From positions 1-64,000 of the forward strand of contig NZ_FOSQ01000017.1 in assembly GCF_900114315.1 (NCBI RefSeq): DNA of 64,000 nucleotides, given 5' to 3'. Positions 1 through 64,000 of the stretch are shown here, one piece after another. Made by a program: the position numbers and the translations under genes. The stretch's first letter is position 1. Each line of letters starts with the position of its first letter. The DNA is from Falsiroseomonas stagni DSM 19981 (GTDB lineage: Bacteria; Pseudomonadota; Alphaproteobacteria; Acetobacterales; Acetobacteraceae). Below the pieces are notes generated by a model that did no database searches, was not told the DNA's origin, and worked only from the letters and a program-made list of their open reading frames with translations.

Positions 1-87
<87 letters not shown>

Positions 88-464
88 ATCAACCACTCAA
101 CACAGCAAGGCATCTCAGCCCTACCGCATCCAGCGATCCTTACCCGCCCAACTCATACACTGACCATAAACTTCCATCCGGCCACCCTTCCCCCCGTTCC
201 ACCACCACCCCGCACCGCTCTCGCGACACAAAGCAGAAGCAGCAGGAAGCCAAAAGGCAACCATACTATCTTCCCTCAACAGATACACAGCTTGAATGAA
301 CAAAATCTTATTCCTGGCCAGAACCCTGACCAGAAGCACCATCGCATCACTGCGTTGATGAAGATCGGCGCCTAACGGCGGGGCGCAGCATCTAGTGGCT
401 TTCACCACCGTGTGCAACCCCGCTTTTCAGCGCCCCGTCCGGGAACCATCGGCTCCGTTCCGGT
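88..464 (-). other. rRNA operon leader (no gene seen)
   Basis: About 375 bases lie between the proposed rRNA promoter and the mature 16S end. The part next to the 16S is clearly less GC-rich than the rest of the window, as is common for rRNA leaders. A stretch reading TTTTGTTCATTCAA on the minus strand, just inside position 310, could be a degenerate boxA antitermination element. Short open frames here have neither a ribosome site nor recognisable protein sequence, and I do not call them genes. Confidence 0.6.
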
Positions 465-471
465 GAGACGG

Positions 472-500
472 CTTTTACGGGCCGGGCCTGGGGGAGTCAA
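472..500 (-). promoter_or_regulatory. probable rRNA operon promoter
   Basis: On the minus strand TTGACT (500 to 495) is followed by exactly 17 bases and then TAAAAG (477 to 472), a good sigma-70-type pair pointing at the 16S gene. Transcription would start near 464. Further TTGACC/GTGTCAA-like hexamers lie upstream (545-590) and could be extra tandem promoters. Position and spacing fit an rRNA promoter; activity is inferred. Confidence 0.6.
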
Positions 501-592
501 CGACACCCCGTCACCAAACGGACATGGCAGCCATGAGCGACACGCCGTTGACACAAACCTCTTCTCGTCACGCAGCCGAAGCGGTCAACCCG

Positions 593-621
593 TTGACTTC
601 ATTTGCCTTCACCGGGATGGT
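593..621 (+). promoter_or_regulatory. candidate promoter of the M23 peptidase gene
   Basis: TTGACT (593-598), a 17-base spacer and GATGGT (616-621) form a plausible but weak -35/-10 pair reading towards the gene at 654. It lies back to back with the rRNA promoter. A second TTGACA at 548-553 has no convincing -10 element. Confidence 0.35.
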
Positions 622-653
622 CCGCCCCCTCACTGCCCGGACAAGTCCACAGC

Positions 654-1856
654 ATGACGCCTGCGACCCGCCTCGCCCTCTCGATCTGCGCCCTTCTCGC
701 CGCCCCCATCGCGGATGTCGCAGCATCGGAACCACCGGCCGAGGCCCAGCGCGTCCTGACCGTCCGCCGCGGCGATACGCTGGGGGAACTGCTCACCAGC
801 GCCGGCATCGGCCAGGCCGAGGCGCATGAGGCCATCGGCGCCCTGGCCACCGTCTTCCCGCCCCGCAGCCTCGCCGTCGGGCAGGAGGTCGGCCTCCGCC
901 TCGCCCCCGACCGGGACAATGCCCTCCTCGCGCTGGAGATCGAGCCCGCCCCGGGCCGCACCATCGCGCTCCGCCGACAGGGCGATCGCTGGGTGGTGGA
1001 GGAGCAGGTCATCCCCCGCCAGCGCCACCTCGCGCGCATCGAGGCGCCCATCATCGGCGGCGTCTACCTGACCCTGACCCGCGCCGGCATGCCCGCGCCG
1101 CTCACCCATGCCCTGATCCGCGCGCTGTCCCATGAGGTGGACTTCCAGCGCGACATCCAGCCGGGCGATCGCATCGCCGTGGCCTTCGAACGGCTGCGCG
1201 CCCCGGATGGCGACCTGCTCGGCCATGGCCAGCTGCTCCACGCCTCCCTCACCCTGTCAGGGCGTGAACTCAGCGTCTGGCGCCATGTCGAAGCCGATGG
1301 CGATGCCGCCTGGTATTACGCGGATGGCCGCCCCCTGGCAGGCGGTTTCCTGCGCACGCCGCTCGATGGCGCACGGCTCACCTCCGGCTTCGGCATGCGC
1401 CGGCATCCCGTGCTCGGCTTCTCCCGCCGGCATGAGGGCCTGGACTTCGCCGCGCCCCCCGGCACACCGATCTATGCCGCGGCAGACGGCGTGGTCGCCG
1501 CCGCCCGGATGGAGCGCGGCTATGGCCGGACCGTTCGGCTGCGCCATCCCGGCGGCATCGAGACCGTCTACGCCCACATGTCCCGCTTCGCCCGGAACCT
1601 GAAGCCCGGCGATCGCGTGCGGCAGGGGGATGTGATCGGCGCGGTCGGGTCCTCCGGCATGTCCACCGGCCCGCACCTTCATTATGAGATCCGCCTGGCC
1701 GGCCGTGCCCAGGACCCGGCCCGCGCCGCCCTGCCGGCTGGGGAGAGGCTGCGGGGCACGGAACTGGCCGCCTTCCATGACCGTCGCCGGGAATTGAACC
1801 GCCAGATGGCGCAGATCGCCTCCGGCCGGACGGAGGTCGCCCTGGCCGGCGACTGA
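654..1856 (+). CDS. LysM/M23 family metallopeptidase (murein endopeptidase-like)
   Basis: 400 aa, predicted secreted cell-wall hydrolase. The N terminus is a signal peptide (hydrophobic residues about 6-20, ending near AASEPP). A LysM-like segment (VRRGDTLGELL) follows, and the last third is an M23 zinc peptidase domain with both metal motifs, HEGLDF and GPHLHYE. The family cleaves peptidoglycan cross-bridges or acts as a LytM activator of amidases; the zinc motifs are intact, so an active enzyme is likely. I chose the ATG at 654 over an in-frame ATG at 603 because only 654 puts a signal peptide at the N terminus. It is divergent from the rRNA operon. Confidence 0.88.
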   Translation: MTPATRLALSICALLAAPIADVAASEPPAEAQRVLTVRRGDTLGELLTSAGIGQAEAHEAIGALATVFPPRSLAVGQEVGLRLAPDRDNALLALEIEPAPGRTIALRRQGDRWVVEEQVIPRQRHLARIEAPIIGGVYLTLTRAGMPAPLTHALIRALSHEVDFQRDIQPGDRIAVAFERLRAPDGDLLGHGQLLHASLTLSGRELSVWRHVEADGDAAWYYADGRPLAGGFLRTPLDGARLTSGFGMRRHPVLGFSRRHEGLDFAAPPGTPIYAAADGVVAAARMERGYGRTVRLRHPGGIETVYAHMSRFARNLKPGDRVRQGDVIGAVGSSGMSTGPHLHYEIRLAGRAQDPARAALPAGERLRGTELAAFHDRRRELNRQMAQIASGRTEVALAGD

Positions 1857-1871
1857 GCCGCGGGCGACTGA

Positions 1872-3575
1872 TCACCCCCCGGCCAGGCTTTCCGCCAGGT
1901 TCGGCTCCGTCGCCAGCCGGCTCGGCAGCAATTCCCCCCGGCGTTCCAGCAGCGGGTGGGCGACCATCGCGAAATGCGCGCCGATGCGGCGCAGGTCCCG
2001 CACCGCATCCAGCAGCAGGCCCGCGGCCGCGCCCCCTTCCGCGGCGGACCGGTCGGCGGCCTCCGCCATCCGGTGCAGGGCCAGGCGCTCTGCCTCGCGC
2101 AGCGCCTCCTTCTCCCGCACCAGGCGGCGGGCGGCCTCCGCATCCTCCCGGATGAAGACCGCGACGGCCAGGCGCAGCTGCGCCTGGAGGCGAAGGTGCA
2201 GCCCCGTGATCTCCGCCGCGATATCGGCCGGCAGCGGAAGGCCGCGCCGTGCCCATTTCTGGGCAAGGCCCAGCAGGTCGCGCTCCAGCACATCCCCCGC
2301 ATGTTCCAGGCTGACGGCGAAGGCGCGGATTTCCGCGAGCCGCCGCGCATCATCCTCGCCCAGCGTCTCCTGCGGGATGCGCGCCAGGTAGCCCTGGACC
2401 TGCCGGTGCAGCCGGTCCACCTGGTCATCCAGGCGCTTGGCCACCTTGGGCCGTTCCCGGTCCCCTTCCTGGAAGGCGGCGGTGGAGGCCGCGAGCATCG
2501 CCTCCACCGTATCGGCAATCCGCAGCACCTCCCGCGCTGCATTCGCCAGCGCGACGGGTGGCGTCTCCAGCACATCGGGGTCGAGGTAGCGGGCCGCCGC
2601 GGGGTCCTCCGCCGGCGGCCGGTCCGGCACCAGGCGTTCCATGCCGCGGGCCAGCAGGCCGAGCAGCGGCCAGGCGAGGATCGCCGTGCCGAGATTGAAG
2701 GCGAGATGCGCCTGCGCGGCGAAAAGCGCGCCCGCCTGGCTCTCCACCAGCGGCAGCAGCAGCGGCATGGCGCCGAGCACCAGCACCGCGCCCACCAGAC
2801 GATTGGCGATGTTGCCCAGGGCGACGCGCAGCCGGGCGCGTTCCGGCCCGGCCTCCCCCAGCGCACCCAGCAGCGGGTTCACCGCGCTGCCGATATTGGC
2901 GCCCAGCACCATGGCGATGCAGGCCTCCGCCCCCAGCAGGCCGGAGGCCGCCAGCGAGGCGATGAACAGCATGGCCGCGACGGAGGAATGCGCCGCCCAG
3001 GCCAGCAGCCCCGCCACCACCAGATTGGGCAGCGGCATGTCGGCAAACACGCCGATCAGCGCCCGCAGGGTCGGCGATGCCTCCACCGGCGCCATGCTTG
3101 CGGAGAGCAGGTGCAGCGAGATCAGCATCAGGCCGACCCCGATGAACACCCGCCCGACATCCTTCCCCCGGCTGCCGCTGCTGCGCCGGAAGGCGATGAC
3201 CCCCGCCAGCACCAAGGCCGGCGCCAGGGCGGACACCTCGAATGACAGCGCGAAGACGATCAGCGCGGTGCCGATATTGGCGCCCAGCATGGCCGCCAGC
3301 GCCGGCGCCAAGGCCACCCCGGCCCCGGCCGCGAAGCTGCCGACCATCAGCGCCGTCGCGGTGGAGGATTGCAGCGCCGCGGTGGCGAACAGCCCCGCCG
3401 CCACGGCGCGGACCCGGCTGCCCAGCGCGACACCCAGCACATGGCGAAGGCGCATGCCGAAGGCCCGCTGCACCCCGGACTGCACCATGTGCAGACCCCA
3501 GAGCAGCAACGCGGCCTCGCCAGCCAGTTCCACCAGCAGCAGCGCCTGGGACAAGGCCTCACCTCTCTGTGTCAT
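1872..3575 (-). CDS. Na/Pi cotransporter family protein with PhoU-like tail
   Basis: 567 aa inner-membrane protein. The first ~310 residues hold two repeated Na/Pi symporter blocks, the first with the hallmark LQSSTATAL and the second with AHSSVAAML. A cytoplasmic helical C-terminal half of about 250 residues resembles PhoU. Relatives (NptA/YjbB) move inorganic phosphate with sodium, often as exporters; the direction cannot be told from sequence. It stands alone: the M23 gene converges on its 3' end, and a hairpin array separates its start from the end of clpB. Confidence 0.87.
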   Translation of the reverse strand: MTQRGEALSQALLLVELAGEAALLLWGLHMVQSGVQRAFGMRLRHVLGVALGSRVRAVAAGLFATAALQSSTATALMVGSFAAGAGVALAPALAAMLGANIGTALIVFALSFEVSALAPALVLAGVIAFRRSSGSRGKDVGRVFIGVGLMLISLHLLSASMAPVEASPTLRALIGVFADMPLPNLVVAGLLAWAAHSSVAAMLFIASLAASGLLGAEACIAMVLGANIGSAVNPLLGALGEAGPERARLRVALGNIANRLVGAVLVLGAMPLLLPLVESQAGALFAAQAHLAFNLGTAILAWPLLGLLARGMERLVPDRPPAEDPAAARYLDPDVLETPPVALANAAREVLRIADTVEAMLAASTAAFQEGDRERPKVAKRLDDQVDRLHRQVQGYLARIPQETLGEDDARRLAEIRAFAVSLEHAGDVLERDLLGLAQKWARRGLPLPADIAAEITGLHLRLQAQLRLAVAVFIREDAEAARRLVREKEALREAERLALHRMAEAADRSAAEGGAAAGLLLDAVRDLRRIGAHFAMVAHPLLERRGELLPSRLATEPNLAESLAGG

Positions 3576-3614
3576 AAAACTGAAACAGAGAGACTAGGCC
3601 CAGGGGGGAGTCTA

Positions 3615-3749
3615 GGGGAAGGCGTTGCCTTCCCCAAACCCCATCCACCAGGAGGCAGAGCCTCCTGGACCATCATCAGTTCAAATCCGACGGTCCAGGG
3701 GCGTCACGCCCCTGGCGTGGGGGGAATCGGGGGGAGCAGCGCTCCCCCC
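3615..3749. repeat. modular hairpin array A
   Basis: Four perfect hairpins, each of 9-bp arms and a 3-nt loop (21 nt): GGGGAAGGC/GCCTTCCCC at 3615-3635, CCAGGAGGC/GCCTCCTGG at 3648-3668, CCAGGGGCG/CGCCCCTGG at 3695-3715, and GGGGGGAGC/GCTCCCCCC at 3729-3749. The array lies downstream of clpB and upstream of the Na/Pi gene. There are no T-runs, so these are not classical intrinsic terminators. The first two modules recur elsewhere in this window. Confidence 0.85.
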
Positions 3750-3757
3750 GGGCCGCG

Positions 3758-6349
<2,592 letters not shown>

Positions 6350-6423
6350 TCGCTTGTCCCTCTCTGGAGCGGACCGGCACCCCAAGCCCCCGATCGGGCA
6401 GCAAGGGTTTGCCTTCGCGCCTG

Positions 6424-6453
6424 ATGTGGTATGCGCCGCCGCGGCGCTTCAAG
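6424..6453 (-). promoter_or_regulatory. candidate heat-shock (RpoH-type) promoter of clpB
   Basis: On the minus strand CTTGAAG (6453-6447) is followed by TACCACAT (6431-6424). The -35 half matches the RpoH consensus CTTGAA; the -10 half is only a loose match. The spacer contains the palindrome GCGCCGCCGCGGCGC (6434-6448). ClpB is RpoH-controlled in most proteobacteria, which is why I looked; the sequence support is modest. Confidence 0.3.
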
Positions 6454-6463
6454 GGGATGACCT

Positions 6464-7234
6464 ATGCGTGTCGAACGGATCACCCGCTATCCCGTCAAGG
6501 GTCTGACCGGGGAGTTGATGGATGTCGTTGACATCGCCGCGGGCGATGGCCTGCCGCATGACCGCCGCTTCGCCTTCGCCCAGGGCGACAGCCCCTTCGA
6601 CCCCGCCGCGCCCGCCTGGATGCAGAAGCGCCATTTCGCCTGCCTGATGGCCAATGCCGGCATCGCCGCCATCCGATCGGCCTATGACCCCGTCACCGGC
6701 ATGCTGCTGCTGATGGCCCCCGGTTTCCCCCACCTGGCCGTGGACCTGGCCCTGCCCGGCGACCGGGACCGGGCGGCGGCCTGGATGACGGCGTATCTGG
6801 GGCCGGAGGCCCGCGGGTCGCTCCGCCTGGCGGAGGCGCCGGGCCATGCCTTCACCGACATCGCCGCCAAGGCGGTCTCGATCATCGGGCTTTCCAGCGT
6901 GAAGGCGCTGTCGGAGAAGGTGGGGATGGAGCTCGACCCGGTCCGCTTCCGCGCCAACATCCTGTTTTCCGGCGCCGCCCCCTTCGCGGAGCTGGGCTGG
7001 GTCGGCCGGGAATTCCTCGTCGGCGGGACACGGATGAAGATCTTCAAGCGCACCCAGCGCTGCCCGGCGACCGAGGTGAACCCGGAAACGGCGGAGCGCG
7101 ACGCCAAGCCCCAGAAATGGCTGCGGGACCATTACGGCCACGCCGATATGGGGGTCTATGCGGAGGTCCTGGAAGGCGGCCGGATCGCGGTGGGCGATGC
7201 GATGGAGCCGGTGCAGGCGGAGCTGCTCGGGTGA
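6464..7234 (+). CDS. MOSC domain-containing protein
   Basis: 256 aa. An N-terminal MOSC beta-barrel (starting MRVERITRYPVKG) is followed by a MOSC domain carrying FKRTQRCPATEVNPET, where the Cys is the expected molybdenum- or sulfur-binding residue. Relatives such as YcbX and mARC bind molybdenum cofactor and reduce N-hydroxylated compounds. This protein lacks the ferredoxin domain of YcbX, so it would need a separate electron donor. It is divergent from clpB and convergent with ndk across hairpin array B. Confidence 0.85.
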   Translation: MRVERITRYPVKGLTGELMDVVDIAAGDGLPHDRRFAFAQGDSPFDPAAPAWMQKRHFACLMANAGIAAIRSAYDPVTGMLLLMAPGFPHLAVDLALPGDRDRAAAWMTAYLGPEARGSLRLAEAPGHAFTDIAAKAVSIIGLSSVKALSEKVGMELDPVRFRANILFSGAAPFAELGWVGREFLVGGTRMKIFKRTQRCPATEVNPETAERDAKPQKWLRDHYGHADMGVYAEVLEGGRIAVGDAMEPVQAELLG

Positions 7235-7236
7235 TT

Positions 7237-7363
7237 CCGGGGGAACGCCGTTCCCCCGGACCCCCATGCCAAGGGGCAGCGGCCCCTTGTGACCCCGTCA
7301 GATGACGGTCCAGGAGGCTCTGCCTCCTGGCGGTAGGGGTTTGGGGAAGGCAGCGCCTTCCCC
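7237..7363. repeat. modular hairpin array B (inverted relative to A)
   Basis: Hairpins at 7237-7259 (10-bp arms, 3-nt loop), 7270-7289 (8-bp arms, 4-nt loop), a short CCGTC/GACGG pair near 7295, then CCAGGAGGC/GCCTCCTGG at 7310-7330 and GGGGAAGGC/GCCTTCCCC at 7343-7363. The last two modules and the 12-nt spacer between them are the reverse complement of the same pair in array A, apart from four changes. The array fills the convergent gap between the MOSC gene and ndk. Confidence 0.85.
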
Positions 7364-7375
7364 AACCTTCTCAGC

Positions 7376-7798
7376 TCAGCCGACGATCTCGGCGCCCGCG
7401 AAGAAATACGCGATCTCGATGGCGGCGTTCTCCGCGCTGTCGGACCCGTGCACGGAATTCGCCTCGATGCTCTCCGCGAACAGCTTGCGGATGGTGCCCT
7501 CGGCGGCGTTGGCCGGGTTGGTGGCACCCATCAGCTCACGGTTCTTGGCCACCGCGCCCTCGCCTTCCAGCACCTGCACCACGACCGGGCCGGAGATCAT
7601 GAAGGACACCAGGTCGTTGAAGAAGCCGCGCTCCTTGTGCACGCCGTAGAAGCTCTCGGCCTGGGCCTTGGTCATCTGGATGCGCTTCTGGGCGACGATG
7701 CGCAGGCCGTTCTTCTCGAACACCGCATTGATGGCGCCGGTCAGGTTGCGGCGGGTCGCGTCGGGCTTGATGATGCTGAAGGTGCGCTCGATGGCCAT
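7376..7798 (-). CDS. ndk: nucleoside diphosphate kinase
   Basis: 140 aa, full length. Transfers the gamma phosphate of ATP to other (d)NDPs through a phosphohistidine. The protein begins [14 protein letters not shown], has the [11 protein letters not shown] nucleotide-binding segment, and carries the catalytic His at residue 117 in NSVHGSDS. The start at 7798 is preceded by an AGGAACC ribosome site. Its 3' end abuts hairpin array B. Confidence 0.97.
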
Positions 7799-7921
7799 GG
7801 GACTGGTTCCTGTTGCGTGTGCGAAAGCTGGCGGGCGGATAAGGGGGTAAGCCCGCCAAGGCAAGCCCCGGGGCCTTCCACCGGGCTACGCGCCGGGCTT
7901 TCCAGGCTGTAGAAGCCCCCC

Positions 7922-9790
7922 ATGACCGTCATCGCCATCCGCAGCCTCACCATCCGCTTCGGCGGCCGCACCCTGCTCGACAATGCCGATTTGATGCTGG
8001 ATGCCGGCCGCAAGATCGGCCTGGTCGGCCGCAACGGCGCCGGCAAATCCACCATGCTCAAGGCCATCACCGGCGAATTGCAGCCGGATGGCGGGGAGAT
8101 CCGGCTGGCCCAGCGGGCCAAGCTGGGTGTCGTCGCCCAGGAAGCCCCGGGGGGCGCCACCTCCCTCCTCGACAGCGTGCTGGAAGCGGATACCGAGCGC
8201 CACAGCCTGCTCCAGGCGCTGGAGGACCCCGCCCAGGCCCATCGCGTCGCGGAAATTCACGAAAGACTCATCGATATCCGCGCGGACAGCGCCCCGGCGC
8301 GGGCCGCCATCATCCTCTCCGGCCTCGGCTTCGATGCCGCCGCCCAGGCCCGGCCGCTCGATTCCTTCTCCGGCGGCTGGCGCATGCGCGTGGCCCTGGC
8401 CCGCGCCCTGTTCCCGGAGCCCGACCTGCTGCTGCTGGACGAACCGACCAACCACCTCGACCTCGAAGCCACCATGTGGCTGGAAGGCTGGCTGGCGAAG
8501 TTCCCGGGTGCGGCCATCGTCGTCAGCCATGACCGCGGGCTGCTGGACCGGGCGGTGGACGGCATCGCCCATCTCGACCAGCAGAAGGTCACCTTCTACC
8601 CCGGCAATTACGAGAATTTCGTCCGGGTGCGCACCGAACGCGCCGCCCAGCAGGAAAGCCAGCGCACCAAGATCGCCGCCCAGCGCGCCCATATGCAGGC
8701 CTTCGTGGACCGTTTCCGCGCCAAGGCCACCAAGGCCCGCCAGGCCCAGTCCCGCCTCAAGGCCCTGGCCAAGCTGCCCGTCATCGACGCGGTGGTGGAG
8801 GATGCCGCGAGCAGCTTCGCCTTCCCGGAACCCGAGGAACTGGCGCCGCCCATCCTCTCCATCGAACAGGCTGATGCCGGCTATGGCGGCACCCCCATCC
8901 TGAAGGGCATCGACCTCCGACTGGACCAGGAGGACCGGATCGCCCTGCTGGGGGCCAACGGCAACGGCAAGTCCACACTGGCGAAGCTGATCGCCGGGCG
9001 CCTCGCCCCCATGCGCGGCACGGTCAGGCGATCCTCCAAGCTGCGCGTCGGCTTCTTCGCCCAGCACCAGTCGGAAGACCTGGACCATTCCGGCACGCCG
9101 CTGTCCCACATGCAGGCGGCGCTGCCCATGGCCACCATCCAGCAATGCCGCGCCCAGCTCGCCCGCTTCGGCCTGAATGTCGAGCGTGCCGAAACCCGGA
9201 TCGAGCGCTGCTCGGGCGGCGAGAAGGCGCGGCTGCTGCTGGCGCTCTGCACGCGCGATGCCCCTCAGCTGCTGATCCTCGACGAGCCGACCAACCACCT
9301 CGACATCGATGCGCGTGAGGCCCTGGTCCGCGCGCTGGCGGAGTACAAGGGCGCCGTCCTCCTCATCAGCCACGACCCCCATCTGGTGGAGCTGGTCGCC
9401 GATCGCCTCTGGCTCGTCGCCGATGGCAAGGTGACGAGCTACGAGGGCGACATGGACGAATACCGCGCCCTGCTGGCCGACCGCGCCCGGGGCGGCGGCG
9501 GCGGTGGCGGCGGGGAGGCGCGCACGCCATCCGACCGCGCCGCCCGCGCCCAGACCCGCGCCCAGCTCGCGCCCCTCCGCGCCCGGCTGAAGGAGGTGGA
9601 GAAGCTGATCGAGCGCCATACGCTGGAAGGCAAGCTGATCGAGAAGAAGCTCGCCGACCCCGCCACCTATGCCGCGCGCAAGGCGCAGGACATCGCCTGG
9701 GCCACCACGCGCCAGGCCTTCCTCGCCCGCCAGATCGCCGCGCTGGAACAGGAATGGCTGGAGATCTCCGAACAGCTGGAGGCCGCCTGA
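7922..9790 (+). CDS. ABC-F family ATP-binding protein
   Basis: 622 aa soluble protein with two ABC cassettes and no membrane segments. Cassette 1 has GRNGAGKST, FSGGWRMR and LLLDEPTNHLD; cassette 2 has GANGNGKST, CSGGEKAR and LILDEPTNHLD. A helical linker lies between them (about 240-300). The C-terminal coiled coil is joined by a run of eight glycines near residue 525. ABC-F proteins act on ribosomes in translation or antibiotic protection; this layout resembles YheS/Uup rather than an exporter. The polyglycine stretch is unusual. It is divergent from ndk. Confidence 0.92.
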   Translation: MTVIAIRSLTIRFGGRTLLDNADLMLDAGRKIGLVGRNGAGKSTMLKAITGELQPDGGEIRLAQRAKLGVVAQEAPGGATSLLDSVLEADTERHSLLQALEDPAQAHRVAEIHERLIDIRADSAPARAAIILSGLGFDAAAQARPLDSFSGGWRMRVALARALFPEPDLLLLDEPTNHLDLEATMWLEGWLAKFPGAAIVVSHDRGLLDRAVDGIAHLDQQKVTFYPGNYENFVRVRTERAAQQESQRTKIAAQRAHMQAFVDRFRAKATKARQAQSRLKALAKLPVIDAVVEDAASSFAFPEPEELAPPILSIEQADAGYGGTPILKGIDLRLDQEDRIALLGANGNGKSTLAKLIAGRLAPMRGTVRRSSKLRVGFFAQHQSEDLDHSGTPLSHMQAALPMATIQQCRAQLARFGLNVERAETRIERCSGGEKARLLLALCTRDAPQLLILDEPTNHLDIDAREALVRALAEYKGAVLLISHDPHLVELVADRLWLVADGKVTSYEGDMDEYRALLADRARGGGGGGGGEARTPSDRAARAQTRAQLAPLRARLKEVEKLIERHTLEGKLIEKKLADPATYAARKAQDIAWATTRQAFLARQIAALEQEWLEISEQLEAA

Positions 9791-9882
9791 CCATGACAAT
9801 CCCGTAGATCCGCGGGCGCGACCCTTCCCGCCCCGCGGTCAGATCGCGGACCCTGCCCTCAACGAGCAACCGGGAAACGTCC

Positions 9883-12426
9883 TTGTCCTTCCGCCGCGTC
9901 AGCGTCGCGATCCTGGCCATTGCCGGCGTCTTCCTGCTGTCGCTGGCCGGCGTGCGCATGGCCTTCCTGGAACAGGAACGCAGCGCGGCGCTGGAGCGGG
10001 CGGAGATCGGCACGCGCGAACTGGCCCGGCTGCTGGAACAATATGCCCGCCGGACCTTCGAGACGGCGGACCTCGTCTCCAACCGCGTCGCGGACCGCGT
10101 CGCCACCCTCGGCGGCACCGCGGCGGTGGCCAGCGACGAGGGCTTCCATCACTGGCTGCGCGACCTCTCCGCCCGATCAACGGGCGACTACATCATGGTG
10201 GTGGACGAAGGCGCGCGCCCGGTCGCGCTCAGCAACCTGTTCCCCGCCCCGGATTTCGATTTCCGCGACCGCCGATGGTTCCAGGCCCACCTCGCCGGCA
10301 TCGACCGCCATGTGGGTGAGGCGATCTACAGCCGCGTGACGCGGGAGATCCTTTTCACCTATTCCATCGCCCTGCGTGATGCCGATGGGCGGCTTTCCGG
10401 CGCCGTGCAGATCGCCCAGCGCCTCGGCTTCTTCCAGCAGCAGGCGGAGGCCAGCGAGATCGGCCGCGGCGCCGTGCTCGGCATGTTCGATGCGGAGGGC
10501 CGGCTCCTCGCCCGCACCGGCATGACGACCGCCATGGTAGGCCGGACCATCGCCGGCACCGACTTGGCCCGCCGCAACATGGGGAGCACCAGCGGCACGA
10601 TCCGCGCGACCACCGTCTTCGAGCCGGGGGAACGCATCATCTCCTTCCGCCGCCTGCCGGACTGGCCCGTGATCGTCGCCGCCAGCGTGCCGGTGGACAG
10701 CGCCCTGGCCCCCTTCCGCGCCGCCCTCATCTGGTCCGGCAGCATCGTCGGCGCCGTCGCCGTCGCGCTGATCTTCCTCACCGGCCTCGCCCTGCGCCTG
10801 GCGCGGCGGGAGGAACGGGCGCGGGAGGATCTGGCCTGCGCCAATGCCGCGCTGCGCGATGCGGCGACGGCGCTGGAGCAGCGGGTGGCGGAGCGCACCC
10901 GCGCCTTGGCTGCGGCCCGCGACCAGTTGGCGGACAGCGAGGACCGCTTCCGCGCCATCTTCAACAGCACCTTCCAGTTCATCGGCCTGCTCACGCCGGA
11001 CGGCACGATGCTGGAGGTGAACGACACCGCGCTGGCCTTCGGCGGCGTCACGCGCGCGGAGGTCGTCGGCCGCAAGGTATGGGAAACTCGCTGGTTCGAC
11101 ATGGGCGCGGCCGCGCAGGACCGTGCCCGCGCCGCCGTCGCCGCCGCCGCCGCCGGCACGCCCCAGCGCTATGAGGAGGTGGTCCGCGGCGGCGACCGCC
11201 TGGCCGCCATCGACTTCTCCATCCGCCCCCTGCGGGACAAGGATGGCCGCATCACCCTGCTGGTCCCCGAGGGCCATGACCTGACGGAGCTGAAGGCCGC
11301 CGAGGCCCGGCTGCGGGAGGCGCAGAAGATGGAGACGCTCGGCCAGCTCACCGGCGGCGTCGCGCATGACTTCAACAACCTGCTGATGGCGGTGCTCGGC
11401 AACCTCGCGCTGCTGAAGAAGCGCCTGCCGGATGATCCGCGCCTGGCGCGGCTGCTGGATGGCGCGTTGCAGGGGGCGGAACGCGGCGCGGCGCTGACCC
11501 AGCGCCTGCTGGCCTTCGCCCGCCGCCAGGAACTGCGCCCCGCCCCGGTGGACCTGCCGGCGCTGGTGCGCGGCATGGCGGACCTGCTGGAACGCTCCGT
11601 CAGCCCCGGCGTGCGGATCGAGACCGACCTGCCGCCCGGGCTGCCGGCCGCGATGGTCGACGCCAACCAGCTGGAACTCGCCTTGCTGAACCTGGCCGTG
11701 AACGGGCGCGACGCCATGCCGGATGGCGGCGTGCTGGCGGTGACGCTGGGGGAGGCGCAGGCCCCCTCCCCGGCTGCGCCGCCCGGCCTGGCGCCGGGCG
11801 CCTATCTCTGCCTCGGCGTGCGGGATAACGGCATCGGGATGGAGGCGGCGACGCTGGCCCGCGCCGTGGAGCCCTTCTTCACCACCAAGGGCGCCGGCCG
11901 CGGCTCCGGCCTCGGCCTGTCCATGGTGCAGGGGCTGGCCCAGCAATCCGGCGGCGGCCTGGTGCTGAGGAGCACCCCCGGCGCCGGCACGCTGGCCGAG
12001 ATCTGGCTGCCCCGCGCGAACGAAGCCGCCGCGCCCCCACGCCCGCCGGAGGCGAACGCCCTGCCCCGGATGGGTCCGCGCCGCGTGCTGGTGGTGGATG
12101 ACGATCCGCTGGTGGCCGCCGGCACGGCCCTGATGCTGGAGGATCTGGGCCATGGCGCGCTGGTGGCGGGCTCGGCGCAGGAGGCGATCGCCATCATCGC
12201 CCAGGACCGCGCCATCGACCTGGTGCTGACGGATTACGCGATGCCCGGGATGAACGGGCTCGACCTCGCCGGGCTGCTGCGGCGCGACCATCCCGGGCTG
12301 AAGGTGGCGCTGGCGACCGGACATGCCGAATTGCCGGCGGCGGAGACATCGTGGCTGCCACGCATCAACAAGCCCTATGGGCAGCAGGACCTGGCCCGCC
12401 TGGTCGCGCGCCTGACGGCGGCCTGA
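9883..12426 (+). CDS. hybrid sensor histidine kinase with receiver domain
   Basis: 847 aa. Order: membrane helix 1 (about 7-28), a periplasmic sensor of ~250 residues resembling a dCache domain, membrane helix 2 (about 280-305), a coiled coil, a PAS domain (about 355-470), HisKA with phospho-acceptor His495 in VAHDFNN, a HATPase with N box and GXG motifs, and a C-terminal receiver with VVDDDP and phospho-acceptor Asp784 (LTDYAMPGM). The reading frame starts with TTG at 9883, preceded by GGGAAACG; no in-frame ATG lies before helix 1. No output domain is present, so the signal must pass to another protein. Confidence 0.9.
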   Translation: MSFRRVSVAILAIAGVFLLSLAGVRMAFLEQERSAALERAEIGTRELARLLEQYARRTFETADLVSNRVADRVATLGGTAAVASDEGFHHWLRDLSARSTGDYIMVVDEGARPVALSNLFPAPDFDFRDRRWFQAHLAGIDRHVGEAIYSRVTREILFTYSIALRDADGRLSGAVQIAQRLGFFQQQAEASEIGRGAVLGMFDAEGRLLARTGMTTAMVGRTIAGTDLARRNMGSTSGTIRATTVFEPGERIISFRRLPDWPVIVAASVPVDSALAPFRAALIWSGSIVGAVAVALIFLTGLALRLARREERAREDLACANAALRDAATALEQRVAERTRALAAARDQLADSEDRFRAIFNSTFQFIGLLTPDGTMLEVNDTALAFGGVTRAEVVGRKVWETRWFDMGAAAQDRARAAVAAAAAGTPQRYEEVVRGGDRLAAIDFSIRPLRDKDGRITLLVPEGHDLTELKAAEARLREAQKMETLGQLTGGVAHDFNNLLMAVLGNLALLKKRLPDDPRLARLLDGALQGAERGAALTQRLLAFARRQELRPAPVDLPALVRGMADLLERSVSPGVRIETDLPPGLPAAMVDANQLELALLNLAVNGRDAMPDGGVLAVTLGEAQAPSPAAPPGLAPGAYLCLGVRDNGIGMEAATLARAVEPFFTTKGAGRGSGLGLSMVQGLAQQSGGGLVLRSTPGAGTLAEIWLPRANEAAAPPRPPEANALPRMGPRRVLVVDDDPLVAAGTALMLEDLGHGALVAGSAQEAIAIIAQDRAIDLVLTDYAMPGMNGLDLAGLLRRDHPGLKVALATGHAELPAAETSWLPRINKPYGQQDLARLVARLTAA

Positions 12427-12432
12427 GCGGGT

Positions 12433-12504
12433 GCGGCGACAGCCGCTACCCCGGGAGCGGCGATCGCCGCTACCCCGGGGGCGGCTATCGCCGCTACCCC
12501 GCTT
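12433..12504 (+). repeat. 24-bp tandem repeat, three copies
   Basis: Three head-to-tail 24-bp units start at 12433, 12457 and 12481, sharing a core close to GCGGCGATCGCCGCTACCCC. Units 1 and 2 differ at three positions, and the third is more diverged at its end. Each unit contains a GCGGCNNNNGCCGC inverted repeat, so the RNA could form three small hairpins. It begins 6 bp after the stop codon of the hybrid kinase. Confidence 0.8.
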
Positions 12505-12733
12505 GCTCCATCACGGGATGCGGCGGCCGCACCTCCTCCTCCGCCAGCGTCCGGCGCATGAAGGTCGGCCACAAGGCCCAGACCGTCCCGGGTTCCGTCG
12601 CCTCAGCCGTCGCCGGGCCGTCGCCGGGCGCCCGCGCCGGGGACGCTGCCGGCGCTGGCAGCGCGCCCTCGCCCGCTTTTGTCGCCGCCGCCCTTCTTAT
12701 CCCCGCCCTTCTTGTCCCCGCCCTTCTTGTCAT
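12494..12733 (-). CDS. doubtful small ORF, low complexity
   Basis: 79 codons opening MTRRAGTRRAGIRRA and ending in a more ordinary-looking tail (WALWPTFMRRTLAEEEV). A GGGGA lies about 8 nt upstream of the ATG. The first part is encoded by a ~15-bp tandem repeat (GACAAGAAGGGCGGG-like on the minus strand), which in a neighbouring frame reads DKKGG repeats. I do not recognise a family. It may be a real small basic protein, the remnant of a larger gene, or chance. The rest of the gap, about 12734-13012, shows no supportable gene. Confidence 0.25.
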   Translation of the reverse strand: MTRRAGTRRAGIRRAAATKAGEGALPAPAASPARAPGDGPATAEATEPGTVWALWPTFMRRTLAEEEVRPPHPVMEQAG

Positions 12734-13012
12734 GGCGTTTTCCCCGCGGATGGTCCGCGGCCCCATCCTGGCGAAAACCACCGCGCCTCCGCAACCCGGC
12801 GACGAATTCCCTGCCGCAGCCGCGATCCGGCGCTGCATCGCTGTCACAGCCGGCCCCGCCGGTGAAACTTCCTGAAATATGGCGCCATGCCTCGCCGGCG
12901 GATTGGGGCCAGGATGGAACCGTGCCCCGCCGGCATGATTGCCTGCGGGGTGGAAGACCGGGACGGCCCCCGAACAGCCGGCGACGACAGGGGAAGGGGT
13001 CACGCAGGTCCG

Positions 13013-15151
13013 ATGCAGCTTGCCACCGACATACCCGCCCCGCGCGGCGCGCCCAGCCTCCGGCTCCGCCTGCTGGCCCTGGTGGGGCTGCTGGTGGTGG
13101 CGCTGATCGGGCTCGGCGGCCTGGCGGTCTGGCAGGCGCATGGCGAAAGCCGCCGCCAGGCCGGGGAGAGGCTGCTGGCCGCCGCCCGCGCCATGGCCCA
13201 TCGCATCGACCTGGAATTCGCGCGGGCGGAAGCGCTCCTCACCGGCTTCGCCGCCCAGCCCGGCCTGGCGGAGGGCGATGCGGATGCCTTCCTGGCGGCC
13301 GCCGCGCGGCTCGGCCCGCTGCTCGACCCCTTGGCGGATGGCCGCGTCCTCGGCATCGCCAGGCTGGATGAGGGCCAGATCGCCAACACCGCCCTGGGCA
13401 TCCTGCCCACCCCGACGCCCATCCCCCAGGCCTTGGCGGAGGCCCTGGCCCGCGGCGGCACCGCCATCTCGAACCTGTATCGGGGGACGCTCAGCGGCCG
13501 CCCCACCGTGGCGGTCGCCATCCCGCTCCCCGCGGCCCCCGGCCAGCCGCGCCTGGCCATCGGCCTGTCCCTGCCGGGGGAGGCGATCGCCCCCGCGCTC
13601 GGCACCGCGCCGCTGCCGCAGGGTGCCGTGGCCGGGCTGATGGACCGCCTGGGCATCGTCGTCGCCCGCAGCCGCGACCCCGCCGCCGCCATCGGCCAGC
13701 CCGCGATCCCGGCGCTGGTCGCCGCCATGGCGCAGGCGCCGGAAGGCGTCCTGGACGGCATCGCCAACCGGGACGGGGTCGTTTCCGTCATCGCCTTCGC
13801 CCGCGCCCCCGTCTCCGGCTACGGCGCCGCGGTGGCGCAGCCCGAGGCAGTGTTCGAGGCCGGGCTGCGCGAGGCCCTGATCCGCTTGCTGCTCAGCACG
13901 CTGCCCGTCGCGCTCACCGGGCTCGGCATCGCGCTCCTGCTCGCGCTCCGCCTCCGCCGCGCGCTCGCCGCCCTGCCAGGCCTTCCGGACGGCCTGGCGC
14001 CCGCCGGCGGGCCGGCCGGCCCACCTTTGGCGGAGGTGCAGGACCTTGCCCGCGCGCTCGCCGCCGCCGATGCGGCGCGCAGCGCCACCGAAGCGGCGCT
14101 GCGCGAACGCACCGCCTGGCTGGAACAGGCGCAGCGCGCCGCCGCCGTCGGCACCTGGCGGCGTGACTTCACCACCGGGGAGCTGCGCTGGTCGGATGCG
14201 ATGTTCCGCCTCTATGGCCTCGATCCCGAAACCCATGGCCCGGCCACCCTCGCGCTGTGGCGCAGCCACCTGCTGCCGGAGGACCGCGCCGCCGGGATCG
14301 CCGCGCTGGAGCGCGCCAGGCAGACCGGCCGGCATGAGGCGGAGGTGCGGATCCGCCGCGCTGACGGCGCCATCCGCTGGATCCGCGCCAGCGGCGCCGT
14401 GGAATACGCGCCGGACGGCACGCCGCTTCGCCTGGTCGGCGCCAGCCACGACGTCACCGAACAGCGCCTGCTGGCGCAGGAACGCGAAGCCCGCATCGCG
14501 GAGAAGGACCTGCTGGTGCAGGAGATGCACCACCGCGTGAAGAACAGCCTCCAGCTCGTCCAGGGGCTGCTGCTGCTCCAGGCCCGCGGCGCCGCCGACC
14601 CCGCGCTGGCCGAAAAGCTGCGGGAGGCTGCCGGCCGGATCGTCTCCATCGCCGCCGTCCACCGCCGGCTCTACGAAGGCGCGCCCGGCGTGGCGCAGGA
14701 CGTGGCCGAGCATCTCGGCGCGCTGGTCGAGGATCTGGGCCGCTCGCTCGGCTCCTCCGGCCGCGCCATCGACCTCGCGGCGGAACCCGGCCTGCGCCTG
14801 CCCGCGGACCGGATGGCGGCGCTCGGCCTGCTGGTGACGGAACTGGTGACCAACGCGCTGAAGCATGGTGCCGGCCGCATCGCCATCCGCTTCCAGCCGG
14901 CGCCGGCGGAGGCGGTGCTGGCGGTGACGGATGAAGGCCCGGGCTTCGCCCCGGATTTCGACCCGACCCGATCCCGCGGCCTCGGCATGCGGGTGGCCCT
15001 CGCGATGACGCGGCAGTTGCACGGGGTCCTCTCCGTCATGCCGGGGCCGGGTGGGCGGGTGGTGGTCCGCCTGCCGGCCGTGCCGGAGGGGTCGCCCCCG
15101 GATTCCCCGCTCTCCGACGCCCTGCCAACGGACGTCCAAAAACCCGAATAA
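13013..15151 (+). CDS. membrane sensor histidine kinase, HisKA_2/HWE type
   Basis: 712 aa. Membrane helices at about 17-41 and 289-315 flank an extracytoplasmic sensor of ~245 residues. A cytoplasmic PAS domain (about 378-485) follows, then the HisKA_2 box MHHRVKNSLQLVQ (His506/507) and an HATPase with ELVTNALKHG. HisKA_2/HWE kinases are typical of alphaproteobacteria and often feed the PhyR general stress response or single-domain regulators; the target is unknown here. I chose the ATG at 13013, which has GCAGG just upstream and puts helix 1 near the N terminus, over an in-frame ATG at 12887. Confidence 0.88.
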   Translation: MQLATDIPAPRGAPSLRLRLLALVGLLVVALIGLGGLAVWQAHGESRRQAGERLLAAARAMAHRIDLEFARAEALLTGFAAQPGLAEGDADAFLAAAARLGPLLDPLADGRVLGIARLDEGQIANTALGILPTPTPIPQALAEALARGGTAISNLYRGTLSGRPTVAVAIPLPAAPGQPRLAIGLSLPGEAIAPALGTAPLPQGAVAGLMDRLGIVVARSRDPAAAIGQPAIPALVAAMAQAPEGVLDGIANRDGVVSVIAFARAPVSGYGAAVAQPEAVFEAGLREALIRLLLSTLPVALTGLGIALLLALRLRRALAALPGLPDGLAPAGGPAGPPLAEVQDLARALAAADAARSATEAALRERTAWLEQAQRAAAVGTWRRDFTTGELRWSDAMFRLYGLDPETHGPATLALWRSHLLPEDRAAGIAALERARQTGRHEAEVRIRRADGAIRWIRASGAVEYAPDGTPLRLVGASHDVTEQRLLAQEREARIAEKDLLVQEMHHRVKNSLQLVQGLLLLQARGAADPALAEKLREAAGRIVSIAAVHRRLYEGAPGVAQDVAEHLGALVEDLGRSLGSSGRAIDLAAEPGLRLPADRMAALGLLVTELVTNALKHGAGRIAIRFQPAPAEAVLAVTDEGPGFAPDFDPTRSRGLGMRVALAMTRQLHGVLSVMPGPGGRVVVRLPAVPEGSPPDSPLSDALPTDVQKPE

Positions 15152-15219
15152 GTTGTGAATATTTCGTTTACCGCTTGTTGCCTTTTGCCGATTCATCTAT
15201 GGGTTGGGCGGAGGGTTTC

Positions 15220-15672
15220 ATGGTCGTCGCCGCGGTCATCCTGGTCGCCCTGCTGCTCCTGCCCGGCGTGATCGCGGGGCTCATCGCCCGGCCACTCTTC
15301 ATCACCCCCATCTTCACCACCCCGCCGATGTCGACGCATGACCTGCGCTACGTGCTGAACCAGCACAGCGCGGGGCTGTTCGACATCGTCATGCGCGCCG
15401 TGGTCGCGGAATTCGCGCTCGGCTTCCTCGCCGGCAGCGTGGCGGTGACGCTGGCGCGCATGGTGCTGCGGCAGGAACGGCTGATGCCGGTGGCCTATGC
15501 CGTCAGCATGGCGCTGGCGGGGCTGCTGGTCTTCGACCAGGCGACGGCGGTGCTGCGCTACGGCGTCTCCGAAGCCACAGTCGCGATGGCGACCTACCTG
15601 ATCGGCACCAGCATGGGCATGGTGATCGCCGCCCTCTTCGCGGACAACACGGCGCAGCGGGAGACGCGTTAA
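15220..15672 (+). CDS. small integral membrane protein of unknown function
   Basis: 150 aa with four clear hydrophobic helices: the N terminus (MVVAAVILVALLLL), MRAVVAEFALGFLAG, AVSMALAGLLVF, and TYLIGTSMGMVIAAL. No catalytic motif was seen and no family recognised. The start at 15220 has a strong GGAGGG five bases upstream; an ATG at 15199 and a TTG at 15175 are in frame but lack one. The 68 bp before it is AT-richer than its surroundings (AATAAGTTGTGAATATTTCG), so it probably has its own promoter. It converges on the amidase gene. Confidence 0.7.
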   Translation: MVVAAVILVALLLLPGVIAGLIARPLFITPIFTTPPMSTHDLRYVLNQHSAGLFDIVMRAVVAEFALGFLAGSVAVTLARMVLRQERLMPVAYAVSMALAGLLVFDQATAVLRYGVSEATVAMATYLIGTSMGMVIAALFADNTAQRETR

Positions 15673-15681
15673 CCCGGCCGT

Positions 15682-16500
15682 TCAGCTGCCCAGGCGGCGC
15701 AGGAAGGCGCCGTGGACGAAGCCGTCCTGCACGCCATCGCCCTGCAGATCCACCAGGCGCCAGTCGCCATCCTCCCGCAGCACGCGCAGCTTCGTGCCCG
15801 GCGCCAGCTTCGCCAGCACCGTGAAGGCCGGGCCCGGGCCGCCGCGCAGGTTCAGCTCGTCCCGCACCACCACCTCGAACTGGCCAAGGTCACGTTCCGC
15901 CAGCGTCCCCGACCCCGCCGCGCCGCCCAGCGACTGGAAGCGCCGCATCGGGAAAGCCGGGCCGGGGTCCACCTTCCGCCGGGGGGCGATGTCGTCATGC
16001 CCGACCACCTCCTGGATGGTCGGATAGGCCGCGCGGAGCGCCAGGGTGATGGCTTCCACCGCGCGAAGCTGCGCCTCCGGATAGGATTCCCACGCCATCT
16101 CCGGCCCGCCATTGCGATGCCGCGCCACCACCACCTGGTCGGCGGTGAAGACCCGGCCCAGCCCGTCCCGCGTCCAGCCATCGCCGGCCCGCTTGTCGAG
16201 GAAGCCGAGATTGGCGATCTCGATGCCGATGGAATGGCCGTTCAGCCCGTTGAAGCCGCGCCAGGATGAAGGGCCGGCGTGGAAGGCCTCCGTCGTGAAG
16301 TCGACGGTCTGGATGATGGACCCGTCGCGTTCCACGAAGAGATGCGCCGACAGGCCACGATCCTTGATAGCCCGCACCGAACCCAGCGCCGACCCGCCCG
16401 CGGTGTAGTGCATGACGATGAAGCGCGGCGTGATCGGGCCGCCGACATGCGGCGTGGCGTCGAAGGGCACGCCTTCCAGCCTGTTGCGCTTGACCTGCAT
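15682..16500 (-). CDS. N-acetylmuramoyl-L-alanine amidase (AmpD-like) with SH3 domain
   Basis: 272 aa. The amidase_2 domain occupies about 20-185, with zinc-binding residues visible as His31 (VMHYTAGG) and the GHDDIAPRRKVDPGP motif, which holds the second His and the Asp. An SH3b domain (LNLRGGPGPAFTVL, residues ~215-270) would bind the cell wall or stabilise the enzyme. The family cuts the lactyl-amide bond between MurNAc and the stem peptide. There is no signal peptide, so a cytoplasmic recycling role like AmpD is possible; the SH3 domain is unusual for that role. Confidence 0.87.
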   Translation of the reverse strand: MQVKRNRLEGVPFDATPHVGGPITPRFIVMHYTAGGSALGSVRAIKDRGLSAHLFVERDGSIIQTVDFTTEAFHAGPSSWRGFNGLNGHSIGIEIANLGFLDKRAGDGWTRDGLGRVFTADQVVVARHRNGGPEMAWESYPEAQLRAVEAITLALRAAYPTIQEVVGHDDIAPRRKVDPGPAFPMRRFQSLGGAAGSGTLAERDLGQFEVVVRDELNLRGGPGPAFTVLAKLAPGTKLRVLREDGDWRLVDLQGDGVQDGFVHGAFLRRLGS

Positions 16501-16593
16501 CGCACGTCCCCGCGCCCTATGCGCGGTCGGAACGTTAACGCCTGCGCGGCAGCCTCCGCAACCCCGGCGCGCATTGTAACGCCTCGTTTCGCG

Positions 16594-17043
16594 TCAGGCT
16601 TTCTTCTCCCAGCCCCGCGGCCCCTGCTGCCAATAGGCCAGCGCATGCCCTTCGGCCTTGGCCGCCTTCCAGCGACCGCGGGCCGCGGCCACCGCCACGT
16701 CGTCCCCGCCATCGAATAGGTCGAGCACGCGGTCGAAGGCATCGAGCCGCGCGCTGGTCGTGCCCTCCAGCAGGAACAGGAAGCGCGCGCCATTCGGGGC
16801 CGCCCCATCCTCGGTCGTCAGCCAGATCGGCTGCAGGTCGGCATGCCCGCTGCGCGGCGTGCCATGCGGCAGCCAGTCCGGATCCGGGCAGGTCCAGAGC
16901 GACGCATCCAGCGCCTCCAGCCGTTCCTGCGACGCCAGCCGCACCATGGCCCGCCCGCCACCCGCCAGCACCCGGCCGAGCAGCTTCGGCAGCGCCTGTT
17001 CCAGCGGCGTGCGCGTCAGGTGATAGAAGCCGTATTCCGCCAT
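16594..17043 (-). CDS. holC: DNA polymerase III subunit chi
   Basis: 149 aa, usual length. It begins MAEYGFYHLTRTPLEQALP and has the conserved central segment GHADLQPIWLT and the tail AYWQQGPRGWEKKA. Chi links the clamp loader to single-stranded DNA-binding protein at the replication fork. The gene overlaps the stop of the upstream aminopeptidase gene by one base (TGATG), so the two are translationally coupled. A holC gene downstream of pepA is a common proteobacterial arrangement. Confidence 0.93.
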   Translation of the reverse strand: MAEYGFYHLTRTPLEQALPKLLGRVLAGGGRAMVRLASQERLEALDASLWTCPDPDWLPHGTPRSGHADLQPIWLTTEDGAAPNGARFLFLLEGTTSARLDAFDRVLDLFDGGDDVAVAAARGRWKAAKAEGHALAYWQQGPRGWEKKA

Positions 17044-18479
17044 CAGCCGCGCGCCCCCGGCGCGGGGTGGTGGTCCGCTTCCTCATGGTGCATCGCCACC
17101 CAGCGGTCCAGCAGCCGCACGCCGAAGCCGGTGGCGCCGGCCGGCCCCAGCGCATGCGGGGCGTCCTGCGTATCCACCCCCGCGATGTCCAGATGCGCCC
17201 AGGGGCCCTCCCCCGCGAAGTCGCGCAGGAAGGCCGCGGCGTGGCAGGCATCGGGCAGCAGCCGCCCCACCAGGCATTGCCGGATATCGGCGATGTCGGA
17301 GGCCAAATCCTCCCGGTGCGCATCCCCGATCGGCATGGGCCAGAGGTGTTCGCCCACCGCCTCCCCCGCCGCCGCCAGCGCGGCCGCCAGCGCGCCATCA
17401 TTGCCGAACAGGCCCGCGCGATGATGGCCGAGCGCCGTCACGATCGCCCCCGTCAGCGTGGCCAGGTCCACCACCGCCCGCGGCGCGAAGCGGCTGACGG
17501 CGTGGTGCAGCGCATCCGCCAGCACCAGCCGGCCTTCCGCATCCGTGTCCACCACCTCCACCGTGCGGCCCGAGGCCGTGCGCAGCACGTCGCCGGGGCG
17601 GTAGGAGGCCGCGCCCGTCGCATTCTCCGCGATCGCCAGCACCGCGACGGCCGGGCAGGGCGACCCGCGCCGCGCCAGCGCCAGCATCGCCCCGGCACAG
17701 GCGGCGGCGCCCGCCATGTCGGCGCGCATCGCCTCCATCCCCGCCGCCCCCTTGATGGAGATGCCGCCGGTGTCGAAGACGATGCCCTTGCCCACGAAGG
17801 CCACCGGCGGCGCGTCCAGCGTGCCGCGCCAGCGCAGCGTCACCAGCCGGGGCGGGGAGGCACTGCCCTGCCCCACGGCCAGCAGCGCGCCATAGCCTTC
17901 CCGCGCCAGGCGCTTCCGGCCCCAGACCTCCACCTCGATCCCCTGCCGGGACAGCAGCCGCAGCCGGCGCACGAAATCCCGCGTGGTCAGGATATTGGCG
18001 GGCTCCGAGACCCAGTCCCGCGCCGCCAGGCAGGCCCGCGTCGCGGCCGAGGCGTCGCGCCACGCCGCCCGCGCCGCGCGGGCATCATCCACCAGCACGG
18101 TCAGCGCGCGGGGCGGGGCTTCCTCCGCCGGGATCCGGCGATAGGCGTCGAAGCGCCAGGCGCCGAGTGCCATGCCCGCGGCCATCGCCGCGGCCTCCGC
18201 CGCGCCCAGGCCGCGCGCATCCAGCAGCACGGCGGGCACGCCCTTCAGCGCCAGCGCGGCCGCCGCGCCGGCCTGTTCCCAATCCAGCAGCCGCGCCGGC
18301 GTGCCGATGCCGACCAGCAGGGGCCCGGGCGCCAGGTCCAGCACCACGCCGTGGCCCGCCGTGAACAGCGCGGCAGAGGCCGCATCGCGCAGTTCCTCCG
18401 GCAGCGCGGCGCCCGCCAGGGCCGGCAGGACGCGGCGCGCCCCGGCCGGCGCGGTCTTCCGGAAGCGGACGACCAGCAT
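17043..18479 (-). CDS. M17 leucyl aminopeptidase family protein (second copy)
   Basis: 478 aa. The C-terminal catalytic half has the M17 metal and active-site motifs, GKGIVFDTGGISIKG and the signature DTDAEGRLVLADAL. The N-terminal macro-like half is divergent and rich in Ala. It is clearly paralogous to the neighbouring pepA but distant from it. It probably removes N-terminal residues from peptides; the substrate preference may differ from PepA. It lies 9 bp after pepA and is coupled to holC, so the three form one operon. Confidence 0.9.
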   Translation of the reverse strand: MLVVRFRKTAPAGARRVLPALAGAALPEELRDAASAALFTAGHGVVLDLAPGPLLVGIGTPARLLDWEQAGAAAALALKGVPAVLLDARGLGAAEAAAMAAGMALGAWRFDAYRRIPAEEAPPRALTVLVDDARAARAAWRDASAATRACLAARDWVSEPANILTTRDFVRRLRLLSRQGIEVEVWGRKRLAREGYGALLAVGQGSASPPRLVTLRWRGTLDAPPVAFVGKGIVFDTGGISIKGAAGMEAMRADMAGAAACAGAMLALARRGSPCPAVAVLAIAENATGAASYRPGDVLRTASGRTVEVVDTDAEGRLVLADALHHAVSRFAPRAVVDLATLTGAIVTALGHHRAGLFGNDGALAAALAAAGEAVGEHLWPMPIGDAHREDLASDIADIRQCLVGRLLPDACHAAAFLRDFAGEGPWAHLDIAGVDTQDAPHALGPAGATGFGVRLLDRWVAMHHEEADHHPAPGARG

Positions 18480-18488
18480 CGCCGGCCC

Positions 18489-19973
18489 TCAGCCCTCGCC
18501 CATCTCCGCCACCAGGCGGTCCAGCATCCGGACCCCATAGGCCGTCGCGCCCTTCGGCACCGTCGGCTGGTCCTTGCTGCTCCAGGCCGTGCCCGCGATG
18601 TCGAGGTGCGCCCAGGGCATCGGCCCGTCCTTGGTGTTCACGAAGCGCTGGATGAACTGCGCCGCGGTGATGGACCCGCCCGGCCGCCCGCCGACATTCT
18701 TCATATCCGCGATGTCGGACCGGATCTGCTTGTCATAGGCATCGCCGAGCGGCATGCGCCACGCCTTCTCCCCCACCGCCTGGCCGGCGGCCAGGATGCG
18801 GGCGGCGAGGTCGTCGTCGTTGCTGAACAGGCCGGCATGTTCGTGGCCGAGCGCGATGATGATGGCGCCCGTCAGCGTCGCGAGGTCGATCATGCAGCGG
18901 GGCTGGAAGCGTTCCTGCGCGTACCAGATGACGTCGGCCAGCACGAGCCGCCCCTCGGCATCGGTGTTGATCACCTCCACCGTCTGGCCGCTATAGGTCT
19001 TCACCACGTCGCCCGGCCGCTGCGCGGTGCCCGACGGCATGTTCTCCACCAGCCCGACCAGCCCGACCACGTCGCATTTGGCGCGCCGTCCCGCCAGCGC
19101 CGCCATCAGGCCGACGACGGTGCCCGCGCCCGCCATGTCCCACTTCATGTCCTCCATCCCGCCGGCCGGCTTGATGGAGATGCCGCCGGTGTCGAAGGTG
19201 ACGCCCTTGCCGATGAAGGCCATGGGCTTCGTCCCCTTGCGGTTCTTCGGCGCGCCCTTCCACTGCATGACCACCAGGCGGGGTTCGTGCTGGCTGCCCT
19301 GCGCCACCCCGATCATCGCCCCGAAGCCGAGTTTCTGCAGATCCTTCAGCCCCATCACCTCGACCTCGACGCCGAGCTTTTCCAGCCCCTTGCAGCGTTC
19401 GGCGAATTCGATGGGGTGCAGGATGTTGGGCGGCTCGCTCACCAGCTCCCGCGTCAGGAAGACGCCATCGGCCACGGCGCGCATCGGCGCGAAGGCCTGC
19501 TTGGCGGCGTTGGGCTCCGCCGTCGCGATCGCCAGGCGTTCCAGCTTCGGCTTGTCCTCCTCCTTCTCCCGCGTCCGGTAGCGGTCGAAGCGCCAGGCGC
19601 GCAGCAGGGCACCCAGGCCGAGGCTCGCCGCCAGCGGGGCCGCCAGCGCATCGGCCACCACCGTCGCCTCCCGGTCCTGGGCCAGCGCCGGGATCAGCGC
19701 GCCGCCCGCGGCTTCCGCCGCCGCGCCGTCCAGTTCCGACTCCCGGCCGAGGCCGACCGCCACCACCTTGGTGAAGCCCCCGAGCGCCCAGAGCGTGGTC
19801 GCCTGGCCCTTGCGGCCCTTGAAGCCCGCGGCCTCCAGCGCGCGCGTCAGCGCCCCGCCCGCCTCCTTGTCCGCCTGCGCGAACAGACCCGCAGGCGCCG
19901 CCCCCTCCGCCAGCGGCACGACCAGCGCGCCGGACTTGGGAAGGGCGGCTTTGACGAAGGCGATGTCGGGCAT
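18489..19973 (-). CDS. pepA: leucyl aminopeptidase (cytosol aminopeptidase)
   Basis: 494 aa, normal M17 length. An N-terminal macro-like domain is followed by a catalytic domain with GKGVTFDTGGISIKP, KWDMAGAG and the family signature NTDAEGRLVLADV. The enzyme uses two metal ions to release N-terminal Leu and other residues; some PepA proteins also bind DNA. The start at 19973 (MPDIAFV) matches the family; an in-frame ATG 13 codons upstream does not. First gene of pepA-M17-holC. Confidence 0.95.
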   Translation of the reverse strand: MPDIAFVKAALPKSGALVVPLAEGAAPAGLFAQADKEAGGALTRALEAAGFKGRKGQATTLWALGGFTKVVAVGLGRESELDGAAAEAAGGALIPALAQDREATVVADALAAPLAASLGLGALLRAWRFDRYRTREKEEDKPKLERLAIATAEPNAAKQAFAPMRAVADGVFLTRELVSEPPNILHPIEFAERCKGLEKLGVEVEVMGLKDLQKLGFGAMIGVAQGSQHEPRLVVMQWKGAPKNRKGTKPMAFIGKGVTFDTGGISIKPAGGMEDMKWDMAGAGTVVGLMAALAGRRAKCDVVGLVGLVENMPSGTAQRPGDVVKTYSGQTVEVINTDAEGRLVLADVIWYAQERFQPRCMIDLATLTGAIIIALGHEHAGLFSNDDDLAARILAAGQAVGEKAWRMPLGDAYDKQIRSDIADMKNVGGRPGGSITAAQFIQRFVNTKDGPMPWAHLDIAGTAWSSKDQPTVPKGATAYGVRMLDRLVAEMGEG

Positions 19974-20125
19974 GGGGTGCGGCGTCCGTCTGGTTTGCGC
20001 AGAGACTAACATCGCCGGCAGGCGCGGTCACAACGGGGCATGTCGCCGCCCGGCCGCACCGTCCAGAAACGCGCGAAACACGCCGCTTCTTCCCCGGCCG
20101 CCCCGCCGGCGCTACACGTCGCGCG

Positions 20126-20890
20126 ATGCGGAACGAGGATCTTCTCGCTTTGGCCGTGCGTCTGACCGTGGCCGCTTCCGCCGCGATCAACGCCATCCGC
20201 GCCGCCGGCTTCGCCGTGGAACACAAGCGCGACCATTCCCCCGTCACCGTCGCCGACCGCATCGCGGAGGCCCTGATCGTGGAGGGGCTGCGCGACGCCA
20301 CCCCCGGCATCCCCGTGGTGGCGGAGGAAGCGGTCGCCGCCGGCGACGCCGACGCGCCATCCCGCCGCTTCTGGCTGGTCGATCCCCTCGACGGCACGGC
20401 CGAATTCGCGGAGGGCCATGACAGCTTCGCCGTGAATATCGGCCTGGTGGAGGATGGCCGCCCCCTCCTCGGCGCCGTCGCCCTGCCCGCGAGCGGGGAG
20501 GTCTTCGCCGGCATCGTGGGTGTCGGCGCCTGGAAGCGGGACGCATCCGGCGAACGGCCCATCGCCGCCCGCCGCATCCCCGCCAGCGGCGCCACCGCCA
20601 TGGTCAGCCGGCGGCACGACCATGATCCGCGCATCCTGGCCTTCCTGGCGGAACGCCGTGTCGTCGCCGTCACCAGCATCGGATCGGCCGAGAAATTCTG
20701 CCGCCTGGCGGAAGGCGCGGCGGACTACTACCCCCGCCGCGGCCCGACCAGCGAATGGGACACGGCGGCGCCGGAAGCCGTGCTGATCGCCGCCGGCGGC
20801 CGCATGGCGGACTGGTCCGGCGCGGCGCTGCGCTACGGCAAGCCCGGCTGGCGCAACCCGCCCTTCATCGCCGAGGGCCTCGGGGCGTGA
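20126..20890 (+). CDS. inositol-monophosphatase superfamily phosphatase (CysQ/HisN-like)
   Basis: 254 aa. Carries the Li-sensitive phosphatase metal motifs SPVTVADR, WLVDPLDGTAEF and TSEWDTAAPEAVLIAAGG. The last resembles CysQ (3',5'-bisphosphate nucleotidase, sulfate assimilation) more than inositol monophosphatase, though alphaproteobacterial histidinol-phosphate phosphatases (HisN) share the fold. I favour CysQ but cannot decide without alignment. Sua5 follows 13 bp downstream on the same strand. Confidence 0.85.
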   Translation: MRNEDLLALAVRLTVAASAAINAIRAAGFAVEHKRDHSPVTVADRIAEALIVEGLRDATPGIPVVAEEAVAAGDADAPSRRFWLVDPLDGTAEFAEGHDSFAVNIGLVEDGRPLLGAVALPASGEVFAGIVGVGAWKRDASGERPIAARRIPASGATAMVSRRHDHDPRILAFLAERRVVAVTSIGSAEKFCRLAEGAADYYPRRGPTSEWDTAAPEAVLIAAGGRMADWSGAALRYGKPGWRNPPFIAEGLGA

Positions 20891-20903
20891 TAGATCGCGG
20901 CGC

Positions 20904-21878
20904 ATGACGCGCCTGATCACCGATGTCGCCGAAGCCGCCGGCCTGCTGCGGGACGGTGCGCTGGTCGCCTTCGCGACCGAGACCGTCTACGGCCTGGGCG
21001 CCGATGCCCGGAACGCCCGCGCCGTGGCCGCGATCTTCGAGGCCAAGGGCCGCCCCCACTTCAACCCGCTGATCTCCCATTTCGACAGCGCCGAGGCCGC
21101 CTTCGCGGAGGTTGTCGCGGACCCCCGCGCGGCACTGCTGGCCCGCCATTTCTGGCCCGGGCCGCTGACCCTGGTGCTGCCCCGCCGCCCGGAATCGCGG
21201 ATCGACCTGCTGGCCGGCGCGGGGCTCGACACCCTGGCCATCCGCGTGCCCTCCCACCCCCAGGCGCGCGACCTGCTGCGCCGGGCCGGCATCCCCATCG
21301 CCGCCCCCTCCGCCAACCGGTCCGGGGAGGTCAGCCCGACCACCGCCGCCCATGTGCTGGCCGGCCTGTCCGGCCGCATCGCCGCGGTGCTGGAAGGCGG
21401 CGCCTGCGATGTCGGCGTGGAGAGCACGGTGCTCGACCTTTCCTCCCCCACCGGCGCCGTGCTGCTGCGCCCCGGCGGCGTCACGGCGGCAGCGATCGAG
21501 ACGCTGATCGGCCCCATCGGCCGCCCCATCCCCGCCTCGGCCGCCGCCGCCACCCGGACGCTGCGCAGCCCCGGCCTGATGCTGTCCCACTACGCGCCGC
21601 GCCTTCCCGTGCGGCTCGATGCCACGACGGTCGGCGGGGAGGAGGCGCTGCTCGCCTTCGGCCCCGCGCCCCTGCCCGGCGCGGGCGCGGTGTGGAACCT
21701 CTCCCCCTCCGGGGACATGGCGGAGGCCGCCGCGCGGCTTTTCGCCGGGCTGCGCTGGCTGGATGCGGAAGGGGCGCGCCTCGGCCTCACCGCCATCGCC
21801 GCCATGCCCATCCCCGCCACGGGGCTGGGCGAGGCGATCGGCGACCGCCTGGCCCGCGCCGCCGCGCCGCGGGAGTAG
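20904..21878 (+). CDS. L-threonylcarbamoyladenylate synthase, Sua5 type
   Basis: 324 aa. The YrdC/TsaC domain (about 5-195) has ATETVYGLGADA, KGRP near residue 51 and the SANRSG nucleotide-binding motif. An extra C-terminal Sua5 domain, linked by SPGLMLSHYAP, makes it Sua5 rather than the short TsaC. It makes threonylcarbamoyl-AMP from Thr, bicarbonate and ATP for the t6A37 modification of ANN-decoding tRNAs. It is probably co-transcribed with the phosphatase upstream. Confidence 0.94.
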   Translation: MTRLITDVAEAAGLLRDGALVAFATETVYGLGADARNARAVAAIFEAKGRPHFNPLISHFDSAEAAFAEVVADPRAALLARHFWPGPLTLVLPRRPESRIDLLAGAGLDTLAIRVPSHPQARDLLRRAGIPIAAPSANRSGEVSPTTAAHVLAGLSGRIAAVLEGGACDVGVESTVLDLSSPTGAVLLRPGGVTAAAIETLIGPIGRPIPASAAAATRTLRSPGLMLSHYAPRLPVRLDATTVGGEEALLAFGPAPLPGAGAVWNLSPSGDMAEAAARLFAGLRWLDAEGARLGLTAIAAMPIPATGLGEAIGDRLARAAAPRE

Positions 21879-21946
21879 CCCGGACCACCGCGCCCATTTT
21901 GCGCGCAGCACGCTTGCCATTCGGGCATCGCCCCGGCGCCACCTGA

Positions 21947-21964
21947 CGATTCGCCTGCGAATCG
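21947..21964. promoter_or_regulatory. inverted repeat, possible operator
   Basis: A perfect CGATTCG-CCTG-CGAATCG inverted repeat (7-bp arms) lies 63 bp before the start of the cysteine hydrolase gene, in the 149-bp gap after sua5. It could be a regulator binding site or a small hairpin at the end of the sua5 transcript. No nearby regulator gene is evident. Confidence 0.35.
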
Positions 21965-21987
21965 GGCTGGCCTCCGTTTTGCTTGAA

Positions 21988-22022
21988 GTCCCTCGGCGCC
22001 GCTTCCCGGCGCCGAGAGGGAC
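21988..22022 (+). promoter_or_regulatory. hairpin covering the ribosome-binding site of the cysteine hydrolase gene
   Basis: GTCCCTCGGCGCC (21988-22000), a 7-nt loop, then GGCGCCGAGAGGGAC (22008-22022): a 13-bp stem with one 2-nt bulge. The 3' arm contains GAGAGGGA, the apparent Shine-Dalgarno sequence for the ATG at 22028. Folding of the mRNA would hide the ribosome site. This could mean regulated translation; no known riboswitch class is recognised. Confidence 0.55.
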
Positions 22023-22027
22023 ACGCC

Positions 22028-22729
22028 ATGACCCCCGTCATCCCGGCAGAACCCAGCCCCTTCGCCTTCGCCCCCGCGCGCAGCGCGCTGGTCGTCATCG
22101 ACATGCAGCGCGATTTCCTCGAAGCTGGTGGCTTCGGCGAAAGCCTCGGCAACGACGTCTCCCTCCTCGCCTCCGCCATCGCCCCCTGCCAGGCCGTGCT
22201 CGCCGCCGCCCGCGCCGCTGACATGCTGGTGATCCACACGCGGGAAGGCCACCGCGCCGACCTGTCGGACGCCCCGCCCGCCAAGGTGCAGCGCGGCCCG
22301 CCCGGCCAGCGGATCGGCGATCCCGGCCCGATGGGCCGCATCCTCATCCGGGGCGAACCCGGCCACGGCATCATCGATGCCCTCGCCCCCATCGCCGGCG
22401 AACCCGTCATCGACAAGCCCGGCAAGGGCGCCTTCTACGCGACAGACCTCGAACCCATGCTCCGCAACGCGGGGATCGAGGCGCTGTTCGTCGCCGGCGT
22501 CACCACGGAAGTCTGCGTCCACACCACGGTGCGGGAGGCGAATGACCGGGGCTTCCGCTGCCTCGTCATCGCCGATGCCTGCGCCTCCTATTTTCCGGAA
22601 TTCCACGCCACGGCGCTGCGCATGATCAGCGCGCAAGGGGGCCCAGGGGGAGGAATTTTCGGCTGGGTCGCCGACAGCACGCGCGTCGCCGCCGCGCTCC
22701 ACCCGCATCGCGAAGGAAAAGCCGCATGA
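22028..22729 (+). CDS. isochorismatase-family cysteine hydrolase (biuret-hydrolase-like)
   Basis: 233 aa. The Asp-Lys-Cys triad is visible: Asp25 in VVIDMQRDF, Lys133 in DKPGKGAF, and Cys163 in [13 protein letters not shown] with its preceding cis-peptide segment. The TTEVCV form and the [17 protein letters not shown] segment remind me of biuret amidohydrolase (BiuH), which splits biuret to allophanate and ammonia; this is recognition, not a search. The start at 22028 follows a ribosome site buried in a hairpin. The stop overlaps the permease start by 4 bp (ATGA). No allophanate hydrolase is in the window. Confidence 0.8.
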
Positions 22730-24306
22730 GCACGACTACGGCAAGGCCGCTGCTCTGGTCGCCCGGCGACTGGAACGCGCTGTTCGGCTTCGGCACCAAC
22801 ATCCTGGTGAACCTGCTGGTGCTGACGGGGCTGCTGCGCTTCGTGCTGCAGATGCCCGACGACATCGTCTTCGGCCGCATCCTGCCGGCGGCGGGGCTGA
22901 TGATGGCGATGTCCACCATCTACTATGCCTGGCTCGCCTATCGCCTGGCGTTGCAGACCGGGCGGTCCGATGTCTGCGCGCTGCCCTCGGGCATCTCCGT
23001 CCCCCACATGTTCGTCGTTGTCTTCGTCATCATGCTGCCGATCTCGGCGCGCACGAACGACCCGATCAAGGGCTGGGAAGCGGGCCTCACCTGGGTCTTC
23101 GTGCAAAGCTTCATCCTGATGGCCGGCGCCTTCCTCGCGCCCTGGGTCAGGAAGGTCACGCCGCGGGCCGCGCTGCTCGGCACGCTGGCCGGCGTCTCCA
23201 TCACCTTCATCTCCATGCGCCCGGCGCTGGAGATGTTCATGACGCCGGTGATCGGCATCGTCTGCTTCGCCATCGTCCTCGCCGCCTGGTTCGGCGCGCT
23301 GCGCTATCCCCGCGGCATCCCGGCGGGGCTCGTCGCCATCGCCTTCGGCATGCTCATCGCCTGGGGCGCGGCGGCCCTCGGCCTCGGCTTCGGCGGACGC
23401 AGCCTCGACAAGCTGCTGGGCGGGCTCACCAATATCGGCTTCTCCGTGCCGATCCCCGCCATCGACCACGTCTTCGGCGGGTTCGAGTTCATCGGCATCA
23501 TCCTCGTCACCGCCATTCCCTTCGGGATCTATGACCTGGTGGAGGCGATGGACAATGTCGAAAGCGCGGAGGCGGCGGGCGACCATTTCCCGACCACGCG
23601 CGTGCTGACCGCCGATGGCGTGGTCTCCCTCGTCGGCTCGCTGATGGGCAACCCCTTCGTCAACGCCGTCTATATCGGCCACCCCGGCTGGAAATCGATG
23701 GGCGGGCGCATCGGCTATTCCGCCGCCACGGGTGTCGCGGTGCTGGCGGTGACGTGGCTCGGCATCATCTCCCTGCTGCTGGACCTCATCCCCGTCGTCG
23801 CGATCGCGCCCATCCTGCTCTACATCGGCATGCTGATCGGCGCGCAGGCCTTCCAGGAAACGCCGAAATCCCACGCCCCCGCCGTGGTGCTCGGCCTGGT
23901 GCCGCACCTCGCCGCCTGGGCGAAGACGCTGATCGATGGCGCGCTCGGCGCGGCGGGCACCAATGCGGCGACCGTCGGCATGGACAAGCTCGGCCAGGTC
24001 GGCGTGCTCTATCCCGGCCTGGAAGTGCTGGGCGAGGGTTCGATCCTGTCGGGCCTCATCCTCGCCGCCATCGCCGCCTTCATCATCGACAAGGAATGGC
24101 TGAAGGCGAGCTACTTCGCCGGCGCCGGCGCGGTGCTGACCTTCTTCGGCTTCATGCACGGCCCGGCCGTCGGCATCGCCGTCACGCCCGGCGTTGCGGT
24201 CGCCTATGCGCTGGTCGCCGGCTTCCTCTACGCCGTCAGTCGCCAGGCGGAGATCGAGGCCCTGCTGCGCGCGAAGCTCGACCGCAAGCCGGCGCCGGCG
24301 GAGTAG
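22726..24306 (+). CDS. NCS2-type (AzgA-like) permease family protein
   Basis: 526 aa with about 12-14 membrane helices. It opens with [15 protein letters not shown] and contains [12 protein letters not shown] and [20 protein letters not shown], segments like those of AzgA-type nucleobase permeases of the NCS2/xanthine-uracil superfamily. It presumably imports a small nitrogen-rich compound by proton symport. Coupling to a biuret-hydrolase-like enzyme through a 4-bp overlap suggests the permease brings in that enzyme's substrate or a precursor. The substrate is unknown. Its 3' end converges on the kinase gene over a strong hairpin. Confidence 0.82.
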
Positions 24307-24313
24307 CCGCGCC

Positions 24314-25561
24314 CTACGGCGCCACCGCGGGCGTCGGCTCCCGCGGTGGCGCATGCAGCGGAAAGCTGAGGGACCAGGAAGTGCCAGGCCCCTCGCCCCG
24401 CGTCACCTCGCCCATCACCTGCTGCACCAGGCGCCGGACCAGCCCCACGCCATGGCGCTTGCTGCCGGTCTTCTCCACGAAGCCCACGCCGTCATCCGCC
24501 ACCGTCAGCACGCCGTCCCGCCCATCCGCCGATCGCACCAGCACGACGGAGACGGTGCCGATGCCGTCGGGGAAGGCATGCTCGAAGCTGTTGGAGACGA
24601 TCTCCGCCACCGCCATGCCCAACGCCGTCACCGTGTCCAGATCCACCAGCAGCGGCTCCGCCCGGCAGGCCAGCGCGATGCCGCCCCCGCCATTGCCCTG
24701 CAACCCCGGCAGCCGGCCGCAGAGGGAGCGCATGTATTCGCCGAGGTCGATGGTGCGATCCAGCCCGGTGCCCAGCAACTGCTCATAGACTTCCGACAGC
24801 GTCATCACGCGCCGGCTGATGGCGCGCACCGAGGCCTGCTCCTGCTCCCCGCCCCCGATCTTCATGTGGGTGAACAGCATGGCCTGGATGAGCTGGAGGT
24901 TGTTGCGCACGCGGTGCTTCAGCTCCTCCGCCATCATCGCCCGTTCGGCGAGGAGCTTGTCCTTCTCCTCCACCAGCGCCTCCATCAGGCGCACGGTGCG
25001 GCGCAGCATGTCGTTGCGATTGGCCGTCGCCACCGCCTCCGCCAGCACATTGGCGAAGCCGGTCAGGAAATCGATGTCGTGGCGATCGTAGGTGTGCTGC
25101 ACGGGGCTGTCGATCTCCAGCACCCCATAGGCATCACCCTCCTTGCTCTTGATGATGACATCGATGGTGGAGATGATGCCGTGCTGCCCATAGAAGGCCG
25201 GCAGCACCACGTCATTCGCCTCCCGCAGATTGCCGAGGATGACGGGCTGGCCCGTGACATAGGCGCGCCCCTGGGGCGATGTCTCATTGGCGGCGGAGAC
25301 GACGCGCCCCACCACCCCCTCATGCCACCCCCACCCCGCCTCGATCAGCAGGTCGTCCTCCGCCGCGCGATAGCGGCAGATCTTGCAGAAGGGCACGCCG
25401 AGGCCCTCGGCGCAGACCCGCGCCGCCTCGGTCAGGATCCTGCTGAGCTGCGGTTCGCTGAAGGCATAGCTGCCGAACTGCGCCAGCGACGCCTGCTGTC
25501 GCAGCAGCCGGTCGACATGCCGCTGCGTTACAGGCGCTGTCATGGCAATGGTTTCCATCAT
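24314..25561 (-). CDS. GAF-domain sensor histidine kinase (HisKA_2)
   Basis: 415 aa, cytoplasmic, no membrane helix. A GAF domain lies at about 20-165, then a short coiled coil, HisKA_2 with HRVRNNLQLIQ near residue 215, and an HATPase with EIVSNSFEHAF and DDGVGF motifs. GAF domains sense small ligands or light. Three starts are possible (25561, 25558, 25543); none has a strong ribosome site, and I give the longest. The gene is divergent from a single-domain response regulator 125 bp away, its likely partner. Confidence 0.87.
   Translation of the reverse strand: MMETIAMTAPVTQRHVDRLLRQQASLAQFGSYAFSEPQLSRILTEAARVCAEGLGVPFCKICRYRAAEDDLLIEAGWGWHEGVVGRVVSAANETSPQGRAYVTGQPVILGNLREANDVVLPAFYGQHGIISTIDVIIKSKEGDAYGVLEIDSPVQHTYDRHDIDFLTGFANVLAEAVATANRNDMLRRTVRLMEALVEEKDKLLAERAMMAEELKHRVRNNLQLIQAMLFTHMKIGGGEQEQASVRAISRRVMTLSEVYEQLLGTGLDRTIDLGEYMRSLCGRLPGLQGNGGGGIALACRAEPLLVDLDTVTALGMAVAEIVSNSFEHAFPDGIGTVSVVLVRSADGRDGVLTVADDGVGFVEKTGSKRHGVGLVRRLVQQVMGEVTRGEGPGTSWSLSFPLHAPPREPTPAVAP
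24319..24352. terminator. bidirectional terminator-like hairpin
   Basis: GCGCCACCGCGGG and CCCGCGGTGGCGC form a perfect 13-bp stem with an 8-nt loop. It sits 12 bp after the permease stop and inside the last codons of the convergent kinase gene (its C-terminal EPTPAVAP region). It has no T-run, so termination efficiency is uncertain. Confidence 0.5.
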
Positions 25562-25686
25562 GCAATTCGCGGTTGAATCAATTCCGGCGGAGAAGTATAC
25601 ACTCGCCCTCAAGCCGCGGCCGTACCAGTCGTTCGCCCAGTACCGATCAGTTGATGATCTTGTCTCGCCAGAAGGATTCCCGGGCG

Positions 25687-26094
25687 ATGCTGAAGATCAT
25701 GATAGTCGAAAATGACGCGATGATCGCCGATTATTTGGAAGATGTGCTCAACGACGCGGGATACGAGGTCTGCGGGATCGCGCCGGATGTGGAATCGGCC
25801 ATCGCCCTGGGGCGCGCCTGCCAGCCCGACCTCGGCATCATCGATTTGCGCCTGTCGGATGGGCGATTCGGGACGGAGGTGGCGGCCGCGCTGTGCCCGG
25901 GCAACGCGTTCGGCGCGCTCTATTCCACCGGCAATCCTGACCATCCCGTGCTGCAGGGCGCCATGGGCGTCGCCTGCCTGTCCAAGCCCTATACGCCGGA
26001 TGCGCTGGTCGCGGCCCTCACCCTGGTCCGGGCGCGGATGATGGGGGAGGCGACGCCGGCCTCCCTGCCCAACGGCTTCCGCCTGCTCCACTGA
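25687..26094 (+). CDS. single-domain response regulator
   Basis: 135 aa, essentially one CheY-like receiver. It has the acidic pair in MIVENDA, phospho-acceptor Asp53 in GIIDLRLSDG, the Thr position in LYSTGNPDHP, and the conserved Lys in CLSKPYTPDAL. There is no output domain, so it acts by protein contact or as a phosphorelay intermediate. In-frame upstream ATGs exist at 25654 and 25573, but the domain begins at 25687. It probably receives phosphate from the divergent GAF kinase. Confidence 0.87.
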   Translation: MLKIMIVENDAMIADYLEDVLNDAGYEVCGIAPDVESAIALGRACQPDLGIIDLRLSDGRFGTEVAAALCPGNAFGALYSTGNPDHPVLQGAMGVACLSKPYTPDALVAALTLVRARMMGEATPASLPNGFRLLH

Positions 26095-26097
26095 ACC

Positions 26098-26130
26098 GTC
26101 GGCGCGGCACCCAAGGGGCGCCGCGCCGAC
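26098..26130. terminator. bidirectional terminator-like hairpin
   Basis: GTCGGCGCGGC and GCCGCGCCGAC form a perfect 11-bp stem around an 11-nt loop, starting 3 bp after the stop of the response regulator and ending 7 bp before the stop of the convergent hydrolase gene. It has no T-run. Its position between two convergent 3' ends supports a terminator role. Confidence 0.6.
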
Positions 26131-26137
26131 GCCACGC

Positions 26138-27172
26138 CTACTGGTACAGGCCCTTCGACGCCAGCCAGTCCTGGATCACGCCCGCGGCCTGGTCGCCGTT
26201 GCGGTCCATCATCACCATGTGGCTGTTGCCGCGGATGCCACGCTCCGGCAGGTCCACCACATCCACGCTGCCGCCCGCGGCGCGCACCGCCTCCGCGAAG
26301 CGGATGCCGTTGGCGCGGATCGCGGGCCAGCGGCTGTCCTGCGCGATGTAGTCGCCGAACACCATCAGCACGGGGATGTCGCGCAGCGCCGCCACCTTGG
26401 CGGGGTCGCCCACCGTCGCGGGTTCCACCAGCACCAGCGCGCGGACCTTGTCCGGCCTTTCCTGCGCCGCGCGCCAGCCGAACAGCCCGGCCTGGCTATG
26501 CGCCACCACCACGGAAGGCCCGACGCGGTCCAGCAGCGCCAGGTAGGCTTCCAGCGACAATTCATCCGTCGTGGTGAAGCGCGGCACGATCTGCCGCATG
26601 AAGTTCATGTAGCTCTCGCGGTCGGCCGGGAACTGGTTGCCCGGCAGCACCTCGCCCCGCGCGAAGCTGCCGGGGCCGTTGCCGATGCGGAAACGCTCGA
26701 AGGGATTGTCCACCGTCAGCAGCAGGTGGGACCCGCCAGTCTGCTCCGGGATCATCGTCCAGCCGGACCGCCCGCGCTCCACCGCATCGCTGACATAGAC
26801 GGGCCAGCCGCGGCGCAGGAAGAAGTGCTGCCAGCCCTCCCGCCCGTCCGGCGTCGTCTCATAGGTCACGCCGGTCAGCCCGCCGCCATGCCACATCAGG
26901 ATCGGCGCCCGGCCGCGCGGGTTCGCGGGGATCATGTACTGCGCATACATCGACCCCATCAGGTAGGTGCCGTTGGGATCGACGCGCGCGGGCACGCCGC
27001 CCGGGCTGAACAGCACCTCCCGCACCGGCTGGCCGGAGATCACGACCTCCCGCCCGCCGACATGGAAGCTGCCCCAGCTCTGCAACGACACGGGCGGCTG
27101 CTGCGTCCCCTGGGCCGCCGCGGCCCCCGCCATCCCGACGGCCATCGCCGCCGCCATCACGATCTTCTTCAT
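26138..27172 (-). CDS. secreted alpha/beta hydrolase
   Basis: 344 aa with a signal peptide (MKKIVMAAAMAVGMAGAAAAQ). The alpha/beta hydrolase core shows an oxyanion-hole region LMWHGGGLTG, a nucleophile elbow VVAHSQAGLFG in which the usual first Gly is Ala, and a C-terminal His in GNSHMVMMD. It is probably an esterase in the periplasm. A GGGGAAG ribosome site precedes 27172. It is the last gene of the tannase/GalD cluster, 14 bp downstream of the tannase gene. Confidence 0.82.
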   Translation of the reverse strand: MKKIVMAAAMAVGMAGAAAAQGTQQPPVSLQSWGSFHVGGREVVISGQPVREVLFSPGGVPARVDPNGTYLMGSMYAQYMIPANPRGRAPILMWHGGGLTGVTYETTPDGREGWQHFFLRRGWPVYVSDAVERGRSGWTMIPEQTGGSHLLLTVDNPFERFRIGNGPGSFARGEVLPGNQFPADRESYMNFMRQIVPRFTTTDELSLEAYLALLDRVGPSVVVAHSQAGLFGWRAAQERPDKVRALVLVEPATVGDPAKVAALRDIPVLMVFGDYIAQDSRWPAIRANGIRFAEAVRAAGGSVDVVDLPERGIRGNSHMVMMDRNGDQAAGVIQDWLASKGLYQ

Positions 27173-27186
27173 GAAACGCTTCCCCC

Positions 27187-28812
27187 TCACTCGGCCGCGC
27201 AGACGAAGCTGGCGGCCCGGTTCACATCACCCTCCCCGCGATAGCGCGGGAAGGTCGGCGCGGCGCAGAGCGGCAGGCTCCGCCCCCGTGTCGGCGTCGC
27301 GGTGCCATCCACCACCACCTGTCCCTGCGGCGGCACGCCGTTCTCCACCCAATTGTCCAGCGCGGCCAGGCTGCCCCATTGCGGCGCGAAGCGCCCGCCG
27401 CCATGGGCAAGCCCCGGCAGCAGGAAGAAGCGGGCGAAGGCATCGGCGCGCTCCGCGCCCATTGCCTCCGTAATCCGCCGGTGGAAGCGCGCATTCTCCC
27501 AGGGGCTGACGGAGGGATCGTCATTCCCCTGCAGCAGGATCAGCTTGCCGCCACGTTGCGCGAAGGCGGAGAGATCGGCTTTCGACGCATCGAACAGCGC
27601 CGAGATCTCGAGGATCCGGTCGCGCTGCGGCCCGGGCGCCGTCACGTCGAGCGTCCGCATGTCGAGGTCCCGTCCGCCATTCACGAAGTAGCGGAAGAAC
27701 TGGTAGGCGCGGTCCACGTGATGCGCGTTGGGCCCCGATCGCGGCGGCGATGTCAGCGCGGCCTGGCTGCCGAGCTGCATCGCGATCCCCTCCAGGCTGT
27801 TGTAGCCGAGGTAGTCGTTCAACCCGTTCACGAAGGCATAGGGCAGCGTGTAGCCCTGGTGGTAGACGCGCATGGTGCGGTCGATCTGCGGCCCTGTCAG
27901 GCAATGCGCGGGATGCCCCGCCTCGCCCCCCTTGCAGCGCAGCGCCTCCAGCGCCGCGGCGGAACCGGCGCGGCAGGCGGCGGGATTGCTGACCAGCCCA
28001 TCCGCCACGCCATCCAGCCCGTCGCAGCGCGAAAGCGATTCCTGCGCGATCCGCGTCACCATCGCCGGCGGAATCCACCCCGCAGCGTCGTCGTCATAGA
28101 CCGCGCGCGCCAGCATCGCGCCCCAGAGCCGCAGCCCCATATAGCTGCTGACGGGGTACCAGGAGATGATGCCGTCATAGGCTTCCGGCCAGCGCATCGC
28201 CGCCGTCAGCCCTTCCCGCCCGCCGGTCGATCCCCCGTTGAAATAGACCCGCGCCGGCGCCTGCCCGTATCGGGCGCTGGCCACTTCCCGCACCGCATCC
28301 AGCGTCTTGCGGATATGGGCGTAGCCGAAATTGTGCAGCGCCTCCGCATTCAGCGCGAAGGAGGCATCGTCCGCGCTTTCCGCCTGGTGGCCGCTATCGC
28401 CCGCGAAGGTCAGGAACCCCCGCGCCAGCGGCGTCGCCGCGCTGTCCAGCCCATGCACTTCCGGCCCCGTGGTGACGGGGATGCGGCCATTGTAGCCGCC
28501 GCCGCCGAATTGCAGCGCCTTGCGGTTCCAATGCGTCGGCAGGTTGGCCTGGAAGCGGATCTCTGGCGCCTGGGGGTCGACCGGCGCGATGGCGCCCATC
28601 ACGCGGCAGTATTCGCCGTTCTGGTTGCCGGCCTCCCCCGCCGCCACCAGCCGCGCGGCGGTGACGCTGGCGCCGGAGGTCGGGAGCGTGATGGCGGAGG
28701 CCGCGATGCGCAGCCCCGTCAGCGCCGCGCAGGCCTCCGCCGGCGGGCGCGGCTGCGCCATGGCGGGCAGTGCGGTGGCGACAAGCGCCGCCACCACGAG
28801 GGCGTTCTTCAT
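27187..28812 (-). CDS. tannase/feruloyl esterase family protein
   Basis: 541 aa, close to the normal family length, with a signal peptide (MKNALVVAALVATALPAMAQ). The catalytic Ser lies in YFNGGSTGGREG, the Asp in LQGNDDPSVSP, and the His in LPGLAHGGG. A calcium-loop-like segment, CDGLDGVADGLVSNPAAC, is also present. Family members hydrolyse gallate esters of tannins or feruloyl esters of plant cell wall. The neighbouring GalD-like gene favours gallate or related aromatic-acid esters as substrate. It is exported, so hydrolysis would occur in the periplasm or outside. Confidence 0.88.
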   Translation of the reverse strand: MKNALVVAALVATALPAMAQPRPPAEACAALTGLRIAASAITLPTSGASVTAARLVAAGEAGNQNGEYCRVMGAIAPVDPQAPEIRFQANLPTHWNRKALQFGGGGYNGRIPVTTGPEVHGLDSAATPLARGFLTFAGDSGHQAESADDASFALNAEALHNFGYAHIRKTLDAVREVASARYGQAPARVYFNGGSTGGREGLTAAMRWPEAYDGIISWYPVSSYMGLRLWGAMLARAVYDDDAAGWIPPAMVTRIAQESLSRCDGLDGVADGLVSNPAACRAGSAAALEALRCKGGEAGHPAHCLTGPQIDRTMRVYHQGYTLPYAFVNGLNDYLGYNSLEGIAMQLGSQAALTSPPRSGPNAHHVDRAYQFFRYFVNGGRDLDMRTLDVTAPGPQRDRILEISALFDASKADLSAFAQRGGKLILLQGNDDPSVSPWENARFHRRITEAMGAERADAFARFFLLPGLAHGGGRFAPQWGSLAALDNWVENGVPPQGQVVVDGTATPTRGRSLPLCAAPTFPRYRGEGDVNRAASFVCAAE

Positions 28813-28907
28813 CGGCGTTCCTTCCCCTGCGCCCCGCCGTGCGTCGGGGTCGCACCGCGCCCGGCCTTGATGGCCGGGTCGCGACAATCACACCCCGGCG
28901 GGGTGCC

Positions 28908-29879
28908 TCAGTCCACCGTGATGTTGGCCTGCCGGACGACGGTTGCCCAGCGTTCCCTTTCCCAGCGGATCAGCTCGGCGAAGCCGCGGCCGTCCAGCGT
29001 GCTGGGCTCGGCCCCTTCCTCCCGCAGGCGGCGGATCACCTCCGGATTGCCCAGCGCGTCGCGCATCGCGGCGAAGAGTCGCGCCCGGACCGGCTCCGGC
29101 GTCCCCCGCGGCACCAGCAGCCCGTACCAGGCCGTCGCCTTGTAGCCCGGGATCGTCTCCGCCACCGTCGGGATGGCGGGCAGGATCGTCATGCGCGCAT
29201 CGCCCGTCACCGCCAGCGGCCGCAGCGAATTGCTGGTCAGCAGGCCGACGACGGAAGGCAGCGTCGTGATCATGAAGTGCAGGTGGCCGGCGACCACGTC
29301 GGTCAGCGCCGGCGCGGCGCCGCGGAAGGGCACGTGCTCCGCCTCCAGCCCCGCCATCTGCAGCATCAGCGCCGCCGCCAGGTGGCTGGCCGACCCGTTG
29401 GAGGCGCTGCCATAGGTGATGTTGCCGCGCGCCGCGCGGATTTCCGCCAGCAGTTCCGGCAGGTTCGTCGCGCGCGACTTCGGCCCCACCACCACGATCA
29501 GCGGCGCATCCGCCACCAGCCCGATCGGCTCCAGCGCCGTCTCCGGGTTCACGCGCATGTTGCGGAAGAGCGAGACATTGACGCTCATCGGCCCGTGATT
29601 GCCCATCAGCATCGTGTAGCCGTCGGGCCGCGCGCTCGCCGCCGCCTCGGTCGCGATGTTGCCGCCCGCGCCGGGCCGGTTCTCCACCACCACGGGCTGG
29701 CCGAGCGAGGGGCTCATCGCATTGGCGACGGTGCGGGCGATGAGGTCCGTGCCGCCGCCGGGCGCGAAGGCCAGCAGGATGCGGATCGGGCGGCTGGGGA
29801 AGGGCCCTTCCTGCGCCAGCGCAGGCCCCGCGAAGGGGGCGGCCATCGCGGTGCCCAGCAGCGTGCGGCGATCGATCAT
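28908..29879 (-). CDS. Bug/TctC-type tripartite tricarboxylate transporter binding protein
   Basis: 323 aa. The N terminus MIDRRTLLGTAMAAP carries an Arg pair and ends in ALAQ, so Tat or Sec export is likely. The fold markers are PSRPIRILLAFAPGGGTDLIAR, interrupted here only by normal variation, and NRPGAGGNIATEA, both typical of Bug proteins that bind carboxylated ligands. No TctA or TctB membrane subunit is nearby, so this is an orphan receptor, common in the family. Its place between tannase and galD suggests it binds an aromatic acid or a ring-cleavage product. Confidence 0.9.
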   Translation of the reverse strand: MIDRRTLLGTAMAAPFAGPALAQEGPFPSRPIRILLAFAPGGGTDLIARTVANAMSPSLGQPVVVENRPGAGGNIATEAAASARPDGYTMLMGNHGPMSVNVSLFRNMRVNPETALEPIGLVADAPLIVVVGPKSRATNLPELLAEIRAARGNITYGSASNGSASHLAAALMLQMAGLEAEHVPFRGAAPALTDVVAGHLHFMITTLPSVVGLLTSNSLRPLAVTGDARMTILPAIPTVAETIPGYKATAWYGLLVPRGTPEPVRARLFAAMRDALGNPEVIRRLREEGAEPSTLDGRGFAELIRWERERWATVVRQANITVD

Positions 29880-29922
29880 GGTGACAGGTTTCCTTTTTCT
29901 TGTGTGTGAGGCGTCGAAATCG

Positions 29923-31008
29923 TCAATCGGCCGCAGCCGCCAGGCGGGCATGGCCCGGCCAGACCGCGGACGGGATCAGCAGCGTGCCCTCGAAGATGCG
30001 CCGCGCCGTGCGCAGCGTGCCGGCCCAGGCGACGGCGTCGCCCTCCATCCCGATCGGCACTTCCATGATGCCGGAGGGATGCGCGATCCGCACCACGTCG
30101 CCGGCACCCGGCACCGTCGCGACCGTGCCCGCCAGCCGCGCCGCGGCGGCCAGGGTGATGCCGCCCGTCACCGCCATGGCGCGGTGGCAGGCATGCGGCG
30201 TGAAGTAGCGCGCGGCGAGGTCCGCGCCCGCCGATGAAGGCCCGACCAGCGCCGGCTTCGGCACCACGCTGTCGGCGACGTCGCCAAGCCCCATGCGCCG
30301 CCCCGCTTCCAGCCGCAGCGCTTCGAGGCGCCCGCGCAGCACCGCGTCATCCTCCAGCGCCTCCGGCCGGTCATCGGCGGACACGCCCAGCGACGCCGCC
30401 GCCACCAGCATCATGGGCATGGCGCCATCGATCAGCGTGACGGGAACGCCCTCGATCACATCGGTGCGAGCCCCCGTCGGGAACATCGTGCCGGTCTTGC
30501 TGCCCGCCACGTCGCGGAAGCGCAGCACGATCGGCGCCGCCGTGCCGGCCACGCCGGGGATCGCGGCATCGCCCGCATAGGTCACGCGCCCGCCCGGCGT
30601 CTTCACCGCGGCATCCACCAGCGCGCCGGTATTGACGTTGCGGATGCGCACCACCGTCTCCTCGCCCGTCGCGCGCACCAGCCCGGCCTCGATCGCGAAG
30701 GGCCCGACGCCGGCCAGCATGTTCCCGCAATTGGGCTTCGTATCCACCAGCGCCCGGCCGACATCGACCTGCGCGAAGAGGTAGTCCACATCGATGCCCG
30801 GCAGGGTGGAACGGGCGATGATCGCGACCTTGCTCGTCAGCGTCTGCGCGCCGCCGATGCCGTCCACCTGCATCGGGTGCGGCGACCCCATGGCGGCCAG
30901 CAGCACCGCATCGCGCGTGGCGGCATCCGCCGGCAGGTCATCCGCCAGGAAGTAGGGGCCGCGGCTGGTGCCGCCGCGCATCAGGACGCAGGGGATGCGG
31001 GTCTGCAT
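29923..31008 (-). CDS. 4-oxalomesaconate tautomerase-like protein (PrpF/GalD family)
   Basis: 361 aa. Starts MQTRIPCVLMRGGTSRGPYF, a signature of the PrpF family, with SSAGADLAARYF and HPSGIMEVPIG later on. In Pseudomonas GalD isomerises 4-oxalomesaconate from keto to enol form in gallate degradation; PrpF acts on aconitate isomers in the 2-methylcitrate cycle. The tannase next door favours GalD, and no prpBCD genes are in view. It is the first gene of the minus-strand cluster and is divergent from lysR. Confidence 0.85.
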   Translation of the reverse strand: MQTRIPCVLMRGGTSRGPYFLADDLPADAATRDAVLLAAMGSPHPMQVDGIGGAQTLTSKVAIIARSTLPGIDVDYLFAQVDVGRALVDTKPNCGNMLAGVGPFAIEAGLVRATGEETVVRIRNVNTGALVDAAVKTPGGRVTYAGDAAIPGVAGTAAPIVLRFRDVAGSKTGTMFPTGARTDVIEGVPVTLIDGAMPMMLVAAASLGVSADDRPEALEDDAVLRGRLEALRLEAGRRMGLGDVADSVVPKPALVGPSSAGADLAARYFTPHACHRAMAVTGGITLAAAARLAGTVATVPGAGDVVRIAHPSGIMEVPIGMEGDAVAWAGTLRTARRIFEGTLLIPSAVWPGHARLAAAAD

Positions 31009-31084
31009 GGATGTTCCGGCCGTTTCCGCCGCGCGTGATACAGGCGCCGATCACCGCGGAGTAGTGCAAAGATCGGCAGTACTC

Positions 31085-31099
31085 TTGCGCGTGGCGCAA
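31085..31099. promoter_or_regulatory. LysR-type operator candidate
   Basis: TTGCGC-GTG-GCGCAA is a perfect inverted repeat and contains T-N11-A (31086-31098), the classical LysR box. It lies in the 114-bp gap between galD and the lysR gene, 24 bp before the latter. A second partly symmetric stretch (AGTAGTGCAAAG...CAGTACT, about 31060-31083) lies next to it and could be the activation site. Confidence 0.55.
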
Positions 31100-31122
31100 C
31101 AACGGCACAGGCTGCCCCCACC

Positions 31123-32016
31123 ATGGCCATCGCCCTCGACCAGCTCCGCACCTTCGTCGCCGTCGCGGAGGCCGGCGGCCTGACCCCCGCGGCGGAGACG
31201 CTGCATCTTTCCCTGCCCGCGATTTCCAGACGGTTGACGGCGCTGGAGGAGGAGCTGGGCGTCGCCCTCCTCACCCGCTCCACCCGCCGCGTCTCCCTCA
31301 CCCAGACCGGGCGGGAATTCCTGCCCCGCGCCCGCCGCCTGCTCGACGAGTTGGAGGAAAGCCTCCTCGGCATCCGGGAAACCGCTGCCCAGCGGCGGGG
31401 GCTCGTCGTCCTCGCCTGCATCCCGACCGCCGCCTACTACTTCCTGCCCGCGACGCTCGCCGCCTTCGCCCGCCGCTTCCCCGCCGTCCGCGTCCGCGCC
31501 ATGGACCTCTCGGCGGAAGGCGTGACCGATGCGGTCGCGACCGGCGCGGCGGAATTCGGCGTCGGCATGGAGGGTGCGGCCCATCCCGAGGTCGAGTTCC
31601 GCCCGATGCGGCGCGACCCCTTCGTCCTGGCCTGCCGCCGGGACCATCGCCTGGCCCGCCGCCGCGCCGTCCGCTGGGCCGACCTGGAGGGGGAGCGCCT
31701 GGTCGGCGTCTCCCGCCGTTCCGGCAACCGGCTGATCCTGGACCGCGCCCTGCTGCCGCGCGGTATCAGCCCCCACTGGCATTATGAGGCCGAGCACCTC
31801 TCCACCAGCCTCGGCCTGGTGGAGGCCGGCCTCGGCCTCGCCGTCGTCCCGCGCCTCGCCCTGCCACGGGACCCCCACCCCGTGCTGGTCGCCCGCACGC
31901 TGACCGACCCGACGGTGGACCGCGCCACGGGGCTGCTGCTGAAGCGCGGCGTGGAGCCGGGGCCGGCGGCGCGCGCCCTGATCGACCTGCTGGCGAAGGG
32001 CATGCGGGGGGGTTGA
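31123..32016 (+). CDS. LysR family transcriptional regulator
   Basis: 297 aa. An N-terminal winged helix-turn-helix (LDQLRTFVAVAEAGGLTPAA, then LSLPAISRRLTALEEELG) is followed by a substrate-binding domain (about 90-290). It is divergent from the galD-tctC-tannase-hydrolase cluster with a good operator in between, so it most likely activates that cluster in response to an aromatic acid or pathway intermediate. It probably also controls itself. Confidence 0.92.
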   Translation: MAIALDQLRTFVAVAEAGGLTPAAETLHLSLPAISRRLTALEEELGVALLTRSTRRVSLTQTGREFLPRARRLLDELEESLLGIRETAAQRRGLVVLACIPTAAYYFLPATLAAFARRFPAVRVRAMDLSAEGVTDAVATGAAEFGVGMEGAAHPEVEFRPMRRDPFVLACRRDHRLARRRAVRWADLEGERLVGVSRRSGNRLILDRALLPRGISPHWHYEAEHLSTSLGLVEAGLGLAVVPRLALPRDPHPVLVARTLTDPTVDRATGLLLKRGVEPGPAARALIDLLAKGMRGG

Positions 32017-32048
32017 TCCCGCGCCCCCCGCGCGCTCCCCTGGGCGTC

Positions 32049-32612
32049 ATGCCGGATCACCGCCCCCAGACCCTGCGCCCCACCGTCGCGCAGCTCTTCC
32101 TCACCTATCTCAAGATCGGCCTGGTCGGCTTCGGCGGCGTCAATGCCTGGGCGCGCCGCGTGCTGGTGGAGGAGAAGCGCTGGCTGACGGAGCAGGAATA
32201 TGCGGAGGTGCTGGGCCTCGGCCAGGTCCTGCCCGGCCCCAATGCGCTGAATGTCGCCATCCAGCTCGGCGACCGTTTCCGCGGCGGCGCCGGCGCCTTC
32301 GCCACCACGCTCGGCCTGTTCGGCGGCCCTATCCTCGTCCTCATGGGCCTCGCCGCGCTGCATGACCGCTACGGGGAGGTGCCGCTGGTGAAGGCGGTGC
32401 TGGCCGGCACGGCGGCGACGGCGGCGGGCATGATCCTCGGCACCGCGCTCAAGATGGCGACGAAGCTCAAGCCCGCCCTGCCCATCATCGCGGTCGGCCT
32501 TGCCGCCCTGGCAGGGGGCGCGGTCCTGCGGCTGCCGCTGCCCTATATCGTCCTCGGCCTCGCCCCCTTCGGCATCGCCGCCGCCTGGTGGACGCTCAGG
32601 GCGCGCGCATGA
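32049..32612 (+). CDS. chromate transporter family protein, N-terminal half
   Basis: 187 aa membrane protein equal to one half of ChrA. It has FLTYLKIGLVGFGGVNAW and GLGQVLPGPNALNVA, the conserved proline-glycine segment of the CHR superfamily. Such short CHR proteins work as pairs of opposite topology; the partner follows with a 4-bp overlap. ChrA exports chromate in some bacteria, but many homologues have other or unknown substrates. The ATG at 32049 was preferred to 32013, which adds an unconserved leader. Confidence 0.87.
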   Translation: MPDHRPQTLRPTVAQLFLTYLKIGLVGFGGVNAWARRVLVEEKRWLTEQEYAEVLGLGQVLPGPNALNVAIQLGDRFRGGAGAFATTLGLFGGPILVLMGLAALHDRYGEVPLVKAVLAGTAATAAGMILGTALKMATKLKPALPIIAVGLAALAGGAVLRLPLPYIVLGLAPFGIAAAWWTLRARA

Positions 32613-33163
32613 GCGACGATGGCGACGTCCTCCTCCAGCTCGCCATCGGCTTCGCCGCGATCTCCATGATCGCGGTGGGCGGCGGCATCGCCGTGGTGCC
32701 GGAGATGAACCGCCTGGTGGTGGATGTGCATGGGTGGATGAGCGACGCGCGCTTCGCCCAGCTCTTCGCCCTCGCCCAGGCGGCGCCGGGGCCGAATGTG
32801 CTGGTGGTGGGGCTGATCGGCTGGCAGGTGGCCGGGCTGCCGGGGATGCTGGTGGCGACCCTGGCCGTGACCGGCCCTTCGGGCTTCTTCGCCTTCGGCT
32901 TCTCCAAGCTGCGCGGGAAGCTCGCCGGCGCGCGCTGGCTCCGCATCATCGAGAAGGGGCTGGTCCCCATCGCGGTCGGCCTGATCTTCTCCTCCGGTAT
33001 CATCCTCGCGCAGGGCGCGGCGCGGCCCGCGGGCCCGGGCACGGCGATCAGCCTGCTGACCTTGGGGCTGACGGTCTTCTCCACCCTCTTCGTCTGGCTG
33101 ACCGATCGCAGCCCGCTCTGGGTGCTGGCGGTCGGCGCCGTGGCGGGCGCGCTGCTTCTGTAG
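32609..33163 (+). CDS. chromate transporter family protein, C-terminal half
   Basis: 184 aa, the second short CHR protein. It has ISMIAVGGGIAVVPEM and FALAQAAPGPNVLVVGLIG, matching the second half of ChrA. ATGA overlap with the first gene implies coupled translation and a heterodimer. The pair is not accompanied by chrB or any other chromium gene. Confidence 0.87.
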   Translation: MSDDGDVLLQLAIGFAAISMIAVGGGIAVVPEMNRLVVDVHGWMSDARFAQLFALAQAAPGPNVLVVGLIGWQVAGLPGMLVATLAVTGPSGFFAFGFSKLRGKLAGARWLRIIEKGLVPIAVGLIFSSGIILAQGAARPAGPGTAISLLTLGLTVFSTLFVWLTDRSPLWVLAVGAVAGALLL

Positions 33164-33209
33164 CCGTCCCCACGGCGACAGCCCCGCGGCGCAGCGCTAT
33201 ACCGGGAAA

Positions 33210-34637
33210 ATGCCCGACGCCCCCACCCCGGCCGGCCTGCTGGACCGGTTGCATGCCCTCCTCGGTCCGCGCGGCCTGCTGACCGACCCGGCCGACATCG
33301 CCCCGCATCTGTCGGACTGGCGCGCCCTGTACCAGGGCCGGGCGCTGGCCGTGGCGCGCCCCGCCGATACGGCGGAGGTCGCGGCGGTGGTGCGCCTGGC
33401 GCAGGAAACCGGCACGCCCATCACCGTCCAGGGGGGCAACACCTCCATGGTCGGCGGCGCGGTGCCGGATGAAAGCGGCCGCCATCTGGTGCTGTCGCTC
33501 GCCCGCCTCAACCGCATCCGGGATTGCGATCCCGTGGACATGACCATGACGGCGGAAGCCGGCGTGGTGCTGAAGACCGCGCAGAATGCCGCGCAGGAGG
33601 CAGGCTGCCTCTTCCCACTCAGCCTGGGCGCGGAAGGCACGGCCACGATCGGCGGCGTGCTCTCCACCAATGCCGGCGGCAACACCACGGTCCGCTACGG
33701 CAATGCCCGCGAATTGATGCTGGGGCTGGAGGTGGTGCTGCCCGACGGCCAGATCTGGAACGGGCTGCGCCGCCTGCGGAAGGACAATACCGGCTACGCG
33801 CTGCGGCATCTGTTCGTGGGGGCGGAGGGGACGCTCGGCATCGTCACCGCCGCCGTGCTGCGCATGTTCCCCCGCCCGCGCGACACCGCCCTTGCCTTGT
33901 GCGCGGTGGCGGATGAGGAAGCGGCGCTCGGCCTGTTCCGCCGCTTCCGGGACCGGGACGACAGCGCGGTGCGCGCCTTCGAATACATGTCCGGCTCCGG
34001 TGTCGATTTCTGCGTGAAGCACATCGAGGGCATCGCCCAGCCCCTGTCCGACCGCGCCGCCCACTACGTCCTGGTGGACCTCGCCTCCCCCCGCCCCGAT
34101 GCGGGGCTGCGCGACATGGCGGAGGCGGTGCTGGCCGAGGCGATGGAGGAGGGCATCGTGCTGGACGCGGTGCTCGCCGAAAGCGAGGCCCAGGCCCAGA
34201 AGCTCTGGCGCATCCGGGAGGAGCATCCCGAGGCCCAGAAGCGGGAGGGCGCGTCGGTCAAGAACGACGTCTCCGTGCCCGTGTCCAAGGTGCCGGAGAT
34301 GATCCGCCGCTGCTCCGCCGCCCTGGTGGAATTGATCCCCGGCAGCCGCCCGGTGCCCTTCGGCCATATCGGGGACGGCAACATCCACATGAACCTGGAA
34401 CAGCCCCCGGGGATGGACCCGGCGGTCTTCCTGGCCCGCAGCCACGACATCATGGATTGCGTCAACGCCATCGTCCGCGACCTCGATGGCAGCTTCAGCG
34501 CGGAACACGGCATCGGCCGGCTGAAGACGGACATGATGGAGGAATGGCGCGGGGGGGCGGAGCTGGATGCGATGAAGCGCATCAAGGCGGCGCTGGACCC
34601 GGCCGGCTTGATGAATCCGGGGAAGGTGCTGCCCTGA
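33210..34637 (+). CDS. FAD-binding oxidoreductase (D-2-hydroxyacid dehydrogenase, GlcD/D2HGDH-like)
   Basis: 475 aa. An N-terminal PCMH-type FAD domain (about 40-220) has TVQGGNTSMVGGAVP and SLGAEGTATIGGVLSTNAGG; the C-terminal FAD-oxidase domain has HIGDGNIHMN, whose His residues bind metal or substrate, and the final SAEHGIGRLK. Enzymes of this type oxidise D-lactate, glycolate or D-2-hydroxyglutarate and pass electrons to quinone or a flavoprotein. The substrate is not decided by sequence. Hairpin array C follows the gene. Confidence 0.88.
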   Translation: MPDAPTPAGLLDRLHALLGPRGLLTDPADIAPHLSDWRALYQGRALAVARPADTAEVAAVVRLAQETGTPITVQGGNTSMVGGAVPDESGRHLVLSLARLNRIRDCDPVDMTMTAEAGVVLKTAQNAAQEAGCLFPLSLGAEGTATIGGVLSTNAGGNTTVRYGNARELMLGLEVVLPDGQIWNGLRRLRKDNTGYALRHLFVGAEGTLGIVTAAVLRMFPRPRDTALALCAVADEEAALGLFRRFRDRDDSAVRAFEYMSGSGVDFCVKHIEGIAQPLSDRAAHYVLVDLASPRPDAGLRDMAEAVLAEAMEEGIVLDAVLAESEAQAQKLWRIREEHPEAQKREGASVKNDVSVPVSKVPEMIRRCSAALVELIPGSRPVPFGHIGDGNIHMNLEQPPGMDPAVFLARSHDIMDCVNAIVRDLDGSFSAEHGIGRLKTDMMEEWRGGAELDAMKRIKAALDPAGLMNPGKVLP

Positions 34638-34661
34638 CGCTGGGGGCAGCGTGGGGCAGGT

Positions 34662-34829
34662 GGGGAAGGCGCTGCCTTCCCCACACCCCATCCGCCAGGG
34701 GGGAGACCCCCCTGGACCATCCTCCATTGATCCCGGTCCAGGGTCCGGCTGGACCCTGGTGGGGGGTGCAGGGGGGCGGAGCCCCCCTGCGTGCCACGAT
34801 CGGTGCAGGGGGAGCAGCGCTCCCCCTGC
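34662..34829. repeat. modular hairpin array C
   Basis: Five perfect hairpins: GGGGAAGGC/GCCTTCCCC at 34662-34682 (9 bp, 3-nt loop), CCAGGGGGG/CCCCCCTGG at 34695-34715 (9, 3), CCAGGGTCC/GGACCCTGG at 34738-34759 (9, 4), GCAGGGGGGC/GCCCCCCTGC at 34768-34790 (10, 3), and GCAGGGGGAGC/GCTCCCCCTGC at 34805-34829 (11, 3). The last two lie inside the probable signal-peptide codons of the next gene. Confidence 0.85.
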
Positions 34830-35497
34830 TACTTCTGGCCGCCTGCGCCCCGCCCAGCCCCGCCCGCCCGCCGGAAGCCGGCCTCGCCGCCACCGCGACC
34901 GTCGCGGAAATCCGCTCCGGCCAGGCACCGAACTGCAACGCTTCCGGCGCCGCCATCCATCTCGGCGGCGGCCACTTCGTCACCGCGGCGCATGTCGTCG
35001 ATGGCTCCGTCCAGCGCCTGCGCGGCTTCTGCCCGCCGGACCGGCAAGGCCAGCCTGCCATCACCCTCGGCGTCCGCGGCACGGAGGCCCCGGCCCGCAT
35101 CCTCCGCGCCGGGCGGGACCGGATCGATGCCGGGATCGGCCAGCGCTATCTCGGGGGGGAGGACCTGGCCATCATCGCCCCCACGCGCCCTTTGCCAGCC
35201 CTGCCCGCCGCCACCCCCTGCGCCGCGCCGCCGCCGCCCGGCACGCCGGCCCTGCTGGTCACGCCCCGCCGGTCCATCCGCACCCGGCTGCTCGCCCCCT
35301 GGTCCGACCCCGACCGCGCCTTCGGCAGCTACCTGGAGATCCCGGAGACGCTGGCACCGGGCGAATCCGGCGGCGCGGTCTTCGTCGCGGCCTCCGGCTG
35401 CCTGGCCGGAATCGTCAGCCACCGGGATTCCGATGGCGGCCCGCCCAGCACGCGCCTGGTCCCCGCATCAACCATCGCGCGATTCATGCAGCCGTGA
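34766..35497 (+). CDS. lipoprotein-like trypsin-fold serine protease
   Basis: About 243 aa. A short hydrophobic segment ends in a lipobox-like LLLLAACAPPS, so the protein is probably a lipoprotein. The S1 triad is visible as His in VTAAHVVDG, Asp in EDLAIIAP, and Ser in APGESGGAVF. The start is uncertain: no ATG or TTG precedes the lipobox in frame near it, and GTG at 34766 is the best candidate. That start and the signal sequence are written across two hairpin-array modules. Likely a periplasmic protease; the substrate is unknown. Confidence 0.72.
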   Translation: MQGGGAPLRATIGAGGAALPLLLLAACAPPSPARPPEAGLAATATVAEIRSGQAPNCNASGAAIHLGGGHFVTAAHVVDGSVQRLRGFCPPDRQGQPAITLGVRGTEAPARILRAGRDRIDAGIGQRYLGGEDLAIIAPTRPLPALPAATPCAAPPPPGTPALLVTPRRSIRTRLLAPWSDPDRAFGSYLEIPETLAPGESGGAVFVAASGCLAGIVSHRDSDGGPPSTRLVPASTIARFMQP

Positions 35498-35545
35498 GGG
35501 GCCCCGCTTTGCCGCCGCCCCCGAAGGGCTGGTAGAAGGGGCGGG

Positions 35546-36706
35546 ATGACCCGGATCGACCGCTACATCCTGCGCCAGTTGGTGGGCGGCCTCCTGGCCG
35601 TCACCATCGGCCTTGCCGCGCTGGTGTGGCTGACGCAGTCCTTGCGCTTCATCGAACTGGTGCTGGACCGGGGCCTGTCGCTCGGCGTCTTCATCCAGCT
35701 GACGGGGCTGATGCTGCCGGGCTTCTTCGCCGTGATCCTGCCCATCACCACCTTCGTCGTGGTGCTGTTCGTCTATGTGCGGATGAACAGCGACCGCGAA
35801 CTGGTGGTGATGCGCGCCGCCGGCCTGTCCCAGCTTCGCCTGGCCAGGCCGGGCATCATGCTAGCGATGATGGCGGTGGGGGTCGGCTACCTGCTGAACC
35901 TCTGGCTGGTGCCGCTGTCCCACACCGCCTTCCGCATCTGGCAGTTCGAGATCCGCAACCAGATGGCCGCGATCCTGGTGCAGGAAGGCGTCTTCTCCTC
36001 CGTCGGCGGGGATTTGACCGTCTATGCGCGGCTGCGCGACCGGGACGGCACGCTGCGCGGCATCCTGGTGCATGATGCCCGCGAACGCGGCGCGCCCGTC
36101 ACCATCCTGGCGGAACAGGGCCGCATCACCGTCGGCCCCAACGGCCCGCGCGTCACCTTGCAGAACGGCGTCCGCCAGCAGATGGAGCGCGTGCCCAACC
36201 CGGCGCCCGGCGCCCAGCCCATGCGGCTTTCCGTCCTGTCCTTCAACGAGAACAGCATCGACCTGGCCCGCGCCACGCGGCAGGAGGAAGCGCGCTTCCG
36301 CGACAGTCGCGAACGTAGCATCCCCGAATTGCTGAACCCCGACCCGGCGGAGGCCCTGCGCCCCCGCGATGTCGCCCGCTTCGTGGGGGAAGCGCATCAG
36401 CGCATGTCCGCCCCCCTCACGGCGCTGTCCTTCGCGCTGGTCGGCCTGTCGGTCGCGCTCACCGGCCAGTTCCGGCGCCATGGCGGCGGCCTGCGGCTGG
36501 CCACCGGCATCGGCCTGGTGGTCGGGCTGCTGGCGGTGGGGCTGACCATCGGCAACCTGGCGACGCGCGACAACAGCTTCGTCTGGCTGATCTGGGCGCA
36601 CGCCACCGTGCCCGGCGTGGTCGCGCTGTGGTGGATGCTGGGCGCCCCCGGCCTGCCACGGCCCCGCGCCCTGCCCATGCCCCCGCAGGCCCAGGCGGCC
36701 GACTGA
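35546..36706 (+). CDS. lptF: LPS export permease LptF
   Basis: 386 aa, six membrane helices expected (three at the N terminus, three after a periplasmic beta-jellyroll of ~150 residues). It starts MTRIDRYILRQLVGGLLAVT, a normal YjgP/YjgQ opening. With LptG it forms the membrane part of the LptB2FG ABC exporter that extracts LPS from the inner membrane. lptG follows after 4 bp. The lptB and lptC genes are not in the window. Confidence 0.94.
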   Translation: MTRIDRYILRQLVGGLLAVTIGLAALVWLTQSLRFIELVLDRGLSLGVFIQLTGLMLPGFFAVILPITTFVVVLFVYVRMNSDRELVVMRAAGLSQLRLARPGIMLAMMAVGVGYLLNLWLVPLSHTAFRIWQFEIRNQMAAILVQEGVFSSVGGDLTVYARLRDRDGTLRGILVHDARERGAPVTILAEQGRITVGPNGPRVTLQNGVRQQMERVPNPAPGAQPMRLSVLSFNENSIDLARATRQEEARFRDSRERSIPELLNPDPAEALRPRDVARFVGEAHQRMSAPLTALSFALVGLSVALTGQFRRHGGGLRLATGIGLVVGLLAVGLTIGNLATRDNSFVWLIWAHATVPGVVALWWMLGAPGLPRPRALPMPPQAQAAD

Positions 36707-36710
36707 CGCG

Positions 36711-37850
36711 ATGATCCTGACGCCCACCCTGACGGGCTACGTCGCCCGCGCCTTCTTCGGCATGACGCTCGCGATGCTGGGCGCGCTGACCGGGCTGGTC
36801 GCGCTGTTCGACTTCATCGAATTGCTGCGCCGCGCCGCGACCCGCCCCGATGTCGGCTTCGGCATCGCGCTGGAGATCGCGAGCCTGCGGCTGCCCTTCG
36901 TCTCGCTCCAGATCCTGCCCTTCTCCATCCTGCTGGGCGGCATCGTCGCCTTCTGGCGGCTCACGCGCTCCTCGGAACTCATCGTGGCGCGCGCGGCCGG
37001 CATCTCCGCCTGGGGGTTCCTGACCGGGCCGCTGGTGGTGGCCCTGCTGCTCGGCATGGTCGCGACCGGCGCGATCTCCCCCATCTCCTCCGCCCTTCTG
37101 TCGCGGGCCGAAAGGCTGGACCAGACCTTCCTCCGCACCGGCGGCGGCATGACGGCGCTGGCCGGCGGGCGCCTCTGGCTGCGCCAGGCGGATCGGGAGC
37201 TGGAGGCGAATGGCGTCGCCATCATCTCCGGCCGCCCCGTCGCGATGCGGAACCCCGGGGAGCCCATTCCCCGCGCCGGCGCGCGGTTCGAGCTGCAGGA
37301 GGTCTCGGTCTGGCGCCTGACCGCCGGCGACCAGCCCCTGTCCCGCATCGAGGCCCCCCGCGCCCGCCTGACCAGCGGCGCCTGGGTGATCGAGGAGGCG
37401 GTGGCCTTCGGCGCCGATCGCATCGCCAAGCCCGTCGGCACCATCAGCCTGCCGACGGAACTGACCCCCGACCGGATCCAGGACAGCTTCGCCTCCCCGG
37501 AAACGCTGGATTTCTGGGCGCTCCCCGGTTTCATCGCGGTGCTGGAGGAGGCGGGCTTCTCCGCCGTGCGCCACCGCATCCAGTTCCAGTCGCTGCTCGC
37601 CCTGCCGGTGCTGGCGCTGGCCATGGCGCTGCTCGCCGCCGGCTTCTCCATGCGCCAGACGCGGCGCGGCGGCGTCGCGCAGATGATCGGCGGCGGCGTT
37701 GCCGCCGGATTCGCCCTGTTCGTCGTGGACAAGGTCAGCAATGAATTCGGGGAGGCAGGATCCCTGCCGGTGGTCCTCGCCGCCTGGGCGCCCACCGTCG
37801 CGGGATTGCTGCTGGCCCTGGCACTTCTGCTGCACCTGGAGGATGGTTGA
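36711..37850 (+). CDS. lptG: LPS export permease LptG
   Basis: 379 aa paralogue of LptF with the same three-plus-three helix plan and periplasmic domain. It opens MILTPTLTGYVARAFFGMTL and contains LRLPFVSLQILPFSILLGG, the conserved region near the coupling helix. The stop shares one base with the lptD start (TGATG). It acts with LptF and LptB in LPS extraction. Confidence 0.94.
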   Translation: MILTPTLTGYVARAFFGMTLAMLGALTGLVALFDFIELLRRAATRPDVGFGIALEIASLRLPFVSLQILPFSILLGGIVAFWRLTRSSELIVARAAGISAWGFLTGPLVVALLLGMVATGAISPISSALLSRAERLDQTFLRTGGGMTALAGGRLWLRQADRELEANGVAIISGRPVAMRNPGEPIPRAGARFELQEVSVWRLTAGDQPLSRIEAPRARLTSGAWVIEEAVAFGADRIAKPVGTISLPTELTPDRIQDSFASPETLDFWALPGFIAVLEEAGFSAVRHRIQFQSLLALPVLALAMALLAAGFSMRQTRRGGVAQMIGGGVAAGFALFVVDKVSNEFGEAGSLPVVLAAWAPTVAGLLLALALLLHLEDG

Positions 37851-40186
37851 TGCGCCAGCCCGGCGGCCGATCGGGAAAGCTGCCCCCGCCGCTGCGGGCG
37901 CCCGGCGGGACGCCCGCGGGCCTGCGCCCGCGCCGCGCGCCCACCCTGGCGCCCGCCCCGCTGCCAGCCCCCGTCATGCCGGCACCCCCGCCGCGCACCC
38001 GCCCCCGCCTGCTGCTCGGCACCGCGCTCGCCAGCCTGTGTCTGCTGGTGCTGCCCGCCATCCCCGCCGCCCCCCAGGGCATGGGCAGCTTCGGACGGTC
38101 CGCCAACAGCAACGAACCCGTGACCTTCACGGCGGAGGAGGTCGAATACGACCAGGCCGCCAACACCGTCACCGCCCGCGGCCGGGTGGAAGCCTGGCAG
38201 GGCGACCGCGTGCTGCGGGCGGATGAATTCACCTACAACCGGGAAACCGGCGTCGCCGTCGCCACCGGCAATGTCGCGCTGATCGAGCCGGACGGGCAGA
38301 CCCTCTTCGCCGACCGCGCGGAGCTGACCGGCGGGATGCGGGATGCCGCGATCGAGGGCATCCGCGGCCTGCTCGCCTCCAACGCCCGCCTGGCCGCCGC
38401 CGGCGCGCGGCGCACTGGCGGCACGGTCACGGATCTGGCGCGCGTGGTCTATTCCTCCTGCGATCTGTGCGCGGAGGACCCGACCCGCCCGCCGCTCTGG
38501 CAGCTCCGCGCCCGGGTCGCCACGCTGGACAGCGTGGACCAGCGCGTGCGCTACCGGGATGCGGCGGTGCAGTTCGCGGGCTGGCCGGTGCTCTACACCC
38601 CCTATTTCAGCCATGCCTCGCCGGATGCGCCCCGCGCCTCGGGCTTCCTCTCCCCCACGCTCGGCACCACAAGGCTGCTCGGCGCCTTCGCGGAGATCCC
38701 CTACTACTGGGCGATCGACGACCATTCCGACGCGACCATCACCGCGACGCTGTCCGAGAAGCAGGTCCCCAACCTCGGCGGCGCCTATCGCCGGCGCTTC
38801 AACAATGGCGACCTGACGGTGGAAGGCTCCATCGGCGCGCTGGATGGGACGGAGGCCGACGGCACCGGCGGGCACCTGTTCTCCCGCGGCCGCTTCTCGC
38901 TGGATGAGAACTGGCGCGCGGGCTTCGGCCTCAACCGCGCCTCGTCGCGCGAATACCTCCGCGCCTGGCGCTTCGGCGGCCCGCGGGTGCTGACCACCAG
39001 CGCCTATCTCGAAGGCTTCTGGGGCGCGGAGGGCTACGCCCGCATCGACAGCATGATCTACCAGGGCCTGGATTCGCAGACGACGACCAGCCAGGTGCCC
39101 ATGGTGCTGCCGCGCGGCTATGCGGACTACGTCTTCCCGACCGACAACCTCGGCGGCAATTTCTCGGTCGATGCCTCCGCCTACAGCATCTTCCGCACCA
39201 CGGGGACGGATACGCGCCGCATCGGCAGCCGCCTGTCCTACGAACTGCCCTTCACCGGGGAAGCCGGCGATCTCTGGACCTTCCGGACCCATGCCGATGT
39301 GCTCGGCGGCTGGGTGGATGGCCTGGCGCTGGCGCCGACCTATGGCGATGCCGGCAGCGATGGCTTCTATGGCCGCGGCCATGTCCGCAGCGCGGTCGAC
39401 TGGCGCATGCCCTTCCTGCGCAGCGCCGGCGACTGGGGGTCGCAGTTGATCGAGCCGCGGGTGCAGGTCGTCACCGGCCCCTCCACCGGGTCGCAGACCA
39501 GCTTCCCGAACGAGGACAGCCTCGACCTCGAATTCACCGACGCCAACCTCTTCGCCCTGAACCGCTTCCCCGGCCGGGACCGGCTGGAAGGCGGCACCCG
39601 CGTGGATGCCGCGCTGCGCGGCGCCTGGTTCTTCCCGAATGGCGGGCAGCTCGAAGCCCTCGGCGGCCGGTCCTTCCGCGCCGCGACCGACGCGACCTTC
39701 CCGCAGGGCTCGGGGCTGGAGAACCGGTCCTCCGACTGGGTCGGCCGCGTGCGCCTGGCGCCGGTGCCCTGGCTGGAACTGGTCGGCCGGTCGCGCCTGG
39801 ACCGGGAGACGACGGAACCCCGCCTCTGGGACGGCAGCGCCACGATCCTCGCCGGCCCCGCCTCCCTCACTGGCGGCTACCTGCTGACCAACCCCGCGCC
39901 CAACATCACGACAAGGAAGCGGGAGGAGGTGTCGATCGGCGGCACGCTCCGCGTGACCGAGAACTGGCGCATCGGCGCCTTCGGCCGCTACGACATCGGC
40001 CTCGACCGCGCCGTCAGCGGGTCCGCCAGCGCGATCTACGAGGATGAATGCCTGATCTTCGAGACCCGCTTCGTGCGCAACCGGGCACAGGACCCGAATA
40101 CGGGGCGGGACTATGCCGGCGGCACGCTGCTGCTGTTCCGCATCAGCCTGAAGACGGTCGGCGATTTCGGGTTCCGCGCATTGTGA
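37850..40186 (+). CDS. lptD: LPS-assembly protein LptD
   Basis: 778 aa. An N-terminal LptA-like jellyroll (about 85-200, FTAEEVEYDQAANTVTARG) is followed by the outer-membrane barrel. It has the alphaproteobacterial SSCDLCAEDP cysteine pair and a late Cys in YEDECLIFET, as expected for disulfide-dependent assembly. GGAGG lies upstream of the ATG at 37850. The signal-peptide-like helix (about 53-72) comes after an unusually long Pro/Arg-rich lead of ~50 residues; an internal ATG at residue 43 would remove most of it but lacks a ribosome site. LptD inserts LPS in the outer leaflet. Confidence 0.93.
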   Translation: MRQPGGRSGKLPPPLRAPGGTPAGLRPRRAPTLAPAPLPAPVMPAPPPRTRPRLLLGTALASLCLLVLPAIPAAPQGMGSFGRSANSNEPVTFTAEEVEYDQAANTVTARGRVEAWQGDRVLRADEFTYNRETGVAVATGNVALIEPDGQTLFADRAELTGGMRDAAIEGIRGLLASNARLAAAGARRTGGTVTDLARVVYSSCDLCAEDPTRPPLWQLRARVATLDSVDQRVRYRDAAVQFAGWPVLYTPYFSHASPDAPRASGFLSPTLGTTRLLGAFAEIPYYWAIDDHSDATITATLSEKQVPNLGGAYRRRFNNGDLTVEGSIGALDGTEADGTGGHLFSRGRFSLDENWRAGFGLNRASSREYLRAWRFGGPRVLTTSAYLEGFWGAEGYARIDSMIYQGLDSQTTTSQVPMVLPRGYADYVFPTDNLGGNFSVDASAYSIFRTTGTDTRRIGSRLSYELPFTGEAGDLWTFRTHADVLGGWVDGLALAPTYGDAGSDGFYGRGHVRSAVDWRMPFLRSAGDWGSQLIEPRVQVVTGPSTGSQTSFPNEDSLDLEFTDANLFALNRFPGRDRLEGGTRVDAALRGAWFFPNGGQLEALGGRSFRAATDATFPQGSGLENRSSDWVGRVRLAPVPWLELVGRSRLDRETTEPRLWDGSATILAGPASLTGGYLLTNPAPNITTRKREEVSIGGTLRVTENWRIGAFGRYDIGLDRAVSGSASAIYEDECLIFETRFVRNRAQDPNTGRDYAGGTLLLFRISLKTVGDFGFRAL

Positions 40187-40257
40187 CGAAGCGCTTCCCC
40201 CCGGCAGGACGCGTCCGCGCCCTTCCCATCACCCCCCCGCACGCCTAGGAAAGCGCC

Positions 40258-41571
40258 ATGCGTTTCACCGCCCGCGCCCTGCTGCTGCTCCCAGCCCTCG
40301 CCCTGCCGGTCATGGCGGTGCCGGGGATGCCCGCCCAGGCCCAGGCCCCGGCTGCCCCGGCGCCGGCCGGCGTGTCCAATGGCATCATCGCCGTCATCAA
40401 CGGGGATATCGTCACCCTCGGCGACGTGGATGGGCGCCGCCGCCTCTTCGCGCTGAATGCCGGCCTGCCGGCATCGCCGGAGGTGCTGGAACGCCTGACG
40501 CCCCAGGTCACGCGTCTGCTGGTGGATGAACGGCTCCGCCTGCAGGACGTGCAGCGCCGCCGCATCCCGGTGACGGATACCGACATCGCCCAGGCGGTGG
40601 CGGAGCTGGAACGCCGCAACAACCTGCCCGCCGGCGGCCTGGTGGCCCAGCTGCGCCGCGCCGGGGTCGAGCCCCGCGTGCTGTACGACCAGCTTCGCGT
40701 GCAGATCGGCTGGGCACGATTGCTGCGCCAGATCCTCGGCCCGCAGGCCCAGCCCACCGATGCGGAGGTGGCGGAGCAGATCGCCCTGCAGCGCGCCCGC
40801 ACCGGCCAGCAGGAATTCCTGGTCAGCGAGATCTTCATCCCCGTCGACGACCCCGGGGAGGAAGCGGAGGTCCGCCGCTTCGTGGATGAGGTCGTGTCCC
40901 AGCTTCGCCGCGGCGTCCCCTTCCCCGTTGCCGCCACCCAGTTCAGCCAGGCCCAGACCGCGCTCCAGGGCGGCGACCTCGGCTGGGTGGGGCTGGAGGC
41001 GCTGGACGACTCCGTGGCCCGCATCGTCGGCCAGATGCCCCCCGGCGCCATCAGCAACGCCATCCCCGTCCCCGGCGGCTTCCAGATCGTGGCGCTGCGC
41101 CAGCGCCGCGAAGTCGGCCGCGACCTGGCGACGATGCTGACGCTGCGCCAGGCCTTCTTCCCCTTTGCGACGCCGCTCAACCCGCAGGCGCCCACGGAAC
41201 AGCAGGTGGCCGTGGTGGAACGCGCCCGCGCGCTGGCCGCCAATGCCCGCAGTTGCGAAGCGGTGGAGCAGGCCGCCCGCGCCGCCGGCAGCGGCCGCGA
41301 CCCCGATCCCGGCCCGGTGCGGCTGGAAGGGGTGCAGCCCCCGGCGCTCCGCCAGCTCATCGGCGGCCTCGCCCCCGGCCGCGCCAGCCAGCCCGTGATC
41401 GCGCCCGACGGCGTCGCCATCATCATGGTCTGCACGCGGGAGACCCGGAACCAGGCGGAGGTCACGCCCGACGTGGCCCGCCAGCAGCTGCTGCGCGACC
41501 GCGTGGAACTACTCTCCCGCCAGCTCCAGCGCGACCTCCGCCGCCGCGCCCAGATCGAGATGCGCAGCTGA
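40258..41571 (+). CDS. surA: periplasmic chaperone / peptidylprolyl isomerase SurA
   Basis: 437 aa with a signal peptide (MRFTARALLLLPALALPVMA). A SurA N-terminal chaperone domain (about 38-180, INGDIVTLGDVDGRR) is followed by a parvulin domain (about 185-290, ATQFSQAQTALQGGDLGWVG) and a second, degenerate parvulin-like stretch. SurA escorts outer-membrane proteins, LptD among them, across the periplasm. It is encoded directly after lptD, the classical order. Confidence 0.93.
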   Translation: MRFTARALLLLPALALPVMAVPGMPAQAQAPAAPAPAGVSNGIIAVINGDIVTLGDVDGRRRLFALNAGLPASPEVLERLTPQVTRLLVDERLRLQDVQRRRIPVTDTDIAQAVAELERRNNLPAGGLVAQLRRAGVEPRVLYDQLRVQIGWARLLRQILGPQAQPTDAEVAEQIALQRARTGQQEFLVSEIFIPVDDPGEEAEVRRFVDEVVSQLRRGVPFPVAATQFSQAQTALQGGDLGWVGLEALDDSVARIVGQMPPGAISNAIPVPGGFQIVALRQRREVGRDLATMLTLRQAFFPFATPLNPQAPTEQQVAVVERARALAANARSCEAVEQAARAAGSGRDPDPGPVRLEGVQPPALRQLIGGLAPGRASQPVIAPDGVAIIMVCTRETRNQAEVTPDVARQQLLRDRVELLSRQLQRDLRRRAQIEMRS

Positions 41572-41590
41572 CGGGCAAGGCAGCGTCGGC

Positions 41591-42418
41591 GTGAGCACGG
41601 CGCTCCCCTCGCTGCGCGACACCATCGCGCGGCACGGGCTCGATGCCCGCAAGTCGCTCGGCCAGCATTTCCTGCTGGACCAGAACCTGTGCGACCGCAT
41701 CGCCACCCTGGCCGGGGACCTGACGGGGCGCCATGTGCTGGAAGTCGGGCCTGGCCCGGGCGGGCTGACCCGCGCGCTGCTGGCCTCCCCGGCCGCCGAT
41801 GTCCTTGCCGTGGAACTGGACCGCCGCGCCATCGCCGCCCTGGCGGAACTTTCCTCAGTGTTCCCCGGCCGCCTGACGGTGCTGGAGGCCGATGCCACGA
41901 CCATCGACGCCGTGGCACTGCTGCCGGCACCGCGGAAGATCATCGCCAACCTGCCCTACAACGTGGCGACGCCCCTGCTGGTGGGCTGGCTGCGGAATGC
42001 GCGCCACTTCGAATCCATGGCGCTGATGTTCCAGCAGGAAGTGGCGGAACGCATCTGCGCCGCACCGGACAGCGACGCCTATGGCCGCCTCGGCGTCCTC
42101 GCCCAATGGCGCTGCCAGGCGCGGTTCCTCCTCAGCCTGCCGCCCGGCGCCTTCAGCCCACCACCGAAAGTCCATTCCGCCGTGGTCGGCCTGGTGCCCC
42201 ACCCCGATGACCCGGGCCCCGAGCTTTTCGCCACCATGGAACGCCTGACCGCCGCCGCCTTCGGCCAGCGCCGCAAGATGCTGCGCGGATCGCTGAAGTC
42301 GCTCGGCCAGGCGGAGGCGCTGCTGGATGCCGCCGCCATCGCCGGCGACCGCCGGGCCGAGACGCTGACCATCCCCGAATTCGACCGCCTGGCCCGGGCC
42401 CTGTTTGCCCGCGGCTGA
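41591..42418 (+). CDS. rsmA: 16S rRNA dimethyladenosine transferase
   Basis: 275 aa. The SAM-binding motif VGPGPGGLTRALL and the catalytic NLPYNVATPLL are intact, and the opening DARKSLGQHFLLD is typical of KsgA. It dimethylates two adjacent adenines near the 3' end of 16S rRNA in ribosome maturation. The start is GTG at 41591 (MSTALPS). In many proteobacteria pdxA lies between surA and rsmA; here the two are only 19 bp apart and pdxA is absent. Confidence 0.96.
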   Translation: MSTALPSLRDTIARHGLDARKSLGQHFLLDQNLCDRIATLAGDLTGRHVLEVGPGPGGLTRALLASPAADVLAVELDRRAIAALAELSSVFPGRLTVLEADATTIDAVALLPAPRKIIANLPYNVATPLLVGWLRNARHFESMALMFQQEVAERICAAPDSDAYGRLGVLAQWRCQARFLLSLPPGAFSPPPKVHSAVVGLVPHPDDPGPELFATMERLTAAAFGQRRKMLRGSLKSLGQAEALLDAAAIAGDRRAETLTIPEFDRLARALFARG

Positions 42419-42432
42419 AAAGAGGACCGTCC

Positions 42433-43395
42433 ATGCTGCCCCCCAAGCCAACCCTCTGCTTCGCCCATGTCGCCTACCGCTTCGCCGAACGCTACGCGCA
42501 GCGCGGCGGCACGCTGCCCCATTTCGAGGTCCGCAGCTTGGACGAGCTGGAAGCGCGCATCGCGGAGGCCGATGTCCTCCTCGTCTCCGGCATGTGGCGC
42601 AACCACCTGGCGGCCAAGGCGCCACGGCTGAAATTCATCCAGTCCATCAGCGCGGGCGTGGACCAGTATGACCGCGCCGTGCTGGCCGGCGCCGGCATCC
42701 GCCTCGCCTCCGCCCAGGGCGCCAATGCGAATGCCGTGTCGGAACACGCCATCTCCCTGATCCTCGCCATCGCCCGGCGCCTGCCGGAAGCCCGCGACAA
42801 CCAGGCCCGCAAGCACTGGCGCGGCATGATCGGCGACCTGACGAAGCGAGAGGATGAACTCGGCGGCAAGACCCTGCTGGTGGTCGGCATCGGCCGCATC
42901 GGCGGCCGGCTGGCGCGACTGGCCAAGGCCTTCGGCATGAATGTCATCGGCCTGCGCCAGGACCCCGCCAAGGGATCGGAAGGCGCCGACGAGATCCATG
43001 GCATGGGCGCGCTGATGGCCCAGCTTCCCCGTGCCGACTATGTGGCGCTGACCTGCGCGCTGACGCCCGAGACGCGCGGCCTGATGGGCGCCGCGCAATT
43101 CGCCGCCATGAAGCCGGCCGCCATCCTGGTGAACGTCGCCCGTGGCGCCGTCTGCGTGGAACCCGACCTCGTCGCGGCGCTGGCCTCCGGTCATCTCGGC
43201 GCCGCCGCCCTCGACGTGACGGCGGAGGAACCGCTGGCCGAGGCCTCGCCCCTCTGGTCCATGCCCAATGTCTTCATCACGCCCCATACGGGCGGGGAGA
43301 CGCGGGCCTATGAGGGCAATGTCCTCGACCTGATGGAGGAGAACCTCAAGCGCCTCCACGCCGGCGAGACCACGCTGAAGAACCAGGTGGTCTGA
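42433..43395 (+). CDS. D-2-hydroxyacid dehydrogenase family protein
   Basis: 320 aa. An N-terminal catalytic-domain part is followed by a Rossmann domain with GIGRIGGRLARLAKAFGM. The catalytic residues are visible as Arg in NVARGAV, a Glu region in AALDVTAEEPL, and His in ITPHTGGET. It reduces a 2-keto acid to a D-2-hydroxy acid, or the reverse, with NAD(P)H. The substrate cannot be read from sequence. It starts 14 bp after rsmA and is probably co-transcribed with it. Confidence 0.88.
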   Translation: MLPPKPTLCFAHVAYRFAERYAQRGGTLPHFEVRSLDELEARIAEADVLLVSGMWRNHLAAKAPRLKFIQSISAGVDQYDRAVLAGAGIRLASAQGANANAVSEHAISLILAIARRLPEARDNQARKHWRGMIGDLTKREDELGGKTLLVVGIGRIGGRLARLAKAFGMNVIGLRQDPAKGSEGADEIHGMGALMAQLPRADYVALTCALTPETRGLMGAAQFAAMKPAAILVNVARGAVCVEPDLVAALASGHLGAAALDVTAEEPLAEASPLWSMPNVFITPHTGGETRAYEGNVLDLMEENLKRLHAGETTLKNQVV

Positions 43396-43411
43396 CCGGC
43401 GGGCGGGACCG

Positions 43412-44269
43412 TCACCCGTTCACGACGGTCCCCCCATTCGGGTGGATCACCTGCCCGCTGATGTAGGAACTATCCAGGCTGCTCGCGAGGAAGATGTAGG
43501 CCGGCGCCACCTCATCCGGCTGGCCTGGCCGCCCCATCGGCGCGCTCGCCCCATGCTCCGCCGTGCGCGCCTCGGAAAAACTCGCGGGGATCAGCGGCGT
43601 CCAGATCGGCCCGGGCGCCACGCCATTCACCCGGATCTTCCGATGTTGCAGGGCCTTCGCCAGGCTGCGCGTGAAGGCCAGGATCGCGCCCTTGGTGCTG
43701 GCATAGTCGATCAGCGTCGGATTGCCCTGATAGGCCGTGATGCTGGTCGTGTTGATGATGGCCGAGCCCTCCGCCATGTGCGGCAGCACCGCCCTCGTCA
43801 CCCACATCATGCCGAGGATGTTGGTGCGGAAGGTCCGCTCCACCTGCCCGGTCGGGATCCGGGAAAAATCCTCGCAGACATGCTGCTCGGCGGCGTTGTT
43901 CACCAGCACGTCGATCCGGCCGAGTTCACCGACCACGCGCTGCACCAGCACGTCGCAGACCTGCGCATCGCCGATGTCGCCGGCGATCGCCACCGCGCGC
44001 CGCCCCTCCGCCTCGATCAGCCGCTTCGTATCCGCCGCATCCTCGCCTTCATCGAGGTAGAGGATCGCGACATCCGCCCCCTCCTTCGCGAAGCCGATCG
44101 CGACCGCGCGGCCGATGCCGCTGTCGCCGCCCGTGATGAGCGCGACCTTGCCCGTCAGCTTCCCGGACGGCTTCCAGTTCCTCATCGCGGAGTCGGGCCG
44201 CGGCTCCATCTCGGCCTCGATGCCGGGCTGGTGGGACTGGCTCTGGCGGGGCTGCGGCGTGTCGGGCAT
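43412..44269 (-). CDS. SDR family oxidoreductase (YghA-like)
   Basis: 285 aa. A short hydrophilic lead rich in Pro and Gln is followed by a classical SDR fold with TGGDSGIGRAVAIGFA (cofactor), NNAAEQHV, Ser in TTSITAYQG, and YASTKGAI (catalytic Tyr/Lys). The lead plus the GDSGIG motif matches the YghA/general stress protein 39 group, often induced by stress. The reaction is unknown. It is convergent with the hydroxyacid dehydrogenase. Confidence 0.88.
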   Translation of the reverse strand: MPDTPQPRQSQSHQPGIEAEMEPRPDSAMRNWKPSGKLTGKVALITGGDSGIGRAVAIGFAKEGADVAILYLDEGEDAADTKRLIEAEGRRAVAIAGDIGDAQVCDVLVQRVVGELGRIDVLVNNAAEQHVCEDFSRIPTGQVERTFRTNILGMMWVTRAVLPHMAEGSAIINTTSITAYQGNPTLIDYASTKGAILAFTRSLAKALQHRKIRVNGVAPGPIWTPLIPASFSEARTAEHGASAPMGRPGQPDEVAPAYIFLASSLDSSYISGQVIHPNGGTVVNG

Positions 44270-44339
44270 GGGGATTCTCTCCGATTATCCCCCGGCAACG
44301 GCGCCCGAGGTCCCGGAGTTCAGACCCACCGCCGAAACG

Positions 44340-45134
44340 TCAGTCCCGCTTCACGCCCCCCTCCTTCACACCACCATGCCGCTCCGGCTCCAGCCGCGCC
44401 TTGAGATAGGCCAGCAGCGGAAAAGCCCCCGTGCAGAGCGCGAGCAGCACGCCCCAGCCGCCCTCCCGATACCCCTTCCGGGACACGTAGCTCTTCCACA
44501 CCCGGGACAGGAATCGCCGCAGATTGTCGGGCAGCGACCCGATATCCCCCTTCGCGATCAGATCCGCCGCCTTGGCGGAGGAATACTTGTCCAGCCGCCG
44601 CAGCATGTCGGAGATATCCCGGTCCACCAGGTGGATCAGCGCGCCCTCCGTGATCTTCGGGCCCTCCTTCCCCACCCAGTCCAGCCCCGGATGCACCCGC
44701 TGCGCGCGCCAGCTCTTGGCACCCCGCCGGAACAGCCGCGGCACCGACGTCGTGCCGAAACTCCCCGCCCAGCCGTAGCGCACCAGCCGATCGCCGACAT
44801 AATTATCCACCGGCACCTGGTGCCAGGCATGGGTCGAGGTCCCGATCACCCGCCTGACCGCGGCCGCCAGCGGCGGGCTCACCCGCTCATCCGCATCGAC
44901 CTCCAGCACCCAATCGCTGGCACAGGCGGCAATGCCGGCATTCCGCCGCTCACCCTCCAGATGCCAGCCCCCCTCGATCACCCGCGCCCCCGCGGCGCGC
45001 GCAATCGCGGCACTGGCATCGGTCGTGCGATCCAGGACGACCACGACCTCATCCGCAAAGGCGACCGACGCCAGGCAATCCGGCAACCGCTCCGCCTCGT
45101 TGCGGGCGACGATGAGGGCGGAGAGAGTCGTCAT
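44340..45134 (-). CDS. family 2 glycosyltransferase (WaaE/KdtX-like)
   Basis: 264 aa, cytoplasmic face. A GT-A fold with LIVARNEAERLPDCL at the start and a DAD motif in LEVDADERVSPP for nucleotide-sugar binding. The short length and the segment YGWAGSFGTTSVPRLFRR resemble lipopolysaccharide-core glucosyltransferases of the WaaE/KdtX group. That fits with the lpt genes and the glycosyltransferases further on, but the sugar is unknown. Hairpin array D precedes it. Confidence 0.87.
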   Translation of the reverse strand: MTTLSALIVARNEAERLPDCLASVAFADEVVVVLDRTTDASAAIARAAGARVIEGGWHLEGERRNAGIAACASDWVLEVDADERVSPPLAAAVRRVIGTSTHAWHQVPVDNYVGDRLVRYGWAGSFGTTSVPRLFRRGAKSWRAQRVHPGLDWVGKEGPKITEGALIHLVDRDISDMLRRLDKYSSAKAADLIAKGDIGSLPDNLRRFLSRVWKSYVSRKGYREGGWGVLLALCTGAFPLLAYLKARLEPERHGGVKEGGVKRD

Positions 45135-45140
45135 GTGGCC

Positions 45141-45349
45141 GCAGGGGGGTGCTGCCCCCCTGCACCCCCTGCCAGGAGGCAGCGGCCTCCTGGACCACTA
45201 TTCATGGGCGGAAAGGGAGGGGGCATCAGCGGCGCACCCTTCGAACGGAGACTGTCAGGCCCCCTCCCTTTCCGCCCATCAAAGCCTGGGTTCCAAGGGC
45301 CCGCTGGCCCTTGGCGGGAGGGGTGCGGGGAGGGCGGAGCCCTCCCTGC
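45141..45349. repeat. modular hairpin array D
   Basis: Fills the 228-bp gap between ppdK and the glycosyltransferase gene. Units: GCAGGGGGG/CCCCCCTGC at 45141-45163, CCAGGAGGC/GCCTCCTGG at 45172-45193 (9 bp, 4-nt loop), a long perfect inverted repeat at 45204-45279 (listed separately), CCAAGGGCC/GGCCCTTGG at 45293-45314 (9 bp, 4-nt loop), and an 11-bp stem with one G-T pair at 45325-45349 (3-nt loop). Confidence 0.83.
45204..45279. repeat. long perfect inverted repeat, 21-bp arms
   Basis: Arms 45204-45224 and 45259-45279 are exact reverse complements over 21 bp; the left arm starts ATGGGCGGAAAG. The 34-nt loop does not repeat the short-loop rule of the other modules. It lies in the middle of array D, suggesting an insertion or a separate element class. 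Confidence 0.85.
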
Positions 45350-45362
45350 GGTCAACACGCGC

Positions 45363-48035
45363 TCACGCCGTCCTGTCGCCCCCGCCCGTTGCCAGTGCGG
45401 CCTGGGCGGCGGCGAGGCGTGCGACGGGGACGCGGTAGGGTGAGCAGGAGACGTAGTCGAGGCCGACCGAGCCGCAGAAGTGGATGGAGGCCGGGTCCCC
45501 GCCGTGTTCGCCGCAGATGCCGAGCTTGAGGTCCGGCTTGGCCTTGCGGCCCTTCTCGGCCGCGATCCGCACCAGGGCGCCGACGCCTTCGATGTCGATG
45601 GAGACGAAGGGGTCCTTCGGCAGGATGCCCTTCTCGACGTAGAAGGGCAGGAACTTGCCGGCGTCGTCGCGGGACAGGCCGAAGACGGTCTGTGTCAGGT
45701 CGTTGGTGCCGAAGCTGAAGAAGTCGGCGCTTTCGGCGATGGTGTCGGCGGTCAGGGCGGCGCGGGGCAGTTCGATCATCGTCCCCACCTGGTAGACGAT
45801 GTGGTAGCCGCTTTCCGCGAAGACTTCCTGCGCGACCTTGTCCACCTGCGCGCGGGTGATTTCCAGCTCTCGCTTGGTCATCACCAGCGGGATCATGATC
45901 TCGGGCACCGGCGCCGCGCCGGTTTCCTTGCCGGTCTGCACGGCCGCTTCGAAGATCGCGCGGACCTGCATCTCGTAGATCTCGGGGTAGGTGACGCCGA
46001 GGCGGCAGCCGCGGTGGCCGAGCATCGGGTTCGCTTCCGAGAGGTCCGCCACGCGCCGCTTCATCAGCGCGACATCGGCGCCGAGGCTTTCGGCGACTTC
46101 CTCGATCTCGCTTTCCTTGTGCGGCAGGAATTCGTGCAGCGGCGGGTCGAGCAGCCGGATCGTCACGGGCAGGCCCGCCATGATCCGGAACAACTCGAGA
46201 AAGTCCTTGCGCTGGAAGGGCAGGAGGCGGGAGAGCGCGTCGCGCCGTCCTTCCTCCGTCTCCGCCATGATCATGTGCCGGACGGCGCCGATGCGCTCCG
46301 GGTCGAAGAACATGTGTTCGGTGCGGCAGAGGCCGATGCCTTCCGCGCCGAACTTCCGGGCGGTCTCGGCATCCAGCGGGGTTTCGGCGTTGGCGCGCAC
46401 CTTCATGCGGCGGACGCCATCGGCCCATTCCATCAGCGTCGCGAAGTCGCCGGACAGCTTGGGTTCGATCATCGCGACGGTGCCGGCGAAGACTTCGCCG
46501 GTCGCGCCATCGAGGGTGATGGTATCCCCCGCCATAAGCCGCTTGCCGCCGGCGGACATGGTCTGCTGTGCGTAGTCCACGTTGATCGTGCCGGCGCCGG
46601 CCACGCAGGGCCGGCCCATGCCGCGGGCGACGACCGCCGCGTGGCTGGTCATGCCGCCGCGGGTGGTGAGGATGCCCTTGGCGGCGTGCATCCCGTGGAT
46701 GTCCTCGGGCGACGTCTCGATTCGCACCAGGATCACGGCCTCGCCCTTGGCGGCGCGGGCCTCGGCCTCATCCGCCGAGAAGACGATGACGCCGCAGGCC
46801 GCACCCGGCGATGCCGGCAGGCCCTTGGCGAGCGCCTTGCGCGGCGCCTTGGGATCGAGTGTGGGGTGCAGCAGCTGGTCCAGCGCCTTGGGATCGACTC
46901 GCTTCACCGCTTCCGTGCGGTCGATCAGGCCCTCACGCGCCATGTCCACCGCGATCTTGAGCGACGCCGCCGCGGTGCGCTTCCCGTTGCGCGTCTGCAG
47001 CATGTAGAGCTTGTTCTGCTGGACCGTGAATTCGATGTCCTGCATGTCCGTGTAGTGCTTCTCGAGCTTCGCGCGGACCTCGACGAGTTCCGCGTAGGCC
47101 TTCGGCATCACGGTTTCCATGGACTTCTCGCCCGGCTTCGCGCGGGCCTCGGCCATGGGCTGCGGCGTGCGGATGCCGGCGACGACGTCCTCGCCCTGCG
47201 CATTCACCAGGTATTCGCCGTAGAAGAAGTTCTCCCCCGTGCTGGGGTCGCGCGTGAAGCAGACGCCGGTCGCGCAATCGCTGCCCATGTTGCCGAAGAC
47301 CATCGCCTGCACGTTAACGGCGGTGCCCCATTGCGCGGGGATGTCGTGGAGGCGGCGATAGGTATTGGCGCGCGGGTTCATCCACGAACCGAAGACGGCG
47401 CCGATGGCGGCCCAGAGCTGCGCGTGGGGGTCCTGCGGGAAGGGCTTGCCGGTGACTTCCGCCACCATTTCCTTGTAGCCATCCACCACGCGGTGCCAGT
47501 CCTGCGCGGTCAGCTGCGTGTCCTCGTCCACGCCCTTGTCCATCTTCACATGTTCGATGATCTCCTCGAACCGGTGATGGTCCACGCCGAGCACGACGGA
47601 GCCGAACATCTGGATGAAGCGGCGGTAGCTGTCCCAGGCGAAGCGCGCATCGCCGGAGGCGACGGCCAGGCCATCGACGGTGGCGTCGTTCAGGCCGAGG
47701 TTCAGGACCGTGTCCATCATCCCCGGCATGGAGACCCGCGCGCCGGAGCGGACGGAGACCAGCAGCGGCTTGTGGTGGTCGCCGAACTTCGCGCCGACCG
47801 CGTCCTCGACCAGCGCCAGCGCCTTGTTGACGCTGTCCAGCAGTTCCGGCGGGTAGGACTGGCCGTGGTCGTAGTAGTAGGTGCAGACCTCGGTGGTGAT
47901 GGTGAAGCCGGGGGGAACCGGCAGGCCGATGCTCGCCATCTCCGCGAGGTTGGCGCCCTTGCCACCCAGGAGGTTCCGCATGTCCGCGCGGCCCTCATTG
48001 TGACCGGCGCCGAAGCTGTACACCCACTTCGTCAT
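45363..48035 (-). CDS. ppdK: pyruvate, phosphate dikinase
   Basis: 890 aa, normal length. An N-terminal ATP-grasp domain ([12 protein letters not shown]) is followed by a swivelling phosphohistidine domain with [18 protein letters not shown] (catalytic His near residue 465) and a C-terminal PEP/pyruvate barrel ending with the active Cys in [15 protein letters not shown]. It interconverts pyruvate + ATP + Pi with PEP + AMP + PPi, giving gluconeogenic flux or PPi-driven glycolysis. The start at 48035 has AGGAG upstream. No PPDK regulatory protein gene is adjacent. It lies 102 bp downstream of glyS. Confidence 0.97.
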
Positions 48036-48137
48036 TGGACGGCGTTCTCCTGCAAACTGCGTGGCTGTTCGCGAAGGACTGCCACCACGCCCCGGCCGAG
48101 GCAATCCTCGTGCCGGGGAAGCGGGGGCGCCTGGACG

Positions 48138-50288
48138 TCAGCCCTCGATCCGGGAAAAGTCGGCCACCGCATCCATGCTGGCGCGGAGCCGTGCGAGCAA
48201 GCGTAGACGGTTGCGTCGGAGTTCCGGAACGGGATCGTTCACGGTGACGCGGTCGAAGAAGGCATCAAGTGGCCCTCGCAGCGCTGCCAAGGCCGACATG
48301 GCAGAAATGTAATTTTCAGAAGCCAGTGACGCCGCGACGGCGGGCGCGGCCTGGTCGAGCGCGGTGGCCAGCGCCTGCTCCTCCGCCACCGCCAGCAGCC
48401 CAGCGTCGATGGCGCCCTGGTGGGGGCCGTCCTTCTTCTCCTCGATGCGGAGGATGTTGGCCGCGCGCTTGTAGGCGGCCAGCAGGTTGGGCCCATCCGC
48501 GCCTTCCACCAGCGCCTTCAGCGCATCGGCGCGGGCGAGGAGGCGGACGAGGTCATCCTCGCCGCCCGCCCCGAAGGCGGCGGCCAGCAGGTCATGCCGC
48601 GCACCCTCGGCCCGCAACTGCACGCGCAGCCGGTCGGCCAGGAAATCCACCAGCCCCGCCCCGAAGGCCGCGACCATCGGCGGATGCAGGCTGCCCTTCG
48701 GCGCCTGATAGCCCGCGCGCAGCTTCTCCTGCGCCACCGCCATGCCGAATTCGGGATTGGCCGTCATGCCGACCGCCTGCGGGAAGCCGAAGAAGGCCTC
48801 CCCGATCACATCGCCGAGGCGAAGGCGCAGCCCGTTCTCCCGCAGGATGCGGATCACACCGAGCGCCGCGCGCCGCAGCGCGAAGGGATCGCCGGAGCCG
48901 GTCGGCCGTTCATCGACGGCGAAGAAGCCCGCCAGCGTGTCCAGCTTGTCCGCCAGCGCCACCGCGATCGCCACCGGCTCGTTCGGCACCGCATCGCCGG
49001 GCCCCATCGGCCGGTAATGCGCGGCGATGGCTTCCGCGACGCGCGGGTCCTCGTTCTGATGCAGCGCGTAGTAGCGACCGATCACGCCCTGCAATTCCGG
49101 GAATTCACCGACGAGGCCCGACGCCAGATCCGCCTTGGCGAGTTCCGCCGCCCGCGCGGCAAGGCCGACATCGGCGCCCACCAGCGGCGCCAGGTAGCGC
49201 GCCAGCTTCACCAGGCGTTCGACGCGCTGCCCCTGCGTGCCGAGCTTCGCGTGGAACACGACCGTGGACAGCTTCGGCAGGAAGCTTTCCAGCCGCTGCT
49301 TGCGGTCCTGGTCCCAGAAGAAGCGGGCATCGGACAGGCGCGCGCGCAGCACCCGCTCATTCCCCGCAACCAGCGTGGCGCCGCCATCCAGCGCGGCGAT
49401 ATTCGCCACCAGCGCGAAGAAGGGCGCCGCGCCGCCATCCGGCTTCACCAGCGAGAAATAGCGCTGGTTCACCCGCATGGTCGTGCGCATCAGTTCCGGC
49501 GGCAGGTCCATGAAGGCGTCGTCGATGCGGCCCAGCAGCGGCACCGGCCATTCCACCAGCCCGGCCACTTCCTCCAGCAGCCCCTTGTCCGGCACGATCT
49601 TCACGCCCTGCGCGGCGGCGAGGCGGTTCATGCCCTCCTCGATGATCCGCATGCGCTCCTGCGCATCCGGCACCACGAAGCGCGCCCGCAGCCCGGCCTC
49701 GTAATCGGCCAGCCCCGTCACCGCGAAGGCGCCGCCGCTTCCGGCATGGGCGGCCATGATGCGGTGGCCCTCGGTCTCGTTCCCGCTGACCAGGCCCGGC
49801 AGTTCCTCGATCGCGAAGGGCACCACCTGGCCATCCAGCACGCACAGCACCCGGTGCAGCGGCCGCACCCAGGTGAAGGGCCCGTTCCAGCGCATGGATT
49901 TCGGCCAGCCGAAGCCCCGGATCAGCCCGGGCATGGCGGCGGCCACCAGCGACGCCGCCGTCACCGTCGCGCCCGGCTTCTGCAGCACCCAGAACCCGTT
50001 CTGCTCCGCCAGCATCTCCCGCGTCGCCCCATGCTTCTTCAGGAAGCCGTCCAGCGCCGCCGGCGGCGCGGCGGTGCGCGGGCCGCGTTCCTCCTTGCCA
50101 TCGGTCGTCACCTCGGCCCGCAGGGTCGCGGACAGCCCGATGCGCCGCGGCCCGTAGAAGGGCCGGGGCGCGCCTTCCAGCACCGGCGCCACGGCAGCGG
50201 CAAAGGCCTTCGCCAGGTCATCCGCCCCCCGCGCCTGCATCCGCGCGGGGATTTCTTCCGAGAACAGTTCGAGCAGCAGTTCAGGCAT
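48138..50288 (-). CDS. glyS: glycyl-tRNA synthetase beta subunit
   Basis: 716 aa, starts MPELLLELFSEEIPARMQ, the hallmark opening of GlyS, and has NQRYFSLVKPDG and ADKLDTLAGFFAVDERPTGSGDPF split around conserved positions. It pairs with GlyQ in the bacterial alpha2beta2 enzyme; beta binds tRNA-Gly. Normally glyS follows glyQ directly; here a vapBC pair stands between them, and glyS starts 3 bp after the vapC stop. Confidence 0.97.
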   Translation of the reverse strand: MPELLLELFSEEIPARMQARGADDLAKAFAAAVAPVLEGAPRPFYGPRRIGLSATLRAEVTTDGKEERGPRTAAPPAALDGFLKKHGATREMLAEQNGFWVLQKPGATVTAASLVAAAMPGLIRGFGWPKSMRWNGPFTWVRPLHRVLCVLDGQVVPFAIEELPGLVSGNETEGHRIMAAHAGSGGAFAVTGLADYEAGLRARFVVPDAQERMRIIEEGMNRLAAAQGVKIVPDKGLLEEVAGLVEWPVPLLGRIDDAFMDLPPELMRTTMRVNQRYFSLVKPDGGAAPFFALVANIAALDGGATLVAGNERVLRARLSDARFFWDQDRKQRLESFLPKLSTVVFHAKLGTQGQRVERLVKLARYLAPLVGADVGLAARAAELAKADLASGLVGEFPELQGVIGRYYALHQNEDPRVAEAIAAHYRPMGPGDAVPNEPVAIAVALADKLDTLAGFFAVDERPTGSGDPFALRRAALGVIRILRENGLRLRLGDVIGEAFFGFPQAVGMTANPEFGMAVAQEKLRAGYQAPKGSLHPPMVAAFGAGLVDFLADRLRVQLRAEGARHDLLAAAFGAGGEDDLVRLLARADALKALVEGADGPNLLAAYKRAANILRIEEKKDGPHQGAIDAGLLAVAEEQALATALDQAAPAVAASLASENYISAMSALAALRGPLDAFFDRVTVNDPVPELRRNRLRLLARLRASMDAVADFSRIEG

Positions 50289-50291
50289 GGC

Positions 50292-50681
50292 CTAGATGGC
50301 CCTCTTCACATCGGTCTGGGCGAAATCATCGCCCTTGAACAGCAACGGCTCGCCCCGTTCCTGCGCCAGGGCGTAGGAGAAGCAGTCGCCGAAATTCAGT
50401 CGCGCAGGGTGTCGGCCCCGGCCGTAGCGACGAAACGCCTGCCGCGCGCCACGCGCCAGCGTCATCGTAACCGGCTCGATCGTGATGCCGAGGTCCCGGA
50501 TGAGGTCATCGAACCGGGCATCCGCCGCCCCCTCCGCCCGACCCTCGACCACCATCGCCGCCTCCACCCAGGTCGCCGCCGTCATGGCAGCCTTGCCGGA
50601 CAGGACAATGGCACGGCTGAAGTCCGCCGCTTCCGGTTCCCCCCGCAGGATCGCGACGATGGCGGAACTGTCGACGATCAC
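50292..50681 (-). CDS. vapC: VapC-type PIN-domain toxin
   Basis: 129 aa PIN-domain ribonuclease with all the acidic residues expected for the Mg site: Asp4 (IVDSSAI), Glu40 (TWVEAAM), Asp99 (NFGDCFSYA) and Asp118/119 (KGDDF). VapC toxins cut specific tRNAs or rRNA and are blocked by VapB. The gene overlaps vapB by 4 bp (ATGA) and ends 3 bp before glyS, so it sits inside the glycyl-tRNA synthetase operon. It appears intact. Confidence 0.92.
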   Translation of the reverse strand: MIVDSSAIVAILRGEPEAADFSRAIVLSGKAAMTAATWVEAAMVVEGRAEGAADARFDDLIRDLGITIEPVTMTLARGARQAFRRYGRGRHPARLNFGDCFSYALAQERGEPLLFKGDDFAQTDVKRAI

Positions 50682-50944
50682 GCGGGCAGGCCCGTATCCG
50701 GGTCGTAGAGCTCGGCATCGAGTTCGGCCATCGTCGGCATCGGCTCCCCCATGAGGCGCCGTATGTCGGCCGCGGCATCGAGGATGCGCCGGACCCTTTC
50801 CTCGGCCCGCTGCTCGCGCTCCACCCGCGCCAGCCGTTCCTCCAGCGCCGCGACCACGGCCTGCGTCTTGTTCTCGCCGGTCAGCGCGACGAGGCGCGAG
50901 ACCAGCGCATCCGCCTTGTCGCTCTTGATGTTCAGCTGACCCAT
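50678..50944 (-). CDS. vapB: VapB-type antitoxin (PSK-like)
   Basis: 88 aa. Starts MGQLNIKSDKADALVSRLVAL and continues TGENKTQAVVAALEERL, the short DNA-binding antitoxin type found with PIN toxins (Rv0623/PSK family). The C-terminal part (MAELDAELYDPDTGLPA) would wrap the toxin. It lies upstream of vapC as expected. Two direct repeats just before the gene are probably its own operator. Confidence 0.87.
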   Translation of the reverse strand: MGQLNIKSDKADALVSRLVALTGENKTQAVVAALEERLARVEREQRAEERVRRILDAAADIRRLMGEPMPTMAELDAELYDPDTGLPA

Positions 50945-50956
50945 GGCGCCACCCCG

Positions 50957-50986
50957 ATGGTAGAAAACCCCCTCAGTATGGTAGAA
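50957..50986 (-). promoter_or_regulatory. direct-repeat operator candidate for vapBC
   Basis: ATGGTAGAA occurs twice, at 50957-50965 and 50978-50986, 21 bp apart (two helical turns). The 61-bp gap between glyQ and vapB is otherwise plain. Same-face repeats at this spacing are typical of a repressor binding cooperatively, so VapB/VapBC autoregulation is the natural reading. Confidence 0.5.
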
Positions 50987-51005
50987 CGCCGATGGAGCAA
51001 CAAGT

Positions 51006-51875
51006 TCAAACCCGCTCTCCCGCCACCCAGGCCTCGCAGCATGCCTTCGCCAGCGCCCGCACCCGGCCGATATAGGCGGCGCGCTCGGTCACGCTGATGG
51101 CGCCGCGGGCGTCCAGCAGGTTGAAGCGGTGGGACGCCTTGATGCACTGGTCATAGGCCGGCAGCGCCAGCGGCGGGTCATAGGCCAGCAGGGACAGGCA
51201 CTCGCGCTCTGCGTCGGCAAAATGCTGGAACAGCATCGCCGTGTCGGCACCGGAGAAATTGTGGTGGGAGTATTCGACCTCCGCCCGGTGGAACACGTCC
51301 CGGTACTTCACGCCGCGCCCGTTGAAGTCCAGTTCATAGACGTCGTCCACGTCCTGGATGAACATCGCCAGTCGTTCCAGGCCGTAGGTCATCTCGAAGC
51401 TCGGCACTTCGCAGGTGATGCCGCCGACCTGCTGGAAGTAGGTGAACTGGCCGACCTCCATCCCGTCGCACCAGATCTCCCACCCCAGCCCCCAGGCGCC
51501 GAGCGTCGGGCTCTCCCAGTCATCCTCGACGAAGCGGAAGTCGTGCTTCATCGGATCCAGGCCGAGGTCCCGGTAGCTGGCCAGCAGCAGATCCTGCGCG
51601 TCGCGCGGGCTCGGCTTCATGATGACCTGGTACTGGTAGTAGTGCTGCAGCCGGTTGGGATTCTCCCCGAACCGCCCGTCGGACGGGCGGCGCGATGGCT
51701 GGACATAGGCCGCCGACCAGGGCTTCGGCCCCAGCGCGCGGAGCGTCGTCGCGGGGTGGAAGGTGCCCGCGCCCACTTCCATGTCGTAGGGCTGCAGGAT
51801 CAGGCAGCCCTGCGCGCTCCAGAACCGGTGGAGGCGCAGGATGATTTCCTGGAAGGACGGCGCTGTGTCGGACAT
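51006..51875 (-). CDS. glyQ: glycyl-tRNA synthetase alpha subunit
   Basis: 289 aa, normal length. Starts [19 protein letters not shown] and has [40 protein letters not shown] and [11 protein letters not shown], all strongly conserved class II active-site segments of GlyQ (quoted separately, each shorter than the block). It makes glycyl-adenylate and charges tRNA-Gly with GlyS. First gene of glyQ-vapB-vapC-glyS; a 99-bp gap separates it from the divergent NTF2-like gene. Confidence 0.97.
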
Positions 51876-51974
51876 GCGGGGGCGGGTCTTGCCGGGGGAG
51901 GTTTCGCGCGTTCATTACCCCCCGCGCGGGGAGGCCGGCAAGCAACCCCGCCTGTCCCGACGGAGCCCAGCGCC

Positions 51975-52379
51975 ATGCACCCCACCGAAGCCCTGATCCG
52001 CCGCTACTACGCCGCCTTCAATGCCGGCGACCGCGCGGCGATGCTGGCCCTGCTGCACGACCAGGTCGCGCATGACCCCAACCAGGGGACCCGCCGCATC
52101 GGCAAACCCGCCTTCACCGAATTCCTCGCCCGCATGGACGGCGCCTATGCCGAGCAGCTGGAGGATATCGTCGTGATGGTCGATGCCACCGGCACCCGCG
52201 CCGCGGCGGAGTTCACCGTGGTGGGGACGTATCTCCGCACCGATGAGGGCCTGCCCGAGGCCCGTGGCCAGGTCTACCGCATCCCCGCCGGCGCCTTCCT
52301 GGCGGTGGAAGGCGGCCTCATCACCCGCATCACCACCTACTACAACCTGGAAGACTGGGTCCGTCAGGTCTCCGCCTGA
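51975..52379 (+). CDS. NTF2-like (SnoaL-type) small enzyme or binding protein
   Basis: 134 aa, a cone-shaped alpha+beta fold typical of SnoaL/ketosteroid-isomerase-like proteins: it begins IRRYYAAFNAGDRAAMLALL, has GKPAFTEFLARMD, and ends RITTYYNLEDWVRQV. The family holds isomerases, cyclases and non-catalytic members, so no reaction can be named. Its 3' end overlaps the convergent hydrolase gene by 16 bp. Confidence 0.82.
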   Translation: MHPTEALIRRYYAAFNAGDRAAMLALLHDQVAHDPNQGTRRIGKPAFTEFLARMDGAYAEQLEDIVVMVDATGTRAAAEFTVVGTYLRTDEGLPEARGQVYRIPAGAFLAVEGGLITRITTYYNLEDWVRQVSA

Positions 52380-53056
52380 TCCACGAAACCGAGGATCAGC
52401 CGCGCCAGTTCGCCCGGCGCCTCGATCGGCACCATGTGGCCGCTGCCCTCGATGATGTGGAGCCGCGCGCCGGGGATGCCCTGCGCGATCTCGCGCGCTT
52501 CCGCCACGCTGCGCAGCGCATCCTGCGCGGCGGCCACAACCAGCGTCGGGCAGGCGATCTCGCCCAGCCGGTCATCGAAGGCCGGGCGCGGCATCAGCGT
52601 CTGCCGCAGGAAGACCGCGCCGCCCAGCCGGTCCCCCATGGCGCGCAGCCGGTCCACCAGCGCGGCATCCCCGGCGCGGTCGGGGTGCAGGCCGCGGGCA
52701 ATGGCGGCGCGGCTCATGCCCCGGAAGGCCTGGCCCTCCGGCCGCCCCGCGATCGCCTGGCGCCGCGCCTGCTGGGATGCGCTCTCGCCCCGCGCGGAGG
52801 TCGCGACCAGCACCAGCGCCCGGACGCGCCCCGGCGCCATCCGCGCCACTTCCCGCGCCACGAAGCCGCCCATCGAAAACCCCACCAGCACGAAGCTCTC
52901 GGGCGCGCCCGCCAGCACCCGCGCCGCCATGCCCTCGATGGTGTCATCCTGGAACAGGTCGCCGTGATGCACCGGACCGAACGGCGCCAGCAGCGGCGCC
53001 AATTCGTCCCACATCCCCGCATCCAGCATGAAGCCGGGCAGCAGCACTACGCCCAT
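52364..53056 (-). CDS. alpha/beta hydrolase
   Basis: 230 aa, cytoplasmic. The oxyanion region is LLPGFMLDAGMW, the nucleophile Ser lies in VGFSMGGFVA, the acid in VVAAAQDALR, and the His in EGSGHMVPIEAP. It is a compact esterase/lyase-type member; the substrate is unknown. It is divergent from the small tautomerase gene 72 bp away, which may hint at a shared pathway. Confidence 0.86.
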   Translation of the reverse strand: MGVVLLPGFMLDAGMWDELAPLLAPFGPVHHGDLFQDDTIEGMAARVLAGAPESFVLVGFSMGGFVAREVARMAPGRVRALVLVATSARGESASQQARRQAIAGRPEGQAFRGMSRAAIARGLHPDRAGDAALVDRLRAMGDRLGGAVFLRQTLMPRPAFDDRLGEIACPTLVVAAAQDALRSVAEAREIAQGIPGARLHIIEGSGHMVPIEAPGELARLILGFVDQAET

Positions 53057-53128
53057 CGATAGACCACCCCTTGCGCCCCCCCGGCGCCGGGGCGGAGGCT
53101 ACCCCGCCGCCCTCAAGGAATCACGCCC

Positions 53129-53314
53129 ATGCCCGAGATCATGGTCTTCGCCGCCACCGGCCGCACCACCGAACAGAAGCGCGGCCTGGCGCGCGACCTG
53201 ACCGACGCCATGGTGAAGAATTTCGGCGTGCCGGCCGAAAGCGTCACCGTCCAGATCATCGAATCGCCCCGGGATTCCAAGGCCAAGGGCGGAATCCTGT
53301 TCTGTGATCGATGA
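53129..53314 (+). CDS. 4-oxalocrotonate tautomerase family protein
   Basis: 61 aa, full length for the family. MPEIMVFAATGRTTEQK places a Pro directly after Met, so Pro would become the catalytic N terminus once Met is removed. Members interconvert enol and keto forms of ring-cleavage products or dehalogenate acrylates. The C-terminal GGILFCDR is typical, with the Arg available for substrate binding. It is convergent with the methyltransferase gene 6 bp away. Confidence 0.87.
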   Translation: MPEIMVFAATGRTTEQKRGLARDLTDAMVKNFGVPAESVTVQIIESPRDSKAKGGILFCDR

Positions 53315-53320
53315 TGGCTT

Positions 53321-54010
53321 CTACTCCGGCACCACCATGAAATTCTCGTTGGAGGGATAGCGCCGGAACGTGTCCCGCACCCCATAGCCCAGCCGCGCCA
53401 GCCATTGCCGGAAGGGCGCGGCGTTGCGGTTATGCACCTCGATGAACATGCGCGGGCGCCAGGTGGCGATCAGCCCCTCCAGCCCCGCCAGCACGCCGAG
53501 TTCCATCCCCTCCACATCCAGCTTGATGAAGTCGATCCGCCGCCCCGCCAGCAGATCGTCGCCGCGCCGCAGCGGGATGGTGGCACCGGCGGCATCCAGC
53601 ACCAGGCCGGAGCCGCCCAGATTGTTCGGCGGCACCACGGCGCGCGCCATGCCTTCCGCCTCCGCCAGGCCGAAGCCCAGAAGGCTGGCATCCACCCGCG
53701 ACGCCAGGTCGTTCAGCAGCAGGTTGAGGCGCAGGATCTCGATGGCCGGCGGGTTGGGCTCGATCACCACCACGCTGGCCGGCGCCAGGAACTTCGCGGC
53801 ATAGACGGCGTGGTTGCCGACATTCGCGCCGATATCGACGTAATGCGCGCCGGCCGGGAAATGCCGGGCGATGATGGCGATCTCCTCCGCCTCGTAGAAC
53901 TCGCCGGCGGCATGGTGCTTCTGGATCGCGTCCCGTTCATTGGCGACGAAGAAGCGGATCTCCTGCCCCCCGATGGGGGCGGTCACCACGGACCCGTTGA
54001 TGCGCTTCAT
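53321..54010 (-). CDS. FkbM family methyltransferase
   Basis: 229 aa. A SAM-dependent fold with YVDIGANVGNHAVYAAKF (motif I), VVIEPNPPAIEILRLNL and the FkbM signature FIKLDVEGMELGVLAGL. FkbM enzymes O-methylate sugars or polyketides; in this genome a surface polysaccharide sugar is a reasonable guess. The start (MKRING) is 2 bp after the S49 peptidase stop, so the two genes are one transcript. Confidence 0.88.
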   Translation of the reverse strand: MKRINGSVVTAPIGGQEIRFFVANERDAIQKHHAAGEFYEAEEIAIIARHFPAGAHYVDIGANVGNHAVYAAKFLAPASVVVIEPNPPAIEILRLNLLLNDLASRVDASLLGFGLAEAEGMARAVVPPNNLGGSGLVLDAAGATIPLRRGDDLLAGRRIDFIKLDVEGMELGVLAGLEGLIATWRPRMFIEVHNRNAAPFRQWLARLGYGVRDTFRRYPSNENFMVVPE

Positions 54011-54012
54011 CG

Positions 54013-54831
54013 CTACAACCCCAGCCTCGCCCAGGCCGCCCGTTCCTCCACCGCCGCCATCGCCCCTTCCGCGATCGCCGCGCCGGACAGCAGGCGCAGC
54101 GGCCAGGGCGGGCGCCGGGCGCCGATCGGCACCAGGCGCGCCTTCTCCCCGAACCGGGCGCGGAGGTCGGACGACGCTTCCCCGATCCGGTCCGCCAGGC
54201 CCAACTCCACCCCGCGCGCCCCGGTCCAGAAGCGGCCGGTGAACAGCTCCTCCTCCGGCGCCTTCAGCGCGGCGCCGCGCCGTCCGCGCACCCAATCCTT
54301 GAAGGTGACGTGCAGATCGGCCAGCAGCGCCTCCAGCCGCGCCACATCCTCCGCTTTCTCCGGGCCGAAGGGGTCGAGGAAGCTCTTCTCGCCCCCCGCC
54401 GTGTGCATCCGACGGCGCACGCCGATCCGCCCGATCGCCTCCTCCAGCCCGAAGCCCGCGCTGATGACGCCGATCGACCCCACGATGGAAGCCGGGTCCA
54501 CCACGATCTCATCCGCCGCGCAGGCCAGCCAATAGCCGCCAGACGCCGCCGCATCCTCGACATAGGCGGTCACGGGCACCTTCTTCTCGTCGCCCAGGCG
54601 CCGGATGCGCTGCGCCACCAGGCTGGACTGCACGGGCGACCCGCCGGGTGAATTGATCACCAGCGCCACCGCGGCCAGGCGCTTCAGGCTGAAGGCACGC
54701 TCGATGAGGGGGGCCATGCCCTCCGCGCTGATGCCGGGGCCGGCGAAGGGAGTGCCGCCGCGGGCCGCGATCACACCGGACAGGCGCAGCACCGCCACCA
54801 CGGGCGGGCGATCCAGGAAGGGGATTTTCAT
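54013..54831 (-). CDS. S49 family peptidase (SppA/SohB-like)
   Basis: 272 aa. The ClpP-like fold shows LVINSPGGSPVQ, the nucleophile Ser in EDAAASGGYWLAC, and GSIGVISAGFG; a Lys in TAGGEKSFLDPFGP is the probable general base. No clear signal peptide or anchor helix is seen, which is short for SppA. The family degrades cleaved signal peptides or membrane-protein fragments. Divergent from the monooxygenase gene, with array E between. Confidence 0.87.
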   Translation of the reverse strand: MKIPFLDRPPVVAVLRLSGVIAARGGTPFAGPGISAEGMAPLIERAFSLKRLAAVALVINSPGGSPVQSSLVAQRIRRLGDEKKVPVTAYVEDAAASGGYWLACAADEIVVDPASIVGSIGVISAGFGLEEAIGRIGVRRRMHTAGGEKSFLDPFGPEKAEDVARLEALLADLHVTFKDWVRGRRGAALKAPEEELFTGRFWTGARGVELGLADRIGEASSDLRARFGEKARLVPIGARRPPWPLRLLSGAAIAEGAMAAVEERAAWARLGL

Positions 54832-54884
54832 GGCCGTATAGATGCGCCTTGGGGAATGGCAGACAAGCGGCGGGTGAGTCCGGT

Positions 54885-54938
54885 GGGGAAGGCGCTGCCT
54901 TCCCCACACCCCATCCGCCAGGAGGCAGAACCCCCTGG
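54885..54938. repeat. modular hairpin array E (partly decayed)
   Basis: GGGGAAGGC/GCCTTCCCC at 54885-54905 is perfect (9 bp, 3-nt loop). After the usual spacer (ACACCCCATCCG) comes CCAGGAGGC...ACCCCCTGG at 54918-54938, in which the second arm has mutated so the stem is broken in the middle. The tail ACCATCATCAG matches array A. This copy lies between two divergent genes, so it is not at a 3' end. Confidence 0.8.
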
Positions 54939-55018
54939 ACCATCATCAGAACAAAACCCCGCCCTTTCCCGCACGCAGCATCAGCGCGATATTGTCCGGA
55001 CGAATCCCGAGGGACAGC

Positions 55019-56218
55019 ATGGCCAAGGACGATCGCGTCATCATCGCAGGGGCAGGCCCCGTCGGCATGGTCGCCGCCGCCTACCTGGCCGGGGAAGGCA
55101 TCCCCGTCACCATCGTCGAACAGGCACAGGACCTGCCCGATGATCTCCGTGCCTCCACCTTCCACCCGCCCACCCTCGATATGCTCGGCCGCTTCGGCGT
55201 GGTGCAGTCCCTGATCGACCAGGGCCTGGTCTGCCCCTTCTGGCAGTTCCGCGACCGCCACCAGGGCGTGATCGCGACCTTCGAGATGGAGCGCCTGAAG
55301 GACGACACCGCCCACCCCTACCGCCTGCAATGCGAACAATGGCGCCTGACGCGCATGCTGCGCGAACAGATGGCGGGCAACCCCGACGTCCAGTTCATCT
55401 ATGACGCGAAGGCCGACAGCGTCGCGCAGGACGCCGATGGCGTCACGCTGACCATTGAACGCGCGGACGGGTCGAAGGAACCGCTGCGCGGCCGCTACCT
55501 CATCGGCGCCGATGGCGCGCGCAGCGCGGTCAGGCGTTCGGTCGGCACGGAGTTCCGCGGCCAGACCATCCCGGAGATCTTCCTGTCACTGTCGACAACC
55601 TTCCCCTTCCACGACCACATCAACGATCTCTCCAACATCGCCTATATCAGCGATCCGCAGGAATGGTTCGTGCTGCTGCGCACGGCCAGCCTGTGGCGCG
55701 TGCTGTTCCCCACCGATCCCAACGAGACGGAGGAACAGATGACCGACCCCGCGCGGATGGATGCGCGCCTCCAGGCCGTGGTGCCCAATCCCGCCGGCTA
55801 CACGGTGAAGCACCGCACCGCCTATCGGGTGCATGAGCGGGTGGTGGACGAATACGTTCATGGCCGCGTCTTCCTCGCCGGCGATGCCGCGCATATCAAC
55901 AACCCGCTCGGCGGCATGGGCATGAATGGCGGCATCCACGATGCCTTCAACCTGGCCTCCAAGCTGACCGAGGTCTGGAAGGGCGCCGATGCGTCGCTGA
56001 TGGGCCGCTATGGCCGCCAGCGGCGCAAGGTGGCGCTCGACGTCGTGCAGCAGCAGGCGCTGCGCAACCGCCAGATCCTGAACCAGCGGGACCCGGAGCA
56101 GCGCCGCGCCTATCACGACGAATTGCGCGCCACCGTCGCCGACCCCGCCAAGCACCGCGCCTACCTGCTGCGCAGCGCGATGATCCAGTCGCTGCGGGAC
56201 CTGGAGGCCGTGGCGTGA
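55019..56218 (+). CDS. FAD-dependent aromatic monooxygenase
   Basis: 399 aa, group A flavoprotein hydroxylase (PHBH fold). Motifs: IIAGAGPVGMVAAAYLAGEG (FAD), DGARSAVR (the DG motif) and VFLAGDAAHINNPLGGMGMNGG (GD motif). A good GAGGGA site precedes 55019. Such enzymes hydroxylate aromatic or heteroaromatic acids using NAD(P)H and O2. With the maleamate/N-carbamoylsarcosine-type hydrolase downstream, a nicotinate- or hydroxypyridine-type pathway is possible but not shown. Confidence 0.88.
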   Translation: MAKDDRVIIAGAGPVGMVAAAYLAGEGIPVTIVEQAQDLPDDLRASTFHPPTLDMLGRFGVVQSLIDQGLVCPFWQFRDRHQGVIATFEMERLKDDTAHPYRLQCEQWRLTRMLREQMAGNPDVQFIYDAKADSVAQDADGVTLTIERADGSKEPLRGRYLIGADGARSAVRRSVGTEFRGQTIPEIFLSLSTTFPFHDHINDLSNIAYISDPQEWFVLLRTASLWRVLFPTDPNETEEQMTDPARMDARLQAVVPNPAGYTVKHRTAYRVHERVVDEYVHGRVFLAGDAAHINNPLGGMGMNGGIHDAFNLASKLTEVWKGADASLMGRYGRQRRKVALDVVQQQALRNRQILNQRDPEQRRAYHDELRATVADPAKHRAYLLRSAMIQSLRDLEAVA

Positions 56219-56246
56219 TCACCACCGCCACCCCCCCCGCCCCTTC

Positions 56247-56362
56247 GGCCGCCAAGGGCGGCCCGCGCACAGACCAGCATCAACGGATGGCGTGCCAGCG
56301 CGTAGGCGCGCAGCCAAGCGCGCGGAGCGCGCGCCTCACGCCGCAGGCGTGCCTTCGGCACG
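56247..56362. repeat. cluster of short hairpins G
   Basis: In the 166-bp gap between the monooxygenase and hydrolase genes: GGCCGCC/GGCGGCC (56247-56263, 3-nt loop), GCGCG/CGCGC (56298-56311, 4-nt loop), GCGCGC/GCGCGC (56318-56332, 3-nt loop), CACGCC/GGCGTG (56337-56351, 3-nt loop) and CGTGCC/GGCACG (56348-56362, 3-nt loop). The last two share CGTG and exclude each other. The modules differ from those of arrays A-F but the short-loop design is alike. Confidence 0.7.
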
Positions 56363-56384
56363 ACGCGCTTGAGGGCACAAATCC

Positions 56385-57008
56385 ATGAGCGGCCATCCGG
56401 AAGCCGACATCTACCACCGCCAGGGCATGGGCAACACGGCGGGGATGGGCCAGCGCCCGGCCCTCGTCATCGTCGACTACGTCAACGGCTTCGCCGATCC
56501 CGCGCATTTCGGCGGCGGCAATATCGGCCCCGCGATCGCGGAGACGGTGAAGCTCCTCGCCTTCGCGCGCGCCCATCGCTGGCCCGTCGCCCATACCCGC
56601 GTGGTCTATGCGGATGACGGGTCGGATGCCGGCGTCTTCACGCTGAAGGCGCCGTCCCTGCTGAAGCTGACGGAGCATTCGCCCCTGTCGCAGATCGTCG
56701 CGGAACTCACCCCCGTCGCCGGGGAGCATATCGTCCGCAAGCAGGGGGCGTCCGGCTTCTTCGACACCAACCTGGCGTCCTGGCTGCGCTACCAGGGGGC
56801 GGATACGGTGGTGGTCGCGGGCTGCACCACCTCCGGCTGCGTGCGTGCCACCGTGGTGGACAGCATGCAGCACAATTTCCGCACCATCGTCGCCACCGAT
56901 TGCGTCGGCGACCGCGCCATCGGCCCGCATGAGGCCAACCTGTTCGACATGGGCCAGAAATACGCTGACCTGATGACCCGCGCGCAGATCCAGGCCGCTT
57001 CAGGCTGA
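56385..57008 (+). CDS. cysteine hydrolase (N-carbamoylsarcosine/maleamate amidohydrolase-like)
   Basis: 207 aa isochorismatase-fold enzyme. Triad: Asp31 (LVIVDYVNGF), Lys119 (IVRKQGAS) and Cys152 in VVAGCTTSGCVRAT. The CTTSGCVRAT form is that of N-carbamoylsarcosine amidase and maleamate amidohydrolase (NicF). The family releases ammonia from a carbamoyl or amide group. It follows the monooxygenase on the same strand; together they could belong to a pyridine or creatinine-type route, but no other pathway genes are here. Confidence 0.85.
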   Translation: MSGHPEADIYHRQGMGNTAGMGQRPALVIVDYVNGFADPAHFGGGNIGPAIAETVKLLAFARAHRWPVAHTRVVYADDGSDAGVFTLKAPSLLKLTEHSPLSQIVAELTPVAGEHIVRKQGASGFFDTNLASWLRYQGADTVVVAGCTTSGCVRATVVDSMQHNFRTIVATDCVGDRAIGPHEANLFDMGQKYADLMTRAQIQAASG

Positions 57009-57016
57009 AGAAGGGC

Positions 57017-57078
57017 CAGGGCCGGTTCGGCCCTGCCGGGGGGTACCAATGGGTGCAGGGGGGACGGAGCCCTCCTGC
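57017..57078. repeat. modular hairpin array F (short, decayed)
   Basis: CAGGGCCG/CGGCCCTG at 57017-57035 (8 bp, 3-nt loop) and a degenerate relative of the GCAGGGGGGC module at 57055-57078 whose arms no longer pair fully. It lies in the convergent gap between the hydrolase and the ygfZ-like gene. Confidence 0.6.
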
Positions 57079-57080
57079 CT

Positions 57081-57911
57081 TCACCCCGCCGGCGTCTTCT
57101 CCGCCGGCAGATGCATCCATCCCGGCACGCGCGGCGTCAGCACCGCGCCCCCGGCCGACAGCACCACCCCTTCCGCCAGCGCGTCCAGCCGCAGCATGGC
57201 CAGCCCGTGGCCGGCGCGGGCGGAGCGCATCTCCCCCACCTCCACCCCGTCCCGCATCACCGGCGTGCCGGGCGGTGGCAGGCCGCCCTCGACCGAGACG
57301 GGGATGATCCGCCGCTTCAGCAGGCCGCGATACTTGGTCCGGGCCGTCAGTTCCTGGCCCATGTAGCAGCCCTTGGTCCAGGACACGCCGCCGAGTTCGT
57401 CGAAGCCGCCTTCCAGCAGCACCGACTTCTCCGGCTCCAGGTCCCGGCTGCCATCGGTCAGCCCCAGCGACAGGCGGTGCAGGTCCCACGCCGCCTCATC
57501 CGCATCGCCCACCGGCGTGCCGCCCAGGATGCGCCACCCCGCCTCCGGCAGGCGCGGGTCGGGCCCGGCGATGGAACGAGGCGGCGGCAGCGAACCGCCC
57601 CAGGCCGCCAGCACCACGAAATCGGCGGAGACGTCGCGCAGCGCCACCCGGTTGCGAAGCCGGAAGCGCGTCAGGCGCTGGACCAGGGATGCCGCCTGTT
57701 CCCGCTCCACATCCAGCAGCAGGCGTTCGCCATCGGACAGGATGAAGAAATCCGCCAGCCACTTGCCCTGCGGCGTCAGCAGCGCGGCCCAGATGGCGGT
57801 GCCGGGCACCGCCTTGGTCACGTCGTTGGAGACGAGTCCCTGCAGGAAGGGGATCCGGTCCTCCCCCGCCACTTCAACGACTCCACGGCCCGGCAATACG
57901 GCAATCGGCAT
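57081..57911 (-). CDS. YgfZ/GcvT domain protein (iron-sulfur cluster maintenance)
   Basis: 276 aa. GcvT-like fold: opening VLPGRGVVEVAGEDRIPFLQ, and the YgfZ signature KGCYMGQELTART (with its conserved Cys) near residue 190. YgfZ proteins use folate to help assemble or repair Fe-S clusters in certain enzymes. It stands alone: convergent with the hydrolase and divergent from the glycosyltransferase genes. Confidence 0.93.
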   Translation of the reverse strand: MPIAVLPGRGVVEVAGEDRIPFLQGLVSNDVTKAVPGTAIWAALLTPQGKWLADFFILSDGERLLLDVEREQAASLVQRLTRFRLRNRVALRDVSADFVVLAAWGGSLPPPRSIAGPDPRLPEAGWRILGGTPVGDADEAAWDLHRLSLGLTDGSRDLEPEKSVLLEGGFDELGGVSWTKGCYMGQELTARTKYRGLLKRRIIPVSVEGGLPPPGTPVMRDGVEVGEMRSARAGHGLAMLRLDALAEGVVLSAGGAVLTPRVPGWMHLPAEKTPAG

Positions 57912-58008
57912 GGGTCACAAGGTGGGCGGGCGGGGGCCTGGTTGCAACCGCCAGCCTTTCCGGGGGCGGGGTGGGGCCCCACCGCGCCGCGTGCTACGCC
58001 AGCATCCG

Positions 58009-58914
58009 ATGCGCATCCTCTTCGTCACCTCCACCCGGATCGGCGATGCCGTGCTGTCCACCGGGCTGCTCGACCATCTGCTGCGCGCCCATCCCGGTGC
58101 CCGCATCACGGTGGCCTGCGGCCCGGCGGCGGAAGGCGTCTTCGCGCGCATGCCGGGGCTGGAACGGCTGATCGTGCTGCGCAAGCGCCGCTGGTCCCTG
58201 CATTGGCTGACGCTCTGGTCGGAGGTCGCCTTCACCTGGTGGGACCTGGTGATCGACCTCCGCGCCTCGGCGCTGGCCTGGATGGTGCCCGCCCGCCGCC
58301 GCGCCACCGCCCGCGGCGGCCGCCGGCCGGGCCATCGCCTGGTCCATCTCGGCGCGCTGCTCGGCCTCGATCCGCCCCCGCTGCCCGTCGCCTGGACGGC
58401 GGCGGCGGATGAGGCGAAGGCGGCCGCGCTCCTGCCCGGCGGGCCCTGGCTTGTCCTCGGCCCCACCGCGAACTGGGACCGCAAGGTCTGGCCCGCCGAC
58501 CGTTTCGTTCAGGTGGCGCAGGCGCTGACCGCCCCCGGCGCCGCGCTGGACGGCGCCCGCATCGCCATCCTCGGCGGCCCGGGCAGCCCCGAACGTGCCA
58601 TGGCCGCCCCCGTCCTGGCCGCCCTGCCCGGCGCGCTGGACCTGGTCGGCACGCTGTCCCTGCCGGAGGTCGCCTCGGTATTGAAGCGGGCCGCGCTGTT
58701 CATCGGCAATGACAGCGGGCTGATGCACCTCTCGGCCGCGGCCGGGGCGCCCACCATCGGCCTGTTCGGCCGCAGCAGCGCCGCGGAATACGGCCCCTCC
58801 GGCCCCCATGCCCGCGCGGTGGAGGCCGATGGCCCGCCCTATGAATCCCCCATGACCGACCTGCCCGTCCCCCGCGTGCTGGAAGCCGCCAACGCCCTGC
58901 TGTCGCCGCCATGA
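58009..58914 (+). CDS. family 9 glycosyltransferase (heptosyltransferase-like)
   Basis: 301 aa. Two Rossmann-like halves: the start MRILFVTSTRIGDAVLSTGL is typical of ADP-heptose:LPS transferases, with LGPTANWDRKVWPADRF, and FIGNDSGLMHLSAAAGAPTIGLFG in the donor-binding half. It probably adds heptose or a related sugar to the LPS inner core at the cytoplasmic face of the inner membrane. The stop overlaps the next glycosyltransferase start by 4 bp. Confidence 0.88.
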   Translation: MRILFVTSTRIGDAVLSTGLLDHLLRAHPGARITVACGPAAEGVFARMPGLERLIVLRKRRWSLHWLTLWSEVAFTWWDLVIDLRASALAWMVPARRRATARGGRRPGHRLVHLGALLGLDPPPLPVAWTAAADEAKAAALLPGGPWLVLGPTANWDRKVWPADRFVQVAQALTAPGAALDGARIAILGGPGSPERAMAAPVLAALPGALDLVGTLSLPEVASVLKRAALFIGNDSGLMHLSAAAGAPTIGLFGRSSAAEYGPSGPHARAVEADGPPYESPMTDLPVPRVLEAANALLSPP

Positions 58915-60023
58915 CGCCGCTGCGGGTCATCATGGTGACGCAGAACTTCACCCCCGACCCCGGCGGCATCGAGACCACCATGGGCGGCCTGGCGCGGGAG
59001 ATCGCGAAGGCCGGCCACCCCATCACCGTCTACGCGGAACGCATCCGGTCCGGCCGGGCGGAGGATACGCCGCCCGAGATCCCGCTCCGCCGCTTCGGCG
59101 GCCCGCGCCCGCTGCGCCGCCTGGCCCGGCGCCTCGCCCTGTGGCGGGCATGCCGCGCCGACCCGCCGGACGCCATCATCGCCGACAGCTGGAAAAGCGT
59201 GGAGGCCATCCCCGCCACCACCGCGCGGCTGCTGGTCCTGGCGCATGGCATGGAATTCCCGCCCGATGCCTCCCCGGCCAAGATCGCCCGCATCCGCGCG
59301 GCCCTGGCCCGCGCCGACGCGATCGCCGCCAATTCCGGCTACACCGCCGCCCTGGTGCGCCCCCATCTCCGCCCCGGCCAGCGGCTGGAGATCGTCCAGC
59401 CCGTCATCCAGCCGCAGCCCGACCCCAGCGCCGCCGACATCACCGCGGCGGCGGCGCTGTGCCGGGCCGCGAACCCCGTCCTGCTGAGCCTGGCGCGGCT
59501 GGAACCGCGCAAGGGCTTCGACCAGGTGATCCGCGCCCTGCCCGCCCTGGCCCATGCCTTCCCCGGCATCCGCCACATCATCGCCGGCGGCGGCCCGGAC
59601 CGGGACCGGCTGGCGGCGCTGGCAGCCGAATGCGGCGTCGAGGATCGCGTGGTCTTCGCCGGCCGGGTGGAGGAAGGGCTGAAGGCCGCGCTGTATCGCC
59701 GCGCCACGCTCTTCGCCATGCCGGTGCGGCGCGAAGGCGCCTCCGTGGAGGGCTTCGGCCTCACCTATCTCGAAGCCGCCTGGCACGGCCTGGCCGCCCT
59801 GGCCGGGCGGGATGGCGGCGCGGTGGATGCGGTGGCGGAGGGCGAGACCGGCCTGGTCTGCGACGGCGCCGATCCTGATGCGGTGCGCGACGCCCTGGCC
59901 GCGATGCTCGCGGACGAACCCCGCCGCGCGGCGATGGGGCAGGCGGCGGCGGCGCGGGTGCGCCGCGACTTCGTGTGGGAGGCCGTGACGCCGCGCTACG
60001 TCGCGCTATTGCGCGCGGACTAG
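58911..60023 (+). CDS. family 4 glycosyltransferase
   Basis: 370 aa GT-B fold. Start VIMVTQNFTPDPGGIETTMG contains the Gly-rich acceptor loop; the donor domain has SLARLEPRKGFDQVIRALP and EGFGLTYLEAAWHG, the EX7E-like motif that binds the nucleotide sugar. It probably acts after the GT9 enzyme in LPS or capsule assembly. Its stop and that of the convergent ligase-like gene share the four bases CTAG. Confidence 0.9.
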   Translation: MTPLRVIMVTQNFTPDPGGIETTMGGLAREIAKAGHPITVYAERIRSGRAEDTPPEIPLRRFGGPRPLRRLARRLALWRACRADPPDAIIADSWKSVEAIPATTARLLVLAHGMEFPPDASPAKIARIRAALARADAIAANSGYTAALVRPHLRPGQRLEIVQPVIQPQPDPSAADITAAAALCRAANPVLLSLARLEPRKGFDQVIRALPALAHAFPGIRHIIAGGGPDRDRLAALAAECGVEDRVVFAGRVEEGLKAALYRRATLFAMPVRREGASVEGFGLTYLEAAWHGLAALAGRDGGAVDAVAEGETGLVCDGADPDAVRDALAAMLADEPRRAAMGQAAAARVRRDFVWEAVTPRYVALLRAD

Positions 60024-61285
60024 ATCTCGCTGTTGCGCGGCCCCTGAATGGCCCGGATCGCCACGGCCAGCAGCAGCAGCATGCCGATCCACCATTCCTG
60101 CCAGATGCCGTAGCTCAGCATCCCCACCACCAGCGCCGCGCCATAGGCGCCGACCGCCCCCGGCCCCAGCCGGGCCGCCGCGAAGCCCAGCGCCGCCAGC
60201 ATCGCCGCCGCCAGCACAGCCCCCACCGCGCCCAGTTCCAGCCAGACCTGCAGCGCGGCGTTGTGCGTGTGCAGCGGCAGGCGCTGCGCCGGCGGCCGGG
60301 CGAACCAGATGCGCGATGCCTCGGAGGTCAGGCCGAAGCGGTCCAGCGTCTCCCGGTCGAACACCGCCGTGCCGCCGGGAATGGCGCGCGCCGATTCGCC
60401 GCCCCAGCCCAGCAGCGGCCGTTCCGCGATCCGCTGGTTGGCGAAATCCCAGATCAGGATGCGATGCGCCGCCGATGGCTGGATCGCCTCCAGCCCCGGC
60501 AGGCGCGGCAGGATCGCCGCCGTCAGCAGCGGCGCCACCAGCACCACCCCCGCGGCACCCAGGCCGATCAGCCGCCCGCCCCAGCGCCCCAGCAGCCAGG
60601 CCGCGCCCATCGCCAGGATGCCCGCGAAGGCCGCGATCTTCGCGGATTCCGCCGGCAGCATGACGGAAGCCGCCAGCCCCGCCACCACCAGCAGCCCCCG
60701 CGCCCACCACCGCAGCCTCGGCCAGGCGGCCGCCACCGGCAGCAGCACCGCGATCACGGCAACCGCCGATTTCAGCCCGAAGAACAGCCAGGGCGGCGCC
60801 TCCCGCAGCCCGCGCACCGCGGCCCGGATGGCGTTGCCGCTCAGATGATCCGCCGCCGCCAGCGCGATCCCGATGGCGAGCCCCGCCGCCAGCGTCCGCC
60901 CCGCCAGCGCCAGCCTTTCCGCGGGTTCCTGGGCCATGGCCTGCGCCGCCGCCGCCGCCAGCAGCACGAAGCCGCCGAAGCGCAGCCCCGTGCCCAGCGC
61001 GCGCATCGGGTCCGGCGCCCAGGCCGCGCTCACCATCGTCCAGGCCGCGATCGCCAGCGCCGCCCCCACCACCGGGCCGATGGGTGGCCAGGGCCAGGCC
61101 CCCGTCACCCGCCGCCCCGCCACCACCATCGCCAGCAGGCCGAGGCTCGTCACCAGCGCGATGGCGCGGAACTGCAGCACCGCCACCAGCGGCACCGCCG
61201 CCAGCATGACGACCAGCGGCAATGTCGGCCCCTTGGACAAAGGACTGCGGGCAAAGGGGGCGGCAGGCGTCACGCGGGCATCCAT
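60020..61285 (-). CDS. O-antigen ligase family protein (Wzy_C)
   Basis: 421 aa with about 10-12 membrane helices and one large periplasmic loop carrying RILIWDFANQRI and, further on, HTHNAALQVWLELG, the His-Asn segment typical of WaaL/Wzy_C proteins. It may ligate O-antigen to lipid A-core or polymerise repeat units. ATG 61285 was chosen over an upstream ATG at 61330 because the added residues are not hydrophobic or conserved. It is convergent with the glycosyltransferase pair. Confidence 0.86.
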   Translation of the reverse strand: MDARVTPAAPFARSPLSKGPTLPLVVMLAAVPLVAVLQFRAIALVTSLGLLAMVVAGRRVTGAWPWPPIGPVVGAALAIAAWTMVSAAWAPDPMRALGTGLRFGGFVLLAAAAAQAMAQEPAERLALAGRTLAAGLAIGIALAAADHLSGNAIRAAVRGLREAPPWLFFGLKSAVAVIAVLLPVAAAWPRLRWWARGLLVVAGLAASVMLPAESAKIAAFAGILAMGAAWLLGRWGGRLIGLGAAGVVLVAPLLTAAILPRLPGLEAIQPSAAHRILIWDFANQRIAERPLLGWGGESARAIPGGTAVFDRETLDRFGLTSEASRIWFARPPAQRLPLHTHNAALQVWLELGAVGAVLAAAMLAALGFAAARLGPGAVGAYGAALVVGMLSYGIWQEWWIGMLLLLAVAIRAIQGPRNSEI

Positions 61286-61418
61286 CGGCCGGGGGGCCGG
61301 CACAGAGCCACAACGCCCCCCACCCCGCAAGCAAGCGCACCCACCCTGCCCCGCCGCGCGGAAACATGGCAGAAGCCCCCCACCGGATAGCGGCGGCAGG
61401 ACAGGGGACGACGACGAG

Positions 61419-62738
61419 ATGGCGCATTACGAACTGGTGCTGCGCGGCGGCACCTGCGTGCTGCCCTGGGGCGAGCAGGTCACCGATGTCGGGATCCGCG
61501 CCGGCCGCATCGCCACCATCGGCGACCTCTCCCAGGCCCATGCGGAGGAGGAGATCGATTGCCGCGGCCTCCACATCCTCCCCGGCCTGATCGACAGCCA
61601 TGTCCATCTCCGCGAACCCGGCGACCCGGCGGTGGAGACGATCGAGACCGGCACCAAGGCCGCCATCCTCGGCGGGCTGGTCGCGGTGTTCGACATGCCC
61701 AACACCGCGCCCTCCATCACGACGCGGGAGAAGATCGACTGGAAGCGCGAATTCATTCATGGCCGCGCCTGGTGCGACATGGGCTTCTATGTCGGCGCGC
61801 TGAAGACCAACATCGCCTCGCTGGCGGAGCTGGAGGCCCAGCCGAACATCTGCGCCGTGAAGGTCTTCGCCGGCAGCTCCACCGGCGACCTGCTGATCGA
61901 GGATGATGCGAGCCTGGAGGCCGTGATGCGCAGCGGCCGGCGCCGCATCGCCTATCACAGCGAGGATGAGTACCGCCTCCAGTCCCGCCGCCCGAACTAC
62001 ACCACGGGGATGCCGCACCGCATGCACGCGGAATGGCGCGACGTGGAATGCGCCTTCCTCGGCACGCGGCGCCTGATGGCGATCGCGCGGAAGACCAACC
62101 GCCCCGCCCATATCCTGCATGTCTCGACGGCGGAGGAGCTGAACTACCTCAAGGACTATCGCGACCTCTGCACGGTGGAGGTGCTGCTGAACCACCTGAC
62201 CCAGACGGATGAGGCCTATGACCGCCTCAAGGGCTATGCGGTGATGAACCCGCCGATCCGCGATGCGCGGCACATGGAGGCCGCCTGGGCCGCCGTCGCC
62301 GATGGCACGGTGGACACGGTGGGATCGGACCACGCCCCGCACAGCCGGGCGTCCAAGGAGAAGCCCTGGCCGGAATGCGGGTCGGGCCTGACGGGGGTGC
62401 AGACGCTGGTGCCGCTGATGCTGGACCATGTCTCCGCCGGGCGGCTGAGCCTCTCGCGCCTGGCGGACCTGATGGCGGCGGGTCCGGCGCGGGTCTATGG
62501 CATGGTGGGCAAGGGGCGCCTCGCCGCCGGCTACGACGCCGATTTCACCGTGGTGGACATGAAGCGCAGCCGCACCATCGAGGAAAGCTGGATCGTCTCC
62601 CCCTGCGGCTGGACGCCCTTTGCCGGGCATCGCTGCACGGGCTGGCCGGTGATGACCATCCTGCGCGGCCAGGCCGTGATGCGGGAGGATGAGGTGATCG
62701 GCACCCCCGCCGGCGCCCCGGTGCGATTCGCGCCCTGA
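61419..62738 (+). CDS. pyrC: dihydroorotase
   Basis: 439 aa amidohydrolase. Metal-binding HVHLREPG, a late VGSDHAPHS, and FDMPNTAPS mark a dihydroorotase; AVKVFAGSSTG may supply the bridging Lys. It catalyses reversible cyclisation of carbamoyl-aspartate to dihydroorotate in pyrimidine synthesis. The start at 61419 (MAHYELVLRGG) matches the family; the frame is open further upstream but without family sequence. No pyrB is next to it. Divergent from the ligase-like gene. Confidence 0.92.
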   Translation: MAHYELVLRGGTCVLPWGEQVTDVGIRAGRIATIGDLSQAHAEEEIDCRGLHILPGLIDSHVHLREPGDPAVETIETGTKAAILGGLVAVFDMPNTAPSITTREKIDWKREFIHGRAWCDMGFYVGALKTNIASLAELEAQPNICAVKVFAGSSTGDLLIEDDASLEAVMRSGRRRIAYHSEDEYRLQSRRPNYTTGMPHRMHAEWRDVECAFLGTRRLMAIARKTNRPAHILHVSTAEELNYLKDYRDLCTVEVLLNHLTQTDEAYDRLKGYAVMNPPIRDARHMEAAWAAVADGTVDTVGSDHAPHSRASKEKPWPECGSGLTGVQTLVPLMLDHVSAGRLSLSRLADLMAAGPARVYGMVGKGRLAAGYDADFTVVDMKRSRTIEESWIVSPCGWTPFAGHRCTGWPVMTILRGQAVMREDEVIGTPAGAPVRFAP

Positions 62739-62896
62739 CGCACCAGGCTGCGCGGCGGCGCGGCGGCTTCTGCCCACGCATCGGGCAGTCGCCGGGAGGA
62801 GGCCGCCGCCCCGGGCGCGGGCGGCGCCTCGTCGCGGTTGAGGGCATGGCAGCGGGCTGGTAAGGCCCCGCCGGGGTTGCGGCGGAGGGTCTGGTC

Positions 62897-64000
62897 ATGG
62901 CGGAACGAGGCAGTGGCTTTCCCGACTGGGCGGCGCGCCTGAAGACAGCGCTCTCGCAGCCCGTCGCGCCGAAGGCGTCGACCGTCGCGCCGCAGGCGCC
63001 GACCGTCGCGCCGCAGGCGCCGACCGTCGCGCCGCAGGCGCCGACCGTCGCGCCGCAGGCGCCGACCGTCGCGACCCAGGCGCCGGACATGCCGCCGCCG
63101 GTGCCGGACGCCGTGCCGTTGCCTGTCTCCCCTCCGTCGGTGGCGCCCGCGCCGGCCGCCTCGCCGGGCCTGCTCTCCTTCCTCGCCCCGCCACCCCATG
63201 GAGAGGCGCCCCTCGCCTCCCCGCTGCTGGGCTCGCTCGGCACCGCCCCGCCCCCCGCCACGGCCGGCCTCCTCTCCGCCCTGGTCTCCGAGGCCCCGGA
63301 GCCCCCGCTGCAGCGCCCCGCCGCGCCCCTGCCGCCGATGCCGACCCCGCCGGCGGCGGCCCACCCGGCCTCCCCGCTGCTGGGCTCGCTCGGCACCGCC
63401 CCATCCCCCGCCGCGCCGGGGCTACTCACGGCCCTGGCCCCGGCGCCCGAGGCCCCGCTGCCGCGCCCCGCCACGCCCGTCCCGCCGATGCCGACCCCGC
63501 CGGCGGCGGCCCACCCGGCCTCCCCGCTGCTGGGCTCGCTCGGCACCGCCCCGCCCCCGCCCGCGGCGGGGCTCTTCGCGGCCCTGGCGCCGGTGGCGGA
63601 CCAGCCGGTGGCCGATGCGGGGACCAACGCGCCCCGGCCATCCCAGGCCGCGGCGCCGGGCCTGCCACGGGCAGAGGGCCCAGGCATCGCCGCCCCCCTG
63701 TCGCCCTTGCTGGGTTCCCTCGGCAGCGCGCCCGAGGCACCGCGCGGCACGACGGCGCCATCCCTCGCGGCGCCCGTGCCGGCACGCCCGGCGGCCCCGC
63801 CGCCGCCCCCGCCCCCGGCACCGCCCCCGGCACCGGCACCGCTGCCGCCGCTCACCACGCTGATGGCCTCGCTCGCCGCGGAACCGCCCGCCACAGCGCC
63901 GGACGCGCCGCCGGGGGGCGCCGAGCCCGCCGGGGCGGCCGCCCAACCCGACCTTGCCCAACCCGGCATCGCCCAACCCGGCATCGCCGAGGCGGACCGT
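62897..64000 (+). CDS. Pro/Ala-rich repeat protein, 3' end outside the window
   Basis: At least 368 codons, open to the right edge. A GGAGGG site lies 8 nt before the ATG. The short start MAERGSGFPDWAARLKTAL looks ordinary; then come six 7-residue units near VAPQAPT (62963-63088), then a 50-51 residue unit beginning ASPLLGSLGTAP at 63215, 63368 and 63518 and a shortened LSPLLGSLG copy near 63700. After a Pro run there are LAQPGIAQPGIA repeats. No signal peptide or family is recognised. It may be a long linker in front of a domain beyond the window. Confidence 0.65.
   Translation, partial: MAERGSGFPDWAARLKTALSQPVAPKASTVAPQAPTVAPQAPTVAPQAPTVAPQAPTVATQAPDMPPPVPDAVPLPVSPPSVAPAPAASPGLLSFLAPPPHGEAPLASPLLGSLGTAPPPATAGLLSALVSEAPEPPLQRPAAPLPPMPTPPAAAHPASPLLGSLGTAPSPAAPGLLTALAPAPEAPLPRPATPVPPMPTPPAAAHPASPLLGSLGTAPPPPAAGLFAALAPVADQPVADAGTNAPRPSQAAAPGLPRAEGPGIAAPLSPLLGSLGSAPEAPRGTTAPSLAAPVPARPAAPPPPPPPAPPPAPAPLPPLTTLMASLAAEPPATAPDAPPGGAEPAGAAAQPDLAQPGIAQPGIAEADR
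62963..63088 (+). repeat. 21-bp tandem repeat, six units
   Basis: Units start at 62963, 62984, 63005, 63026, 63047 and 63068. The middle four encode VAPQAPT and are identical or nearly so at DNA level; the first (VAPKAST) and last (VATQAPD) have diverged. Near-identity suggests recent expansion by slippage. Confidence 0.9.

Follow-up and report, generated by a model that had tools for sequence, protein, structure and literature searches.

A recurrent gene pair for a triuret-type hydrolase and a carrier, with a probable sigma-54 promoter: variation on a known pathway and an uncharacterized carrier family

The window analyzed here, a 64,000-nucleotide stretch of Falsiroseomonas stagni DSM 19981 (contig NZ_FOSQ01000017.1, forward strand), carries on its plus strand a gene for an isochorismatase-like cysteine hydrolase, assigned below to the TrtA-type triuret hydrolases (22028..22729), and a gene for a permease with a predicted NCS2/SLC23-SLC26-like fold, a candidate importer of triuret or a related ureide (22726..24306). 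The two open reading frames share the tetranucleotide ATGA, in agreement with the 4-bp overlap described in an earlier interpretation of this DNA from its letters (hereafter the sequence-only reading). A Sua5-type gene lies upstream of the hydrolase gene (20904–21878, + strand), and a convergent gene for an HWE-type histidine kinase follows the permease (24314–25612, − strand). The order Sua5-type gene, hydrolase, permease is common to three genomes of the same genus (G005, G012, and G013); among these, the kinase gene follows the permease only in G012, and in G005 and G013 a kinase match was absent from the approximately 2 kb examined 3′ of the permease. The hydrolase gene, trtA, is patchily distributed in the genus (8 of 15 genomes, own genome included; E ≤ 1e-95) and was found in 26 of 387 sampled alphaproteobacterial genomes, again including its own (E ≤ 1e-80).

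The window hydrolase matched the Pfam family PF00857 (E 1.3e-44), and its closest solved structure was TrtA (6xix, E 5e-80), described as the apo enzyme in PMC7948467, with the biuret hydrolase BiuH behind it (6azo, 3e-62). Identity over the printed stretches was 62% to TrtA and 50% to BiuH. In an IQ-TREE phylogeny of 46 rows, TrtA and BiuH were split at 100/100, with 6xix on the side of the window enzyme and BiuH as sister group of the TrtA side. F35, N41, E160, and Y187 are described as being among the positions at which TrtA and BiuH differ, with Q202 as the key glutamine (PMC7948467). Upon alignment, these four residues corresponded to F36, N42, E161, and Y188 of the window enzyme, and Q203 and A135 likewise matched TrtA Q202 and A134; the BiuH residues Y, Y, D, and T were absent from the four discriminating positions. 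Among 100 aligned rows, 87 (four of them duplicates) carried F/N/E/Y and 13 carried Y/Y/D/T, the latter comprising five rows from relatives, including a paralog from the window's own genome, and eight second copies. Against the curated NCBIfam BiuH equivalog NF050097, the window hydrolase scored 263.8 bits, below the cut-off of 370, and the own-genome paralog on contig C22 passed with 424.4 bits. The tree split, the discriminating residues, and the missed BiuH cut-off indicate that the window enzyme is of the TrtA type, as judged by sequence comparison. A true biuret hydrolase–permease module, as put forward in the sequence-only reading, would accord with the superfamily common to BiuH and the window enzyme and with the approximately 50% identity between them, but is rendered highly improbable by the same split, residues, and bit score, together with the separate BiuH in the genome. 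The phylogenetic outcome comes close to the refutation named in that reading, an enzyme placed far from BiuH, although BiuH is the sister group in the tree.

Active-site residues of TrtA are described as D24, K129, K132, and C162 (PMC7948467). Alignment to TrtA identified Asp25, Lys130, and Cys163 as the triad of the window enzyme, all three invariant across 42 rows, and Lys133 as the second, substrate-contacting lysine. Asp25 and Cys163 of the triad originally proposed were therefore retained, but the catalytic lysine is Lys130 rather than Lys133. Between Gln203 and Ile210, the Gly/Pro codons 204 to 209 (22637..22654, + strand) contain a 12-nt in-frame insertion, corresponding to four extra residues between the equivalents of TrtA Q202 and I205; the reading frame stays open, and the borders of the insertion are ambiguous due to repeated Gly codons. 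A comparable insertion occurred only in L096 (Roseomonas acroporae) among the 100 rows and was absent from the 23 loci readable at this position, of 25 trtA-side loci. The four residues sit at the specificity loop of the window enzyme. In TrtA, I205 packs beside Q202; in the model of the window enzyme, where the insertion intervenes, residues 201 to 210 are of lower confidence (mean 71).

The permease could not be placed by Pfam, with zero matches at E ≤ 10, the NCS2 family PF00860 included; a PF00860 search of the same genome selected two other genes. Three distant relatives and one close homolog of the permease likewise had no Pfam match, save one subthreshold chance match, and comparison of a permease profile with PDB sequences returned nothing meaningful. 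Candidate family assignments by sequence (Pfam, NCBIfam, and PDB sequences) were rejected as chance matches. As for existing annotations, two plasmid records label close permease relatives “regulator,” and distant relatives are annotated “xanthine permease.” A structure model of moderate quality (mean pLDDT 76.4) gave SLC23 and SLC26 carriers as top ranks in Foldseek (best E 7e-7), and VIA-align superimposed it on UapA (Z 28.2, rmsd 3.2, 343 residues), AZG1 (Z 24.9, rmsd 3.6, 342 residues), and the SLC26-type AtSULTR4;1 (7lhv; Z 25.8, rmsd 3.4, 326 residues), consistent with the permease being a UraA-fold carrier as modeled. The predicted fold leaves the family unnamed, the UraA/UapA fold being common to SLC26 and SLC4 and SLC26-type chains scoring almost equally. 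Single hhalign comparisons were weak, with a probability of 9.8 (E 0.003) against an AzgA-like set, 1.2 (E 0.04) against a second NCS2 set, and 55 (E 1e-4) against all PF00860 rows pooled; they give no more than a hint of an AzgA-like placement. The description “NCS2-type” given in the sequence-only reading is thus borne out for the fold, by Foldseek and VIA-align, but the Pfam NCS2 model does not recognize the protein.

Linkage of the two genes was recurrent when approached from either gene. The hydrolase was present in 75 of the best 80 of 523 permease loci, a set that leans to close relatives and possibly lacks records near the window's own genome; of the remaining five, the L031 sequence extends just 839 bases 5′ of the permease match, and no hydrolase was found in L040, L047, L049, and L094. 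From the trtA side, in the sample of 387 alphaproteobacterial genomes, a permease relative (52–76% identity) lay within approximately 1.5 kb in 13 of 25 loci, and 12 of 25 had no permease within that distance. Enzyme–permease coupling, first suggested by the overlap, is accordingly supported as a recurrent pair. One scan of neighboring genes used 104 ORFs (103 of 179 candidates and one other) from 39 of the best 80 of 523 permease loci. In the count of pathway genes, matches were required to cover half of the query, at 40% identity for atzF and 45% for atzE. Nearby genes in these best 80 loci were atzF (19), atzE (18), atzH-like (17), and biuH (8), with at least one of the four near 33 of the 80. 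None of the best 80 of 523 loci had biuH together with atzE or atzH, an exclusion that is only suggestive since random overlap would be approximately 2. In Terrarubrum, hydrolase, permease, atzF, DUF4089, atzE, and hpxZ genes stand in a row.

Matches to AtzF, AtzE, and AtzH-like proteins above cut-off were also obtained in the window's own genome, and its BiuH gene on C22 lies near a gene for a ring-opening amidohydrolase above the AtzD/TrzD subfamily cut-off and near a PuuE-like gene just below cut-off (393.9 of 424.6). The product of TrtA is reported as carboxybiuret (PMC7948467), and AtzEG is described as acting on 1-carboxybiuret, with an AtzH step proposed thereafter (PMC6219798); the neighbors seen elsewhere (atzF, atzE, atzH, and biuH) fit triuret breakdown. 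In an alternative explanation, the substrate of the permease-linked clade is a related ureide, such as a uric-acid oxidation product or guanylurea, and the permease imports the same compound. In the 46-row tree, 6xix and L015 group together on a long branch (0.72), and a permease was looked for and not found at the L015 locus; with the characterized enzyme on a long branch beside a permease-less locus, the permease-linked clade could have shifted in substrate. The xanthine permease annotations of distant permease relatives, the position of the own-genome BiuH among purine and ring-opening genes, and the insertion by the specificity loop of the window enzyme would be in keeping with such a shift, and an isochorismatase-like hydrolase that cleaves guanylurea, GuuH, is known here from its description in PMC9800807. 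However, the second-shell residues of TrtA (F35, N41, A134, E160, Y187, and Q202) are all kept and the neighbors encode carboxybiuret and allophanate enzymes, which leaves the related-ureide explanation unlikely and triuret the likelier substrate.

Upstream of the hydrolase gene, a sigma-54-type −24/−12 element, TGGCCTCCGTTTTGCT, matches the consensus GG-N10-GC (21968..21983, + strand), and a transcript start is predicted 12 nt after the C of the −12 GC (21994, + strand). The TGGCC and TTGCT of this box are kept in G012, G005, and G013. In a simple weight score made for the present analysis, the window box reached 14.5 of a possible 17.5 against YTGGCACGrNNNTTGCW, below the score of at least 15 attained by 52 of 74 unique trtA leaders (63 of 74 at 14 or above). 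This set derived from 80 retained rows, with loci lacking a hydrolase match or usable start outside the table; duplicates on the same contigs as L022, L021, L030, and L034 were dropped (L003, L004, L005, and L009, respectively), as were truncated L014, BiuH-type L016 to L020, fragmentary L046, L070 (whose TTEVCI the pattern did not catch), and L096 (with 118 nt of upstream sequence). With duplicates included, 58 of 85 TrtA-type leaders scored at least 15 versus a dinucleotide-shuffled mean of 0.67; among BiuH-type leaders, 0 of 13 reached 15 and 2 of 13 reached 14. The core GGC-N7-TTGC was present in 44 of 74 unique leaders versus 33 of 1480 random 120-base stretches from the same loci. A separate trtA-side sample yielded 7 of 25 leaders at 15 or above versus 0.25 in shuffled sequence, distributed as 6 of 13 loci with permease and 1 of 12 without; a box scoring at least 14 was absent from 11 of the 12 permease-less loci.

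The genome encodes rpoN (on C33). The genes reported to be lowered in rpoN mutants of Bradyrhizobium include one for an isochorismatase, preceded by a TGGCACGGCGCTTGC box at −37 (PMC13207237). The exact box of this strain, DOA9, occurred in none of the loci examined, the L154 box being one base off, and identity of the DOA9 isochorismatase gene with trtA is a lead. NtrC-like sites (GCAC-N5-7-GTGC) were not enriched, occurring in 4 of 89 upstream regions versus 1 to 4 in shuffles. NtrC is not assumed to be the activator, because an ntrC mutant of Burkholderia cenocepacia is reported to grow better, not worse, on biuret (PMC5491218). Within the literature searched, nothing on a regulator was found beyond the accounts in PMC13207237 and PMC5491218. 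With a sigma-54-type box and pathway neighbors in evidence, the nitrogen-responsive setting suggested in the sequence-only reading looks correct.

Two inverted repeats flank this element. Directly upstream of the −24 element lies the dyad CGATTCG-cctg-CGAATCG (21947..21964), a possible operator, with arms at 21947–21953 and 21958–21964 and 24 nt (21965–21988) separating it from a second structure; the spacing is as earlier described. By eye, part of this upstream dyad survives in G013 (CGATC...GATCG), G012 has a weaker version, and none was seen in G005. The sigma-54-type box, absent from the sequence-only reading, fills most of the 24-nt gap. The second structure (21989..22021, + strand) pairs TCCCTCGGCGCCG (21989–22001) with CGGCGCCG-AG-AGGGA (22007–22021) in a 13-bp stem with a 2-nt AG bulge and a 5-nt loop, or 14 bp with one further G-C pair, and its 3′ end covers the Shine-Dalgarno sequence of the hydrolase gene, GAGGG (22016..22020, + strand). 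The hairpin therefore exists as first described. Stems of at least 13 paired bases with loops of 3 to 8 occurred at two places (three entries) in the 64-kb window. Five Markov-resampled windows gave 0, 2, 0, 0, and 1 entries, which makes the stem an uncommon find, although chance could still account for it when it is taken alone.

The sequence-only reading suggested that this hairpin could be a translational switch. For it to act as one, the whole leader would be transcribed, by read-through of the upstream gene or from an upstream promoter, and the stem would hide the Shine-Dalgarno sequence until opened. In folds of a leader transcribed from upstream, most of GAGGGA is indeed paired, the last four bases having an unpaired probability of 0.01 to 0.09. 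The Shine-Dalgarno-side pairs also co-vary weakly in the three distinct nearest rows, which speaks for structure, with 6 to 18 of 500 shuffles reaching these values; the structure slid by −2 gave an equal covariation score, with 47% versus 75% of cells paired. However, the outer five pairs (TCCCT with AGGGA), which cover the Shine-Dalgarno sequence, use bases 21989–21993, upstream of the predicted start. As this start at approximately 21994 falls within the 5′ arm, the part that hides the ribosome site is probably untranscribed. When folded from the predicted start, the upper 8 bp form a 5′-terminal hairpin and the Shine-Dalgarno core still pairs, with other bases; folding alone therefore cannot tell whether the site is accessible. 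The three nearest relatives, G012, G005, and G013, lack the hairpin as drawn; in G012 and G005, a gap of 9 nt falls at the stem, and a GCTTGTCCC...GGGACAAGC dyad occurs instead. Rfam at gathering score detected nothing in the leader, the 16S rRNA end being the only match in the window.

Dyads reaching the ribosome site were then compared with shuffles in leaders with a recognizable Shine-Dalgarno sequence (60 trtA leaders, 44 with box, and 59 permease leaders). An excess of ribosome-site complements was apparent in trtA leaders (10 of 60 at p ≤ 0.05, KS 0.007), as the switch would predict, and persisted when counted from the −12 element (5 of 44, KS 0.0015); permease leaders had no such excess (2 of 59). 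Upon cutting the 44 leaders to the predicted sigma-54 transcript, however, the excess was gone (4 of 44, median p 0.65). A separate dyad scan of 69 leaders, duplicates included, gave 16 at p ≤ 0.05. Examples such as the dyads of Afipia (CTTCGTTAAC...GTTAACGAAG) and Ancylobacter (TGCATACA...TGTATGCA, short of the ribosome site) are unrelated in sequence. The loss of the excess inside the predicted transcript favors operators at the start site, differing from one lineage to the next, over a translational switch, a preference that depends on the predicted start. The switch as drawn, with its stem missing in the nearest relatives and its Shine-Dalgarno-hiding half upstream of that start, is considered quite improbable, and the hairpin is more likely a dyad particular to this lineage, spanning the predicted start and acting as an operator or part of the promoter rather than as a switch in the mRNA.

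On balance, the locus is probably a two-gene triuret-utilization operon under a sigma-54-type promoter, in which the permease imports the compound that the TrtA-type enzyme cleaves. The promoter at 21968–21983 would need an activator and would give rise to a transcript from approximately 21994, probably when nitrogen is short, with only the upper 8 bp of the hairpin at the mRNA 5′ end. We infer that triuret or a close ureide would be imported by the permease and that triuret would be converted to carboxybiuret and ammonia by the TrtA-type enzyme. Carboxybiuret could then enter a biuret branch, via the BiuH encoded on another contig, or pass through AtzEG/AtzH to allophanate and on to AtzF, the genes for which lie elsewhere in the genome. 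Caution about this operon reading is warranted by the near absence of the box from permease-less trtA loci and by the ntrC result on biuret. A bolder extension is offered tentatively, as possible but less than probable: that the permease represents an unnamed carrier family for triuret-type ureides which, together with TrtA and AtzEGH-AtzF, forms a sigma-54-controlled route from triuret to ammonia via carboxybiuret without biuret, the start-site dyads having been rewired between lineages.

According to PMC7948467, triuret contaminates fertilizer and is suspected to arise when uric acid is oxidized. A description of such a carrier for triuret was not found in the literature searched, and a linked, well conserved carrier missed by Pfam is a direct candidate for a triuret transporter. 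Control by a sigma-54-type promoter would make triuret use one of the functions linked to nitrogen limitation, and the hairpin illustrates how a striking structure is easily misread if the transcript start is ignored.

Among known systems, TrtA of Herbaspirillum sp. BH-1 (PDB 6XIX and 6XJE; PMC7948467) has in common with the window enzyme its family, its triad, and the residues F35, N41, E160, Y187, and Q202, but lacks the four-residue insertion between the Q202 and I205 equivalents; the operons described in that paper comprise trtA, biuH, and atzF, whereas the partner of the window hydrolase is a carrier-type permease. BiuH (PDB 6AZO and 6AZQ) is likewise an isochorismatase-like hydrolase with approximately 50% identity, yet the window enzyme falls below the BiuH equivalog cut-off, is without the BiuH consensus residues, and coexists with the genome's own BiuH on C22. 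NCS2/AzgA and other UraA-fold carriers (UapA 5I6C, UraA 5XLS, and AZG1 8IRL) have the fold predicted for the window permease, which, unlike NCS2 carriers, has no PF00860 match at E ≤ 10. The atzDGEHF cyanuric acid operon, as presented in PMC6219798, resembles the loci of some other genomes in which AtzE, AtzG-like, AtzH-like, and AtzF genes stand beside the trtA–permease pair; its entry enzyme is AtzD as compared to a TrtA-like enzyme here, and Atz genes are not adjacent in the window. Finally, in the trtA clusters reported for ammonia oxidizers (PMC12625717), trtA adjoins transporter genes as it does here, those of the ABC-type nucleoside transporter bmpA-nupABC, in contrast to the single carrier-type permease of the window.

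Across the permease loci L021–L100 (the best 80 of 523), the pair formed by the triuret hydrolase gene trtA and the permease gene is adjoined by biuH in eight loci and by atzE or atzH in 20, while biuH together with atzE or atzH beside the pair was found in none of the stretches examined from these loci. The separation of biuH from atzE/atzH looks as if two downstream routes alternate. At L046, a metagenome assembly, the permease-adjacent trtA copy is split into two pieces. The BiuH encoded elsewhere in the F. stagni genome (L101, G000:C22:685000–703000) scores above the curated BiuH cut-off; near it lie genes for a ring-opening amidohydrolase, an amidase and a PuuE-like allantoinase, along with ABC-transporter-like genes.

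The substrate-specificity loop of the window hydrolase carries an in-frame 12-nt insertion (window 22637–22654), and among 100 aligned hydrolase rows one further case was detected, in Roseomonas acroporae (L096), with different residues.

Sequences or dyads of the TGCATACA/TGTATGCA type lie on the −12 element or just 3′ of it at L041, L084, L093, L148, L149, L151, and L152. These sequences and dyads are operator-like in appearance, and the regulator of these putative operators is perhaps of GntR type; GntR domains occur in 6 of 104 neighbor ORFs, drawn from 39 of the 80 permease loci.

Directly 3′ of the permease stop, a perfect 13-bp hairpin with an 8-nt loop (window 24319–24352) overlaps the final part of the convergent kinase gene. 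Its position is terminator-like, with no obvious T run at the hairpin in the window sequence. The window itself opens on the end of a 16S rRNA gene (1–87, minus strand).

In Peptoclostridium (L109), two permease relatives flank a hydrolase of the isochorismatase-like superfamily, and this hydrolase–permease group adjoins a PucR-type regulator and fdrA/DUF2877/DUF1116 genes.
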